Shown here: in pieces, positions 1-48,539 of the stretch | How the letters are laid out: every line of letters begins with the position of its first letter | Position numbering within the stretch: position 1 is the first letter of the stretch | NCBI GenBank assembly: GCA_003339605.1 | Contig: QOVW01000066.1 | Location: 1 to 48,539 of the forward strand | Reading direction: 5' to 3' | From: Spirobacillus cienkowskii | Lineage (GTDB): Bacteria > Bdellovibrionota_B > Oligoflexia > Silvanigrellales > Silvanigrellaceae | DNA: 48,539 nucleotides | Notes under the pieces: generated by a model | The model's database searches: none | Seen by the model: the letters and a program-made list of their open reading frames with translations, nothing else | What the model was told of the DNA's origin: nothing | Position numbers and translations under genes: made by a program

Positions 1-150
1 ATAAACCCTCCCGCCTTTACAGTAAGGAGAAGATGACATAAAGTAACTGAATTATAAAATGAATGAGGAGCCTAATTCAGATTGAGGACACGCCCTAGAA
101 AAAAATGTTATATTTAATAATTTTATTTATTTTGTATGGAGAATAAATAA
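1..150. other. Left-edge non-coding or truncated region
   Basis: No complete gene is visible. Bases 1-100 are noticeably richer in G and C than the DNA that follows, which is strongly AT-rich. On the minus strand a frame is open from about 126 down to base 1 and runs off the window; it contains RACPQSELGSSFHF and then an ATG at 37-39. This could be the end of a mobile element or repeat, or a chance open frame. I see no terminal inverted repeat that would prove an insertion sequence. A Shine-Dalgarno-like GGAG at 138-141 belongs to the ATG at 151. Confidence 0.3.
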
Positions 151-253
151 ATGAATAATCAAAGAATTTGTAAATTTTTTAAAATAACATCTTTTTTACC
201 AATTTTTTTCAATTTTCACTTTATGCATCGGGATCTTATTTATTTTGCATAAA
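151..253 (+). other. Short leader ORF encoding an out-of-frame signal peptide
   Basis: An ATG at 151 is preceded by GGAG at 138-141, nine bases upstream, which is a good ribosome binding site. The frame gives MNNQRICKFFKITSFLPIF and continues hydrophobic: a basic n-region and a hydrophobic core as in a Sec signal peptide. It stops at 253. The downstream gene (279-656) is in another frame that is open from base 183, and in the overlap it reads SLYASGSYLFC, a good signal-peptidase region. One extra T in the T7 run at 203-209 would join the two frames. I read this as the true 5' end of the downstream gene, split by a frameshift (mutation, phase-variable tract or sequencing error). Confidence 0.45.
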
Positions 254-278
254 CGATACAGTTTCTAATCAACATATT

Positions 279-656
279 ATGAAAGAAGGCATAGGGTGGA
301 ATTGGGCAAAAGGGGGCGATAAAAATAATTTATTTGAAGACTACAAAGATATTATAGAAATATACCCAAATGGTATTTGGTTAAAAGGTCGTTTTTACAT
401 AAAAATACATCAAAATTTTAATTCAATTCTGGGTTTAAAAATATACCCAATTTTTTATAATGATGATGATGCGTTAAATTTTTGCGAAACATTAAAAAAG
501 AAATGCCAAAATGATTTTGGAGAACGTTTTAGTCGCGTAGGGGTTTCTACTTGGGCGATACCTAGATTAATTTGGGGTGAAGTTACCTTAGATGTATATG
601 ATCCATATGAAAATAATTATGAGGATTTAAAATGCAATATCGTTATTTCTCGTTAG
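279..656 (+). CDS. Hypothetical protein, probably the body of a secreted protein
   Basis: This 125-residue product belongs to no family I recognise. It is rich in aromatic residues (GIGWNWAKGG near the start, STWAIPRLIWGEV near residue 95) and has three cysteines, but no membrane segment inside the body. Its frame has no stop back to base 183, and the upstream stretch reads like the region around a signal-peptide cleavage site. The ATG at 279 has no ribosome binding site, so it is unlikely to be the real start. The probable start is the ATG at 151 in a different frame. A strong hairpin terminator follows at once. The frameshift suggests either a decaying gene or a sequencing error in a T run. 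Confidence 0.5.
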   Translation: MKEGIGWNWAKGGDKNNLFEDYKDIIEIYPNGIWLKGRFYIKIHQNFNSILGLKIYPIFYNDDDALNFCETLKKKCQNDFGERFSRVGVSTWAIPRLIWGEVTLDVYDPYENNYEDLKCNIVISR

Positions 657-674
657 CGGTACCACTATAACACA

Positions 675-707
675 AAAAGCCCTCTGGTATTAATTCAGAG
701 GGCTTTT
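675..707. terminator. Bidirectional rho-independent terminator
   Basis: AAAAGCCCTCTG (675-686) pairs perfectly with CAGAGGGCTTTT (696-707) across a nine-base loop. It has an A-run on the left and a T-run on the right, so it works on both strands. It lies between the small secreted-protein gene on the plus strand and the tRNA-His gene on the minus strand and would end both transcripts. Confidence 0.85.
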
Positions 708-714
708 AAAATGA

Positions 715-791
715 TGGGGTGACTGAGGGGACTTGAACCCCCGCATGATGGAATCACAATCCATTGTCTTAACCACTTGACTACAGCCACC
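715..791 (-). tRNA. tRNA-His (GTG anticodon)
   Basis: Read on the minus strand, the gene folds as a full cloverleaf. The extra 5' G typical of tRNA-His is at 791. The acceptor arm GTGGCTG (790-784) pairs with CAGTCAC (725-719) through one G-T pair. The anticodon loop is TTGTGAT, giving anticodon GTG for histidine. The T-arm GGGGG-TTCAAGT-CCCCT is present. The discriminator is C at 718, which would pair with the extra G. The CCA end is encoded (717-715). The gene stands alone, with its own promoter upstream and the bidirectional terminator downstream. Confidence 0.95.
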
Positions 792-806
792 ATAGTAAGA
801 CCAACA

Positions 807-835
807 TCAATACTTTACAAAGATCTCTGTGTCAA
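807..835 (-). promoter_or_regulatory. Promoter of tRNA-His
   Basis: On the minus strand a perfect TTGACA (835-830) is followed after 17 bases by TATTGA (812-807). Transcription would start about nine bases before the tRNA 5' end, as expected for a stable RNA gene. The -10 box is weak, so the assignment rests on the perfect -35 box, the spacing and the position. Confidence 0.55.
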
Positions 836-931
836 GTGCAGAAAATAAACTCCTTTAGTTTGGATGATCTACATGTTATTATAGGTTAATTTTACAGAAT
901 ACCTTTTAGGTTTGTAAAGAAGGGTAATTGC

Positions 932-1969
932 ATGGAGCTTCTTAAAATAGAGAAAATGAGGAGATTTTACGAGATTTTTCCTTATCCAAACCGTCCTCTG
1001 ATAGTTTTACCTAAAATTGAGGCGCAGTTTACGGCTCATGGAGGATTTGGGTTTGGTATTGCTTTAGGTAAAACAAATATAGCTTATACAATCTGGAAGT
1101 TGAGCAATGATTTTTCTGTTTTTGGAGGTTATGCCAATAAAAAAGAATGGCTTTGTATTTTTGTTGAACTGAAAAATCTTTTTTCTGATGAAAAAAGAAT
1201 ATTATTAGTTGGTTGTGGAACCGATGAGCCTGTATTGTTTAGAAAATTGCACCCTAAAAATGAAATTATTGCAATTGATCTGAGTCGAAAGGCAATTGAA
1301 AAGGCAAAAAAGAAAATTTCTTTTTTGAAAATTGCAAATTTTATTACCAAACGAGTAAAAACTAGTAAAATTGAATTTTTGCAGGGTAATGCAGAAGTTA
1401 TTTTAAATGAAAAGGCCCTAGGTAAGTTTGATTTTATTCAGTGCTTTGGGGTGCTTCATCATCAACCCGACCCCTTACCATTATTTTCTGCAATGGCCCA
1501 AAAACTAAATTCTGGAGGCGTCTTACGCCTTATGGTTTATAGCTTTCATGGAAGAAAGCTTGAGCGTCGGATTCAAACTCGTTATCAAAATATTTGGAGC
1601 GGCTTTTTTCAAAAAAAACATTTTAGATTCAAGATTTTATCGCATTATGCTTTACTAAGGTTTTGGCAGTTTTTTAATTTTTTAGGATTTTTTGCTTCGA
1701 GCAGAAAACGATTTTATTACTTAGGGGCTGGTTCTGTTAGCGTCGCAGATGCTTTTATGCATCCCTCTGATCCAGGAATACCTTTAAATTTAATAAATGA
1801 AATGGCAAAAAAATTAGAGCTTGAAATGATTTATTGTGAAGGTAAGTTAGAAGATAGGGGGTATGTTTTGGGGTTTGATGATCCCATTTCTACATGGAAT
1901 AAAATTGTAGAAGCGGATGAAAAACAAGAATTATTGACAAATCCTATAATAATTTTTCGTAAGGTATGA
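932..1969 (+). CDS. SAM-dependent class I methyltransferase
   Basis: This 345-residue protein has a central Rossmann methyltransferase domain. Motif I is LLVGCGTDEP (about residues 90-99), followed by the acidic strand end IIAIDLS, and the later motif FDFIQCFGVLHHQPDP. The N-terminus has a FPYPNRP motif that I have seen in methyltransferases of this general type. The substrate cannot be read from sequence. The start has a good ribosome binding site (GAAGGG, about eight bases upstream). The next gene, a glycosyltransferase, starts four bases after the stop, so the two probably act on the same glycan or other surface molecule. That pairing is an inference from spacing only. Confidence 0.8.
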   Translation: MELLKIEKMRRFYEIFPYPNRPLIVLPKIEAQFTAHGGFGFGIALGKTNIAYTIWKLSNDFSVFGGYANKKEWLCIFVELKNLFSDEKRILLVGCGTDEPVLFRKLHPKNEIIAIDLSRKAIEKAKKKISFLKIANFITKRVKTSKIEFLQGNAEVILNEKALGKFDFIQCFGVLHHQPDPLPLFSAMAQKLNSGGVLRLMVYSFHGRKLERRIQTRYQNIWSGFFQKKHFRFKILSHYALLRFWQFFNFLGFFASSRKRFYYLGAGSVSVADAFMHPSDPGIPLNLINEMAKKLELEMIYCEGKLEDRGYVLGFDDPISTWNKIVEADEKQELLTNPIIIFRKV

Positions 1970-1973
1970 CTTT

Positions 1974-3176
1974 TTGAAAGATAATTTTGAGTTAAAACAT
2001 TTATTTTTAAATTCTAATCCTTGGTTTTCTGCAGTTTCTGATTATAGTTTACAACTTGCATTGTATCTTAATCAGCCCGATGGAGTATTGTATTGCTCAG
2101 AAGTAGGTCATACAGCAATGCAGCAAAAATGCTTAGAAAATCATTTACCTTTTAAACATTTGCCAATTCATAGGCAAACAATAATTTCTTTTATGACGAG
2201 TTTAATTTTTATAATTCAAACCTTATTTAAGTATAAAAATAAACAAATTTTTTTTTGGACCTTTGAAGGTAGAGAACATTCTTTTTGTGTTGTAACTAAA
2301 ATATTATTTCCTTTCTTATGGAAAAATAAAAAATTAATTCGAGTTAGAGGTCAAGCGCAAAGACTTAAATCAAATTTTTTTTCAAGAATAATTTATAATT
2401 ATTTAACTAATAAAATTATATTTGCTGCAGATTGTATAAAAAAACAAGTTGGTTTTGAATTGAATAAAAATAAAACAATTGTTCATTATTACGCTAAAGA
2501 TGCAATGCCTCAAAAAAATTATGAAAATAGGTTTTATTTAGACAGCTCATTTCCACCAATAGATAAAAATAAACTCTCTTTTTTAGTTATTGGAAGATTT
2601 GATCCCGTTAAGGGGCATGATTATTTATTAGAAGCATTTAGCAAGGCAAATTTTAAAGATAGATTTAATAATACAATAGAAAGTCAGTTAATTTTTTTAG
2701 GGTATAAAGCAAATATTAACCCACAAAATATTTTTTTAAAACATTTAAGTAAGTTTGATATTCAAAAATCTAATGTTAATAAGTTTTTTTTAGAGGATTC
2801 TTCTCAAAAAAAACAAGTATTTATAATTGAAGAAAAAATTAATAATATAGAAAACTTAATTGCTACTGTAAGTTTTGGGGTTATTCCAAGCTTAGGGAGT
2901 GAGGTTATTTGTAGAGTTGGAGTAGAATTTTTACAAAGCGGTATTCCTGTATTAAGTTCAAACGTAGGAGCACTACCAGAAGTTCTTTCCGTATTTAGTA
3001 ATTTAATTTTTAATTCCGGAGACGAAGAAAATTTAAAACAAAAATTAGAATATTCAGCTGCAATCTTTTTAGAAAAAAACCAATATATTCTTCTTAAAGA
3101 TAAAGCTAAATTAGAAGGAAATAATAGGTTTTCTTCTAGTAGTTATAATTCGCTGCTAAATTTTATATACAATTGA
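1974..3176 (+). CDS. Family 4-like glycosyltransferase
   Basis: This 400-residue protein resembles GT-B glycosyltransferases. The C-terminal half carries FLVIGRFDPVKGHDYLLEAF, the usual start of the nucleotide-sugar-binding domain, and later IPSLGSEVICRVGVEFLQSGIPVLSSNVGALPE. That corresponds to the E-x7-E donor-binding region and the SxxGxxPE loop of family 4. The N-terminal acceptor domain (NSNPWFSAVSDYSLQLALYL) is divergent. The start codon is TTG at 1974, right behind the methyltransferase stop, with TAAGG as possible ribosome binding site. Donor and acceptor sugars are unknown. The last 15 bp before the convergent ugpC contain no clear terminator. Confidence 0.8.
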   Translation: MKDNFELKHLFLNSNPWFSAVSDYSLQLALYLNQPDGVLYCSEVGHTAMQQKCLENHLPFKHLPIHRQTIISFMTSLIFIIQTLFKYKNKQIFFWTFEGREHSFCVVTKILFPFLWKNKKLIRVRGQAQRLKSNFFSRIIYNYLTNKIIFAADCIKKQVGFELNKNKTIVHYYAKDAMPQKNYENRFYLDSSFPPIDKNKLSFLVIGRFDPVKGHDYLLEAFSKANFKDRFNNTIESQLIFLGYKANINPQNIFLKHLSKFDIQKSNVNKFFLEDSSQKKQVFIIEEKINNIENLIATVSFGVIPSLGSEVICRVGVEFLQSGIPVLSSNVGALPEVLSVFSNLIFNSGDEENLKQKLEYSAAIFLEKNQYILLKDKAKLEGNNRFSSSSYNSLLNFIYN

Positions 3177-3189
3177 TTCAAATAAATAA

Positions 3190-4212
3190 CTAAGTATCTT
3201 TTGGAAAAAAATGGAGATCATCGTTTTTAAAACTAATATAAAGTTTTTTTGAGCTAAAATCATTATTTATTTTATTTGTTTTGATTATGATAGAAATGTT
3301 AGAATTTTCAATTTTTCCATAAACAAGACTTTCATGACCTATAATTTCGAACATTTCAAATTTAAATGGTATTGATTTTTTGTCTTCAATATCCGTTAAA
3401 ATTTTAATATTTTCTGGTCTTATTCCAACAATACAGTTTTTATTGAAATTATTAAAATTAATATAGTTCGAAATATATTCTCCAGGAATAAAATTCATAG
3501 GAGGGTTTCCAATAAAACCTCCAACAAAAGTTGAAGCTGGTTTAGTATACAATTCTATTGGAGTACCAATTTGTTCAATATTTCCTTTGTTTAGTAAAAC
3601 AATTCTATCTGCAAGTGTCATTGCTTCAATTTGATCATGTGTTACATAAATACTAGTAGTATTAAATTTTTTTTGAATTTTTTTAATTTCAAAGCGCATT
3701 TGTGTCCTTAGTTTTGCATCTAAGTTACTTAATGGTTCGTCAAATAAAAAAACATTGGGATCTCTAACTATTGCTCTACCCATTGCAACTCGCTGTCTTT
3801 GGCCACCACTAAGTTGACTAGGTTTTCGTTGTAGAAGCTCATTCAGTTGAAGAATTTCTGACGCAAAATTAACTTTTTTTATAATTTCTGATTTTGATAC
3901 TTTCTGTAACTTTAGTCCGTAAGCGATGTTATTAAACACCGTCATGTGGGGATATAAAGCATAATTTTGAAAGACCATAGCAATTTTTCTATCTTTAGGC
4001 TCAATATTTGTTACATTTTTTTCTCCTATAAATATTTCGCCTTTTGACACCGCCTCAAGACCTGCCACTAAACGTAATAAAGTTGATTTTCCAAAGCCAC
4101 TTGGCCCTAAAATAACTATAAATTCACCATCACTAATTTTTAAATTAATATTGCTTAATATTCGTTGATTGTTAAATAACTTTTCTAAACTTTTTAATGT
4201 TACTGTAGCCAT
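3190..4212 (-). CDS. ugpC: sn-glycerol-3-phosphate ABC transporter ATPase UgpC
   Basis: This is the nucleotide-binding subunit of a MalK/UgpC-type sugar or glycerol-phosphate importer, 340 residues long against about 350 for the family. It shows Walker A GPSGFGKST (36-44), Q-loop in VFQNYALYPHMTV, signature LSGGQRQRVAMGRA, Walker B VFLFDEPLSNLDAKLR and switch histidine in VTHDQIEAMTL. The C-terminal regulatory TOBE/OB domain includes VGIRPENI. It is the last gene of the minus-strand ugpQBAEC operon, 17 bases after ugpE, with AGGA ahead of its ATG. The substrate assignment comes from its operon partners, because ATPases of this class are often shared between importers. Confidence 0.9.
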   Translation of the reverse strand: MATVTLKSLEKLFNNQRILSNINLKISDGEFIVILGPSGFGKSTLLRLVAGLEAVSKGEIFIGEKNVTNIEPKDRKIAMVFQNYALYPHMTVFNNIAYGLKLQKVSKSEIIKKVNFASEILQLNELLQRKPSQLSGGQRQRVAMGRAIVRDPNVFLFDEPLSNLDAKLRTQMRFEIKKIQKKFNTTSIYVTHDQIEAMTLADRIVLLNKGNIEQIGTPIELYTKPASTFVGGFIGNPPMNFIPGEYISNYINFNNFNKNCIVGIRPENIKILTDIEDKKSIPFKFEMFEIIGHESLVYGKIENSNISIIIKTNKINNDFSSKKLYISFKNDDLHFFPKDT

Positions 4213-4229
4213 TATTTATTCCTATTAAT

Positions 4230-5075
4230 TTATTTTTCAGAATCAATCAATCCTTTTACAAATAATTTTTGCATAAATACAACAACAAATATCGGTGGGA
4301 GCATAGCAATTACAGCAACTCCCATTACCTTTTCCCACGGGGTTGCACCATCTGGAGAAATCATTTGAGTGAGAGCAATAATGATAGTGTTCATACTTTG
4401 TTTTGTAGTAATAAGAAGCGGCCAAAGATACTGATTCCATCCATAAATAAATAAAATTACAAAAAGAGCTGCTATTGTTGTTCTAGAAAGTGGAAAAACG
4501 ATATCCCAAAAAAAATGCAATGGACCTGCCCCATCAATTTTTGCTGCTTCACAAAGTTCATCTGGTATTGTCATAAAAAATTGTCTAAATAAAAAAGTTG
4601 CAGTTGCTGAGGCAATTAAAGGAATTGATAAGCCGTGATAAGAATCTAAAAGATTTAAATTTGAAGCCATTTGAAATGTTGGAACTATACGAACTTCAAT
4701 TGGGAGCATTAATGTTATAAAAATTAAAAAAAACAAAGTTTTTTTAAAAGGAAAATTGAAATATACTATAGAATATGCTGATATAATAGAAATTACAGTT
4801 TTACCAATTGTTATTAATACTGTTGTAATCAGACTATTAAATAAAAGCTTCCAAATTGATATACCTGGTAAAATATTTTTTTCGGGATTTAATATTTCTA
4901 AATAGTTTTTAAATAACTGTGTGCCAGGAATTAATCCTATTTTTCCGTGTAATATATTTTGTATGCTTTCTGTAGATGCAATAAAGCAAAAGTAAATAGG
5001 AAATACAATTATAATTGTTCCAAATATCAATATAAAATTGGTTAAAAAATAAGTTTTTTTAAAATTATTAAACAT
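4230..5075 (-). CDS. ugpE: sn-glycerol-3-phosphate ABC transporter permease UgpE
   Basis: This 281-residue membrane protein matches the UgpE/MalG class of importer permeases, with six predicted membrane helices. The cytoplasmic EAA loop reads ELCEAAKIDGAGPLHFFWDI (about residues 172-191), followed by VFPLSR; this loop docks on the UgpC ATPase. The conserved FLFRQFF and GWNQYLWPLLIT segments are also present. Its ATG lies two bases beyond the ugpA stop, so the two permeases are translationally coupled. It would pair with UgpA to form the channel for glycerol-3-phosphate and glycerophosphodiesters. Confidence 0.92.
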   Translation of the reverse strand: MFNNFKKTYFLTNFILIFGTIIIVFPIYFCFIASTESIQNILHGKIGLIPGTQLFKNYLEILNPEKNILPGISIWKLLFNSLITTVLITIGKTVISIISAYSIVYFNFPFKKTLFFLIFITLMLPIEVRIVPTFQMASNLNLLDSYHGLSIPLIASATATFLFRQFFMTIPDELCEAAKIDGAGPLHFFWDIVFPLSRTTIAALFVILFIYGWNQYLWPLLITTKQSMNTIIIALTQMISPDGATPWEKVMGVAVIAMLPPIFVVVFMQKLFVKGLIDSEK

Positions 5076-5077
5076 TT

Positions 5078-5959
5078 TTAATAGTGAACCTTTTTTTCTA
5101 CAAATTTAAAATGGATTAATGTTATTATGGATACAAAAATCATTAATATTACAGACTGTGCTGCAGAACTTCCTAAATTAAGATTTATAATTCCATCAAC
5201 ATAAACTTTGTAAACGAGATTTGTTGTAGAATATCCAGGTCCTCCTTGCGTGGTTGTAAAAATTATTCCAAATGTATCAAAAAATGTATAAATTAAATTC
5301 ATTATAAATAAAAAAAATGTTGTTGGAGAAATAATTGGTATAATTATATCAATAAATTTTCTAAAAGAACTAGCGCCATCAATAGAGGCTGCTTCAAGTA
5401 GTGATTTTGGTATTGACTGAAGACTAGCTAGATAAAATAAAAAATTATAACTAATTTGTTTCCAGCTTGCTGCAACTATTATTAAAATTAATGCATGATT
5501 TTCATTTAAGTTAGGATCCCATAAAATATTAATTTTTTGCAAAATATTTGATATATATCCTATGGATGGATTAAATAGAAAAAACCATAATATTCCTGCA
5601 ATTGCAGGTGCAACAGCATAGGGGCATATAATAAGAGTTTGATAGACTATTTTTCCAAAATTAACTTTATAAACAAGTCCAGATAATATAAGAGAAATTG
5701 TTAAACAAATTAGAGTTACAAAAAAGCTAAAAATTATTGTTACAAATATAGAAGATAAGTAATTATTATCAAAAAATATATCTAGGTAATTTTGAAACCA
5801 TATAAATTCTGTACTTAAGCCAAAAGCATCTTCTTTTAAAAATGATTGCCATATTGCCAATATTGCAGGCCAAAAAAAGAAAACAGATGAAATAAGTATT
5901 TGTGGAGCTATAAGTAAGTATGGTAATAATTTAGAATTAAAAATTACTCTTTTTTGCAC
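5078..5959 (-). CDS. ugpA: sn-glycerol-3-phosphate ABC transporter permease UgpA
   Basis: This 293-residue permease of the UgpA/MalF class has six predicted membrane helices. Its EAA loop (LLEAASIDGASSFRKFIDII) mediates contact with UgpC, and the TQGGPGYSTTNLVYKVY segment is typical of the family. The start codon is GTG, placed directly after the ugpB stop codon with AGGTGG a few bases upstream, which favours translational coupling to the binding-protein gene. Together with UgpE it forms the membrane channel. Identification is supported by the full set of ugp neighbours. Confidence 0.92.
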   Translation of the reverse strand: MQKRVIFNSKLLPYLLIAPQILISSVFFFWPAILAIWQSFLKEDAFGLSTEFIWFQNYLDIFFDNNYLSSIFVTIIFSFFVTLICLTISLILSGLVYKVNFGKIVYQTLIICPYAVAPAIAGILWFFLFNPSIGYISNILQKINILWDPNLNENHALILIIVAASWKQISYNFLFYLASLQSIPKSLLEAASIDGASSFRKFIDIIIPIISPTTFFLFIMNLIYTFFDTFGIIFTTTQGGPGYSTTNLVYKVYVDGIINLNLGSSAAQSVILMIFVSIITLIHFKFVEKKVHY

Positions 5960-7261
5960 TTATCCACCTGTTTTTTGTATAATTTCATTACCTTTTTCTA
6001 CAGCATTATCAAGTGCCATTTTTGCTGTAATCTTACCAGATAGCATCGACTCAAAATTTGATTCTACAATGTTACGAATATTTGGCAGTCCATTAATTCT
6101 TAAACCTTTTGAGTTTTCTGTTGGAGGCTTATTATTTAATTCAGAAATTGCAATTTCATAACCAGAATTATTTTTATAAAATCCTTGTAACTTAGTTTGT
6201 TCGTAAGATTTAAAGGTAACGGGTAAATAACCACTTGTTTGATGCCATCTTGCCATTACCTGAGGTCTCGATAAATATTCAATAAAAATTGCTGCTGCTT
6301 TTTGATGGTCTTTTGGAATTCCATTAAAAACCCAGAGACTCGCTCCTCCAATTATTGTGTTTTGTGGTGCGCCAGAAACATTTTTATAATATGGAAGAGG
6401 TGCTACAGAAAATTCGACGTTAGATGCTTTGACATCACCATATGAACCGGTTGAGTCAAAATACATTCCGCATTTTTGAGTTGAAAATGCCATTTGAGCT
6501 TCGGAGGTTCTACCATAATAAGTAAAAAAACCTTTTTTATTTGCATTTTGTAAATTTTCCCAATGTTGCACTTGTATTTTAGAATTAAAAGTGAGCTTCG
6601 GTTTTTTTGAAGACATTCCGTTGTGATCTGTTGCATAAGGAATATTGTGCCATGCACTAAAGTTTTCTAGCTGAATCCATGCTGGCCAAGCAGAGGTAAA
6701 ACCACATAGAGCAGCACCAGAATTTTTAATTTTTTCTGCGTAAACAAATAATTCTTCCCATGTTTTGGGTGGAGAGTTTGGATTTAATCCAGCCTTTTTA
6801 AAAATTTTATTATTATAATATAATATTGGAGACGAGCTATTTAAAGGAAATGAAAAAAGCATGTTATTTTCGCTATAATAACCTTTAACTGCTGGAATAA
6901 TATCATCATAATTTATTGTAATATTGTTTTCATTTAAAAGTTGTGAAATTGGAATGGTTGCTCCTTTTGCGAAAAGCATTGTCGCTGTTCCAACCTCATA
7001 TATTTGAATGATATCGGGTTGTTTTTTTGCTCTGTAAGCCGCAATTCCAGAAATCATTGTTTCTTGATATGTGCCTTTTTTAACAGCAATAACTTCAATA
7101 TCATTTTGTGACTTATTAAAATCTAAAATAATATCGTTTAAGTAATCACTGGTAGTTCCTGAAAGTCCATGCCAAAATTGAATTTTTGTTTTTGAATAAG
7201 CATTATTAAAACAAAATAATAATAAAAATATTGGATAAAAAAAATTATAACTATATCTCAT
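5960..7261 (-). CDS. ugpB: sn-glycerol-3-phosphate-binding periplasmic protein UgpB
   Basis: This is the extracellular solute-binding protein of the Ugp importer. I place the start at 7261 rather than at the upstream ATG at 7279. The 7261 ATG is preceded by AAGGA, begins a clean Sec signal peptide (MRYSYNFF, a hydrophobic core, then NNAYS before KTKIQFWHGLSG), and leaves the ugpQ stop five bases away instead of overlapping. The mature protein starts with the family motif IQFWHGL and contains QPDIIQIYEVGTATM. From this start it is 433 residues, close to the family norm. It binds glycerol-3-phosphate or glycerophosphodiesters and delivers them to UgpAE. Confidence 0.92.
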   Translation of the reverse strand: MRYSYNFFYPIFLLLFCFNNAYSKTKIQFWHGLSGTTSDYLNDIILDFNKSQNDIEVIAVKKGTYQETMISGIAAYRAKKQPDIIQIYEVGTATMLFAKGATIPISQLLNENNITINYDDIIPAVKGYYSENNMLFSFPLNSSSPILYYNNKIFKKAGLNPNSPPKTWEELFVYAEKIKNSGAALCGFTSAWPAWIQLENFSAWHNIPYATDHNGMSSKKPKLTFNSKIQVQHWENLQNANKKGFFTYYGRTSEAQMAFSTQKCGMYFDSTGSYGDVKASNVEFSVAPLPYYKNVSGAPQNTIIGGASLWVFNGIPKDHQKAAAIFIEYLSRPQVMARWHQTSGYLPVTFKSYEQTKLQGFYKNNSGYEIAISELNNKPPTENSKGLRINGLPNIRNIVESNFESMLSGKITAKMALDNAVEKGNEIIQKTGG

Positions 7262-7266
7262 AGCTG

Positions 7267-7995
7267 TTATTCCTTCCATGGAAAATCTGTAAAAATTGAA
7301 GTAACCCCAGTTTTAAATAATTCATTAGCTCTTTTTGTATCATTTACAGTATATGCCAATACAGGATAATTTTCATTAATTATTTCTAAAATTTTTTCAT
7401 CGCTTATATTTTCATGATCAATATGAATAGTGTTTGCTTGAACAGATTTTGCAATACTATTCCAGTCAATTGGTAGTGTTTCAAATAGCGCTCCAATAAT
7501 TAATTCAGGAAATACTTTTTTTGCGGCTACAAGTGATTCCATGCTAAAGCTTGAAACTATTGGTGGAGGTAGTTCTTTGGGCCATAAATTTTGTAAAACT
7601 TTTGCTACTAAAATAGCAGTTTTTTCTTCTTTTTTTGGACATGGTTTTATTTCAATATTTGCTCCTAATTTTAGTTCATTTAAAAGTTTTATTGTTTCTT
7701 CAAAAGAGGGTACTTTTTCGTTAGTAAAAGACTCATGAAACCATGATCCTGCATCAAGTTTTTTTATTTCCAAAAAATTAGTATTCGCTACTTTTCCCTT
7801 ACCATTAGTTGTTCTTTCGAGCGTATCATCGTGCATCACTATTAAAATGCTATCTTGAGTTTCTTTTACATCAAACTCTACCCAACGAGCTCCAAGCTCT
7901 TTTGCTTTTTTAAAAGATGTTAGGGTATTTTCTGGTGCAAATCCTTTTGCTCCTCGATGTCCTATAATTTTAGGAATCTTAAGGTTTTTAGGCAT
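7267..7995 (-). CDS. ugpQ: Glycerophosphodiester phosphodiesterase UgpQ
   Basis: This 242-residue cytosolic enzyme hydrolyses glycerophosphodiesters to glycerol-3-phosphate and an alcohol. GDPD-family motifs are complete: IIGHRGAKGFAPENTLTSF near the start (catalytic His), WVEFDVKET (metal Glu and Asp), VMHDDTLERTTNGKG (second catalytic His), and later ANIEIKP and VSSFS. The C-terminal VLAYTVND is also typical. It has no signal peptide, in line with action on imported diesters. GGAGG lies just before the ATG. It is the first gene of the operon and ugpB follows five bases later. Placing the phosphodiesterase first differs from the Escherichia coli order, where ugpQ is last. Confidence 0.92.
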   Translation of the reverse strand: MPKNLKIPKIIGHRGAKGFAPENTLTSFKKAKELGARWVEFDVKETQDSILIVMHDDTLERTTNGKGKVANTNFLEIKKLDAGSWFHESFTNEKVPSFEETIKLLNELKLGANIEIKPCPKKEEKTAILVAKVLQNLWPKELPPPIVSSFSMESLVAAKKVFPELIIGALFETLPIDWNSIAKSVQANTIHIDHENISDEKILEIINENYPVLAYTVNDTKRANELFKTGVTSIFTDFPWKE

Positions 7996-8016
7996 GAAAC
8001 CTCCGTAGACTGTTTA

Positions 8017-8046
8017 TTGACAAAAAATAATTTTCGCGCATATACT
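8017..8046 (+). promoter_or_regulatory. Sigma70-type promoter of the acetylpolyamine amidohydrolase gene
   Basis: A perfect TTGACA (8017-8022) is followed after 18 bases by TATACT (8041-8046) on the plus strand, pointing toward the gene at 8182. The predicted 5' leader would be about 130 bases. A second -10-like TATAAT lies at 8098-8103, inside an inverted repeat (ATACTTT at 8080-8086 and AAAGTAT at 8094-8100) that could be an operator. Confidence 0.55.
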
Positions 8047-8181
8047 AATTTGAAATTAGAAATTTATAAACCCTTTTTAATACTTTCTTACATAAAGTAT
8101 AATCTTAAATAAGAAAAAGATATTTTATAGAGAATTGTTTATGTTTGATTTTATCTTTTGTATTAGAAAGTTATTGCAGGC

Positions 8182-9189
8182 ATGAAAATTTATTATAGTT
8201 CTCTTCAAAAAAAACATATTATTAAAAAAGAAATATATGGAGGAAAAGCCCATCCGTATAAAGATAAAGTTAGTAGAATTGATTCTATTTTAAAAGCATT
8301 TAAATTAGATAATAAATACGAAATTGTAGTTCCAGAAATTATTCCTTATGAGTCGTTGATTGCAGTGCATGATGACGATTATCTCAATTTTTTAGAATCT
8401 TCGCAAAATTTAAAAAATGATGAAATTATTTGTCCTTACGTATTTCCTTGCGACAGTCGTATTCAAAGACGTGAGCCATTTATTCCTAAAAGAGCTGGGT
8501 ATTACTGTTTTGATGCAGGAACATCTTTAATGCATAATACCTGGAATGCAGCAGTGGCCTCGGCCAGTGCCGCGTATGCAGCTGCCAAGCATACAAAAAA
8601 TACAGGCGAAGCAACCTATGCGCTGTGTCGACCTCCTGGGCATCATGCTTCTAAAAATATGTTTGGTGGTTATTGCTATCTCAATAATGCAGCAATTATT
8701 GCAAAATATTTATCAAAATCTGGCAGTGTGATGATTATAGATTTTGATTACCATCATGGTAATGGAACACAAAGTATTTTTTATGATTCTTCTGAAGTAT
8801 TTTATTTTAGTATTCATGCGCATCCCTTGGTTGAATATCCTTATTTTACAGGATTTGAAGAAGAAATTGGTATTGATGATGGGGTTAATTATAATTTAAA
8901 TGTTCCTTTAATGCCCCTTTCTTCTCCTAATGAATATTTTAAATCATTATTAAATGGTTTAAATAAGGCTTTTACAATAATGGAACCTGATTATTTAATT
9001 TTGTCTGCGGGATTTGATATTGAGTCGGGCGATCCAATAGGTCACTTTAATATAAATTCTTCTGACTTTAATAAATTAGGCAGAGAGTTTTTTAATTTAA
9101 AGAAAAAAACAATTATTTTACAAGAAGGTGGTTATTTGGTAAGTGAACTTGGTAAAAATTTTGAAAGTTTTTTAAGTGGATTTTTTTGA
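8182..9189 (+). CDS. Acetylpolyamine amidohydrolase / class II HDAC-family deacetylase
   Basis: This 335-residue zinc deacetylase of the arginase/HDAC fold has all expected residues: RPPGHHASK (tandem catalytic histidines), IIDFDYHHGNGTQ (zinc-binding Asp and His), LSAGFDIESGDPIG (second zinc Asp) and the catalytic tyrosine in LQEGGYLV. The segment HPLVEYPYFTGFEEEIG resembles the substrate loop of bacterial acetylpolyamine amidohydrolases more than AcuC. The length (about 340 expected) also fits that group, so N-acetylated polyamines are the likely substrates, though other acyl-amines are possible. It is transcribed alone from a good promoter, and its 3' end converges on the sensor kinase gene. 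Confidence 0.85.
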   Translation: MKIYYSSLQKKHIIKKEIYGGKAHPYKDKVSRIDSILKAFKLDNKYEIVVPEIIPYESLIAVHDDDYLNFLESSQNLKNDEIICPYVFPCDSRIQRREPFIPKRAGYYCFDAGTSLMHNTWNAAVASASAAYAAAKHTKNTGEATYALCRPPGHHASKNMFGGYCYLNNAAIIAKYLSKSGSVMIIDFDYHHGNGTQSIFYDSSEVFYFSIHAHPLVEYPYFTGFEEEIGIDDGVNYNLNVPLMPLSSPNEYFKSLLNGLNKAFTIMEPDYLILSAGFDIESGDPIGHFNINSSDFNKLGREFFNLKKKTIILQEGGYLVSELGKNFESFLSGFF

Positions 9190-9208
9190 TAATAAATAAT
9201 TGAAATTG

Positions 9209-10414
9209 TTAATTTCTATTATTTAGTGTGTCGAAATCATTTTTTATTTGATGCAGCTCACTACTATGCAATGGTAAAGAATATTGATTGATATCTATAC
9301 AAAAATCTAAATCAGTTGCTGGTATTGTAAACTTAAATTCAACCTTTCCTTTGGGGTTTTTTTCATTTTTTTCTGATATACACCAAATTGTTCCACCGTG
9401 TTCTTGAATGACTTTTTCTGCAATCGCTAAACCAAGCCCAGTGCCATTTTGCTTAAGTGTATAAAAGGTTTTAAACAAGTTTTGAATATTATTTTTTTCT
9501 ATATAAGAATTATTATTGCCAATACAAAATTCAACAAAAACTTTGTTTTTTTCTATAACATCTTTTGTATGAATCCAAATTTTACCTTGGTATTTCATCG
9601 CTTGTAGTGCATTTTCTAAAATATTGGCAAACACCCGTTCCATTTTATGTGGGTTAATAAAGATTTTGCGGTCGTGATTAAATTGATATTCCATTTCTAC
9701 AAATGCTCTACTATTTAGTAAAAATGTGTCTTTAATGATATTTTCTAAAAATGGAATAATTTCAATTGAATTTTGATGCAGCTCTTCTGAATTAGAACCA
9801 ATTTCCATGATATCTGTTATAAACCCGTTTACTTTTGTAATAGATTTTTCTATGCTTGGCAAAAATGTATCAATTATTTTTTTAAATTCTTCTTGAGTTT
9901 TACATTTTAGCAAAAGATCAACAGTGCATTTAAGCATAGAAAATGGTTTTCGAACATCATGCGCTACCATTTGCGTGGTCATAGCAATGGCCGCATTTTT
10001 TTCGTTTTGTAAGGATTGCTGTTGATATTCGTTTATTCTTTTAATTGAGCTATTGATTATATTATACAAATCAATAATTTCTTGAGAGTGATCGTAAGAT
10101 ATTTCAATTTCTTTTAGTTCTGATGATGATTTAAAATGATTGATTAAGTTAATGATAGGGCTAATACATTGCCTTATTATTTTATTAATTAAAAACATAA
10201 GTATGAGTATTAAAATAGCGACTATTTTTATAAATGTGATGTAAATAAAAATTGAATCGCTTTCTGAAAACCTTTTTTCAATATTGCTATAAAAAATCAA
10301 CGATAAAATAATAGTTAAAGTAACGCACATTGATATGTACGTGTCTTGTATTTTTTTTATTAAAGGGGCGCGGTTTACTTTTTTAATGGTTTTAAAGCTA
10401 AATAGAGCGCGCAT
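9209..10414 (-). CDS. Membrane sensor histidine kinase, orphan
   Basis: This 401-residue kinase has two membrane helices near residues 28-44 and 60-78 with a short extracytoplasmic loop. A linker with coiled-coil character follows, then the H-box MVAHDVRKPFSML with the phosphorylated His at about 152. The N-box is NILENALQAM (264-273) and the G2 box GTGLGLAIAEKV. The G1 box is degenerate: GNNNSYI replaces the usual D-x-G-x-G, although N at the first position is tolerated in many kinases. No response regulator is encoded nearby. It is the last gene of an operon with a D-Ala-D-Ala dipeptidase and a DUF819 permease, 21 bases after the dipeptidase gene, which suggests a cell-wall-related signal. 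That is an inference. Confidence 0.85.
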   Translation of the reverse strand: MRALFSFKTIKKVNRAPLIKKIQDTYISMCVTLTIILSLIFYSNIEKRFSESDSIFIYITFIKIVAILILILMFLINKIIRQCISPIINLINHFKSSSELKEIEISYDHSQEIIDLYNIINSSIKRINEYQQQSLQNEKNAAIAMTTQMVAHDVRKPFSMLKCTVDLLLKCKTQEEFKKIIDTFLPSIEKSITKVNGFITDIMEIGSNSEELHQNSIEIIPFLENIIKDTFLLNSRAFVEMEYQFNHDRKIFINPHKMERVFANILENALQAMKYQGKIWIHTKDVIEKNKVFVEFCIGNNNSYIEKNNIQNLFKTFYTLKQNGTGLGLAIAEKVIQEHGGTIWCISEKNEKNPKGKVEFKFTIPATDLDFCIDINQYSLPLHSSELHQIKNDFDTLNNRN

Positions 10415-10435
10415 AACATGTTCTCTTTATTTTTG

Positions 10436-11155
10436 TTACTCCCCTTCCATTGAAGGGTACTGCCAGTTTGTGTTATGAATTTCGGCCCACATGCTATCAC
10501 CGAGGTCGAAATGCCACCACTCATAGGAATAGTTGGTAAAGCCCGCGTTTTTCATAATGTTGAACAATATGCGTCTATTGGTTTTAATTTTTTCCCATCT
10601 ATTTTTATTGATGTTAAATTTTTCGTTGTATTCTTGTTCAAAAAAAATGGTGTGTGAAACTTCTGAGACCTCATCAAAATCTGTGCCCATATCGAGTAAT
10701 GTGTTGTTGTAGGTTAAGGTTAAATCAATGGCTCCGCCGCTATTATGCGGTGGTACTTTATTATCTGTGGGGTATGTTACAAAAGATTTGGTAATTTCAA
10801 ATAGCTCACTGTGACTTAAGTTTGTTGCTAATGCTTTTTGTTGTTGATAAATATAATCAAAAAGAGCGTGCTGGGTTTTGAGTGAACGGAACGCATCAAA
10901 AACCAAAAAGCCAAACTGTTGTGGCAACTGCTCTAGTGCCTCAATGAGTTTTAGGTAAACCGAATGCCTTGTCATCATATAATTTTTTGTACCTTTTAAT
11001 TTGAGCTTATAGTATGCATGCTCAAGTTGTATGCTTTCGCTATTTTTGAGCTCAATTGTACTGCTGTATGTTTTAAGCCAATTTATTTGTTGAATAGTTG
11101 GTTTTAAATAATTAAAATTTATACCCTTTTGACTTTGCTCCAACTGAGGAAACAT
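10436..11155 (-). CDS. VanX/DdpX-type D-alanyl-D-alanine dipeptidase
   Basis: This 239-residue zinc dipeptidase belongs to peptidase family M15D. The catalytic arginine is in FDAFRSLKTQ (R90). The zinc motif S/P-x-H-x-x-G-x-A-x-D appears as PPHNSGGAIDLTL (H137, D144), and the second motif E-x-x-H as YEWWHFDLG (E212, H215). Conserved MGTDFDEV lies between them. It has no obvious signal peptide, so it would cleave D-Ala-D-Ala in the cytoplasm. In VanX this confers glycopeptide resistance; in DdpX-type enzymes it recycles murein dipeptide. No vanH or vanA partner is present, so a recycling or scavenging role is more likely. It sits 12 bases after a DUF819 permease gene and 21 before a sensor kinase. 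Confidence 0.9.
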   Translation of the reverse strand: MFPQLEQSQKGINFNYLKPTIQQINWLKTYSSTIELKNSESIQLEHAYYKLKLKGTKNYMMTRHSVYLKLIEALEQLPQQFGFLVFDAFRSLKTQHALFDYIYQQQKALATNLSHSELFEITKSFVTYPTDNKVPPHNSGGAIDLTLTYNNTLLDMGTDFDEVSEVSHTIFFEQEYNEKFNINKNRWEKIKTNRRILFNIMKNAGFTNYSYEWWHFDLGDSMWAEIHNTNWQYPSMEGE

Positions 11156-11167
11156 TTATAATCTCCA

Positions 11168-12259
11168 CTAAATATTTGTAAGAAAATTAAATACAAATGC
11201 ACCCAGAAAGTTAGCTACAGTGTAGCCAAGTACCCCTAAAATAATTGCGGTAGAAAAATACTCTTCCCAATGCTTGGCCTGGGCTACAGCAATTGCCGTA
11301 CCAGGCCCGCCAATTAGAGCTTGAGAGCTAATGATGGTTGCTTTTTTATTAATACTAAACATTTTAGCTGCTAAAAATATAAAAATAGCATGGATAAATA
11401 CGACAATAATTGGCATTAAAATAATGATTTTATCAAGCTCTAATAGGGCATTAAAATTCACTGTAGCGCCAACAGAAAAGAAAAAAAGTGCAAACGCTGT
11501 TGCGCCTAAAACGTATGCTGGTTTGCAATATTTTCTAATTATAGGTATTTGTCCTACAATTATTGCAAGTAAAGTGATCCAAATAATAGAGTGAAAGAAA
11601 CCAATTTTGTTTGCAAGAGCTTTGCCAAATATTATAATAAAAGTTGCCATAAATAAACAGGCAGAAATATTTACTAAGCTTATATCTGCATTCTCATATT
11701 CTTGAATTGTATTGTCTTCAGTTTTTTTTATTGCATTGATGTTTTTGCCGAGCCATACAGAAACAAGGACCCAAAGGCTTGTAATAATATTATCTACTGT
11801 AAATGCAGCGGTGAAATAGGTTTCTGGAATATTATACATTTTCTGCATTGCAGCAGCGTTATCTAGACCACCAATGTAAGTAGCTGTAAATAAAGCAGCA
11901 AGTTTATAAGCTACATCACCCAGTGCAAAGTGCGCTATATACCCAGCAATCACCCCGCCAATGAGGCTTCCAACAAGCCCAAATAGAAATACAATTAATA
12001 TTTTATAATTAATTTTTAAAATATTTTTAATATTAAAGTTTAAAATCATAAGGGTAATACCAATTAGTACTGCATAGCCCTGAAAAAAATCGTACACTTC
12101 AGATTGTGATGGGATAATTTTAATTTGGCTGAGTAACATGGCAACTAAAATTACCAAGCAAACACTGCTAACATGGGTAACCCAGGTGAGTTTTTTTTCA
12201 ATTTCAAAACATAAAAATAAAGTACCAAATATCACTAACAATAAAATTTGATTATCCAT
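11168..12259 (-). CDS. DUF819 family integral membrane protein (putative permease)
   Basis: This 363-residue protein is almost wholly hydrophobic, with about ten predicted membrane helices, and matches the DUF819 (YjcL-like) family. Recognisable family segments are TATYIGGLDNAAAMQ, FTVDNIITSLWVLVSVW and the C-terminal ALIGGPGTAIAVAQAKHW, which resemble the repeated Gly-rich substrate loops of secondary transporters. The function of DUF819 is not established. It opens an operon with a D-Ala-D-Ala dipeptidase 12 bases downstream, so transport of a murein-derived dipeptide or D-alanine is a reasonable guess. The upstream region contains a strong inverted repeat at 12382-12410. Confidence 0.8.
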   Translation of the reverse strand: MDNQILLLVIFGTLFLCFEIEKKLTWVTHVSSVCLVILVAMLLSQIKIIPSQSEVYDFFQGYAVLIGITLMILNFNIKNILKINYKILIVFLFGLVGSLIGGVIAGYIAHFALGDVAYKLAALFTATYIGGLDNAAAMQKMYNIPETYFTAAFTVDNIITSLWVLVSVWLGKNINAIKKTEDNTIQEYENADISLVNISACLFMATFIIIFGKALANKIGFFHSIIWITLLAIIVGQIPIIRKYCKPAYVLGATAFALFFFSVGATVNFNALLELDKIIILMPIIVVFIHAIFIFLAAKMFSINKKATIISSQALIGGPGTAIAVAQAKHWEEYFSTAIILGVLGYTVANFLGAFVFNFLTNI

Positions 12260-12571
12260 TACATTCCTAACATTAAAATCAGAACAAAAAATTGTTAAAA
12301 AATAAGAAATTTCATTATTTACTTAATTTTTTAAAGAAATTTTGTCAATGATTGTAATTTATTGTGATTGTATTTAATATAAATTGGTAATCAACAAAAG
12401 ATTACCAATTAAAAATATATAATATAAATTTTATTTAATTTTTTAATTAAAAATAATAAATAATGTTTTTTATTAAAATTATTATTTTTTTATTCAATTT
12501 TTTTAATAAAAAATACAGAGAAAATTAATTTTCTCTGTAGAGTATTGTGATTAATTTTAAAACACTAAGTG
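12260..12571. other. AT-rich intergenic region between ssb and the DUF819 operon
   Basis: This 312-base stretch is extremely AT-rich and holds no plausible gene. It contains an 11-base perfect inverted repeat (AATTGGTAATC at 12382-12392 and GATTACCAATT at 12400-12410, seven-base loop) upstream of the DUF819 operon, and the ssb terminator at 12514-12539. The promoter of the DUF819 operon should be here, but so many AT-rich hexamers fit that I will not pick one. Confidence 0.6.
12514..12539 (-). terminator. Rho-independent terminator of ssb
   Basis: A perfect 26-base palindrome (arms TACAGAGAAAATT and AATTTTCTCTGTA) lies 33 bases beyond the ssb stop. On the minus strand it is followed by a T-rich run (TTTTTTATT). 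This is the expected form of an intrinsic terminator for the ssb transcript. Confidence 0.75.
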
Positions 12572-13060
12572 TTAAAATGGAATGTCATCGTCCATGGGGC
12601 GTGACGTATTGTTAAATGTAGGGCTTGCAGAAGTTCGTACCGGAGAATCATAGCCACCTGGTCCAGTGTAATATGGGGCATCATTATCATGAATTGCAGG
12701 AATCTCTGAGTTATCACGCTGTGCGCCTGGATTCATGCTTTCTAAAAATTGCATTGAATTTCCTACAATTTCAGTAATGTATCGTTTTTGCCCCTGTTGA
12801 TCTTGCCAGGAGCGTGTTTGCAATTTGCCTTCGATATAAACCAATCTGCCTTTTTTTAGATATTTATGAGCCAGTTCTGCTTGTCTGCCCCATAATACAA
12901 CACGATGCCATTCGGTTTTTTCTTCTTTGTTGCCATCTTTAACCCATGTTTCACTTGTAGCGATACTTAGGCTGCAGACTTGTTGGCCGCTTGGGGTGCT
13001 ACGAAGTTCAGGCTCCTGCCCTAACCTACCGACAAGGATAACTTTATTAATTCCTGACAT
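12572..13060 (-). CDS. ssb: Single-stranded DNA-binding protein
   Basis: SSB coats single-stranded DNA in replication, repair and recombination. I take the start at 13060 ([20 protein letters not shown]), which has AAGGAG at the right distance; the longer frame to 13123 lacks family similarity. From there the protein is 162 residues. The OB fold covers about residues 1-110, with [21 protein letters not shown] and [17 protein letters not shown] Gly/Pro-rich linker leads to the conserved acidic tip MDDDIPF, which recruits partner proteins. It is transcribed divergently from lpxC and ends at a palindromic terminator. Confidence 0.97.
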
Positions 13061-13132
13061 AAAAAACTCCTTAAAGTGATATGAAAAGATACAAGAGAAC
13101 AGGGGTGAAACAGCGTTGTTCACTTCATCAGA

Positions 13133-13159
13133 ACTATAGCGGCTATTCTATAGCGTCAA
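13133..13159 (-). promoter_or_regulatory. Probable ssb promoter
   Basis: On the minus strand TTGACG (13159-13154) is followed after 15 bases by TATAGT (13138-13133). The -10 box matches five of six bases. The spacing is two bases short of ideal. It lies about 75 bases upstream of the chosen ssb start. Confidence 0.4.
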
Positions 13160-13190
13160 TCATGTTTTGTTATTCCTAATTTTTTTACCT

Positions 13191-13215
13191 AACTTGATCA
13201 GTTTGTGATCAAGTT
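13191..13215. promoter_or_regulatory. Inverted repeat, candidate operator between ssb and lpxC
   Basis: AACTTGATCA (13191-13200) and TGATCAAGTT (13206-13215) form a perfect 10-base inverted repeat around a five-base centre. Neither strand has a U-run after it, so it is not a terminator. Its position between two divergent genes suits a regulator-binding site. It does not match LexA (CTGT-N8-ACAG) or FNR (TTGAT-N4-ATCAA) spacing. Confidence 0.4.
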
Positions 13216-13467
13216 AAAAGTAAAAATATGTCAAAAAATAACCATTTAATTTTATAGCATATTTATAGATTTTACTAGACTTGGTTTAATAGTTGCCGAT
13301 AAATCTTTAAGCTTTTTGTGTCTTATGTTATAAGAAAGGTATGCTTGCGATAGCAATTGTATAGTGATACCGATTAATAAAAGGCTAGCTGCTCCAATTC
13401 TTGTCGCAGCGTACTTTTGATGACGGTATTAAAAAAAACTTGTTAAAATAAGTGGTACGAGGAGAGT

Positions 13468-14433
13468 ATGTATAATTTCCAAAGAACGTTAAAATGCTCC
13501 GTTTCATTTACTGGCGTAGGCGTTCATTCTGGAAATATGATTACAGTCGAAATTCGTCCTGCCGCAGCAAATACAGGAATTCTATTTCAGCGTACAGATT
13601 TGCCCAACAAACCTTACATTAAAGCAGATCCCTTTGCTGTATTTGATACAAGTCTTGCTACACGAGTTGGAAATTTAAATGCACATGTTTCTACCATTGA
13701 GCATTTGATGGCCGCATTTTTTGGTTTTGGTATTGATAATGCAATTGTGGCGTTAAACAACAGTGAAATGCCAATTCTTGATGGATCTTCAGCACCTTTT
13801 TTGGTGCTGTTAAATGAAGCTGGTATTGAAGAACTGAAAGAACCTAAAAAGGTTCTCATCGTTGAAAAAACAATAGAGGTTGTTGACTCCAATAATCCTT
13901 TAAGATTTATTCGCATAGAACCATCGAAGCAACCGCTAATATCTTACTCTATTGATTACAATAATATTGAAAGCATTGGGCAGCAGTCTGTAACATTAGA
14001 TTATACTGCAACAGCGTTTTGCAAGCTATTCTCTTTTGCAAGAACTTTTGGATTAAAAGAAGAAATTGACTACTTATATTCTCGAGGTTTGGCAAAAGGT
14101 GGTTCATTGCAAAATGCAATTGTTGTATCGCGTACTGAAGGTATTTTAAATTCTCAAGGACTGCGTCACGAAAAAGAATTTGTAAAACATAAAGCTCTTG
14201 ACTGTATTGGCGATCTCCATTTAATTGGTATGCCTATTTTGGGGCATGTTATAGCTCATAAAGCAGGACATGATCTTCATAATAAGTTGGCGCGTGCACT
14301 CATCGAAAATGTTGCTGCAAGAAAAATTTTCGTGCCATCTGTTAAAGATGCAAATCGTTTGCAATCGGTGTTATCATTTCCAAAATCACTTGGAGAGATA
14401 CAAGTCAAATTAAATGGACTAGCAATCGGTTAA
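13468..14433 (+). CDS. lpxC: UDP-3-O-acyl-N-acetylglucosamine deacetylase
   Basis: LpxC is the zinc enzyme for the first committed step of lipid A synthesis, removing the acetyl group from UDP-3-O-acyl-GlcNAc. The 321-residue protein begins YNFQRTLKCSVSFTGVGVHSG, carries the zinc-ligand region STIEHLMAAFFGFGIDNA (about 75-92), the SxPxLDGSS-like MPILDGSSAPF, and in the second domain KHKALDCIGDLHLIG with the zinc ligands and the catalytic His in HKAGHDLHNKLARAL. The length is slightly above the usual 305. It stands outside any visible lipid A cluster, divergent from ssb, with GGAGAG just ahead of the ATG. Confidence 0.97.
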   Translation: MYNFQRTLKCSVSFTGVGVHSGNMITVEIRPAAANTGILFQRTDLPNKPYIKADPFAVFDTSLATRVGNLNAHVSTIEHLMAAFFGFGIDNAIVALNNSEMPILDGSSAPFLVLLNEAGIEELKEPKKVLIVEKTIEVVDSNNPLRFIRIEPSKQPLISYSIDYNNIESIGQQSVTLDYTATAFCKLFSFARTFGLKEEIDYLYSRGLAKGGSLQNAIVVSRTEGILNSQGLRHEKEFVKHKALDCIGDLHLIGMPILGHVIAHKAGHDLHNKLARALIENVAARKIFVPSVKDANRLQSVLSFPKSLGEIQVKLNGLAIG

Positions 14434-14505
14434 GCTGCGTGTTAAAAAGTTTCTAATGTTTATCCACTCTATTTTACCTTAAAAATAAATATTGCGCTTA
14501 AGTTG

Positions 14506-14533
14506 TTGACTCTCTACCAATCGAGATTAAATT
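14506..14533 (+). promoter_or_regulatory. Possible dnaJ promoter
   Basis: TTGACT (14506-14511), a 16-base spacer and TAAATT (14528-14533) lie 75-100 bases upstream of dnaJ. The -35 box is good and the -10 box is moderate. No heat-shock (sigma32-like) promoter stands out, though I could miss one in this lineage. Confidence 0.35.
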
Positions 14534-14606
14534 CTGGCAGAATCCTTGTTTTCTTGTCGCCCTATAATGATGGTATGTGTGACAGTATCTTCCTGGAGTA
14601 ATTTAG

Positions 14607-15725
14607 ATGACTACAAAACGCAATTATTACGATATATTACAAGTATCAAAAACAGCTTCAGCCGATGAAATAAAAAAAGCTTATCGTAAGCTTGCTGTGC
14701 AATACCATCCCGATCGCAATCCTGGAGATAAAGCCGCTGAAGAAAAATTTAAAGAAGCAGCTGAGGCTTATGAAGTTCTTATTGATTCTGAAAAAAGACA
14801 ACGTTTTGATCAGTTTGGTCATGCAGGAGTGAGTGGAGCTGGCTTTGGTGGACAGGGCTTTGGAAATGTTGATGATGTTTTCGAGCATTTTGGTTCTATT
14901 TTTGAAGATCTTTTTGGTGTCAGAGGGCGCAAAAAAGGTGGAGGAAGCAGAGCGCGCAAGGGAGCCGATTTACGGTATGATTTAAAAGTTTCTTTTAAAG
15001 AGTCTGTATTAGGAACAGAAAAAAAAGTTCAAATTGCAAGAAAAATTTCTTGTCAAAGTTGCGATGGCTCAGGAGCTGCCAAGGGAACATCGCCCGTTAC
15101 GTGTTCGACATGTCATGGACAAGGTCAAGTTGGTATTCAACAAGGTTTCTTTACTTATGCCTCAGCGTGTATTGACTGCAATGGCTCTGGTAAAAAAATT
15201 GAAACCCCATGTTCTGGATGTAAAGGTTCGGGTTATCAAGTTAAATCATCAAATATCAATGTTAAAATTCCTGCAGGTATTGATACCGGCATGCGCTTAA
15301 GAGTGTCTGGCGAAGGTGAGGGAGGTTTTAACGGAGGTTCTGCTGGAGATCTTTACGTATTTATTGAAGTCGAAGCGGATCCTCAGTTTAGGCGCGAAGA
15401 ATTTGACTTAATTTATAATTTAAAAATTGGCGTTGCACAGGCTATTTTAGGGACAGAAGTATTAATTGACTGTTTTGAAGAGCAGCCGCGTAAAATTGAA
15501 GTTCCTGCTGGAATTCAGCCAGGACAGCGTTTGGTTGTTCAGGGTGCTGGCATACCTAAATTAGAAAAATATGGCAGAGGTAAGGGAGATCTTGTTATTG
15601 AAGTGACTGTTGAAATTCCAACTAAAATAAATAAAGAAGCAGAAGAGCATCTCCGTGCATTTGCACAAAAAGTTGGGCAACATGTAAAAAATAACAACGG
15701 TTTTTTTGATAAAATATTTGGATAA
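14607..15725 (+). CDS. dnaJ: Chaperone protein DnaJ
   Basis: DnaJ is the J-domain co-chaperone that stimulates DnaK ATPase activity and presents unfolded proteins. At 372 residues it is a full type I DnaJ. The J domain (1-70) has HPD at about 36-38 in YHPDRNPGDKAAEEKF. A Gly/Phe-rich linker contains GAGFGGQGFGNVDDVFEHF. Four CxxCxGxG zinc repeats (CQSCDGSG, CSTCHGQG, CIDCNGSG, CSGCKGSG) occupy about residues 148-210, followed by the substrate-binding C-terminal domains. There is no dnaK or grpE next to it. The next gene, cysS, begins six bases later, so the two are co-transcribed. Confidence 0.97.
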   Translation: MTTKRNYYDILQVSKTASADEIKKAYRKLAVQYHPDRNPGDKAAEEKFKEAAEAYEVLIDSEKRQRFDQFGHAGVSGAGFGGQGFGNVDDVFEHFGSIFEDLFGVRGRKKGGGSRARKGADLRYDLKVSFKESVLGTEKKVQIARKISCQSCDGSGAAKGTSPVTCSTCHGQGQVGIQQGFFTYASACIDCNGSGKKIETPCSGCKGSGYQVKSSNINVKIPAGIDTGMRLRVSGEGEGGFNGGSAGDLYVFIEVEADPQFRREEFDLIYNLKIGVAQAILGTEVLIDCFEEQPRKIEVPAGIQPGQRLVVQGAGIPKLEKYGRGKGDLVIEVTVEIPTKINKEAEEHLRAFAQKVGQHVKNNNGFFDKIFG

Positions 15726-15731
15726 AAATTT

Positions 15732-17201
15732 ATGTCATTGGCTTTTTTTAATACCATTAGCGGAAAAAAAGAAAAATTTATTCCGCTGCAACATGGTAAA
15801 GTAAAAATGTACTGCTGTGGTGTGACTCCTTATGGTAACACTCACATAGGTCATAGTAGAACTTTCTTTTCTTATGATTTGCTTTTTAGAACGCTTGAAG
15901 ATAATGAGTTAAAAGTAGAATGGGCTCGCAATATAACAGATGTTGATGATAAAATAATTCAAAAAGCAAACAAAGAAAATTTATCTTGTTCTGAAATTGT
16001 TTCTCGATATGTTTCAGAACAAGAAGAAATGTTAGCGCTTTTTAACTTACAGCGTCCTGAGTTTGAGCCTAAAGTTACAGAAAATATTTCTCAAATAATT
16101 GAGTTAATAAAAAAATTAATTCAAAAAAAATATGCTTATGTAACAAATTCTGGAGTTTATTATAGAGTTCGTAAATTTACGCAATACGGAAAGTTAAGCA
16201 AAAATAAAATTGATGATCTCAAAAAGGGTGCTCGTATTGAAATTGATGAAGCAAAAGAAGATGCTCTTGATTTTGCTTTATGGAAGTTTGCAAAACCAAA
16301 TGAAATTTTTTGGCCATCACCATGGGGTGACGGACGTCCAGGATGGCATATTGAGTGTTCTGCAATGATTCATTCAATTTTTGGAGACAATATAGATATT
16401 CATATGGGTGGTAGAGATTTAATCTTTCCGCATCATGAAGCTGAAATTGCACAATCAGAAGCCGCAACAGGCAAACCACTTGCAACAAGTTGGTTGCACG
16501 CAGGAATGGTAACTTTATATGGCGAAAAAATGAGTAAAAGTACCAATCATTTTGTAGCAATTAAAGAGTTTCTTGCAAAATATCCATCTGAAGTTCTTCG
16601 CTTAGTGTTTCTTTCTGTTTCTTATACTCATCCGCTAGATTTTACATTTGAAATGGCGACAGAAAATTTAAAAAAGCTTGCTAAGATTTACCGGTTTGTT
16701 TCTTTAATGGATTCTTATGCAAATAAAGTTAATAACAGTGACTTTTATCACGAAGAAATTTTTTCTGATTTAGATAATTTAATTCCTAAAATGCGTGAAA
16801 GCTTAGCTGATGATCTTAATAGCGCAGCGGCGTTAGCGGTGTTTTTTGATTTTATTAAGAGTGTCAATGTTAAATTAGTTGCATTTGAAAAATCTGGTAA
16901 AGATTTGACTTTAAAAGATCAAGAAAAGTTACGTTCAACATGGTTTGAATTTAAAAATTGGATAAAAAAAGCAATGGGTTTATTGATGGAAGAACCTAAT
17001 GATTTTTTTGTTAATTTAAGTAATTATAAGCTTACTTCAGAAATATCAGCAGCAGAAATTGAACAAAAACTCAAAGAAAGAAAACTTGCTCGTGCAAATA
17101 AAGATTGGGCACGATCTGATGCTATTCGTGACGAGTTATTGGCTCAAGGAATACAAATACAAGATTCTCCTACTGGTACAAAATGGACAATTGTTATTTA
17201 A
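15732..17201 (+). CDS. cysS: Cysteinyl-tRNA synthetase
   Basis: This class I aminoacyl-tRNA synthetase charges tRNA-Cys. The 489-residue protein has the zinc-ligand Cys in KMYCCGVTPYG, the HIGH motif at 38-41 (GNTHIGHSR), zinc ligands in GWHIECSAM and FPHHEAEIAQSEA, and the KMSKS motif at 266-270 (GEKMSKSTNHF). The anticodon-binding helices and the C-terminal LARANKDWARSDAIRDELL region are complete. It follows dnaJ by six bases in the same transcript and ends two bases short of the convergent ppsR gene. Confidence 0.97.
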   Translation: MSLAFFNTISGKKEKFIPLQHGKVKMYCCGVTPYGNTHIGHSRTFFSYDLLFRTLEDNELKVEWARNITDVDDKIIQKANKENLSCSEIVSRYVSEQEEMLALFNLQRPEFEPKVTENISQIIELIKKLIQKKYAYVTNSGVYYRVRKFTQYGKLSKNKIDDLKKGARIEIDEAKEDALDFALWKFAKPNEIFWPSPWGDGRPGWHIECSAMIHSIFGDNIDIHMGGRDLIFPHHEAEIAQSEAATGKPLATSWLHAGMVTLYGEKMSKSTNHFVAIKEFLAKYPSEVLRLVFLSVSYTHPLDFTFEMATENLKKLAKIYRFVSLMDSYANKVNNSDFYHEEIFSDLDNLIPKMRESLADDLNSAAALAVFFDFIKSVNVKLVAFEKSGKDLTLKDQEKLRSTWFEFKNWIKKAMGLLMEEPNDFFVNLSNYKLTSEISAAEIEQKLKERKLARANKDWARSDAIRDELLAQGIQIQDSPTGTKWTIVI

Positions 17202-17203
17202 AT

Positions 17204-18052
17204 TTAATTGTCACAAAAAATTTGTGGAAATCGATTTAAAATAATTTTTTCTATTTCAACCGCATTTTCCTCTAGAGCTTTTCCTGTTACGTCTAAGACT
17301 GGCCATAGTTTATTTTTTTTAAAAATTTCTCGACTCCATTCAAGTTCTTCAAATATTTTTGATAAGTTTGTGTAGTCTCCACAATGACTTGTGCCAAGCG
17401 ATTCTACTCTTGCTGAACGAATTTCTGCGAGTCTAGTTGGATCAATTATTAGAGCAATAATTTTATTTTGATCAACTTTAAGTAATTCTTGCGGCAATTC
17501 TGTTGCAGGAATTAAAGGGATATTAGCAACTTTATAACCTTTATGACCTAAATACATGGATAGTGGTGTTTTCGAGGTACGAGAAACTCCTACAAGAATT
17601 ATATCAGCATCATTTAAATCGTAAGATATTATCCCATCATCATGTCTTACTGTATACTCAATTGCATTAATTCTTTTAAAGTAACTTTCGTCGAGTTGTC
17701 TCAGTAAGCCAGGAACTGCGCTTGGTCTATATCCAAGTTGTTCTGATAAAGTTTCTAGAAGTGGAAAAAGTATATCAACAATTTTAATACCAAGCTGCAT
17801 TGAACGTGAAATGAGAAAAACTCTCAAATCAGGATCAACAACAGTTGCAACAACAGTTGCTTTTTTATTTTGAGCAGAAGTTAAAATTTTTTCGAGTAGT
17901 TCTCTTGATCTGATCTTATTATGTCTTTCAATACAAACCTCAGAGCTTTCAAATTGAACTTGTACTGCTCGAACAATACTCAAGGCTGTTTCTCCTGTGC
18001 CATCGGAAACAGTGTAAATTGTTGGCACATAATTTTCATGAAGTTCATTCAT
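17204..18052 (-). CDS. Pyruvate, phosphate dikinase / PEP synthase regulatory protein (bifunctional kinase-phosphorylase)
   Basis: This DUF299-family enzyme uses ADP to phosphorylate, and phosphate to dephosphorylate, a threonine in pyruvate phosphate dikinase or PEP synthase, switching gluconeogenic flux. The 282-residue protein starts with the family hallmark IYTVSDGTGETALSI and has the P-loop-like GVSRTSKTPLSMYLG at about 155-169, followed by GYKVANIPLIP. Whether the partner is PpdK or PpsA cannot be told, since neither is in the window. It is a single minus-strand gene with its 3' end against cysS. Confidence 0.93.
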   Translation of the reverse strand: MNELHENYVPTIYTVSDGTGETALSIVRAVQVQFESSEVCIERHNKIRSRELLEKILTSAQNKKATVVATVVDPDLRVFLISRSMQLGIKIVDILFPLLETLSEQLGYRPSAVPGLLRQLDESYFKRINAIEYTVRHDDGIISYDLNDADIILVGVSRTSKTPLSMYLGHKGYKVANIPLIPATELPQELLKVDQNKIIALIIDPTRLAEIRSARVESLGTSHCGDYTNLSKIFEELEWSREIFKKNKLWPVLDVTGKALEENAVEIEKIILNRFPQIFCDN

Positions 18053-18233
18053 AATCGGCCTTTTTAAAAAAATTGATAATGCCTTTAAAGAAAATAAAGA
18101 ATTGTTACAAGATGAATTTAACTAAGTTGTCTAGTTTAAATTTTATTCTATAACACTTAGAAAAATTTTTAAAGCATATTGGTAATTAAAATTATTATTA
18201 GTTGAACTTTAAATATCAAATTTGCAAATTATT

Positions 18234-19841
18234 TTAACCCTTATCAGGATGGATTATGTTATCAGAGATTAATTTTTGTATTTCTTTAGTTATTATTGGT
18301 TCTTTATTTATATTAAATTGAGAAATATAAATTCTTCTAATTATTATTTCTTCATTAGTACTATTAATTAAAACACTATGATTTTCTATTGGTTCTAAAT
18401 ACTTTAACGAGTATACATCTTTAATAATAATTTTTAAATGATTTTTTGAAACACTATTTCTTCCTTTAGGAGAAAAATTTGTTAAGTTTGTCGAGTTTTC
18501 TATTAATTCGCAAGGATAGTTTAATGATTCTAAAAAATTAACTATAGCAGGACATAAAGAAGGAATGTCTCTTGAAGAATTTTTTGGTATACATTCTTCG
18601 TAAACTCTTTTCCAAAGGTTTCGATTATAAATTAAATCAACAAGTATTTTTTCAGAAAAAGAATCTAATAAATTATTAAATTTATTTTTTATATAAGAAA
18701 AAAAATTATGATCATCTATTAAAATAAATTCATTAACTTCGATTGGTAGCAAAATTTCAGGATTATTTTTGTTAATATTTTGAAACATTGCTTCAGTAGC
18801 AGTTACTGTTTTATGAAAATATACTTGTTGGTACATACTCCATCTAGCTCGTAAATAATCTTCAAATGCTGAAATTCCGCTTCTTCTAAGTGCTAAATGA
18901 TATTTTTTATTTTTAGAATTATAATAAAAACCAAGAGAATCAAGAATTCTTCCTAAATCAAAATAACCATAAATAATTCCGCACTCTCTTGAGTCTCTTA
19001 GTAGATAATCCATTCTATCTGCGTCAATTTCGCCACTTACAATTTCATGTAACAAACTTTGTAAACCGCTTTTTGCGAGTTCACTATTTTTTTCTGGTTC
19101 AACATTTAAATCTAAAATTGCACAAATATCTTGACCCATTTGTTTAGTTAATTGACCTAATTCAGAATTAAATAATTTAGAAATAATCATTAAAGTGTAT
19201 ACTTCATGTTTTATTTTTGTTTCTAATAAATTTATATTTTTTTCTTTAAGAGAATTAATTTTTTTTGTGAAAGAGTTTTTGAGCCAATTTGGTAATTTTA
19301 TATTGTCTAAATTTCTAGCAAATTCATGCCAAGATATCATAAATCTCTCACCAGAATGACTATAAGGGGCATGCCCAATGTCATGCAATAAGGCTGCTAA
19401 GCGAACGCACTGGCAAATGTAAGCAGAGTTTTCAATCCAATTTAAAGCATTTTCTGTATCAAGGAGTGAGCCGCGTTCATTTTCGTTCGATTTTAAATTG
19501 TCTAAAATTAATTGGGGAGCATTTGCAGCAGCGTGGGATAAAGAGCTTAGGAGACGTCTTTGATTTAGTGCAATCGCGTTGAACATTAGTCCTGCTATAT
19601 GCATAACACCAAGAGAATGCTCAAATCTTGTGTGAGAAGCACCTGGAAAAACGTATTGGGTAAAGGCGGTTTGTGATATTCTTCTAAGTCGTTGAAATTC
19701 TTTAGAATTAATTATGTTTTTTTCTAATTCTGTAAAAGAAATGGTATCGTGCAATGAGTCTCGAATTTTTCCATTAAAGACAAGTTTTGATGTATTTTTG
19801 TCAATTAAAGAAAGCCCCTTTCTTGAAATTGAAAGTACCAT
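18234..19841 (-). CDS. HD-domain phosphohydrolase (COG1078, dNTPase-like)
   Basis: This 535-residue protein belongs to the HD-superfamily phosphohydrolases related to dNTP triphosphohydrolases such as EF1143/YwfO. The metal-binding set is complete: HTRFEHSLGVMHIAG (first His), LLHDIGHAPYSHSGE (HD) and GEIDADRMDYLLRDS (last Asp). The usual QRLRRISQTAF leader is present. A C-terminal extension of about 150 residues follows the helical core. It would hydrolyse dNTPs or another nucleotide; the specific substrate is not evident. AAGGAG precedes the ATG. A 667-base gene-poor region containing several hairpins lies upstream. Confidence 0.88.
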   Translation of the reverse strand: MVLSISRKGLSLIDKNTSKLVFNGKIRDSLHDTISFTELEKNIINSKEFQRLRRISQTAFTQYVFPGASHTRFEHSLGVMHIAGLMFNAIALNQRRLLSSLSHAAANAPQLILDNLKSNENERGSLLDTENALNWIENSAYICQCVRLAALLHDIGHAPYSHSGERFMISWHEFARNLDNIKLPNWLKNSFTKKINSLKEKNINLLETKIKHEVYTLMIISKLFNSELGQLTKQMGQDICAILDLNVEPEKNSELAKSGLQSLLHEIVSGEIDADRMDYLLRDSRECGIIYGYFDLGRILDSLGFYYNSKNKKYHLALRRSGISAFEDYLRARWSMYQQVYFHKTVTATEAMFQNINKNNPEILLPIEVNEFILIDDHNFFSYIKNKFNNLLDSFSEKILVDLIYNRNLWKRVYEECIPKNSSRDIPSLCPAIVNFLESLNYPCELIENSTNLTNFSPKGRNSVSKNHLKIIIKDVYSLKYLEPIENHSVLINSTNEEIIIRRIYISQFNINKEPIITKEIQKLISDNIIHPDKG

Positions 19842-19952
19842 GGATTCTCCTTAAAAATATCACCCAACAAAAAAGGCATTAATGTTCAGCAGGTGCGCAA
19901 TTACTATGCAAAATAAATTGACAAAAAAGGTTTGTCTAGGTAAATTTATTGA

Positions 19953-20128
19953 TGCTTTGACTTATGAAAAACAGACTCGTTAAAGTCGGTATTTTCAACG
20001 CTCGAGGTTTAGGAATTTCTAAATTGAGAGGCGCTTTTTGTCTATTTGTTGTTAATAAAGCCTGTACCTCGTTGTTACAGAGTAATTTTAACAACATATT
20101 CTTACGCGACTCTGTATAAGTTTTTTTT
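19953..20128 (+). ncRNA. Candidate small RNA with promoter and terminator
   Basis: TTGACA (19918-19923), 17 bases and TAAATT (19941-19946) would start transcription near 19953. The end is set by ACAGAGT (20077-20083) pairing with ACTCTGT (20109-20115), followed by TTTTTTTT at 20121-20128. A competing hairpin GTTGTTA (20071-20077) with TAACAAC (20089-20095) would trap the left arm of the terminator in its loop, an arrangement seen in attenuators. The loop of the terminator is long (25 bases), so this is only a candidate. A 51-codon frame lies inside. Confidence 0.3.
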
Positions 20129-20446
20129 AGATATGTCAAATCCTACAGACTTTTTTTGTCTTTAGGGGACATGTAAATAAAGTTTATATTTCAATAGTTT
20201 AGTAACTTAAATTCTTAATTTTGTCTAGTTTTTAGCCTTTAGTAATAAAACTTTAAATTCAAAGAATTAAAGTGAAGTATATTTTTCAGAATAATATCTG
20301 AAAGTAGTAGCTAAAGCATCTAAATTAAGTAAAGATGCTTAAGGGGGTTTCTTGGTTCATTCATATATATTGTCTTTTTTATTGGAAACAAGAAAACTTA
20401 TAAATAATATTAATCTTTCATTTTTTATTTAAAAACATAAATGTTG

Positions 20447-20483
20447 CTCGTTGTTTGTGTTCATTCAGAAAAGATACAACGAG
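20447..20483 (+). promoter_or_regulatory. Stem-loop in the carD leader
   Basis: CTCGTTGT (20447-20454) pairs with ACAACGAG (20476-20483) across a 21-base loop, followed by TTTTATTTTTT and then the GGAGG ribosome binding site of carD. It could act as a weak attenuator or a translation-controlling hairpin. It could also be a chance fold in AT-rich DNA. Confidence 0.35.
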
Positions 20484-20508
20484 TTTTATTTTTTGGAGGT
20501 TTTACAGC

Positions 20509-21012
20509 ATGAGTGCTGAAAAGTTCTACGATTTTATTGTGGGTCAAAAAGCAGTTTATCCTTGCCATGGTGTTGGAACTATAGAAAATATTGAGAAATG
20601 TAGCATTGGCGGTGCTCAACAAGATTTTTATGTGCTTAAAATTCATTCCACTGGCGCAAAAGTTATGGTTCCTACTCGTGCAGCTAAGACAGTTGGGCTT
20701 CGTTCTGTTATTTCGCTTCCAGATGTAGAAAAAGTATTTCAAATACTAAAATCTCCTTCTAAAAAATCAACAGCAACTTGGAATCGTCGATTTAGAGCAT
20801 TAAATGATAAGCTCAATACAGGAGATTTGGTAGAAATTGCTGAAGTTCTTCGCGATTTATCTTCGCTAAGCTCAGATAAAGAGCTTTCTTTTGGCGAAAA
20901 GAAAATGCTTGAGCGGGCGCGGAATATGCTTGTTTCTGAGATTTCTGTTGCCAGAGGCGAAGAAAAAAGTGTGATTGAGCACGAACTCAATCATATTTTA
21001 TTTGCTATTTAA
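20509..21012 (+). CDS. carD: CarD family transcriptional regulator
   Basis: CarD-type proteins bind the RNA polymerase beta subunit and stabilise open promoter complexes. I place the start at 20509 (MSAEKFYDFIVGQKAVYPCH), with GGAGG ten bases upstream, rather than at the longer frame from 20455. The product is 167 residues. The N-terminal polymerase-interacting Tudor-like domain contains GQKAVYPCHGVGTIENIE and KVMVPTRAAKTVGLR. The helical C-terminal DNA-binding domain includes RRFRALNDKLNTGDLVEIAEVLRDL and LSFGEKKMLERARNML. It ends at a strong terminator shared with tgt. Confidence 0.93.
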   Translation: MSAEKFYDFIVGQKAVYPCHGVGTIENIEKCSIGGAQQDFYVLKIHSTGAKVMVPTRAAKTVGLRSVISLPDVEKVFQILKSPSKKSTATWNRRFRALNDKLNTGDLVEIAEVLRDLSSLSSDKELSFGEKKMLERARNMLVSEISVARGEEKSVIEHELNHILFAI

Positions 21013-21020
21013 TTGTATAA

Positions 21021-21060
21021 AAGAATAAAAAGGCATTAGTTTTAATGCCTTTTTATTCTT
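21021..21060. terminator. Bidirectional terminator between carD and tgt
   Basis: An 18-base perfect inverted repeat with a four-base loop (arms centred on AAAAAGGCATTA and TAATGCCTTTTT) lies nine bases past the carD stop. It has A/T runs on both sides and serves both strands. The last codons of tgt (ending at 21053) are inside the hairpin. Confidence 0.9.
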
Positions 21061-22162
21061 TAACATTTTTTAAAAAATCGTTAGCAAAATTAGAAAAAGT
21101 TCCTTCCTCTATTGTTTTCCGCATTTTCTGCATGAGTTTTTCATAAAACCAAGTATTATGATATGAAATGAGCTTCCATCCTGTTGGTTCTTCACATTTA
21201 CAGAGCTGATGTAAATATGCTCTTGTAAATTTATTGCAAACGTAACAACTACAGTTTTCATCTATAGGGTTGGTGTCTTTTGCATAAATTGTTCTGCGAA
21301 GTTTTTGTTTGCCAATAAAAGTGTAAGCAACTCCCTGTCGTGCATGGTTGGTAGGAATAATACAGTCAAACATATCTACCCCGCTCATAACGCCCCTAAC
21401 AAGATCATGAGGGGTGCCTACACCCATTAAGTATCTAGGCTTATTATTGGGTAAAAGCTTTGCCGTAAATTCTGTAAAATGAATGCGCTCTTCATCTGTT
21501 TCGCCAACAGCAAGACCACCAATAGCGTACCCATCAAAATCTAGGTTTATTAGTGTCTCTGCGCTTTCTTTGCGAAGGTTTTCAAAAACAGCACCTTGTA
21601 CTATTCCAAATAGAGAGTTTTCATCTTTACTTTTTGATAATTTGCATCTTTTAGCCCAGCGATGAGTTCTTTCCATAGCAGAGGCACATGCATCATATTT
21701 GCTAGTAGAAGGGACGCAAACATCAAGCGCCATCATAATATCTGAGCCAATAATTTCTTGAAATGCAATTGTAGATTCTGGAGTCATTTTTTTATAACTT
21801 TGATCTACATAACTTTTAAAAGTAACGCCCTTTTCGCTTATGATTCTTTGATGCGGTAAAGAAAAAATTTGAAAGCCTCCACTATCTGTGAGAATGGGCT
21901 TATCCCAACAAATAAACTTGTGATATCCCTTTAATTCTTTAAGAATTTCTGGGCCTGGTCTCAAATAAAGATGATAAGTGTTACCTAAAATAATTTGAAC
22001 CCCCATATTTTCAAGCTCAATATGATCGAGCGTTCTTACGGCACCAAAAGTTCCAACGGGCATAAAAACTGGTGTTTCAATTATTCCATGAGAGGTGTGT
22101 AATCGAGTTCTGCGAGCTTCAGAATGTTTATCTTTTGCAATGTATTCAAATTTAAGACCCAT
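21053..22162 (-). CDS. tgt: Queuine tRNA-ribosyltransferase
   Basis: Tgt swaps guanine 34 of GUN-anticodon tRNAs for preQ1 in the queuosine pathway. The 369-residue protein has HGIIETPVFMPVGTFGAVR near residues 25-44, the catalytic Asp in TDSGGFQIFSL (D93), FDGYAIGGLAVGE, and the second catalytic Asp region GVDMFDCIIPTNHARQG. The zinc site is CSCYVCNKFTRAYLHQL with a downstream His in SYHN. The tRNA-His in this window, with its GTG anticodon, is a substrate type for this enzyme. No other queuosine gene is nearby. The gene is monocistronic, with a terminator 19 bases upstream of its start and another overlapping its end. Confidence 0.97.
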   Translation of the reverse strand: MGLKFEYIAKDKHSEARRTRLHTSHGIIETPVFMPVGTFGAVRTLDHIELENMGVQIILGNTYHLYLRPGPEILKELKGYHKFICWDKPILTDSGGFQIFSLPHQRIISEKGVTFKSYVDQSYKKMTPESTIAFQEIIGSDIMMALDVCVPSTSKYDACASAMERTHRWAKRCKLSKSKDENSLFGIVQGAVFENLRKESAETLINLDFDGYAIGGLAVGETDEERIHFTEFTAKLLPNNKPRYLMGVGTPHDLVRGVMSGVDMFDCIIPTNHARQGVAYTFIGKQKLRRTIYAKDTNPIDENCSCYVCNKFTRAYLHQLCKCEEPTGWKLISYHNTWFYEKLMQKMRKTIEEGTFSNFANDFLKNVKE

Positions 22163-22180
22163 ATAAAATTAACCTGTAAA

Positions 22181-22209
22181 AAAAATTCTTAGATTATCTA
22201 AGAATTTTT
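22181..22209 (-). terminator. Terminator of the M14 peptidase transcript
   Basis: AAAAATTCTTAGA (22181-22193) and TCTAAGAATTTTT (22197-22209) pair perfectly across a three-base loop. On the minus strand a T-run follows. It ends the M14 peptidase transcript only 19 bases before the tgt start codon, so either tgt has almost no leader of its own or this hairpin acts as a conditional terminator for read-through into tgt. Confidence 0.7.
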
Positions 22210-22300
22210 TATCATTAACAATTATTTTTAAATTTTCAAGTCACTTCTTTTAAATTAAAAAAACAAGGTTAAAATATTATTTATTTAATTTAAGGAGTGT

Positions 22301-23416
22301 TTATTGATCAATAAAGGTATTACTTAAAGAAGAGTATGCAAATTGATTTTTTTTAAACTCGTATTTAATTGCTTTATATAAACCTGGTGAAAATTCATAC
22401 CAGAATTTATCTACAAGTTTGGGATTGCTACTACTCATTTCTAAAGTGATAGTTGGAATCACTCGTTCGTTTCCTGCATAATTACCTAGGCTTCCAGGGT
22501 AAATTCCAAAATCTCTAATCTTATAATTTCCAGCACTTTTAGATAATAATAGTGCAAGATTTTTTGCTCTTTTTTGTTGTTCGGTCAGGTTTCCTAGTTT
22601 TAAAAATTTTGGAATTTCGTAATCTAAGTCTAAAAATGCCAACGGTGCGTGGATTGAAATGACTTTATCAGGATTAAATTTTTCAATTAAATCAGCTTGA
22701 AATCGAGTTCCTTGTTCTGAGTTGGCAAAATATCCAGGGAACTTTCTTTTATCTCGTCTTTTAGAATTAAACCAATTTTTATAAGCAAATTTATTCCATG
22801 TTGAGGTTGGAAAATTACGATTTAGATCAACGCCATTTGCATTTGTTCTTTTAGGAGGATTATTGAGAAACCCATCTGGATTGACTAATGGAGCAACAAT
22901 AACATGAGAACCTTTGTATAAAAGTGGGTTTTTATAGAGTTCGAATGCAAATTGGAATGAAAAATGGATCGGTGTGAGCTCGTCAGGGTGTACGCCTCCT
23001 AGAATTAAAGTGATGTTTTTTTTAGTCACTGCATCTCGAAGTGGATCATAAAATTCCCAATATATTAATGGTCTGCCATGCTCACTGACAAATTCATATT
23101 TCCAAGGTATAGAAATACAAGGGCTTTTGCCCCACATTAGTTTTTTATAAACTATATCAATGTGTTGGCAAAGTTCTGCAATTTGTTTTTGCGAACGCGC
23201 TCTATGTAATGACTCAAATACTTGAAATGCAGTTAATGGAATTCCGCTGATACTTAAAAGTGAGAGTGGGAAAAATTGATTTTCTAAAGTTGGAGATTTT
23301 TCTTCTTTGGCATCTTTCCAAAAGCTAATCGAATAACATTGATAAGTTATTAATATTGCAGGTATAAATATTGTCATTTTAGGTTTAATTTTGCCCAGAA
23401 GTTGAGCAATAACCAT
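22301..23416 (-). CDS. M14 family zinc carboxypeptidase (MpaA-like)
   Basis: This 371-residue peptidase has the M14 zinc site. LILGGVHPDELTPIHF supplies His and Glu, GVDLNRNFP the substrate-binding Asn-Arg, SIHAPL the third zinc ligand, and TLEMSSS the catalytic Glu. An N-terminal hydrophobic segment (MTIFIPAILITYQC) suggests a signal anchor or signal peptide. The HPDE spelling and the GNYAGNERVIPTITLEM stretch resemble MpaA, which trims murein tripeptides, so a cell-wall peptide substrate is a good guess but not proven. AAGGA precedes the ATG at 23416. Confidence 0.82.
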   Translation of the reverse strand: MVIAQLLGKIKPKMTIFIPAILITYQCYSISFWKDAKEEKSPTLENQFFPLSLLSISGIPLTAFQVFESLHRARSQKQIAELCQHIDIVYKKLMWGKSPCISIPWKYEFVSEHGRPLIYWEFYDPLRDAVTKKNITLILGGVHPDELTPIHFSFQFAFELYKNPLLYKGSHVIVAPLVNPDGFLNNPPKRTNANGVDLNRNFPTSTWNKFAYKNWFNSKRRDKRKFPGYFANSEQGTRFQADLIEKFNPDKVISIHAPLAFLDLDYEIPKFLKLGNLTEQQKRAKNLALLLSKSAGNYKIRDFGIYPGSLGNYAGNERVIPTITLEMSSSNPKLVDKFWYEFSPGLYKAIKYEFKKNQFAYSSLSNTFIDQ

Positions 23417-23616
23417 TGGTTATCCTTTAAAATATTGAAGTCGATTTAAAAAATGCTTTATTTTTTCTTATATTAATTGCACCATATGGGTGAGTCGTTT
23501 GCAAGTGTTCCGTCATGAACTAGACTATGCTATTGTGCTTGTGGATTTTTGCAATTCTCACGATTTTTATATCTGTTGTTGAGCTATTAATAATGTATTT
23601 AAGGTAAATTTAATGT

Positions 23617-23853
23617 ATGAAAAACATCGATCAATATAATTTAATTAAAAATTTTATAGATGAAAAAATATCTCCTGGTGTCTTGGCGCATGGTGGAGAA
23701 GTTAATATTATTAGTTTAGAAAATAATATCTTAACTTTAGAGCTTTCTGGCTCTTGTGGCAGTTGTTCTATTCAGGCGTATACGTCAGAATCTATTTCAA
23801 ACTATATTTTAGAAGAGTTTCCTGATCTTGATGATGTCATTGTTTCTGATTAA
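23617..23853 (+). CDS. NifU C-terminal (Nfu) domain iron-sulfur scaffold protein
   Basis: This 78-residue protein is a stand-alone Nfu domain with the iron-sulfur motif C47-x-x-C50 in LSGSCGSCSIQAYT, preceded by GVLAHGGEVNIISLENN. Such proteins carry a 4Fe-4S cluster and hand it to target enzymes. The product is short but covers the whole domain. It is transcribed away from the M14 gene and lies 21 bases before the maltokinase-like gene, probably in one transcript. The overlapping ATG at 23613 is in a frame that stops after eight codons. Confidence 0.88.
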   Translation: MKNIDQYNLIKNFIDEKISPGVLAHGGEVNIISLENNILTLELSGSCGSCSIQAYTSESISNYILEEFPDLDDVIVSD

Positions 23854-23874
23854 TCTTTTGGATTAGAAATTTTT

Positions 23875-25419
23875 ATGAATGCTTTTATTCAAATTATAGA
23901 ACGATTGGTTGAATCAATCTCTGGTCAAATTTGGTTAGAGCAGAGTCATTTTCCTTTTAAATTTTTAGATAATCCTATTGGTAGAGTTTACGATGTTTGT
24001 CTTTTTGAAACAAGTGCACAGGGAGCTGTTGGATTTATTTGGGTAGAGTTTATTGGTATTTCTGACTTGTATGTATTCCCTTTTCGTTTGGCTCGATATA
24101 GCGAAGATGGCGATTTAATCTCTATCACTCCTTGGAGTTTTCGAGATGCATCAACTGATAGTAAATTTTATGAATCATGGAGATTTGCGCAAAAGCAAAA
24201 GAACCCTCTACCAACAGCAAAAAAAGGGCTTTTTTTTCATAAGAAATGCGGTGGAGAACCAAGTTTTGTTGCTATAGGGGTATGGAGTGATTCGAAGCAT
24301 TCTTGTGTTAGATTAGACTTTCAAATTGCGTATAAAATTTTTAGAACTGTTGAAAAAGATTATCCGCAATCAATTGAAGTTGAATTATTAACGTATCTTG
24401 GAAATCAAACAATATTTTTGAATTTTGCAAAACTTATAAGTGTATTTGAATTTTCTTCTGGTAATATAAAAAAATCACATACTGCAATTGGGATTAAGTA
24501 TATTCAAAATAATGGTACTTTATTTCCTCATATTGTTTCATTACTTCATAAAGCACGATTTCCAGTAAAGCATGAAGAAAAACAATCTGAAGAAGCTTGG
24601 TTGCAGGTACTCAACATTGTTGAATCTCTTGGTAGAACTATGGGTGACTTTCATAAAGCAATGATCCTTGCGCCAAGAGGTTCTGAATTAATGCCAGACC
24701 AAACAACGGCTGAATTTAAGAATAGTTGGATTGAAGTTACGGCTGAAAAAATGTTTGAAAGACTTAATAAAGTTATGCATATGCAAGAAGAACATAAAGT
24801 TTACTCAGGAGTTTTTTATTTACTTCCCGATTTTATAAATAAAATAATTGATAAAATTAAAATAGCAGATGATTTAGGATTGCGAATTAGAAATCATGGT
24901 AACGTGCATTTAGGCCAATTTTTAATTGGAAAAGATGGTTTAATATTACTAGATTATGAATCAGATAATTTTGACGAACCTTCTTATCGAAGATATAAGC
25001 AACCGTGCTTAAAAGATATAGCCTCTATAATAGTAAGTTTGAGGTTTGCTTGGTATTTTACAGAAAGACGTTATTATGCTATTTTAACAGAAAATATTGA
25101 TAATAATGATTTAAAAATAACAAATCTTTCGCCAAAAAAAGTAACTAATACTTTTATTTCTGAAAAATTTCAACCAACTTTAAAAGAGATAGAAAGCTTA
25201 TTTTTTAAATTTTATAATCATAGTCTTGAAGAAAACATAGGTTCTTCTCAATTACGACCTAAAAATGAAGAAACAGCTAAAGACTTGTTTAATTATTGTT
25301 TTCTAATGAGAATTTTAAAAGAAATTGTAAGGGATTCGAATGAAGGTAATCCTAGACCTCGAATTTGGTTTCAAATTCTTCAAGATTTTATTATGAAAGA
25401 GTCTAATAGCTTGAAGTAA
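23875..25419 (+). CDS. Maltokinase-like phosphotransferase, possibly inactive
   Basis: This 514-residue protein resembles bacterial maltokinases (Mak, the enzyme making maltose-1-phosphate for the GlgE glucan pathway), especially in the C-terminal lobe. There LGRTMGDFHKAM, then NHGNVHLGQFLIGKDGLILLDYE and YRRYKQPCLKDIASIIVSL line up with the family pattern HGDxHLGQ...DFEGEP...KxSPLxDVAGM. The catalytic Asp of HGD is replaced by Asn (N343), while the metal-binding Asp (D360 in LLDYE) is kept. The N-terminal part (IWLEQSHFPFKFL, IWVEF) is consistent with the cap region. No glgE or treS is in the window. It may be a pseudokinase or bind a different substrate. Confidence 0.6.
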   Translation: MNAFIQIIERLVESISGQIWLEQSHFPFKFLDNPIGRVYDVCLFETSAQGAVGFIWVEFIGISDLYVFPFRLARYSEDGDLISITPWSFRDASTDSKFYESWRFAQKQKNPLPTAKKGLFFHKKCGGEPSFVAIGVWSDSKHSCVRLDFQIAYKIFRTVEKDYPQSIEVELLTYLGNQTIFLNFAKLISVFEFSSGNIKKSHTAIGIKYIQNNGTLFPHIVSLLHKARFPVKHEEKQSEEAWLQVLNIVESLGRTMGDFHKAMILAPRGSELMPDQTTAEFKNSWIEVTAEKMFERLNKVMHMQEEHKVYSGVFYLLPDFINKIIDKIKIADDLGLRIRNHGNVHLGQFLIGKDGLILLDYESDNFDEPSYRRYKQPCLKDIASIIVSLRFAWYFTERRYYAILTENIDNNDLKITNLSPKKVTNTFISEKFQPTLKEIESLFFKFYNHSLEENIGSSQLRPKNEETAKDLFNYCFLMRILKEIVRDSNEGNPRPRIWFQILQDFIMKESNSLK

Positions 25420-25473
25420 TAAGCTTGTTTTAGAAAAGGACTTTAAAAAAAAGAATAGGATTAGGATTTTCTA

Positions 25474-25501
25474 TTGACATTTTACCCCAATTTTACATAA
25501 C
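25474..25501 (+). promoter_or_regulatory. Probable ndk promoter
   Basis: A perfect TTGACA (25474-25479), 16 bases and CATAAC (25496-25501) lie about 60 bases before ndk. The -10 box matches four of six bases. Confidence 0.45.
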
Positions 25502-25560
25502 TTCCATTTTGGCTAAGCTTTTTAGATTTTTTAGGCCGAGTTTTATAAGGAATAACTTTA

Positions 25561-25986
25561 ATGGAAAAAACTTTTTCAATTATTAAACCAGATGGTGTTA
25601 AGCGTAACTGCATCGGCAAAATTTTTGCCAAGATTGAAGCGGCAGATCTTAAAATTGTTGCAACTAAAATGATCCATATGTCTAAAAGGGAAGCTGAACA
25701 ATTTTATGCTGTTCATTCTGCGAGACCTTTTTTTGGTGAATTGTGTGATTACATGACTTCTGGACCAGTTGTTGTCTCTGTTCTTGAAGGTAAAAACGCT
25801 GTTTCTTCTTATAGAGATTTGATGGGAGCTACAGATCCTGCAAAAGCTGCTAAGGGAACAATTCGTTCTGAATTTGGTTTGAGCATTGGTGAAAACACAG
25901 TACACGGTTCAGATTCATTAGAAAATGCTGCAATTGAAATTAGCTACTTCTTTTCTGGCACAGAACTTGTAAATGCTGCAAAGTAA
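25561..25986 (+). CDS. ndk: Nucleoside diphosphate kinase
   Basis: Ndk equalises nucleoside triphosphate pools by transferring phosphate through a catalytic histidine. The 141-residue product has the start [16 protein letters not shown], the Kpn-loop region [18 protein letters not shown], the [18 protein letters not shown] stretch and the active-site motif NTVHGSDS with H115. Length and sequence are standard for the family. It has its own promoter and a strong terminator 26 bases downstream. Confidence 0.97.
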
Positions 25987-26012
25987 GAATATTTGGTTGA
26001 TAATTAGCTATT

Positions 26013-26038
26013 AAAAAACCGCATTTGCGGTTTTTTTT
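26013..26038 (+). terminator. Rho-independent terminator of ndk
   Basis: AAAAAACCGC (26013-26022) pairs with GCGGTTTTTT (26027-26036) across a four-base loop, followed by further T residues. It lies 26 bases after the ndk stop. Confidence 0.9.
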
Positions 26039-26136
26039 GTTAAAAAAGGATTGTATAGTATTTTCTTGACGCGTCTTGCTTTCTTCCCTGTAAGGAAAGT
26101 TTTTATTTTGATAAATTAAATTGTGAGTAAACTATT

Positions 26137-28548
26137 ATGGCTATAAAACAAATTATTCTAACACAAGAAATAATCTCTGATATTTCAAAAGATTTAAATA
26201 TTGATAAAAATCAGGTTGAAAATACTCTTAAACTTATTCTTGATGAATGCACCATTCCTTTTATTGCTCGTTATCGAAAAGAAGTAACTGGTGGTTTAGA
26301 TGAAGTTCAAATTAGAAATATTGTTGAAAAATTTGAATATATCTTTTCTTTATTAGAAAGAAAAGAAGCTATAGTCAGATCAATTACAGAACAAAATAAA
26401 ATGACTCCCGAGTTACAAGCAAAAATCTCTGCTTGTAAAGTTAAGTCTGAGCTTGAAGATTTGTATTTACCTTACAAACCCAAAAAACGCACGCGAGGAC
26501 AAATTGCAGTTGAGAGAGGTCTCGTTCCTCTTGCAACTCAAGTGTTAAGTCAAGATTCTGCGCTAGTAGATTTAACTCCTTTATTTACCGTATTTATTGG
26601 CCAACACGAAGACCTTAAAAATCTTGATAATGTGATTCAAGGCACCAAAGATTATATTGCTGAATATATTTCTGAAATCGCTGATGTCCGAAAAGAAATT
26701 CGTTTATGGATGTTTGAAAATTCAAGTTTTAAATCTGAGGTTAAAGAAGATTTTAAAGATAAAAAAACAAAATATAATAACTATTACACGTTTTCTGAGC
26801 CTGTTAAATCAATTGCAGCACATCGACTTATGGCGCTAAGACGAGGTGAAAAAGAAGACATTTTAAAAGTTAGTTTAGAATTTGATGAACAAATTCCTAT
26901 ATCAATTATTTCAAGCCACATCATAAAACATACCGCGACTGAAGTAGTAAAAAATTTCTTAAATGAATGTATTTTAGATAGCTATTCTCGTTTAATTTCT
27001 CCAAGTATTGAAACAGAAATTCGTCTTGAAACCAAATCAACTGCTGAAGAAGAAGCAATTTCTGTTTTTGGCAAAAATTTAAGAAATTTATTATTATTGC
27101 CACCTATTCCTAGAAAAATTGTATTAGGCGTTGATCCTGGTTTAAGAACAGGAAGTAAGTTGGTTGTAGTTGATAAAACAGGAAAACTTTTAGAGCATGT
27201 CACAATTTACCCGCAACATGATGCTGAGTTTGAAAGTCACAAAAATAAATATGCTTCAGAAGTTATTTTAAATTTTATTAATAAACATCAAGTCGATTTT
27301 ATTTCTATTGGAAATGGCACAGCGTGTCGTGAAATGGAAGCGTTTTGTGAAAAAACACTTGAATTATTATCAAATGTTAAAAAACCCAAAATTGTTATTG
27401 TCAATGAAGCAGGTGCAAGTGTTTATTCGGCAAGTGATATTGCAAGAGATGAGTTTCCTGAACTTGATATTACTTATCGAGGGTCTGTGAGTATTGCAAG
27501 AAGATTGCAGGATCCTCTGGCAGAGCTTGTTAAAATTGATCCTAAAAGTATAGGTGTTGGGCAGTACCAGCATGATGTGAATCAAAGTCGACTAAAAAAA
27601 CAACTTGGAGAAGTTGTAGAAAGTTGTGTGAACTACGTCGGTGTAAATTTAAATACCGCAAGTTCGAGTTTACTTTCATATGTTGCAGGTATTGGTACAA
27701 GTTTAGCAAAAGGGATTGTTAGACATCGAGAAAATAATGGCGAATTTAAGTCTAGAAAAAATTTATTTGAAGTTATGGGTTATGGAGCAAAAATATTTCA
27801 GCAATCTGCTGGATTTTTAAGAATTCCAGAAAGCGAACATCCTCTTGATAATACAGCTGTCCACCCGGAATCATATTCAATTATTGAAAAAATGGCGCAG
27901 GATTTGTCTTTATCTATTAAAGAACTATTAGGAAATAAAGAAAATATAGATAAAATTAAACTTGAAAATTATGTATCCGAAGAAATTGGACTCCCAACTT
28001 TACAAGATATTATTAAAGAACTTTTAAAGCCTGGTCGCGATCCACGTGCAGAGGGTTCAAAACAAACATATAACAGAGAAGTTAGAGATTTTCAGCACTT
28101 AAAAGAGGGACAAGTTGTTGTAGGCACGGTCACAAACGTAACAAATTTTGGAGCTTTTGTTGATATAGGCGTGCATCAAGATGGTTTAATACACATTTCT
28201 GAATTATCAAATCAATTTATTAAGGATTTATCTCAAGTAATTAGTGTTGGGAATCAGGTTAAAGTTAAAATTATTGGGCTTGATAAAGAAAGAAAAAGAA
28301 TTTCACTTTCTAAAAAAGCATGTGAAGAACCAGTTGCGGTAAATACAGCTAATTCTGTTAATCGCTCTGGAGCAATTTCACAAAATAATTCTTTTAAAAC
28401 TCAAGAATCTAGAAATCACTCTCAAAATTCATATAACTCCAAAAAGACTTCTTACAATAAAAAGTCTAAAAATGAATCAGGAAAAGAACCAGAAAAACAA
28501 GCAAGTCTTGCAGACTTAATGAATAAATTTAATACAAATAGAGTATGA
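26137..28548 (+). CDS. tex: Tex family RNA-binding transcription accessory protein
   Basis: This 803-residue protein is a full Tex. An N-terminal helical domain carries DECTIPFIARYRKEVTGGLDE (residues about 30-50). The YqgF-like domain begins near residue 327 with IVLGVDPGLRTGSKLVVVD, followed by VNEAGASVYSASDIARDEFP. Helix-hairpin-helix repeats lie around 510-560 (VAGIGTSLAKGIVRHRENNG), and an S1 RNA-binding domain around 658-730 (GQVVVGTVTNVTNFGAFVDI). A low-complexity basic tail of about 70 residues follows, longer than in many homologues. Tex binds nucleic acid and affects transcription and stress tolerance. It starts an apparent operon with the glyoxalase II, cupin and HAD genes. Confidence 0.95.
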   Translation: MAIKQIILTQEIISDISKDLNIDKNQVENTLKLILDECTIPFIARYRKEVTGGLDEVQIRNIVEKFEYIFSLLERKEAIVRSITEQNKMTPELQAKISACKVKSELEDLYLPYKPKKRTRGQIAVERGLVPLATQVLSQDSALVDLTPLFTVFIGQHEDLKNLDNVIQGTKDYIAEYISEIADVRKEIRLWMFENSSFKSEVKEDFKDKKTKYNNYYTFSEPVKSIAAHRLMALRRGEKEDILKVSLEFDEQIPISIISSHIIKHTATEVVKNFLNECILDSYSRLISPSIETEIRLETKSTAEEEAISVFGKNLRNLLLLPPIPRKIVLGVDPGLRTGSKLVVVDKTGKLLEHVTIYPQHDAEFESHKNKYASEVILNFINKHQVDFISIGNGTACREMEAFCEKTLELLSNVKKPKIVIVNEAGASVYSASDIARDEFPELDITYRGSVSIARRLQDPLAELVKIDPKSIGVGQYQHDVNQSRLKKQLGEVVESCVNYVGVNLNTASSSLLSYVAGIGTSLAKGIVRHRENNGEFKSRKNLFEVMGYGAKIFQQSAGFLRIPESEHPLDNTAVHPESYSIIEKMAQDLSLSIKELLGNKENIDKIKLENYVSEEIGLPTLQDIIKELLKPGRDPRAEGSKQTYNREVRDFQHLKEGQVVVGTVTNVTNFGAFVDIGVHQDGLIHISELSNQFIKDLSQVISVGNQVKVKIIGLDKERKRISLSKKACEEPVAVNTANSVNRSGAISQNNSFKTQESRNHSQNSYNSKKTSYNKKSKNESGKEPEKQASLADLMNKFNTNRV

Positions 28549-28554
28549 TTTTTT

Positions 28555-29358
28555 ATGAAAATTCATACTCTTACAGCCTTAAGTGACAATTATATTTTTA
28601 TACTGGTCGATGAGTTATCTCAAGAGGCTGTAGTTGTAGATCCTGCTTTATCTGATGTTGTAATTAATTTTATTAAGACTAATAATTTAAAGTTGACAAA
28701 AATTTTAAATACTCATCATCATTGTGATCATGTTGATGGCAATTCTTTGATATTAAAAGAATTCCCTAATGTTGAGGTTTGTGCAGGAATCAATGACTCT
28801 GGAAGAGTTCCATTTCAAACGCATTTTTTAAAACATGGTGACATAATAAATTGTGTGGGAGAAGCGGCTCAAATATTTTATGTACCAGGACATACATTAG
28901 GACATATTTGTTACTTTTTTTCGTTAAAAAATGGCGAACATCACCTTTTTATTGGTGATACTATTTTTTCTGGAGGTTGTGGAAAAATTTTTGAAGGTAC
29001 ATATTATCAAATGTACCAATCAATTAATTTTTTAATAAAAAACTTACCCGATACAACATATATTTGGTGTACTCATGAATACACCCTAGAAAATTATTTG
29101 TATTTAGAAAAAATGGAACCAGAAAATCTAAAAATAAAACAAAAAATAAAAGATGTAAAAGAATTAAGAAAACAAAATAAAGCAACAATTCCATTTACTC
29201 TAGGATCCGAAAAAATATTTAATAGTTTTTTAAGATTGCATGACCCAAATCTAAAATTTCTTTTAAATGCAAATAATGACTTTGAAATATTTTGTAAAGT
29301 AAGACAATTTAGAGATAAATATCAAAATATAAATGTGGACGTTGAACTTTTAAAATAG
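28555..29358 (+). CDS. gloB: Hydroxyacylglutathione hydrolase-like metallo-beta-lactamase protein (glyoxalase II)
   Basis: This enzyme hydrolyses S-lactoylglutathione or related thioesters in methylglyoxal detoxification. The 267-residue protein begins MKIHTLTALSDNYIFIL as in GloB. The dinuclear metal motif is H54-x-H56-x-D58-H59 in NTHHHCDHVDG, later metal ligands are in VPGHTLGHICYF and FIGDTIFSGGCGKIFEG, and the last His is in WCTHEYTLENYLY. The C-terminal substrate-binding helices are present with RKQNKATIPFTLGSEKIFNSFLR-type sequence. It starts six bases after tex, so it is in the same transcript. No gloA is nearby. Confidence 0.88.
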   Translation: MKIHTLTALSDNYIFILVDELSQEAVVVDPALSDVVINFIKTNNLKLTKILNTHHHCDHVDGNSLILKEFPNVEVCAGINDSGRVPFQTHFLKHGDIINCVGEAAQIFYVPGHTLGHICYFFSLKNGEHHLFIGDTIFSGGCGKIFEGTYYQMYQSINFLIKNLPDTTYIWCTHEYTLENYLYLEKMEPENLKIKQKIKDVKELRKQNKATIPFTLGSEKIFNSFLRLHDPNLKFLLNANNDFEIFCKVRQFRDKYQNINVDVELLK

Positions 29359-29367
29359 GAAAAATTT

Positions 29368-29769
29368 ATGTTTTACTATAAGCTTAATAATGGCATTACC
29401 ATTTATAAATGGTCGCAAAAAGAAGAACCAACAGAGTCATTAATGCAGCAAAAATTAGAATCCTTAGGATTTATTTCTTATGGAGTGCAAACATGTTCTC
29501 CATGGTTTGAGCGTAGTATGCATGCTCATGATTACGAAGAAATCAGAGCTGCTTTATCTGGATGTATAACTTTTCATTTTGAAAATCTTCCTATTACCCT
29601 AGAAGCAGGAGATATTTTAATTATTCCACCAGGAATTCCTCATCAAGTTTATGTTCATAATTCAAAACCGTTTACTGCAATTAAAGGTAGCCACTCAGGC
29701 GAAAGAAAAGTAACAGAACATGGTGATGGAAAAGGAAGCTTAGAGTATCTTCAGCAAAATGGAGGGTGA
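29368..29769 (+). CDS. Cupin domain protein
   Basis: This 133-residue single-domain cupin has both conserved motifs: a metal-binding first motif in MHAHDYEEIRAALSG (two His and Glu) and a second motif in LEAGDILIIPPGIPHQVYV with the last His. It somewhat resembles acireductone dioxygenases, but key family features cannot be confirmed by eye, so the enzymatic role is open. It lies nine bases after the glyoxalase II gene and three before the HAD phosphatase gene, which suggests a shared small-molecule pathway or detoxification role. Confidence 0.75.
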   Translation: MFYYKLNNGITIYKWSQKEEPTESLMQQKLESLGFISYGVQTCSPWFERSMHAHDYEEIRAALSGCITFHFENLPITLEAGDILIIPPGIPHQVYVHNSKPFTAIKGSHSGERKVTEHGDGKGSLEYLQQNGG

Positions 29770-29772
29770 GAC

Positions 29773-30432
29773 ATGAAATTTTTTTTCTTTGATTTAGATG
29801 GAACCTTAGAAGATTCTCAAGATGACATGGCAAATTCAGTTAATGCTGTTCGAGAGAGTTTGGGTCTTGAGTTGCGAGATACTCAATTATTAAAAAAATA
29901 TGTTAATCGTGGAATGCATGATCTATATGTAAATTGCTTTAATGATTATTTTTCTAAATTTAATGCCAGTAAGTTTGATACTTTATACGAAGAAGTTAAA
30001 ATAAAATATGAAAAGCATTATTTAGATAATATTTGTTTAAAGTCAAAATGTTATTCTGGCATAGATATTTTATTAAAAACATTGTCACAAAATTATAAAA
30101 TTTTTGTTGTTACAAATAAACCAGAAATTCACTCCAGAGCATTATTATTCGCTCTCGGTCTTATGCCATACATAACTGATGTAATGGGTGGTGACAGTTG
30201 CGCTGAAATGAAGCCAAGCTCACTACCTTTAAAAATACTTGCAAATAGATTTCAGTTTTTGCCCTCTGAAGATAAGGCTTTTATGGTAGGGGATAGTTCC
30301 GGTGACATTGTTTGTGGTAAAAATTTTGGTGCAGTTACAGTATGGTGTTCTTGGGGCTACAATAAAGAGCCAGGAGCTGTTTCCCCAGATTTCATAATTA
30401 ACAATCCTAACGACTTACTATCTTTAATTTAA
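29773..30432 (+). CDS. HAD-family phosphatase (phosphoglycolate phosphatase-like)
   Basis: This 219-residue haloacid dehalogenase-type hydrolase has motif I FFFDLDGTLEDS (nucleophile D7, acid D9), a helical cap from about 15 to 90, motif II VVTNKP, the motif III lysine in AEMKPSSLPLK, and motif IV MVGDSSGDIVCGKNFG. The overall pattern is that of Gph/phosphoglycolate phosphatases. Specificity is not readable from sequence. It begins three bases after the cupin gene, at the end of the tex-gloB-cupin-HAD series. No clear terminator follows. Confidence 0.85.
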   Translation: MKFFFFDLDGTLEDSQDDMANSVNAVRESLGLELRDTQLLKKYVNRGMHDLYVNCFNDYFSKFNASKFDTLYEEVKIKYEKHYLDNICLKSKCYSGIDILLKTLSQNYKIFVVTNKPEIHSRALLFALGLMPYITDVMGGDSCAEMKPSSLPLKILANRFQFLPSEDKAFMVGDSSGDIVCGKNFGAVTVWCSWGYNKEPGAVSPDFIINNPNDLLSLI

Positions 30433-30576
30433 TAGCCATGCTTTAAATCAATTTAAAAAATTGAAATGCATAATTGTAGAAATTGTTTAATGAATGGGCT
30501 AAGCCTCATAAAGGTAGTGATATTTTTATGCATGCTACAAATGTGATTCTATTTTCAGGATGATAAACTTAAATTG

Positions 30577-31053
30577 ATGAGAGAAAAAATGCAAGAAGAA
30601 GAAATACAGGCATACAAACGTAAGGGCGATATGGGAGTTCCTTTTGTAATTGCTCTATTTACACTTTCTGTAATTATTGGTTTTATTGTTTTTAGAAATT
30701 ATGAAAACTCTTCTAAAGAAATTACGTTTTCATTGGCTAAAATGCAGGAAGAATCTGGTACTTTAACATTAAATGAATGCGCAGACAAAACAATGGAATG
30801 GTTTAAAGGATGTGATGCAATGACACAACTTTGCGATTCTACAGTGTCGCGCATGATAAAAGTTTGTTTAGCAAATTCAGACAAAACTTCGCAATGTAAA
30901 CAATTTAATGAAGAAATATATGATTACAACTTTGGAGTAAAACAATGCAGTCCATATATGCAAAATAAAACTTTGAAAAGACAAAAAAAAGCTTGTGGAG
31001 ATATCTGGCAAGTTATTGGAGATTACTGTAAAAATGCAGCAAAAGCTTTGTAG
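30577..31053 (+). CDS. Single-pass membrane protein with a Cys-rich extracytoplasmic domain
   Basis: I do not recognise this protein of about 158 residues. A charged N-terminus (REKMQEEEIQAYKRKGD) leads to one membrane helix, MGVPFVIALFTLSVIIGFIV. The remaining 115 residues hold eight cysteines, enough for four disulfides, in LNECADK, KGCDAM, QLCDST, KVCLAN, SQCKQF, KQCSPY, KACGDI and DYCKNA. The start is uncertain: TTG at 30574, ATG at 30577 or ATG at 30589. The even spread of cysteines along predicted helices recalls twin-Cys helical proteins, but that is only an analogy. It lies 35 bases before ctaB and could be part of oxidase assembly. Confidence 0.6.
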   Translation: MREKMQEEEIQAYKRKGDMGVPFVIALFTLSVIIGFIVFRNYENSSKEITFSLAKMQEESGTLTLNECADKTMEWFKGCDAMTQLCDSTVSRMIKVCLANSDKTSQCKQFNEEIYDYNFGVKQCSPYMQNKTLKRQKKACGDIWQVIGDYCKNAAKAL

Positions 31054-31088
31054 CATATAACAATAGTGTTTTGGAAAAAAAATAAAAA

Positions 31089-31973
31089 ATGTCTAAAAAA
31101 AATTATACTTTTTATGATTTCATAGAATTGAGCAAACCGCGGATCTTATTTTTTTGTGTGTTGATGACGGCAGGTGGAGTTATTATTGCCCCTGGAAGCA
31201 TATCGGTTTTAAGTTTTGTAATGACTCTTATAGGAACCGCATGTTCTGTTGCTTCAGCAAACGCTTTTAATATGATTTATGAAAGAAAAACTGACAGATT
31301 AATGAGAAGAACAAAGTTTCGGCCATTGGCTATGAAAAGAATGAAAACTTATTACGCTGTTTTTTTTGCAATATTATTAGGTATTCTTAGTATTGTTATA
31401 TTGACTTATTTTGTTAACTTATTAACAGCGTTATTGGCTGTGAGTGCCATCTTTGCGTACTGTCTTATTTATACGCCTTTAAAGTTTAAAACGCCGCTAG
31501 CTCTTGTAATTGGAGCATTTCCTGGAGCCATGCCGCCACTTCTCGGTTGGACTGCGGTGACAAATAAAATTGATTTAGAAGGACTTATCCTCTTTGGAGT
31601 TTTATTTGCATGGCAAATGCCACATTTTATTGCAATTTCAATTTATCATAAAGAAGATTATATCAATGCAGGAATTAAAGTTGTCTCTGTTGTTAGAGGA
31701 GAGTACCTTTCAAAAATTCAAGCTGTGATATGGTCATTTGTGCTTTTTATTTTTAGTGTATTACTTGTTCCATTAAAAGTTGGTGGTTTTTTATATTTAG
31801 GAGTTGCAATTATTCTTGGTATTTGGTTTCTTCGTTTAAGCATTAAAGGATTAGAAAAAAAAGTTTATGCGGGTTGGCCTAGAAAATTTTTTCTTGCTTC
31901 ACTTGTTTATTTACCTCTTTTAGTGCTTGGTCTTGTTGTAGATAGATTGTTTTGGTTTATAATGAATTTGTAA
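31089..31973 (+). CDS. ctaB: Protoheme IX farnesyltransferase (heme O synthase)
   Basis: CtaB/CyoE attaches a farnesyl chain to heme b, giving heme O for terminal oxidases. The 294-residue protein has the usual polytopic layout with eight to nine helices. ELSKPRILFFCVLMTAGG opens the first. The Asp-rich prenyl diphosphate site is NAFNMIYERKTDRLMRRTKFRP, and YTPLKFKTPLALVIGAFPGA follows, as in the UbiA superfamily. It lies just upstream of the respiratory operon whose oxidase needs its product. Heme A synthase (CtaA) is not in the window, so whether the oxidase uses heme O or heme A cannot be decided. Confidence 0.95.
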   Translation: MSKKNYTFYDFIELSKPRILFFCVLMTAGGVIIAPGSISVLSFVMTLIGTACSVASANAFNMIYERKTDRLMRRTKFRPLAMKRMKTYYAVFFAILLGILSIVILTYFVNLLTALLAVSAIFAYCLIYTPLKFKTPLALVIGAFPGAMPPLLGWTAVTNKIDLEGLILFGVLFAWQMPHFIAISIYHKEDYINAGIKVVSVVRGEYLSKIQAVIWSFVLFIFSVLLVPLKVGGFLYLGVAIILGIWFLRLSIKGLEKKVYAGWPRKFFLASLVYLPLLVLGLVVDRLFWFIMNL

Positions 31974-31996
31974 TTTAAAAATATAAAATTTTTTCT

Positions 31997-32011
31997 TGAG
32001 AATAGTTCTCA
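31997..32011. promoter_or_regulatory. Fur-box-like palindrome upstream of the respiratory operon
   Basis: TGAGAATAGTTCTCA has the 7-1-7 layout of a ferric uptake regulator site (core TGAtAAT-n-ATTaTCA; TGAGAAT-n-ATTCTCA is a frequent variant). Only one position breaks the symmetry. It lies 30 bases ahead of the predicted -35 box. It could instead be a short hairpin ending ctaB transcription, since TTTT follows, but the stem is only six pairs. Confidence 0.45.
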
Positions 32012-32041
32012 TTTTCGATAGCCACACTTTTGTTTATTATC

Positions 32042-32070
32042 TTGACATTTGATCCCTAGGGCGAGAAAAT
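32042..32070 (+). promoter_or_regulatory. Possible promoter of the act-cta operon
   Basis: A perfect TTGACA (32042-32047) is followed after 17 bases by GAAAAT (32065-32070), a four-of-six -10 box. Transcription would start near 32077 and give a leader of about 200 bases. Confidence 0.4.
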
Positions 32071-32280
32071 TTAAATTTCTGATACATTAAGAGTTTAGAA
32101 AATGTTTTTAATGATCTAAGATGGAGCTCTTGCTCGTATTGTGATGATCCGATAGAACACTTTCGCAACATAGCGTTGGAGAGTTCCTTTTCAGTGAATT
32201 TTCTATTGTGAGAATGTTGTTACTTTATTTAAAGTATTTTTTAATTATTATTTAGCTTTTGCTATATTTTAGGTGGTGCC

Positions 32281-32931
32281 GTGGAACCGATATTTCCAAA
32301 ATGGACAAACCGAATTCCTTTATATCTTGGTATAGGTATTCCTTTGCTAGTGGTAACTTTAGTTACTGGAATTTGGTACTATTTTTCGCCAAAATTTTTG
32401 GCTGTAGGTTATGAACCTCAACAACCAATTGAGTTTAGTCACCAGCTTCATGCTGGGCAAATGGGAATGGACTGTCGATATTGCCATAGTGGAGTAGAGA
32501 AAACTTCCATAGCTCCTCTGCCACCTACTGAGACATGTATGGGGTGTCATAATAAAGTAAAGAAAGAAAGTCCGCGTTTAAAGCTTTTACATGAAAGTTA
32601 TAACAATAAAAAACCAATACCTTGGGTTCATGTTTACTCCTTGCCAAGACATGCTCATTTTGATCACAGTGCGCATTTAAACGCGGGCGTTGGTTGTGTG
32701 TCGTGCCATGGTAGAGTTGATAAAATGGAAGTGATTAGTTTGGTGAGTCCTTTGAGTATGGGTTGGTGTCTTGATTGCCATCGCAATCCACTGCCAAATA
32801 TTAGACCTCAAGATCAACTTACAAATATGGTTTTCGATCCTCATTCAGTAAACTATAAACCACTGAGTGATCCAGATTATAAAAATAAATTAATACAACC
32901 TCCTGAAGCATGTGGAGCTTGTCATTATTAA
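32281..32931 (+). CDS. actA: Alternative complex III pentaheme cytochrome c subunit ActA
   Basis: ActA is a membrane-anchored multiheme cytochrome c of alternative complex III, a quinol:cytochrome c (or HiPIP) oxidoreductase unrelated to bc1. The 216-residue protein has an N-terminal helix (IPLYLGIGIPLLVVTLVTGI) and five CxxCH heme sites: CRYCH, CMGCH, CVSCH, CLDCH and CGACH, the last at the extreme C-terminus. Extra His residues in FSHQLHAG and HFDHSAHLNA can act as distal ligands. The start is GTG with AGGTGG just upstream. It is the first gene of the 32281-43664 operon. Confidence 0.93.
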   Translation: MEPIFPKWTNRIPLYLGIGIPLLVVTLVTGIWYYFSPKFLAVGYEPQQPIEFSHQLHAGQMGMDCRYCHSGVEKTSIAPLPPTETCMGCHNKVKKESPRLKLLHESYNNKKPIPWVHVYSLPRHAHFDHSAHLNAGVGCVSCHGRVDKMEVISLVSPLSMGWCLDCHRNPLPNIRPQDQLTNMVFDPHSVNYKPLSDPDYKNKLIQPPEACGACHY

Positions 32932-32999
32932 TTAAATTTTAAGACGAGTATTTTTTGTAATATCGTTAAGTAACAAATTTTGATTGGAAAGTTTGCACC

Positions 33000-35900
33000 A
33001 TGACAAAGTTCAATTCCAATGATGAACAAAACAAACAGCAGATACTTTGGCGTAGCGTAGAAGATTTAGAAAATTCGCCAAATTTTCTAAATAAAATGCA
33101 ACGCGAATTTCCTCACGGAGCAAGTGAACTTGAGCTACGACCAGGTGTTCACAGAAGAAAATTTTTAGAGATTATTGGCGCATCCATGGCGCTTGCTGGA
33201 GTTGCGTCAACAGGATGTATAAGACGTCCTAAAGAGCATATTTATCCAGAAAATAATCGTCCAGAAGATACAACTCCTGGAATACCTAAGTTCTATACAA
33301 CTTCAGCAAAAATTGGAGGTGGAATTCTTGGGTTGATGGTAACAAGTACGGATGGTCGGCCTACAAAAATTGACGGGAACTCGCGTCACGTTACAAGTAA
33401 CCCTATAGCGGGAAGTAAAATTGGTTCTTCAAACGGTTTTGCACAAGCAGAAATTCTTAATATGTACGATCCAGATAGAGGGCAAAATTGCTTACTTTCA
33501 GGACAAAAAATTGCTAAAAAAGATCTTAAAGTTGCTCTTAAAAAAGCTCTAGAAAAATCTAAAAAATCTGAAGGAAGTGATTTAGCTCTTGTGTATGAAG
33601 CAAATCATTCTTTAGCATTTGCAAGTTTAATTGAAGAATTTAAATCAAATTATCCTAAGGCAATTGTTGTAGAACAAGATACAACTTACTCAAGCAACAG
33701 AGTGAATTCATTTTCCGAAATTGCAAAATCTCCGGCAGACGTTTCATATAATCTACTTAATGCAAATGTTATTTTGGCTTTAGACTCTGACTTTATGGGA
33801 ATTGAAGGCGAAAGTGTCAAAAATGCAAGACAGTTTGCAGAGAAAAGAAAAGTTGCTGATCCAAAGTCTTCAATGAATCGCTTATATAGCGTGGAATCAA
33901 ATTTTTCTACCACAGGTGCGATTGCGGATCACCATTTTACTCTTCGTAGCGGACGTCTTGGAGAGTTTTTAATAGCTGTTGCTGCAGAATTAAATTCAAC
34001 TTTTGGTGTGAAGTTTCCATCTGAAGTTGCTGAAAATTTAAAATATAAAAGAGTTTTTCCTGAGCCTTTAGTAAAACTTATTAAATCATGCGCTAAAGAT
34101 CTTTACCAACAAAATGGTCTTGCTTTAGTCATAGTTGGTGATAGACAACCATCTTGGGTTCATACGTTGGCATTTGCTATTAATTTGGGCTTAGGCGCGG
34201 TAGGAAAAGTCCTCAATTTGGTATCACATACTACCAAACCAAAAGGATTAAGTAGTTTTGCCAATTTAAAAAGTGCATTAGATAATAATTCTATACAAAC
34301 TCTTGTTGTTATTGGTGGAAATCCTGTCTATGCATTGCCTGCAAATTATAATTTAGAAAAATTGTTTACAAAAGTTAAAGATAGTTTTTATCTAGGATAT
34401 ACTTTAGATGAAACGTCAAAGAGCTGTAAATATTATATTCCAAAAACTCATTTTCTTGAGACTTGGGGTGATACACGTGCGTCAGACGGAACTGTCGCAA
34501 TAATGCAACCGCTTATTGCTCCTTTGTTTGATGATTGTGTTGATGAATATTCTTTTGTGTATTTATTATCTCGTTTAAATGATGATATGTCTGGTTACCA
34601 ATTGGTAAAAAATTATTGGCATAATAGAATTAAAAATGTAACAAATTTTGAAAATTCTTGGCGTACTTATTTAAGTCAAGGTTTTATTTCTGATGTTTCA
34701 AAAGAGACAATTTCGCACGGTAATTATTCTTTTGCTGAATTTTCTTCTAATTATTCAAAAACTTTAAAGCTAATTGATCCAAACGAAAAATCATTAGAAA
34801 TAGACTTTGTTTTAGACAGAACTGTTTATGATGGTCATTATACTAATAATGCTTGGATGCAAGAAACTCCTGATCCAATTACAAAATTGGTTTGGGATAA
34901 TGCTCTTTTAATTAGTCCAAAAACAGCAAAAGCGCTTGGTTTGCAAGCTAGACCAAAGCCAGGAAAGTCAGAAGTTGATCTTGTCAAAATTACATATCAA
35001 AATCGTAGTATGGAAGTTGCTGTTTGGGAAACTCCGGGTGTATCTGATTTTACCGCCGTGTTGCATCTTGGTTATGGACGTAAGTTTGGGAAGGTTGCAA
35101 GTGGCAGCGGATTTAATGCAAATTTAATTCGAACTTCCGATTCTTGGTTCGGTTCAGGATTAACAATTCGTAAAACGGGTAAAACATATTCTCTTGTTTC
35201 TACACAAGAGCATGGTTCTATGTCCGGTACTCCAAATGTTGCAGAAGATCGTCCTCCAGTTATAAGAGAAGCGACTCTTGCTAAATTTAAGTCAAACCCG
35301 TCTTTTGTATTAGAAAACGAGTTATTACCAATTGAAAAACAGAAAAATAATTTATTTAAATTTCCCGAAAATCCGGCACAGAAAAAATGGGCTCGTCAGC
35401 AATGGGGTATGACAATTGATTTGAATACTTGCATTGGTTGTAATGCCTGTGCGGTAGCTTGTCAGGCAGAAAATAATATTTCTGTGGTTGGCAAACAGGA
35501 AGTATTTAAAAATCGAGAAATGGCATGGATTCGTGTTGACCGTTACTTTACAGGTGATGTTGATAATCCTGAAATGCGTGCCGCATTTCAGCCTATTAAT
35601 TGTCAACAATGCGAAAACGCTCCATGCGAGGCTGTATGTCCCGTTGCAGCAACGGTGCATAGTCCTGATGGTTTAAATGATATGGCTTACAATAGGTGCG
35701 TAGGCACTCGCTATTGTGCAAATAACTGTCCTTATAAAGTCAGAAGATATAACTTTTTTAATTACAGTAAAGTAGACGATGAAAGAAATCCTCTATATGC
35801 AATGCAAAAAAATCCGAACGTAACAGTTCGTTTTAGAGGAGTTATGGAAAAATGTACTTATTGTGTCCAAAAAATTAATAAAGCACGTGCACATTTTAAA

Positions 35901-36122
35901 AAGACTTCTGATGGTATAATTCCTGACGGGGCTGTATTAACAGCATGTCAAAATGTATGTCCAACCAATGCAATTGTATTTGGAGATATTGCGGATTCTA
36001 ACTCAGCCGTTTCTCAGCTTAAAGATAATACTCGTAATTATTCATTGCTTGGGGAATTAAACACGAAACCTAGGACAACTTATCTAGCGAAAATTCGTAA
36101 CGCAAATCCCGAGCTTGTTTAA
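33000..36122 (+). CDS. actB: Alternative complex III molybdopterin-oxidoreductase-like iron-sulfur subunit ActB
   Basis: This 1040-residue protein is the fused B1-B2 form of ActB. A twin-arginine element lies inside an N-terminal extension (HRRKFLEIIGASMALAG, R52-R53) and is followed by STGC, which may be a lipobox. The large B1 domain (about 80-790) has the molybdopterin-oxidoreductase fold but binds no cofactor in known complexes. The B2 domain from about 800 carries four Cys clusters: CIGCNACAVAC (from C811), CQQCENAPCEAVC, CVGTRYCANNC and CTYC with a partner CQNVCPTNA. In known complexes these bind three 4Fe-4S and one 3Fe-4S centre. The next gene should be actC; here it is actD. Confidence 0.95.
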   Translation: MTKFNSNDEQNKQQILWRSVEDLENSPNFLNKMQREFPHGASELELRPGVHRRKFLEIIGASMALAGVASTGCIRRPKEHIYPENNRPEDTTPGIPKFYTTSAKIGGGILGLMVTSTDGRPTKIDGNSRHVTSNPIAGSKIGSSNGFAQAEILNMYDPDRGQNCLLSGQKIAKKDLKVALKKALEKSKKSEGSDLALVYEANHSLAFASLIEEFKSNYPKAIVVEQDTTYSSNRVNSFSEIAKSPADVSYNLLNANVILALDSDFMGIEGESVKNARQFAEKRKVADPKSSMNRLYSVESNFSTTGAIADHHFTLRSGRLGEFLIAVAAELNSTFGVKFPSEVAENLKYKRVFPEPLVKLIKSCAKDLYQQNGLALVIVGDRQPSWVHTLAFAINLGLGAVGKVLNLVSHTTKPKGLSSFANLKSALDNNSIQTLVVIGGNPVYALPANYNLEKLFTKVKDSFYLGYTLDETSKSCKYYIPKTHFLETWGDTRASDGTVAIMQPLIAPLFDDCVDEYSFVYLLSRLNDDMSGYQLVKNYWHNRIKNVTNFENSWRTYLSQGFISDVSKETISHGNYSFAEFSSNYSKTLKLIDPNEKSLEIDFVLDRTVYDGHYTNNAWMQETPDPITKLVWDNALLISPKTAKALGLQARPKPGKSEVDLVKITYQNRSMEVAVWETPGVSDFTAVLHLGYGRKFGKVASGSGFNANLIRTSDSWFGSGLTIRKTGKTYSLVSTQEHGSMSGTPNVAEDRPPVIREATLAKFKSNPSFVLENELLPIEKQKNNLFKFPENPAQKKWARQQWGMTIDLNTCIGCNACAVACQAENNISVVGKQEVFKNREMAWIRVDRYFTGDVDNPEMRAAFQPINCQQCENAPCEAVCPVAATVHSPDGLNDMAYNRCVGTRYCANNCPYKVRRYNFFNYSKVDDERNPLYAMQKNPNVTVRFRGVMEKCTYCVQKINKARAHFKKTSDGIIPDGAVLTACQNVCPTNAIVFGDIADSNSAVSQLKDNTRNYSLLGELNTKPRTTYLAKIRNANPELV

Positions 36123-36131
36123 AGAGCGGTT

Positions 36132-36158
36132 ATGGCTGTGGAGGAATTGATTTTATGA
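36132..36158 (+). other. Eight-codon open frame at the position of actC
   Basis: Between the actB stop (36120-36122) and actD (36155) lies ATG at 36132 followed by codons for MAVEELIL and a TGA that overlaps the actD start as ATGA. A purine-rich GAGCGG precedes it. In standard operons the roughly 1.4 kb actC gene occupies this place. The frame may be the remnant of an in-frame deletion of actC, or simply chance, since GGAGG inside it is the actD ribosome binding site. Confidence 0.3.
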
Positions 36159-36694
36159 CAAATAACAAACCAATTTATGGGATTTTAGCACAATTTGAAA
36201 CTGCTGCTGATGTTTATCATGCTTGTGAAAAAGTGCGAGATAAAGGATTTTTAAAGTGGGACGCTCACTCTCCATTTCCTGTGCATGGTTTAGATAAAGC
36301 TATGGGGCTACCACAAAGCAAGCTTTCTTGGATTGTTGGCGCAACAGCAACGATATGTGGTTTAGGTGGTGGTGCAACGTGGGTGTGGATGAATGCTGTT
36401 GATTATAAATTTATTGTGGCAGGTAAGCCGTTTTGGGGATTAACAGGATATTTTTTGCCTGCATTTGAATGTGCAGTGCTTTCGGCTGCAATTGCCTGTT
36501 TAATAGGCATGCTCGCTTTAAATAAGTTACCAAGATGGTATCATTCATTGTTTCGCTCCGAATCATTTAAGCGAGCAAGTGATGATAAGTTTTTTATATC
36601 GATAGAAGCAAGTGATCCTAAGTTTGATGAGCTTAAAACCTCTGAATTTTTAAGAGAATTGGGTGCATCTCAAGTAGAAGTTGTGGAGCTGTAA
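36155..36694 (+). CDS. actD: Alternative complex III subunit ActD (DUF3341)
   Basis: ActD is a small membrane subunit of alternative complex III. The 179-residue protein opens with YGILAQFETAADVYHACEKVRDKGF, typical of DUF3341, then FPVHGLDKAMGLPQSKLSWIV. Two membrane helices follow (WIVGATATICGLGGGATWVW and the stretch around FECAVLSAAIACLIGMLAL), and the protein ends with a soluble segment DDKFFISIEASDPKFDELKT. GGAGG lies nine bases before the ATG. In known structures it packs beside ActC and ActF, so loss of actC next to it is notable. Confidence 0.93.
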   Translation: MTNNKPIYGILAQFETAADVYHACEKVRDKGFLKWDAHSPFPVHGLDKAMGLPQSKLSWIVGATATICGLGGGATWVWMNAVDYKFIVAGKPFWGLTGYFLPAFECAVLSAAIACLIGMLALNKLPRWYHSLFRSESFKRASDDKFFISIEASDPKFDELKTSEFLRELGASQVEVVEL

Positions 36695-36698
36695 CTTT

Positions 36699-37364
36699 AT
36701 GATTAGAAATAATTTCAATAAAAAAATACTGTTACCTTGTGTAAGTCTTACGCTTGCCTCCATAATATTTTCTGGATGTCGAGGTCAAAAAAGTCAGGAA
36801 CCACCAATTTTACCTATTCAGAATATGGTTGAACAAACATCTTACGGTCCACAATCAAAAAATGATTTTTATAAAGATGGTTTATCAAATCGTCAACCAG
36901 TAGCAGGAACTGTTGCTCAAGGTGAAGAAAAAACAAATTTTCCATTGTATTACGGTTTTGAGCAAAATTCTTCTGAAAAAAATCCAGTATGGGTTAAGAA
37001 ATATCCAATAAAACTTACATCTCAGTTACTTAAAAAAGGGCAAGAGGGCTACAATATTTATTGCGCACCATGTCATGGTTATGCGGGTGATTCAAATGGG
37101 TTAGTTACGCAACGCGCAGGTGGTTCTATTAGGCCTTCAAATTTACATGATCAAGACAGACTCAATTTGAGTGTTGGTAAAATTTATGATGCTGTGCGTA
37201 ATGGTGTGAATAATTGGAATATGCCTGGTTTTGCTGCGCAATTATCTGTAGAAGACAGATGGGCTGTGGTTGCATATGTTCGCGCACTTCAAATTTCTAG
37301 AACCGCAAAATTAGAAAATATTCCTCAAGATGTTCGTGAAAAAAATGGTTGGAGTAAAAAATGA
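36699..37364 (+). CDS. actE: Alternative complex III monoheme cytochrome c lipoprotein ActE
   Basis: ActE is the monoheme cytochrome c subunit that passes electrons out of the complex. I place the start at 36699 rather than 36681: it gives a clean lipoprotein signal (MIRNNFNKKILLPC, hydrophobic core, then FSGC as lipobox) and avoids overlap with actD; GGAG lies 11 bases upstream. The 221-residue product has one heme site CAPCHGYAGDSNG and an axial Met in NNWNMPGFAAQLS, followed by DRWAVVAYVRALQ, as in cytochrome c domains. Its TGA overlaps the actF start as ATGA. Confidence 0.93.
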   Translation: MIRNNFNKKILLPCVSLTLASIIFSGCRGQKSQEPPILPIQNMVEQTSYGPQSKNDFYKDGLSNRQPVAGTVAQGEEKTNFPLYYGFEQNSSEKNPVWVKKYPIKLTSQLLKKGQEGYNIYCAPCHGYAGDSNGLVTQRAGGSIRPSNLHDQDRLNLSVGKIYDAVRNGVNNWNMPGFAAQLSVEDRWAVVAYVRALQISRTAKLENIPQDVREKNGWSKK

Positions 37365-38575
37365 GCAGCGGTCACAATAAAATAATTTTAACAAAAGATA
37401 ATGCCTCTCTCCCGGAAGATCATTTGTTTGCAAAATTGCCGCTAGCAGGTTCTGCGGTGGGCTTAATTGCATTGTTAATTGCCTTTATGTTTGGAAGATC
37501 AGATGCTGAGTATTTTTTCTTTTCATTTCATACCTGGTGGCTATTCTTTTTGAGTATTGCAATTGGGGCTGTGTTTTTTGTTTTAATTCAGTTTGCAACA
37601 AAAGCGGGTTGGAGTGTTGTTGTTCGTAGGCTAGCAGAAAATATTGCAATGACAATGCCGTTATTTTTTGTTTTGTTAATTATAATGGCCTTGGGAACTT
37701 CTACATTATATCATCATTGGTTAAGCGAAGAGGCTATGGCTGATAAGATCATTCAGTCAAAACAATGGTATTTAAACATTCCGTTTTTTTATATTCGCGC
37801 TATTTTTTATATGATCATGTTTACTTGGGCTGCTATGTATTTTGCGAAGTACTCTGCATTACAAGACGAAACAGGAGATTATAAAATAACGCGTAAATTA
37901 CAAAATGCGAGTTACCCATTTTTAATAGTTCTTGGATTTTGTGTTACGTTTGCTGCTTTTGACTGGATTATGTCTTTAGATCCTCATTGGTATTCTACAA
38001 TATTTGGTTTGTATTTTTTTGCTAGTTGTTACATGGTTTTCTTTGCAGTTTTAACAGTTGCAACAAGGTTATTACAGAATGTAAAATCATTAAGCGAAGT
38101 TGTTACTGTTGAGCATTATCATGATTTAGGAAAACTAGTTTTTGGTCATACTTGTTTTTGGGCATATGCGGCTTTTGTTCAATATTTATTAATTTGGTAT
38201 GGCAATATTCCAGAAGAAACAGCTTGGTATGAAGTGAGAGAAAGTCACGGGTGGTCATATATTTTGATTGCTTTGTGTATTGGTCACTTTTTAGTTCCAT
38301 TTTTATTTTTAATGGCTAGAAGGGCTAAGCGTTCTCGCTCTATGTTGGTTGGAGTTTCAGTTTGGATGATTATAATGCATTACTTAGATATTTATTGGTT
38401 AGTAATGCCCTCCAAATACGAACATGGCCCACAGTTTAGTTTTATAGACATTTTTTGTTTTCTAGGCATTGGTGGACTTTTTGTTGCTCTATTTGGAGTT
38501 ATTGCTCGTAGAAAAGCTCTTGTTCCAATTAAAGATCCTTTTTTGCCTGAGTCTATGAATTACGAAAACGTTTAA
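37361..38575 (+). CDS. actF: Alternative complex III quinol-binding membrane subunit ActF
   Basis: ActF is the NrfD-like integral subunit (ten predicted helices, 404 residues). Family features visible are SFHTWWLFFLSIAIGAVFFV, the long helix pair around TMPLFFVLLIIMALGTSTLYHHW, FAAFDWIMSLDPHWYSTIFG, the H-rich VVTVEHYHDLGKLVFGH, and MHYLDIYWLVMP. These identify it as ActF, not ActC, which has its own conserved segments. The gene is translationally coupled to actE by a four-base overlap. If actC is truly absent from the genome, this would be the only NrfD-like membrane core of the complex. Confidence 0.93.
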   Translation: MSSGHNKIILTKDNASLPEDHLFAKLPLAGSAVGLIALLIAFMFGRSDAEYFFFSFHTWWLFFLSIAIGAVFFVLIQFATKAGWSVVVRRLAENIAMTMPLFFVLLIIMALGTSTLYHHWLSEEAMADKIIQSKQWYLNIPFFYIRAIFYMIMFTWAAMYFAKYSALQDETGDYKITRKLQNASYPFLIVLGFCVTFAAFDWIMSLDPHWYSTIFGLYFFASCYMVFFAVLTVATRLLQNVKSLSEVVTVEHYHDLGKLVFGHTCFWAYAAFVQYLLIWYGNIPEETAWYEVRESHGWSYILIALCIGHFLVPFLFLMARRAKRSRSMLVGVSVWMIIMHYLDIYWLVMPSKYEHGPQFSFIDIFCFLGIGGLFVALFGVIARRKALVPIKDPFLPESMNYENV

Positions 38576-38587
38576 GGTGGTAATGAA

Positions 38588-38935
38588 ATGTTGAAATATA
38601 CTAAAGGTATTCCTTTTATTCATTCAGCGGGACATGATTCAAGCTCGCAAGAAGACGAGCCAGATCGTCCTCCTGTATTGGTGACTTCGATTATTGTTTT
38701 ACTTTCTTTTGCTTTTTTACTAGTTGTCGCAGCTATTACTTATACTCTTTTATGGAAAACAAGTAGTTCTCTTTCTGATGCTATGAATACGGGAATGGGT
38801 AATGAAACCAGATTAAATTATGTTCAATCCCAAAACGAATTATTAAATACATATAAAAAGCTTGACAACGGTTTATATCAAATACCAATAAATCAATCTA
38901 TTGAAATTATTTTAAAAGAAAACGCTGATCATTAA
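38588..38935 (+). CDS. Small single-helix protein of the act-cta operon
   Basis: This 115-residue protein has an N-terminal soluble part with an acidic stretch (SSSQEDEPDRPPVL), one membrane helix (TSIIVLLSFAFLLVVAAITY) and a C-terminal extracytoplasmic tail containing TYKKLDNGLYQIPINQSIEI. I do not recognise a named family. Its place between actF and the SCO gene, at spacings of 12 and 13 bases, argues for an accessory subunit or assembly factor of the complex III-oxidase supercomplex. Small single-helix subunits occur at a similar place in some alternative complex III operons. Confidence 0.65.
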   Translation: MLKYTKGIPFIHSAGHDSSSQEDEPDRPPVLVTSIIVLLSFAFLLVVAAITYTLLWKTSSSLSDAMNTGMGNETRLNYVQSQNELLNTYKKLDNGLYQIPINQSIEIILKENADH

Positions 38936-38948
38936 AGGGGTTTAAATT

Positions 38949-39812
38949 TTGAAGTCATGTTTTTTTTTCATTTCAATCGCAATTTTTTTCTCTTTATCTC
39001 ATAAGAGAGTCTTTGCTTTTGATGAAAGAGTTTCTATGCCTTCGCAAAAAAGGGCTTTAGCTCCTGGAGCATTACCTGCAAGCGAATTGCCAAAAGTCAT
39101 GCAAGGCGTCTCAATTCAAGAACATTTAGGAAAACAATTAGATCTTAATTTAACTTTTACAGATGAAAATGGAAAATTAACAAAAATTTCAGATATGTTA
39201 AGCATAGGCAAGCCTGTTATTTTAACATTAAATTACTATAGATGTTCAACTCTTTGTTCAATTCAATTATTTAATTTTGCTAAAACTTTAAAAGATTTAG
39301 CATGGCCAATAGGTAAAGATTTTCGTGTTGTTACAGTGAGTTTTGACCCAACAGATCATGTTGAAGTTGCAAAAGAAAAACAACTAGAGTTTGTTAAACT
39401 TACGCAGCAAGACAATGCGGATTGGAAATTTTACATAGGAAATGAAAATAATATTAAAAAGCTGACGGATCAGCTTGGATTTTACTATAAATATGATCCA
39501 ATTAGCAATGAATTTGCACATGCGGCAGCAATTTTTGTAATTACACCTGAAGGTAAAATTTCTAGTTATCTTTATGGAATTACGTATAAGTCAAGAGATA
39601 TAAAATTTGCATTAATGGATGCATCTAAAAATAAAATAGGATCACCAACAGACCAGGTTTTATTAACGTGCTTTCATTACAATCCCACAACAGGAAAATA
39701 CGATGCATTTGCGATAGGGATTCTTAGAATTGCAGCTTCAATTACTGTTTTATTGTTAATTTTATTTTTAGGATACTTTTTTTGGCGTGATAAACGCAAG
39801 AAGGTTAATTAG
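38949..39812 (+). CDS. SCO1/SenC family copper chaperone
   Basis: SCO proteins deliver copper to, or reduce, the CuA site of oxidase subunit II. The 287-residue protein starts with TTG and has a Sec signal peptide (MKSCFFFISIAIFFSLSHK), a thioredoxin-like domain with the copper-binding C99-x3-C103 in YYRCSTLCSIQ and the distal His in NEFAHAAAIF (H191), and a C-terminal membrane helix (ITVLLLILFLGYFFW). FRVVTVSFDPTDH is the usual family stretch. The next gene encodes the CuA-containing subunit II, so its target is likely right beside it. Confidence 0.92.
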   Translation: MKSCFFFISIAIFFSLSHKRVFAFDERVSMPSQKRALAPGALPASELPKVMQGVSIQEHLGKQLDLNLTFTDENGKLTKISDMLSIGKPVILTLNYYRCSTLCSIQLFNFAKTLKDLAWPIGKDFRVVTVSFDPTDHVEVAKEKQLEFVKLTQQDNADWKFYIGNENNIKKLTDQLGFYYKYDPISNEFAHAAAIFVITPEGKISSYLYGITYKSRDIKFALMDASKNKIGSPTDQVLLTCFHYNPTTGKYDAFAIGILRIAASITVLLLILFLGYFFWRDKRKKVN

Positions 39813-39823
39813 GGAGTACAAAC

Positions 39824-40804
39824 GTGTCAGGAACAGCAGTACAAGACACTACATGGCAGGGGTCATTTTGGTTACCGCAAAATATTTCTCCTATGACAGG
39901 TGGCCAGGATAACTTATTTTACTTTATCTATGGTTTATCCGTATTTTTCTTTATTGTCGTAGTTGGATTTATGGTGTACTTTGCATGGAAGTATCGTAAA
40001 AAGAAAGAAGGAGAAAGAACCACTGATATTCATGGTAACACCAAATTAGAAATTATTTGGAGTGTTATACCTGCAATTCTTTTTATTATAATTTTTGCTT
40101 GGGGATTTTTAGATTGGGTTAAGCTAAACCAACCGCCACAAGATTCAATAGAAGTTAAAGTAATTGGTAGAAAATGGGATTGGTTATTTATAGATGGAAA
40201 AAGTGGAGCAGAAACTTCTGACTTAATTGTTCCTATTAATACTCCTGTTCGATTAACAATGGTTTCTGCTGATGTAATTCATGGTTTTTACGTCCCTGAT
40301 TTTAGAATTAATCGTGATGTTTTACCTAATCAATACACAGTTCTCTGGTTTAAAGCAGAAAAAGAAGGAAATTACCCCATTTTATGCACGCAGTATTGCG
40401 GTACTAAACATTCGCAAATGGTACGTTATGTTCGCGTTGTATCTGAACCAGAATACCAAAAAGCAATGCTCGCTGCGCAAGGCGCTGGATTAACTCCTGC
40501 TCAATTAGGTAAAAAAATATTTGAAGGCAAAGGCGCTTGTGCCTCGTGTCATGATGTTTCTAAATCTAAAGTAAGATCTGTTGGGCCACCACTTTTTGGT
40601 TCTTATAATGAGGAGCAAGCAATAATTTTGGCAAACGGTAAAAAAGAAACCGTAAAATTTGACGACAATTATATTCGAGAGTCAATTTTAAACCCAAATG
40701 TTCGCGTGGTAGTTGGATATCCATCTGTGATGCCATCTTATCAAGGACAATTCAATGATAAAGAGCTTAATGCTCTAGTCGAATATATGAAGTCATTAAA
40801 ATAA
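39824..40804 (+). CDS. ctaC: Cytochrome c oxidase subunit II with fused cytochrome c (caa3 type)
   Basis: Subunit II accepts electrons at a binuclear CuA centre. This 326-residue protein has two N-terminal helices (around FYFIYGLSVFFFIVVVGFMV and IWSVIPAILFIIIFAWGF), then the cupredoxin domain with WDWLF, the CuA histidine in DVIHGFYVPDF and the loop C188-TQY-C192-GTKH-SQM. The Gln inside the loop, where many homologues have Glu, resembles ba3-type enzymes. A C-terminal cytochrome c domain has GACASCHDV (C239) and axial Met in PSVMPSYQG, so electrons can enter directly from ActE. The start is GTG with GGGAG upstream. Confidence 0.95.
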   Translation: MSGTAVQDTTWQGSFWLPQNISPMTGGQDNLFYFIYGLSVFFFIVVVGFMVYFAWKYRKKKEGERTTDIHGNTKLEIIWSVIPAILFIIIFAWGFLDWVKLNQPPQDSIEVKVIGRKWDWLFIDGKSGAETSDLIVPINTPVRLTMVSADVIHGFYVPDFRINRDVLPNQYTVLWFKAEKEGNYPILCTQYCGTKHSQMVRYVRVVSEPEYQKAMLAAQGAGLTPAQLGKKIFEGKGACASCHDVSKSKVRSVGPPLFGSYNEEQAIILANGKKETVKFDDNYIRESILNPNVRVVVGYPSVMPSYQGQFNDKELNALVEYMKSLK

Positions 40805-40835
40805 TAAATTTTAAGGTTATTTAGGAGCTTTTTTT

Positions 40836-42530
40836 ATGCAAAAAAGAGATATCGGAAAGCCAGTGTTTTTTGCTGATATGTTGTCTTCTCATCATGACAC
40901 GGGTACAAATTACTTAACAGCAAAAAAAGGTTTTTTATCTTGGTTATTTAGTGTTGATCATAAAAGAATTGGAGTGATGTATTTTGTTTCAATCGCTTTG
41001 TTTTTTTTAGTGGCAGGTCTTTTTGCTTTGTTACTACGTGCAGAGTTGATGCAAGTCCGTATTCCAAATGCAACAGCAACATCATATATGATTAGTGCAG
41101 ATCATTATAACGAAGCATTTACTTTTCATGGCGCTATAATGGTTTTTTTGGTTATTATTCCTTCTATTCCAGCAACATTGGGCAATTTTTTATTACCTCT
41201 TATGATAGGTGCTAAAGATGTTGCTTTTCCGAAGTTAAACTTAATTAGTTTTCATTTGTATATCGTTGGAGCATTATTTTTAGTTTATACAATTGCATTT
41301 GGGGGATTAGATACTGGTTGGACGTTTTATACACCTTATAGTACTCAAACATCGACTTCTGTTATTGCAGCAGTTTTTGGTGCATTTATACTAGGTTTTG
41401 CTTCAATTTTAACAGGTGTTAACTTTATTGTAACAGTGCATAAAATGCGGGCTCCCGGAATGACTTGGGTGCGGATGCCGTTATTTGTTTGGGCTATATA
41501 TGCAACAAGTGTTATTCAAGTACTTGCTACTCCTGTCGTTGGTGTAACATTAATTTTGGTTGCAATTGAGCGTTTGTTAGGAATAGGAATTTTTGATTCT
41601 AATTTAGGTGGTGATCCGATTTTGTTTCAAAACTTTTTTTGGTTTTATTCTCACCCTGCTGTGTATATTATGATTTTACCTGCATTTGGTATTGTTAGTG
41701 AGCTTGTAACAACACATTCTAGAAAAAATATTTTTGGCTATAAAGCTGTTGCTATTTCTAGTATTGGTATTGCTGTTATCGGTTTCTTTGTTTGGGGCCA
41801 TCATATGTTTACAAGTGGGCAGTCTGCTTTGGTTTCTGTCTTTTTTTCTTTGTTGACGTATGCGGTAGCAGTTCCTACTGCAATTAAAGTATTTAGTTGG
41901 GTTGCTACATTATACAAAGGGTCAATCTCATTTACGACACCAATGTGTTACGTTTTTGTATTTTTATTTTTATTTTTAATTGGTGGTTTAACTGGTATAT
42001 TTTTAGGTGCATTATCTACAGATGTTCATCTTCATAATACATATTTTGTAGTTGCACATTTTCATTATGTGATGATGGGAGGCACATTAATTGCGTGGAT
42101 TGGTGGTATTTACCATTGGTGGCCTAAAATTACCGGTAAAAAATTTAATCAAACATGGGGAATTATTAGTTCGGTTGTTGTTTTTATTGGTTTTAACCTA
42201 ACATTTTTTCCTCAATTTATAATGGGAAGTCGTGGAATGCCAAGGCGTTATTACGATTATTTGCCTGAGTATTATTCGTTTCATCTTCTCTCTTCAATTG
42301 GATCCTTTATTCTTGCAGTTGGGCTATTTATTGTTTTGTTTAACTGGCTTCATTCAATTTTTTATGGAGAAAATGAAAACCATGCAAATCCATGGAAGGC
42401 AAAATCAATGGAATGGACAGAAACAGCAATTGTTCCTATTGAACACAATTTTGAAAAGCAACCAATTTCAACCCATGGCCCTTATGAGTTTGATGAGCTT
42501 ATAAAACCTATAAAGGCAGGAGGACACTAA
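40836..42530 (+). CDS. ctaD: Cytochrome c oxidase subunit I (caa3 type)
   Basis: This 564-residue catalytic subunit of a heme-copper oxidase has twelve predicted helices and reduces oxygen while pumping protons. It carries the low-spin heme ligand in [19 protein letters not shown], the CuB/Tyr helix [16 protein letters not shown] (Y271, H273), the CuB ligands in WGHHMFTSG, and the two heme ligands in [17 protein letters not shown]. The YSHPAV sequence, instead of GHPEV, marks the A2 subfamily, which lacks the usual D-channel glutamate. The heme (O or A) is not determined here. Confidence 0.97.
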
Positions 42531-42533
42531 TCT

Positions 42534-43202
42534 ATGACTGATCATAGCCACGGTGGCGAGGCTCATCCAAAATATTTAGCCCATCATTTTAAAAGCATGG
42601 AACAGCAAACGTCTGCTGGAAAGCTTGGGATGTGGGTTTTCATGGGGCAAGAGCTGTTATTTTTCTCTGGTCTTTTTTGTGCGTTTGGATTTGTGCGCTC
42701 TATGTATCCCGAAATGGTTGCTCAGGCACAAACGTCTATGGATTGGAGACTAGGTGGAATAAACAGTATTATTCTACTTATTAGTTCTTTAACAATGAGT
42801 CTTTGTGTGCGTTCTGCGCGATCGAATAATAAAAATGCAACTGTAAAGTTTTTGCTAGCAACAATGGCTTGCGGTTTTCTATTTTTAACAATTAAAGCAG
42901 CTGAATGGGGAATGCACTTCCATGAAGGATATTATCCAGGAAAGTATTTCAATCCTATCCCAGAAGCTCCAGTACAAGATATGCATGCCCACATATTTTT
43001 TGGTTTATATTATGTTATGACAGGTATGCATGGTTTGCACATTGTTGTTGGTTTAGGCTTAATGATGTGGATGTTGGTGCGTACACTTAAGAATGAGTTT
43101 AATTCAGAAAATTATGTTTCTTTAGAGAATACCAGTTTATTTTGGCACCTTGTAGATATTGTCTGGATATTCTTGTATCCCTTGCTCTATTTAGCAAAGT
43201 GA
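42534..43202 (+). CDS. ctaE: Cytochrome c oxidase subunit III
   Basis: This 222-residue subunit stabilises the oxidase core. The short form with five predicted helices is typical of caa3 enzymes. Markers are GKLGMWVFMGQELLFFSGLF (conserved Glu), IKAAEWGMHFHEGYYPG, FFGLYYVMTGMHGLHIVVGL and the C-terminal LFWHLVDIVWIFLYPLLYL. A His-rich N-terminus (DHSHGGEAHPKYLAHH) precedes the first helix. It follows ctaD by three bases. Confidence 0.96.
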   Translation: MTDHSHGGEAHPKYLAHHFKSMEQQTSAGKLGMWVFMGQELLFFSGLFCAFGFVRSMYPEMVAQAQTSMDWRLGGINSIILLISSLTMSLCVRSARSNNKNATVKFLLATMACGFLFLTIKAAEWGMHFHEGYYPGKYFNPIPEAPVQDMHAHIFFGLYYVMTGMHGLHIVVGLGLMMWMLVRTLKNEFNSENYVSLENTSLFWHLVDIVWIFLYPLLYLAK

Positions 43203-43217
43203 TGGAAGGGGAGAAAA

Positions 43218-43664
43218 ATGTTTAAAAGTTTTTTTACAAAAATAAATAAGCAATCTCCTGAGAATTATACCTCAGGAGAAAACAAGCACGATGAGCATAA
43301 ATTGCTTCCAGTTAGTTTATATTTAAAAATCTTTTTTGCTTTACTCGTGATGATTTTTATAAATATTGGAATTTCAAAACTTCCTATTCCTGGGTTGTAC
43401 ATAACAGGATTATTAATCTTTGTAGCTATTGTACAGACAGTCCTTGTAGCCATGTTTTTTATGGAACTTATTCATGAAGATAAATTTTATTCATTTGTTT
43501 TTGGTTCCGCAGTACTTTTTATGTTACTTTTCTTTGTAATTTCACTTACAGAATTAAAAGGAAGAGACTTTTTTCATAAAGTTGAAGGAATAAAATATTT
43601 AAGAGAAGTGGATCAAAACGGTAATTTTGCTCCCCATGGCCCAAAATCTAATCAAAATAAATAA
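43218..43664 (+). CDS. ctaF: Cytochrome c oxidase subunit IV
   Basis: This 148-residue small subunit closes the oxidase operon. It has a soluble, charged N-terminus (about 1-40) and three predicted helices (LYLKIFFALLVMIFINIGI, YITGLLIFVAIVQTVLVAMF, FGSAVLFMLLFFVISL). The stretch QTVLVAMFFMELIHEDKFY is typical of bacterial subunit IV (COX4_pro/CyoD-like). It lies 15 bases after ctaE. No strong terminator follows, and the next 215 bases are non-coding. Confidence 0.88.
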   Translation: MFKSFFTKINKQSPENYTSGENKHDEHKLLPVSLYLKIFFALLVMIFINIGISKLPIPGLYITGLLIFVAIVQTVLVAMFFMELIHEDKFYSFVFGSAVLFMLLFFVISLTELKGRDFFHKVEGIKYLREVDQNGNFAPHGPKSNQNK

Positions 43665-43879
43665 ATATGTTTTGATGCTTAATTTCTTAAGTATTTTAAA
43701 ATGCTTACCCGCCTTGTTTGTTAAATAATACAAAAATTGAGTCTGCTTTTAGGAGCAAGTTGCTTAAAACACTGTATTATTTGACAAAGCATTTTTAGCA
43801 CTGCAAAAAATTACTCTCATGATTACAATAATTGTCCGATAATAAAGGATATTCCAGAATAATTTTAAGGTGGCGGGGC

Positions 43880-45196
43880 ATGTTAAAAACTGTTGCGAAA
43901 GGGATTTTCAAATCAAATAGTAAAGAAACAGTTGATTTTACTGAAAGAATTATACGAGCTTATTATAATAATCAAAAAAACACTGAAAAAGAAAATTTTC
44001 AAGCAAAAATATCACAAGAAAACTATGTTTCGAATACAAATAATTCTGATGATTATGCAAATCACAAATTAAATTTAAATTCAGAATTACAAGAAAATCA
44101 TGATTCACCTTTTTTCGATTTGCCAAATATCGATGAATCAGTTTCAAATGATCTAGAACATCCTTATGGTTATCAAGCAGCAGAAAGAAAAAATTCTCAA
44201 GAAGAAAAACCCGTTAAAGCTAATAAAGATGTTAAAGTATCGCAATCAAAAAAAAGAAATCCCCAAATTATTTCGATTGGAGGGGGTAAAGGTGGTATTG
44301 GAAAAAGCTTTATTTCTGCAAATATTTGTGTGAGATTAGCCTCTCTCGGATATAAAGTTTCTGTAGTTGATTTAGATTTAGGAGCGGCAAATCTTCATAC
44401 TTGTCTTGGTGTACCAACACCTCGCATTGGAATCGCTGATTTTATTCATGGAAATGTTTCGTCCTTAGAAGAAACTGGAATTAATTGTTGCCTTCCAAAT
44501 TTAACATTATATGGTGGCGGGCAGGAATTTTGGCAACAAGTTAAACCACAAAGTTCGCAAAAAATTAAGTTAATTACAAGACTGCAAGAATTGGATGCTG
44601 ATTTTGTAATATTAGATTTAGGTGCTGGAACTCATGTTCATACCCTAGATTTTTTTATTTTTTCTCATGGTGGTATCTTAGTTGTTGCACCTGAACCAAC
44701 AAGTATTGAAAATGCGTATGTATTTATGAAGAGCATTTTATATAGAAAAATTCAAAGTATTTGTAAAGCATTTGATATTGAAGAATCTATTGAAAAAGAA
44801 CTTTTAAATCAAATCTCAAACCCTAAAAACTCAGAAACACCATTTTCGCAGTTGGTGAATTTTTCACAAAAATATAGTGAAGTTGGGAAACAAATTAAAG
44901 ATATGATTGAAGCAACAAATATTGGTATTATTATGAATCAGGTAAGAACAAAAGAAGATAAAAATTTAGGTGAATCGATGTCTGTTATTTGTAATCGTTA
45001 CTTTGGATTTACATCTCAATTTTTAGGCTCTATTAAATATGATGATGCAGTATGGAAATCAGTACGAGTTAAACGCCCCTTAGTACTTGATTATCCTTTA
45101 TCTACAATCGCTGTTAATATAAATAATATTACCGATAAATTAACAAAAATTTTTATGCAAGATGTTAAAAAAGATAATTTAGAAAAAGCTGGATAA
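43880..45196 (+). CDS. MinD/FlhG-like P-loop ATPase
   Basis: From the ATG at 43880 (AAGGTGG upstream) the product is 438 residues. The frame is open further back, to a TTG at 43832, but the internal ATG has the better site. An N-terminal extension of about 120 low-complexity, Asn/Gln/Glu-rich residues precedes the ATPase. The deviant Walker A is IGGGKGGIGKSFISANI, followed by VVDLDLGAANLHTCLG and ADFVILDLGAGTHVHTLDFF. These are hallmarks of MinD/FlhG proteins, which place division or flagellar machinery through ATP-dependent dimerisation. The C-terminal part includes an insertion after LYRKIQS. No flagellar genes are near. Its partner gene begins four bases later. Confidence 0.82.
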   Translation: MLKTVAKGIFKSNSKETVDFTERIIRAYYNNQKNTEKENFQAKISQENYVSNTNNSDDYANHKLNLNSELQENHDSPFFDLPNIDESVSNDLEHPYGYQAAERKNSQEEKPVKANKDVKVSQSKKRNPQIISIGGGKGGIGKSFISANICVRLASLGYKVSVVDLDLGAANLHTCLGVPTPRIGIADFIHGNVSSLEETGINCCLPNLTLYGGGQEFWQQVKPQSSQKIKLITRLQELDADFVILDLGAGTHVHTLDFFIFSHGGILVVAPEPTSIENAYVFMKSILYRKIQSICKAFDIEESIEKELLNQISNPKNSETPFSQLVNFSQKYSEVGKQIKDMIEATNIGIIMNQVRTKEDKNLGESMSVICNRYFGFTSQFLGSIKYDDAVWKSVRVKRPLVLDYPLSTIAVNINNITDKLTKIFMQDVKKDNLEKAG

Positions 45197-45200
45197 AATT

Positions 45201-45929
45201 ATGAATGTTGCAAATAAAAAAATAAATCCGTTAGAAATTCTAGATATAAAAGACGGTGATTTATCAATTAATAAAATAGAAATAGCATATCGTAGTAAAA
45301 GAAAATATTTAGACGAAAAATTTCAAGGAAAACAACAAGAGGGATTGGTTTATTATGATCAATTAGAAAATGCTTTTCAAGAATTAATTAATTATATAGA
45401 ACAAGATGCTTCACCAGATAATGAAGATGTTGTCATTTCTGCATCTTTGCTACCTATAGCAAAACCAAATCCTGTTAAAACTAGTTATAATAAAGAAGAT
45501 AATATAATTTATATGAAAAAAAATTATGAAAATCCTAAAAACTTTTATAAAAATCAGCAAAGTTTTTCTAAATCTCATTCTGATACAAATTTAAATAATC
45601 GAGTTAGAGCTTACAATGCAGAAAATCAAGAAAATATAAAAGAGTTAGAGGATATTATATCAACATACGAAAAAATTTCTGGAAAAATTCTTAAAATATT
45701 AAGAGAAAAAATGAATGTAAATTTAGATGAGATGTCTAGTAAAATTAAAGTAAGTAAAAATTATCTTGAAGCAATTGAAATAGACTCATTTGATAAATTG
45801 CCCGCAGAGGTTTATGCAAGAGGTTTTTTTAATTCTTATTTAAATTACTTAGGTCTTGACAGAAAGGATCTTGTTGAAGCATTAATGGATCTCTATAGAG
45901 GCCAAAAAAGGTTGATTAAAAAAAGGTAA
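45201..45929 (+). CDS. J-like and RodZ-type HTH domain protein
   Basis: This 242-residue protein has two recognisable ends. Residues about 9-65 (NPLEILDIKDGDLSINKIEI, then YYDQLENAFQEL) follow the J-domain pattern, but the HPD motif is replaced by LDE, so it should not activate DnaK in the classic way. A Lys/Asn-rich linker follows. Residues about 165-235 (KILKILREKMNVNLDEMSS and KNYLEAIEIDSFDKLPAEVY) match the helix-turn-helix of RodZ-type proteins. No membrane helix or RodZ periplasmic domain is present. It lies four bases after the MinD-like gene, so the two likely act together, perhaps in polar or envelope organisation. Confidence 0.7.
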   Translation: MNVANKKINPLEILDIKDGDLSINKIEIAYRSKRKYLDEKFQGKQQEGLVYYDQLENAFQELINYIEQDASPDNEDVVISASLLPIAKPNPVKTSYNKEDNIIYMKKNYENPKNFYKNQQSFSKSHSDTNLNNRVRAYNAENQENIKELEDIISTYEKISGKILKILREKMNVNLDEMSSKIKVSKNYLEAIEIDSFDKLPAEVYARGFFNSYLNYLGLDRKDLVEALMDLYRGQKRLIKKR

Positions 45930-45968
45930 TTTTGTCATCCTTAGGCTAAATACTTAGGTTGACAACGT

Positions 45969-46937
45969 ATGGATAGCATTACGCAACTCATTGTAACAGA
46001 TGAATTTAATAGTGAAAGATTAGATGTTTTTATTACTCGTGTTTTTGATGTGATTCCAAGTCGTTCTTATTCTAATAAATTAATATTAAATAAAAAAGTA
46101 AAAGTTGATAACAAATTTCAAAAGCCTTCGTTTAGACTTAAAACAAATCAAATAGTTGAAGTAGACTTGTCTTTTGTATTTGATAAAGAAATTAGTCCAC
46201 AGGCAGAAGATATTCCTTTAAATATTTTATTTGAAGATGAACATGTAATTGTTATAGATAAACAGGCTGGAATGGTGGTTCATCCAGGAGCTGGTGTGAG
46301 TTCTGGCACTCTAGTCAATGCATTGCTTAATCGCTGTGGTTGCGCATTGCCTTCACTTGGCAGTTCGGCACGGGCAGGAATTGTGCATAGACTTGATAGA
46401 GATACCAGCGGAGTTATGGTTGCAGCAAAGACGCAACTCGCTTTAACCAATTTATCAAAACAGTTTGCAGAACATAAACAAATACGAAAGTATCATGCAA
46501 TTATTTTTGGTCAATTGCAGCCGTTAGAGGGTAAAATAGAAACTTGGCATGGAAGAGATACTAAAAATAGAATTAAGTTTTCTGTACAAAAAGAAGGTAG
46601 AGGAAAAATTGCTATTTTAAATTATATTACACACGAAATATTACGTAGTGGATTGTTTTCTTTGGTTGAGTGTCAGCTGCATACAGGAAGAACGCATCAA
46701 ATAAGAGTTCAATTAAGTTATTTAAACCATGGTATTCTTGGTGACGCTTTGTATTCAAAAATTCCCCCTTATATTATATCAGATAAAAAACTTTTTTCAT
46801 TAGTTTCAAAAAATGCTAACAGACAAATGTTACATGCAGTTCATTTGGGTTTTGATCATCCAATTACCGGAGAAGCATTAAATTTTAATTCTTCTTATCC
46901 TGTGGATTTTTTTAATATGCTAAATTTGATAAGATAA
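45969..46937 (+). CDS. rluD: RluD-type ribosomal large subunit pseudouridine synthase
   Basis: This 322-residue enzyme converts uridines in 23S rRNA to pseudouridine. An N-terminal S4-like RNA-binding domain (about 10-75, including SRSYSNKLILNKKVKVDN) precedes the RluA-family catalytic domain. There VIVIDKQAGMVVHPGAG and GIVHRLDRDTSGVMVAAKT carry the catalytic Asp (HRLDRDTSG), and later LVECQLHTGRTHQIRVQLSY and HAVHLGFDHPITGE. The match is to RluD or RluC; RluD is favoured by length and the VHPGAG motif. It is 39 bases downstream of the HTH gene. Confidence 0.9.
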   Translation: MDSITQLIVTDEFNSERLDVFITRVFDVIPSRSYSNKLILNKKVKVDNKFQKPSFRLKTNQIVEVDLSFVFDKEISPQAEDIPLNILFEDEHVIVIDKQAGMVVHPGAGVSSGTLVNALLNRCGCALPSLGSSARAGIVHRLDRDTSGVMVAAKTQLALTNLSKQFAEHKQIRKYHAIIFGQLQPLEGKIETWHGRDTKNRIKFSVQKEGRGKIAILNYITHEILRSGLFSLVECQLHTGRTHQIRVQLSYLNHGILGDALYSKIPPYIISDKKLFSLVSKNANRQMLHAVHLGFDHPITGEALNFNSSYPVDFFNMLNLIR

Positions 46938-46963
46938 AGAAAATTGTTTAAAGGTATCCATAA

Positions 46964-48022
46964 ATGAATAAGAAAATTTTAGACAAATTTTTAGAATGTG
47001 GGTATTTTATTGGTATACCAAATCAAAAGAAAATTTTTTGCTTAATTCCGAAATTGAATACTTCAAATTTTGAGTGTTACCCAAGTTTTTATTTAAATGA
47101 TTTTTACATGTCCCAAGAAAAAAGTTTTTTTACTTCTGATGAATTTTATGATGTAAGTTTTTCTAATTTTTTTGACTTATTGAATAACGAATTCTCAGAA
47201 AAACCAGAAATTATTTGGGATAAAGTTGAAAAAGATTATTATTTTAATAGATTTTCATCTTTAAAGAATGAAATTATTAATCAGCGATTAAAAAAAGGAG
47301 TGCCTTTTACATTTTTAAGAGGAAATTTTTTAATAGAAAGAAAGCATAAAGTTTATTTTATAAAAAATTTATTGCAAAACTCAAGTGAGTCATCATATAT
47401 TTATGGATTTTGGTGTAGTAATTGGGGTAGTATTGGAGCCACTCCAGAGTTATTATTTACGCAAGAAAATAATATTATTAAAACAATAGCATTAGCAGGA
47501 ACAATGCAGTATAATAAAAATTTTAATAAATTAGATATAATTATGGATTCTAAAATTAGAAAAGAGCATTTTTGTGTTATAGAAGGTTTAAAATATTCTT
47601 TATCAAATATAGCAGATGTTTTAATTGAAAATACAGAAGTTTTGCAACTTTCTAGTTTAGTACATTTAAAAACGAATATTACAGCTAAAATTTTTGATGA
47701 TATAAAATTTAATTTTGTTGAAATTCTAAAAAAAATTCATCCTACAGCAGCAGTGGGTATATTGCCTAAAAATTCTGTATCAAAATGGTTAAATTATTGT
47801 AAAATAGAATCCTCTCATAGAGGATATTATGCATCTCCTTTTGGTGTTTTAATTGATAAAAACCACTCATTTTGTGTTTGCACCATAAGAGGTATTCAAT
47901 GGAATGCAAATGAATTAAAAATTTGCGCTGGAGGCGGTGTTATAGAAGAAAGTTATTTTGATTTAGAATGGCAAGAAATTATTTCAAAAATTGATGCTAT
48001 CAAAAAAAACTTAAGCATTTAA
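46964..48022 (+). CDS. Isochorismate synthase-like chorismate-binding enzyme
   Basis: This 352-residue protein is a chorismate-binding (MST-family) enzyme. Conserved blocks are GSIGATPELLFTQ, TIALAGTMQY, RKEHFCVIEGLKYSL, SSLVHLKTNI, IHPTAAVGILPK, GYYASPFGVLI, CTIRGIQW and AGGGVIEESYFDLEWQE. These match MenF/EntC-type isochorismate synthases better than anthranilate synthase, partly because of the PTAAVG block. The N-terminal region is short and divergent. Menaquinone synthesis would fit a quinol-oxidising respiratory chain in the same organism, but no other men gene is in the window. It is 26 bases after rluD. Confidence 0.82.
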   Translation: MNKKILDKFLECGYFIGIPNQKKIFCLIPKLNTSNFECYPSFYLNDFYMSQEKSFFTSDEFYDVSFSNFFDLLNNEFSEKPEIIWDKVEKDYYFNRFSSLKNEIINQRLKKGVPFTFLRGNFLIERKHKVYFIKNLLQNSSESSYIYGFWCSNWGSIGATPELLFTQENNIIKTIALAGTMQYNKNFNKLDIIMDSKIRKEHFCVIEGLKYSLSNIADVLIENTEVLQLSSLVHLKTNITAKIFDDIKFNFVEILKKIHPTAAVGILPKNSVSKWLNYCKIESSHRGYYASPFGVLIDKNHSFCVCTIRGIQWNANELKICAGGGVIEESYFDLEWQEIISKIDAIKKNLSI

Positions 48023-48029
48023 TAATCTG

Positions 48030-48410
48030 TTATCTTACAGTAACAGAAAAATCTGCCGTGATGCTTGGATAATTTTTCATGCGCAAGGTAAATTTATAGT
48101 TACCCCTTGCATATTCTGGCATTATAAAATTAAACAAAGTGGGATCATACAATGAATTGAGTTTAATAGAACGATTTTCTTCATCTAGAATTTCAAAATC
48201 TTCTTCGTTGCTTGCAAAACTAGTTTGGCTTCTGTCTAAAGTTTTTATTAAATTAATTTTAAAATTTTGGGTTTTTAATCCAGCAAATGCAGTTAAGTTA
48301 TATTCATTTAAATCTGTTGAAATAGGATTGTATTGCTGCAGGACAAATTCGGGTTCTGCTGCGGTAACTAATGAAACAGTATCTATTATCTCTTTATAAG
48401 TACCTATCAC
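48030..48410 (-). CDS. Hypothetical beta-rich protein, probably 5'-truncated
   Basis: The 126-codon frame starts at a GTG (48410) without a ribosome binding site. The frame continues upstream to a TAG at 48453, reading WTAYKTVNFNVKYKVIGTY, which has the same alternating beta-strand character as the body. Beyond the TAG the same frame reads IFIFGYLCCQQT, which resembles the end of a lipoprotein signal, until a TAA at 48494. No family is recognised; the C-terminus ARGNYKFTLRMKNYPSITAD is beta-rich, as in immunoglobulin-like surface domains. The gene may be a lipoprotein broken by a nonsense or frameshift mutation, or it may simply start at the GTG. The window ends at 48539. Confidence 0.45.
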   Translation of the reverse strand: MIGTYKEIIDTVSLVTAAEPEFVLQQYNPISTDLNEYNLTAFAGLKTQNFKINLIKTLDRSQTSFASNEEDFEILDEENRSIKLNSLYDPTLFNFIMPEYARGNYKFTLRMKNYPSITADFSVTVR

Positions 48411-48539
48411 TTTGTATTTAACGTTAAAGTTAACGGTCTTATACGCCGTCCACTAAGTTTGTTGGCAACATAGATAACCAAAAATAAATATTTATAATGC
48501 CAGTTAATAGTTGAGAAAGTTATTGTGAGGCTTGAAGAA

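What the first reader, a model, noticed from the sequence alone, without database searches (positions are those of the whole stretch)
43880..45929. MinD-like ATPase paired with a J-like/HTH protein lacking HPD
Seen: an ATPase with a long Asn/Glu-rich N-terminal extension, four bases before a protein with a J-type helix pattern (HPD replaced by LDE) and a RodZ-type HTH. Known: MinD/FlhG ATPases set cell-pole or mid-cell position, and RodZ HTH domains bind the cytoskeleton. Inferred: this may be a two-protein positioning system with a soluble adaptor. I know of no described pair with this exact domain mix.
Basis: partly seen in the sequence, partly recalled or inferred. Interest (0 to 1): 0.5.

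Follow-up and report, generated by a model that had tools for sequence, protein, structure and literature searches.

The report
Conserved MinD-like ATPase and partner pair
Two neighbouring genes, one for an ATP-driven switch protein of the kind that positions machinery in bacterial cells and one for a partner built from a disabled chaperone-helper domain plus a cytoskeleton-type domain, travel together across several bacterial phyla but have no known function.

Summary
An FlhG/FleN-type MinD-like ATPase (43880-45196) lies four bases before a soluble protein (45201-45929) with an HPD-less J-like domain and a RodZ-type HTH.

The linkage is old and wide. A scan selecting on the ATPase alone kept 80 loci, 77 with the partner directly downstream; titles include Bdellovibrionota, Myxococcota, Nitrospirota and SAR324. 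Across 58 genomes of the window's phylum, 41 of 43 ATPase-bearing genomes have it adjacent, and no full J+HTH hit appears in the other 15. It follows in the 30 best of 77 Myxococcota matches. In two genomes the ATPase is followed by RluD instead.

HPD is absent from the J position in 88 of 88 partner rows. The RodZ aromatic pair that contacts MreB is kept in 83 of 88. The ATPase is a paralogue of the genome's own FlhG, with a helical insertion that FleN and the genome's FlhG lack.

I read the pair as a dedicated ATPase-adaptor switch, possibly cytoskeleton-linked. The pairing is well supported; cargo and MreB contact are inferred. PilT-type pili are unlikely as required cargo; flagellar FlhF correlates but is not required. 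No description was seen in the literature searches run.

The parts
43880..45196 (+). MinD-like (FlhG/FleN-type) deviant Walker A ATPase, 438 aa
43880..43912 (+). Residues 1-11 MLKTVAKGIFK: basic, amphipathic-looking N-terminus shared by most rows of the window's order; candidate membrane-targeting helix (weak inference)
   Evidence: model pLDDT about 36 here
43913..44260 (+). Residues 12-127: variable polar linker, N/E-enriched (one helix predicted at 15-49, most of the rest low confidence)
44279..44308 (+). Deviant Walker A GGGKGGIGKS (residues 134-143) with signature lysine K137
44369..44398 (+). Residues 164-173 DLDLGAANLH, region aligned with the FleN DADLGLANVD stretch (switch I by recall)
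44612..44632 (+). Residues 245-251 LDLGAGT, aligned with FleN VDTAAGI (switch II by recall)
44690..44719 (+). Residues 271-280 PEPTSIENAY, family signature (own FlhG reads PEPTSLADCY)
44771..44917 (+). Residues about 298-346: helical insertion absent from FleN and the genome's FlhG, candidate partner-docking site (inferred)
45201..45929 (+). J-like/HTH partner protein, 242 aa, no transmembrane segment
45219..45413 (+). HPD-less J-like domain (residues 7-71)
45309..45317 (+). L-D-E (residues 37-39) at the HPD position
45432..45455 (+). VISASLLP (residues 78-85), short motif shared within the window's order, in a small predicted beta element of low confidence
45678..45869 (+). RodZ-type HTH_25 domain (residues 160-223)
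45813..45827 (+). Y205 and F209, equivalents of the RodZ aromatic pair that contacts MreB
45969..46937 (+). RluD-type pseudouridine synthase: frequent neighbour, not part of the core pair

Best explanation
A dedicated two-protein ATPase-adaptor switch. Shown by sequence and comparison: the first protein is a ParA/MinD-superfamily ATPase of the FlhG/FleN branch with its motifs intact, paralogous to the genome's own FlhG; the second is a soluble protein with an HPD-less J-like domain and a RodZ-type HTH that is inherited with the ATPase. Inferred: the ATPase cycles between an ATP-bound dimer and an ADP-bound monomer; the J-like domain is a docking module for the ATPase (perhaps through its family-specific helical insertion) and not an Hsp70 co-chaperone; the HTH ties the complex to a structure in the cell, most plausibly MreB, because it keeps the MreB-contact aromatics. 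In the window's order the ATPase also has a basic N-terminus that may attach it to the membrane. Output: spatial or temporal control of an envelope-linked process whose cargo is unknown.
For: ATPase motifs nearly invariant. Best relatives are FleN/FlhG by profile (4.8e-32) and by fold (FleN Z 29.8, rmsd 2.1, 245 aligned). A separate FlhG sits beside FlhF in the same genome; FlhG matches reach 103 bits as stretches and 139 as whole ORFs, against at least 430 for the family in the 16 relatives that have it (the profile was built from some of these) and at least 280 in the genome-contig loci; separate clades. Linkage: 77 of 80 loci selected on the ATPase alone, 14 of 14 relatives found with the partner as query, 41 of 43 phylum genomes, 30 of 30 fetched Myxococcota loci; median gap 8 nt over 75 loci. 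No full J+HTH hit in the 15 phylum genomes without the ATPase (E<=1e-12). Co-divergence: r 0.94, partial 0.76 with RluD controlled, against 0.17 and 0.42 for the other two pairs. HPD at the J position in 0 of 88 rows and 0 of 30 Myxococcota loci; 4 of 4 DnaJ-type ORFs picked by score alone have it, as does the window's DnaJ. Aromatic pair kept in 83 of 88; its role in MreB binding is reported in PMC4047632 and PMC6946637 (passages). HTH best VIA match is RodZ of the MreB-RodZ complex (Z 12.3, rmsd 2.0, 79 aligned).
Against: No interaction, localisation or phenotype data. The RodZ aromatics may be kept for folding: they also occur in membrane RodZ-like proteins (L015, L016). Two Silvanigrellales genomes keep the ATPase without the partner, and a second, weaker ATPase match in G028 has no partner hit beside it. 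In the window's order the J-like loop motif is lost and one relative (G011) has no J domain, so the J domain's contact may differ there. Five Myxococcota rows have Ile at the second aromatic position. MreB is over cut-off in all 18 relatives tested, so co-occurrence with MreB is uninformative. Foldseek gave no match at E<=0.001 for the partner model (best 2.5e-3), whose domains are confident but whose pTM is 0.48. The amphipathicity test did not flag the recalled E. coli MinD C-terminus used as yardstick (44% of shuffles reach it), nor one of the eight family peptides (L038), so it says little about membrane binding.
Confidence: 0.42

Rival explanations
1. Transcriptional control pair, like FleN acting on FleQ: the ATPase modulates a DNA-binding HTH partner.
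For: FleN is the closest solved relative of the ATPase and forms complexes with FleQ (molecule names, titles of 7ejw and 8p53). The partner has an HTH fold whose lower-ranked matches include DNA-binding repressors and antitoxins.
Against: The HTH is of the RodZ type (HTH_25; RodZ first at Z 12.3 and its S. aureus relative at 11.3, other HTH rows at 8.4 or less). RodZ's HTH is reported not to bind DNA (PMC6946637, passage). No conserved operator was sought across the family.
Confidence: 0.22
2. A second flagellar placement or number regulator, a duplicated FlhG with its own helper.
For: In 58 phylum genomes the ATPase and FlhF co-occur (both 39, ATPase only 4, FlhF only 5, neither 10; Fisher p 3.8e-5, not corrected for ancestry, FlhF counted at 115 bits or more).
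Against: Nine exceptions, two of them ATPase-bearing genomes of 92% completeness without FlhF (G026, G038). Outside the phylum 8 of 19 pair-bearing genomes have FlhF above the family cut-off (9 at my 115-bit line; completeness of these genomes is not told). No flagellar genes were recognised beside the pair among the neighbour families annotated or read, and a bona fide FlhG exists beside FlhF.
Confidence: 0.18
3. Hsp70 co-chaperone recruiting DnaK to a MinD-like client.
For: The N-terminal domain is homologous to J domains (DnaJ Pfam cut-off exceeded in 5 of 6 relatives).
Against: HPD, needed for Hsp70 stimulation (recalled, established knowledge), is absent at the J position in all 88 rows and in the 30 fetched Myxococcota loci.
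Confidence: 0.04
4. Positioning of type IV pili.
For: ParA-type ATPases and polar pili occur in these lineages (general knowledge).
Against: All 8 genomes searched of the window's genus lack PilT at E<=1e-80 yet keep the ATPase, and all 15 ATPase-less phylum genomes have PilT.
Confidence: 0.03
5. Genome-order coincidence: two genes kept together by a conserved operon with RluD without a functional link.
For: RluD lies in 62 of 80 loci, so some of the synteny is operon-wide.
Against: The pair persists where no RluD is found in the locus (for example L042, L058, L081, L082, L107, each with about 6 kb downstream), and co-divergence with RluD controlled remains.
Confidence: 0.08

Closest known systems
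FlhG/FleN (MinD-like flagellar ATPase)
   Same: Fold, P-loop, PEPTS motif region; best solved match
   Different: Separate clade; 68-72 residues with extra helices where FleN has about 22 and the genome's FlhG a similarly short stretch; partner is J-HTH, not FlhF or FleQ; not beside flhF
MinD of the Min system
   Same: Superfamily, deviant Walker A, fold (Z 26.6)
   Different: Far below the MinD equivalog cut-off (63 vs 213 bits); no MinE-like neighbour noticed (not searched for by model)
ParA/MinD systems with dedicated ATPase partners (PomZ-PomX/PomY)
   Same: ATPase plus activating-partner logic (PMC7993993 and PMC13170346, search listing only)
   Different: Partner architecture here is J-like plus RodZ HTH; I did not compare the PomX/Y sequences
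RodZ
   Same: HTH_25 domain with the two MreB-contact aromatics
   Different: HTH at the C-terminus, no transmembrane segment, J-like domain in front
Tim16/Pam16 (J-like, HPD-less)
   Same: Fold of the J-like domain (2guz_B, Z 8.4, rmsd 2.2, 61 aligned; tied with J domains); that chain B is Tim16 and lacks HPD is recalled
   Different: Mitochondrial import motor; no sequence relationship claimed
Bdellovibrio orphan ParA1/ParA2 (Bd1326, Bd2331)
   Same: Orphan ParA-like ATPases in a related predator (PMC7186360, abstract and passages)
   Different: Neighbours described there (a BolA homologue, proteins of unknown function) are not described as J-HTH or RluD; identity with this family was not tested

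Membership tests
ParA/MinD superfamily ATPase | Deviant Walker A KGGxGK[S/T] with signature lysine | tested here: met
   K137, K142 invariant or nearly so
ParA/MinD superfamily ATPase | ATP-dependent dimerisation and hydrolysis | not testable with these tools
   needs biochemistry
FlhG/FleN | Closest fold and sequence within the superfamily | tested here: met
FlhG/FleN | Encoded beside flhF | tested here: not met
   FlhF and FlhG proper are at G000:C61; the window pair is followed by RluD
FlhG/FleN | Groups with FlhG in a tree | tested here: not met
   separate groups in a midpoint-rooted FastTree, 51 family rows (support 0.685) and 14 FlhG rows (support 1.0; two rows are the same protein)
MinD (Min system) | Reaches MinD equivalog cut-off | tested here: not met
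   63.3 bits against 212.9
RodZ | HTH_25 domain | tested here: met
   1.2e-17; 2wus_S Z 12.3
RodZ | Single transmembrane segment after an N-terminal HTH | tested here: not met
   best 19-residue hydropathy 0.72 in the window protein against 2.74 in the membrane HTH_25 protein of the same genome; family maximum 1.61 over 76 rows
RodZ | MreB binding | not testable with these tools
   contact aromatics Y205/F209 present, binding not measured
J-domain protein (Hsp40) | HPD motif | tested here: not met
   0 of 88 rows at the J position; 4 of 4 DnaJ-type controls picked by score have it
J-domain protein (Hsp40) | J fold and homology | tested here: met
   fold (J rows Z 7.3-8.4); Pfam DnaJ above cut-off in 5 of 6 relatives, but no hit in the window protein
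A named NCBIfam family for either protein | Hit over curated cut-off | tested here: not met
   none shown for the two window proteins (best 25 of 31 shown for the ATPase) or for six proteins of three relatives

The most novel reading that the evidence does not exclude
A previously undescribed class of ParA/MinD spatial-control system, spread over Bdellovibrionota, Myxococcota, Nitrospirota and SAR324, in which an HPD-less J-like domain has been turned from an Hsp70 co-chaperone into the dedicated partner of a FlhG-like ATPase, and a soluble RodZ-type HTH couples that ATPase cycle to the MreB cytoskeleton.
Probability: 0.22. Interest if true: 0.78.

Novelty: new variant of a known kind. Interest (0 to 1): 0.55.

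Why it matters
ParA/MinD ATPases are told apart by their partners, and this partner architecture (a J-like domain without HPD, plus a RodZ HTH) was not seen described in the literature searches run. The pair is kept across lineages whose names include known predators and social bacteria, and the ATPase was found in 71 of 97 Myxococcota genomes, so it can probably be tested in lineages with working genetics. If the HTH does bind MreB, it would link a Min/Par-type ATPase cycle directly to the actin-like cytoskeleton.

Tried and rejected
Type IV pilus positioning: disfavoured by the distribution of PilT. Hsp70 co-chaperone: disfavoured. Flagella-only role: correlated but with exceptions both ways. 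MreB co-occurrence: uninformative; in G010 (83% complete) the only hit is weak. Bdellovibrio orphan ParA1/ParA2 as the same gene: not established. Promoter/terminator scan: promoter-like hits at chance level, no terminator-like site. Literature: in searches no listed title or abstract start described this pair (two returned nothing; others listed only the top 12, 10 and 10 of 56, 15 and 15 papers); the library lacks most subscription papers, so this is not proof of absence.

Weak or mended points. The three DnaJ sequences aligned had been chosen because they contain HPD and only locate the column; the control picked by score alone is (4 of 4). One script read the window ATPase out of frame; its figures with the window were discarded and redone. 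Rows dropped before the distance comparison: L044, L051, L075, L105 (uncertain partner start), L048 and L089 (cut), and loci without RluD; 56 loci plus the window remained. Ten of 80 loci were not placed in the neighbour clustering. Negative gaps come at least partly from uncertain start codons. In one search most rows cover only the HTH; the J-like rows are tied among themselves (Z 7.3-8.4, a range that call's own note calls common), so no J subfamily is claimed. The amphipathicity test did not flag its yardstick.

Full report
What is there. At 43880-45196 is a 438-residue ATPase and at 45201-45929 a 242-residue protein, four bases apart, followed by RluD at 45969. The genes upstream look like terminal-oxidase genes (read from the translations; the nearest matches COX4_pro just below its cut-off).

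The ATPase. Pfam gives CbiA (2e-15) and no NCBIfam model shown reaches its cut-off (a MinD-equivalog score of 63 bits against 213). The profile of 11 homologues finds FleN first and FlhG-type chains next among solved chains (4.8e-32 for FleN), and the predicted model matches FleN (Z 29.8, rmsd 2.1, 245 aligned) and FlhG (28.6) ahead of MinD (26.6) and Soj (about 24-25). It is not the genome's FlhG: that protein sits beside FlhF at G000:C61. FlhG matches reach 103 bits as stretches or 139 as whole ORFs, where the 16 relatives that have the family score at least 430 (the profile was built from some of these). The two fall in separate groups of a tree (51 and 14 rows). The family has 68-72 residues between its EN.Y and NQxR motifs in the 49 of 51 sequences where both were found, where FleN's aligned region spans about 22; the model puts three helices there. 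The long N-terminal extension is not general: 68 of 78 relatives have 60 residues or fewer before the P-loop. Most rows of the window's order share a basic N-terminal stretch (L039 and G011 do not). Seven of eight such peptides exceed most shuffles in amphipathic moment (reached by 1-3% of shuffles), L038 does not, and neither does the recalled E. coli MinD C-terminus used as yardstick, so membrane binding is only a guess.

The partner. The C-terminal half is a RodZ-type HTH: HTH_25 1.2e-17, best VIA match the RodZ chain of the MreB-RodZ complex (Z 12.3, rmsd 2.0, 79 aligned); Foldseek alone ranked the S. aureus relative 3fym first at E 2.5e-3, with no match under 0.001. Residues Y205 and F209 align with the aromatic pair that MreB binding needs in RodZ (F60/Y64 in E. 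coli, Y66/F70 in Chlamydia Ct009; passages of PMC4047632 and PMC6946637). Both positions are aromatic in 83 of 88 rows, the other five having Ile at the second. The window protein has no transmembrane segment. The N-terminal part is J-like by model; the window protein itself has no Pfam DnaJ hit, but 5 of 6 relatives tested exceed the DnaJ cut-off. HPD is at the J position in 0 of 88 rows (one row, G011, has no J domain; two rows carry HPD elsewhere) and in 0 of 30 Myxococcota loci. Four of four DnaJ-type ORFs picked by score alone have it, as does the window's own DnaJ. Outside the window's order the loop carries a conserved replacement, close to D-S-x-A-x-Y-S-L; its tyrosine is present in 76 of 88 rows and missing in the 12 rows of the window's order (at least two of these twelve are the same genome twice).

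Linkage. With the partner as query, 14 of 18 relatives had a match, and 14 of 14 of those best-match loci have the ATPase upstream and RluD downstream. In the window's phylum 43 of 58 genomes have the ATPase (E<=1e-45) and 41 of these have the partner adjacent, read from coordinates; in five of the 41 only one of its two domains was scored (G045 J; G007, G010, G011, G038 HTH). G028 has a second, weaker ATPase match with no partner hit beside it. The two genomes lacking the partner (G001 and G008, which gave the same hits as the genomes of L039 and L038) show no J+HTH hit elsewhere. Of the 15 genomes without the ATPase none has a full J+HTH hit at E<=1e-12. In Myxococcota 71 of 97 genomes have the ATPase; the 30 best of 77 matches were fetched and 30 of 30 have the partner, while the weaker matches were not read. 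RluD is found in 62 of 80 loci; the pair persists without it, for example in L042, L058, L081, L082 and L107. Over 57 rows with all three genes, ATPase and partner distances correlate at 0.94 and at 0.76 with RluD controlled; the other partial values are 0.17 and 0.42. Without the window's order (53 rows) the figure is 0.70. The permutation test there (0 of 500) does not model ancestry.

What it might serve. FlhF and the ATPase co-occur in the phylum (39 both, 4 and 5 single, 10 neither; p 3.8e-5 uncorrected), where I counted FlhF hits of 115 bits or more as true and lower ones as FtsY-like, a line drawn after seeing the scores. Exceptions exist both ways, and 8 of 19 pair-bearing genomes outside the phylum exceed the FlhF cut-off (9 at 115 bits). 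PilT is absent at E<=1e-80 from the 8 genomes searched of the window's genus, which keep the ATPase, and present in all 15 ATPase-less genomes, so PilT-type pili are unlikely to be the required cargo. MreB is general.

Reading. The pairing, the paralogy to FlhG, the loss of HPD and the retained RodZ aromatics are shown at sequence level. That the J-like domain docks the ATPase, that the HTH holds MreB, and that the unit positions or times an envelope process are inferences; I put the whole chain at 0.42 and the existence of a dedicated functional pair at about 0.85. B. subtilis RodZ binding MinJ of the Min system (PMC5778138, abstract) is a precedent for contact between RodZ and Min proteins, not evidence for this pair.

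Known or new. No listed title or abstract start in the searches described the pair. The ATPase class and both partner domains are known; the combination and its spread are, as far as searched, not. I rate it a new variant of a known kind.

Noticed in passing
L020 (G000:C3:27831-28037) and L019 (G006): The membrane-bound HTH_25 (RodZ-like) protein in these two genomes has Asn and Leu where RodZ has the two MreB-contact aromatics (aligned by eye), while the soluble J-HTH keeps them; RodZ-like proteins of other families (L015, L016) have Phe/Phe. The J-HTH could carry the MreB contact in this genus.
   Followed up: partly
L038 and L039, between the ATPase gene and RluD: The J-HTH gene is missing in two Silvanigrellales genomes that keep the ATPase; the L039 ATPase branch looks long in the tree.
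   Followed up: partly
G081, G083, G108, G121, G143, G146: Six of 97 Myxococcota genomes hold a second, weaker copy of the ATPase (209-251 bits); six others have only a weaker match (197-266 bits: G084, G085, G097, G099, G103, G164). Their neighbours were not read.
   Followed up: no
L028:8286-8738: In G011 the partner gene is short (151 aa) with an HTH and no J-like domain.
   Followed up: no
window 45432-45455: A short motif close to V[VI][SP]AxL[LI]P after the J-like domain was found in the four proteins of the window's order that were searched and in none of the other 72.
   Followed up: partly
window 14607-15725: A classical DnaJ with HPD and the DnaJ central and C-terminal domains, used as an in-window control.
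   Followed up: yes
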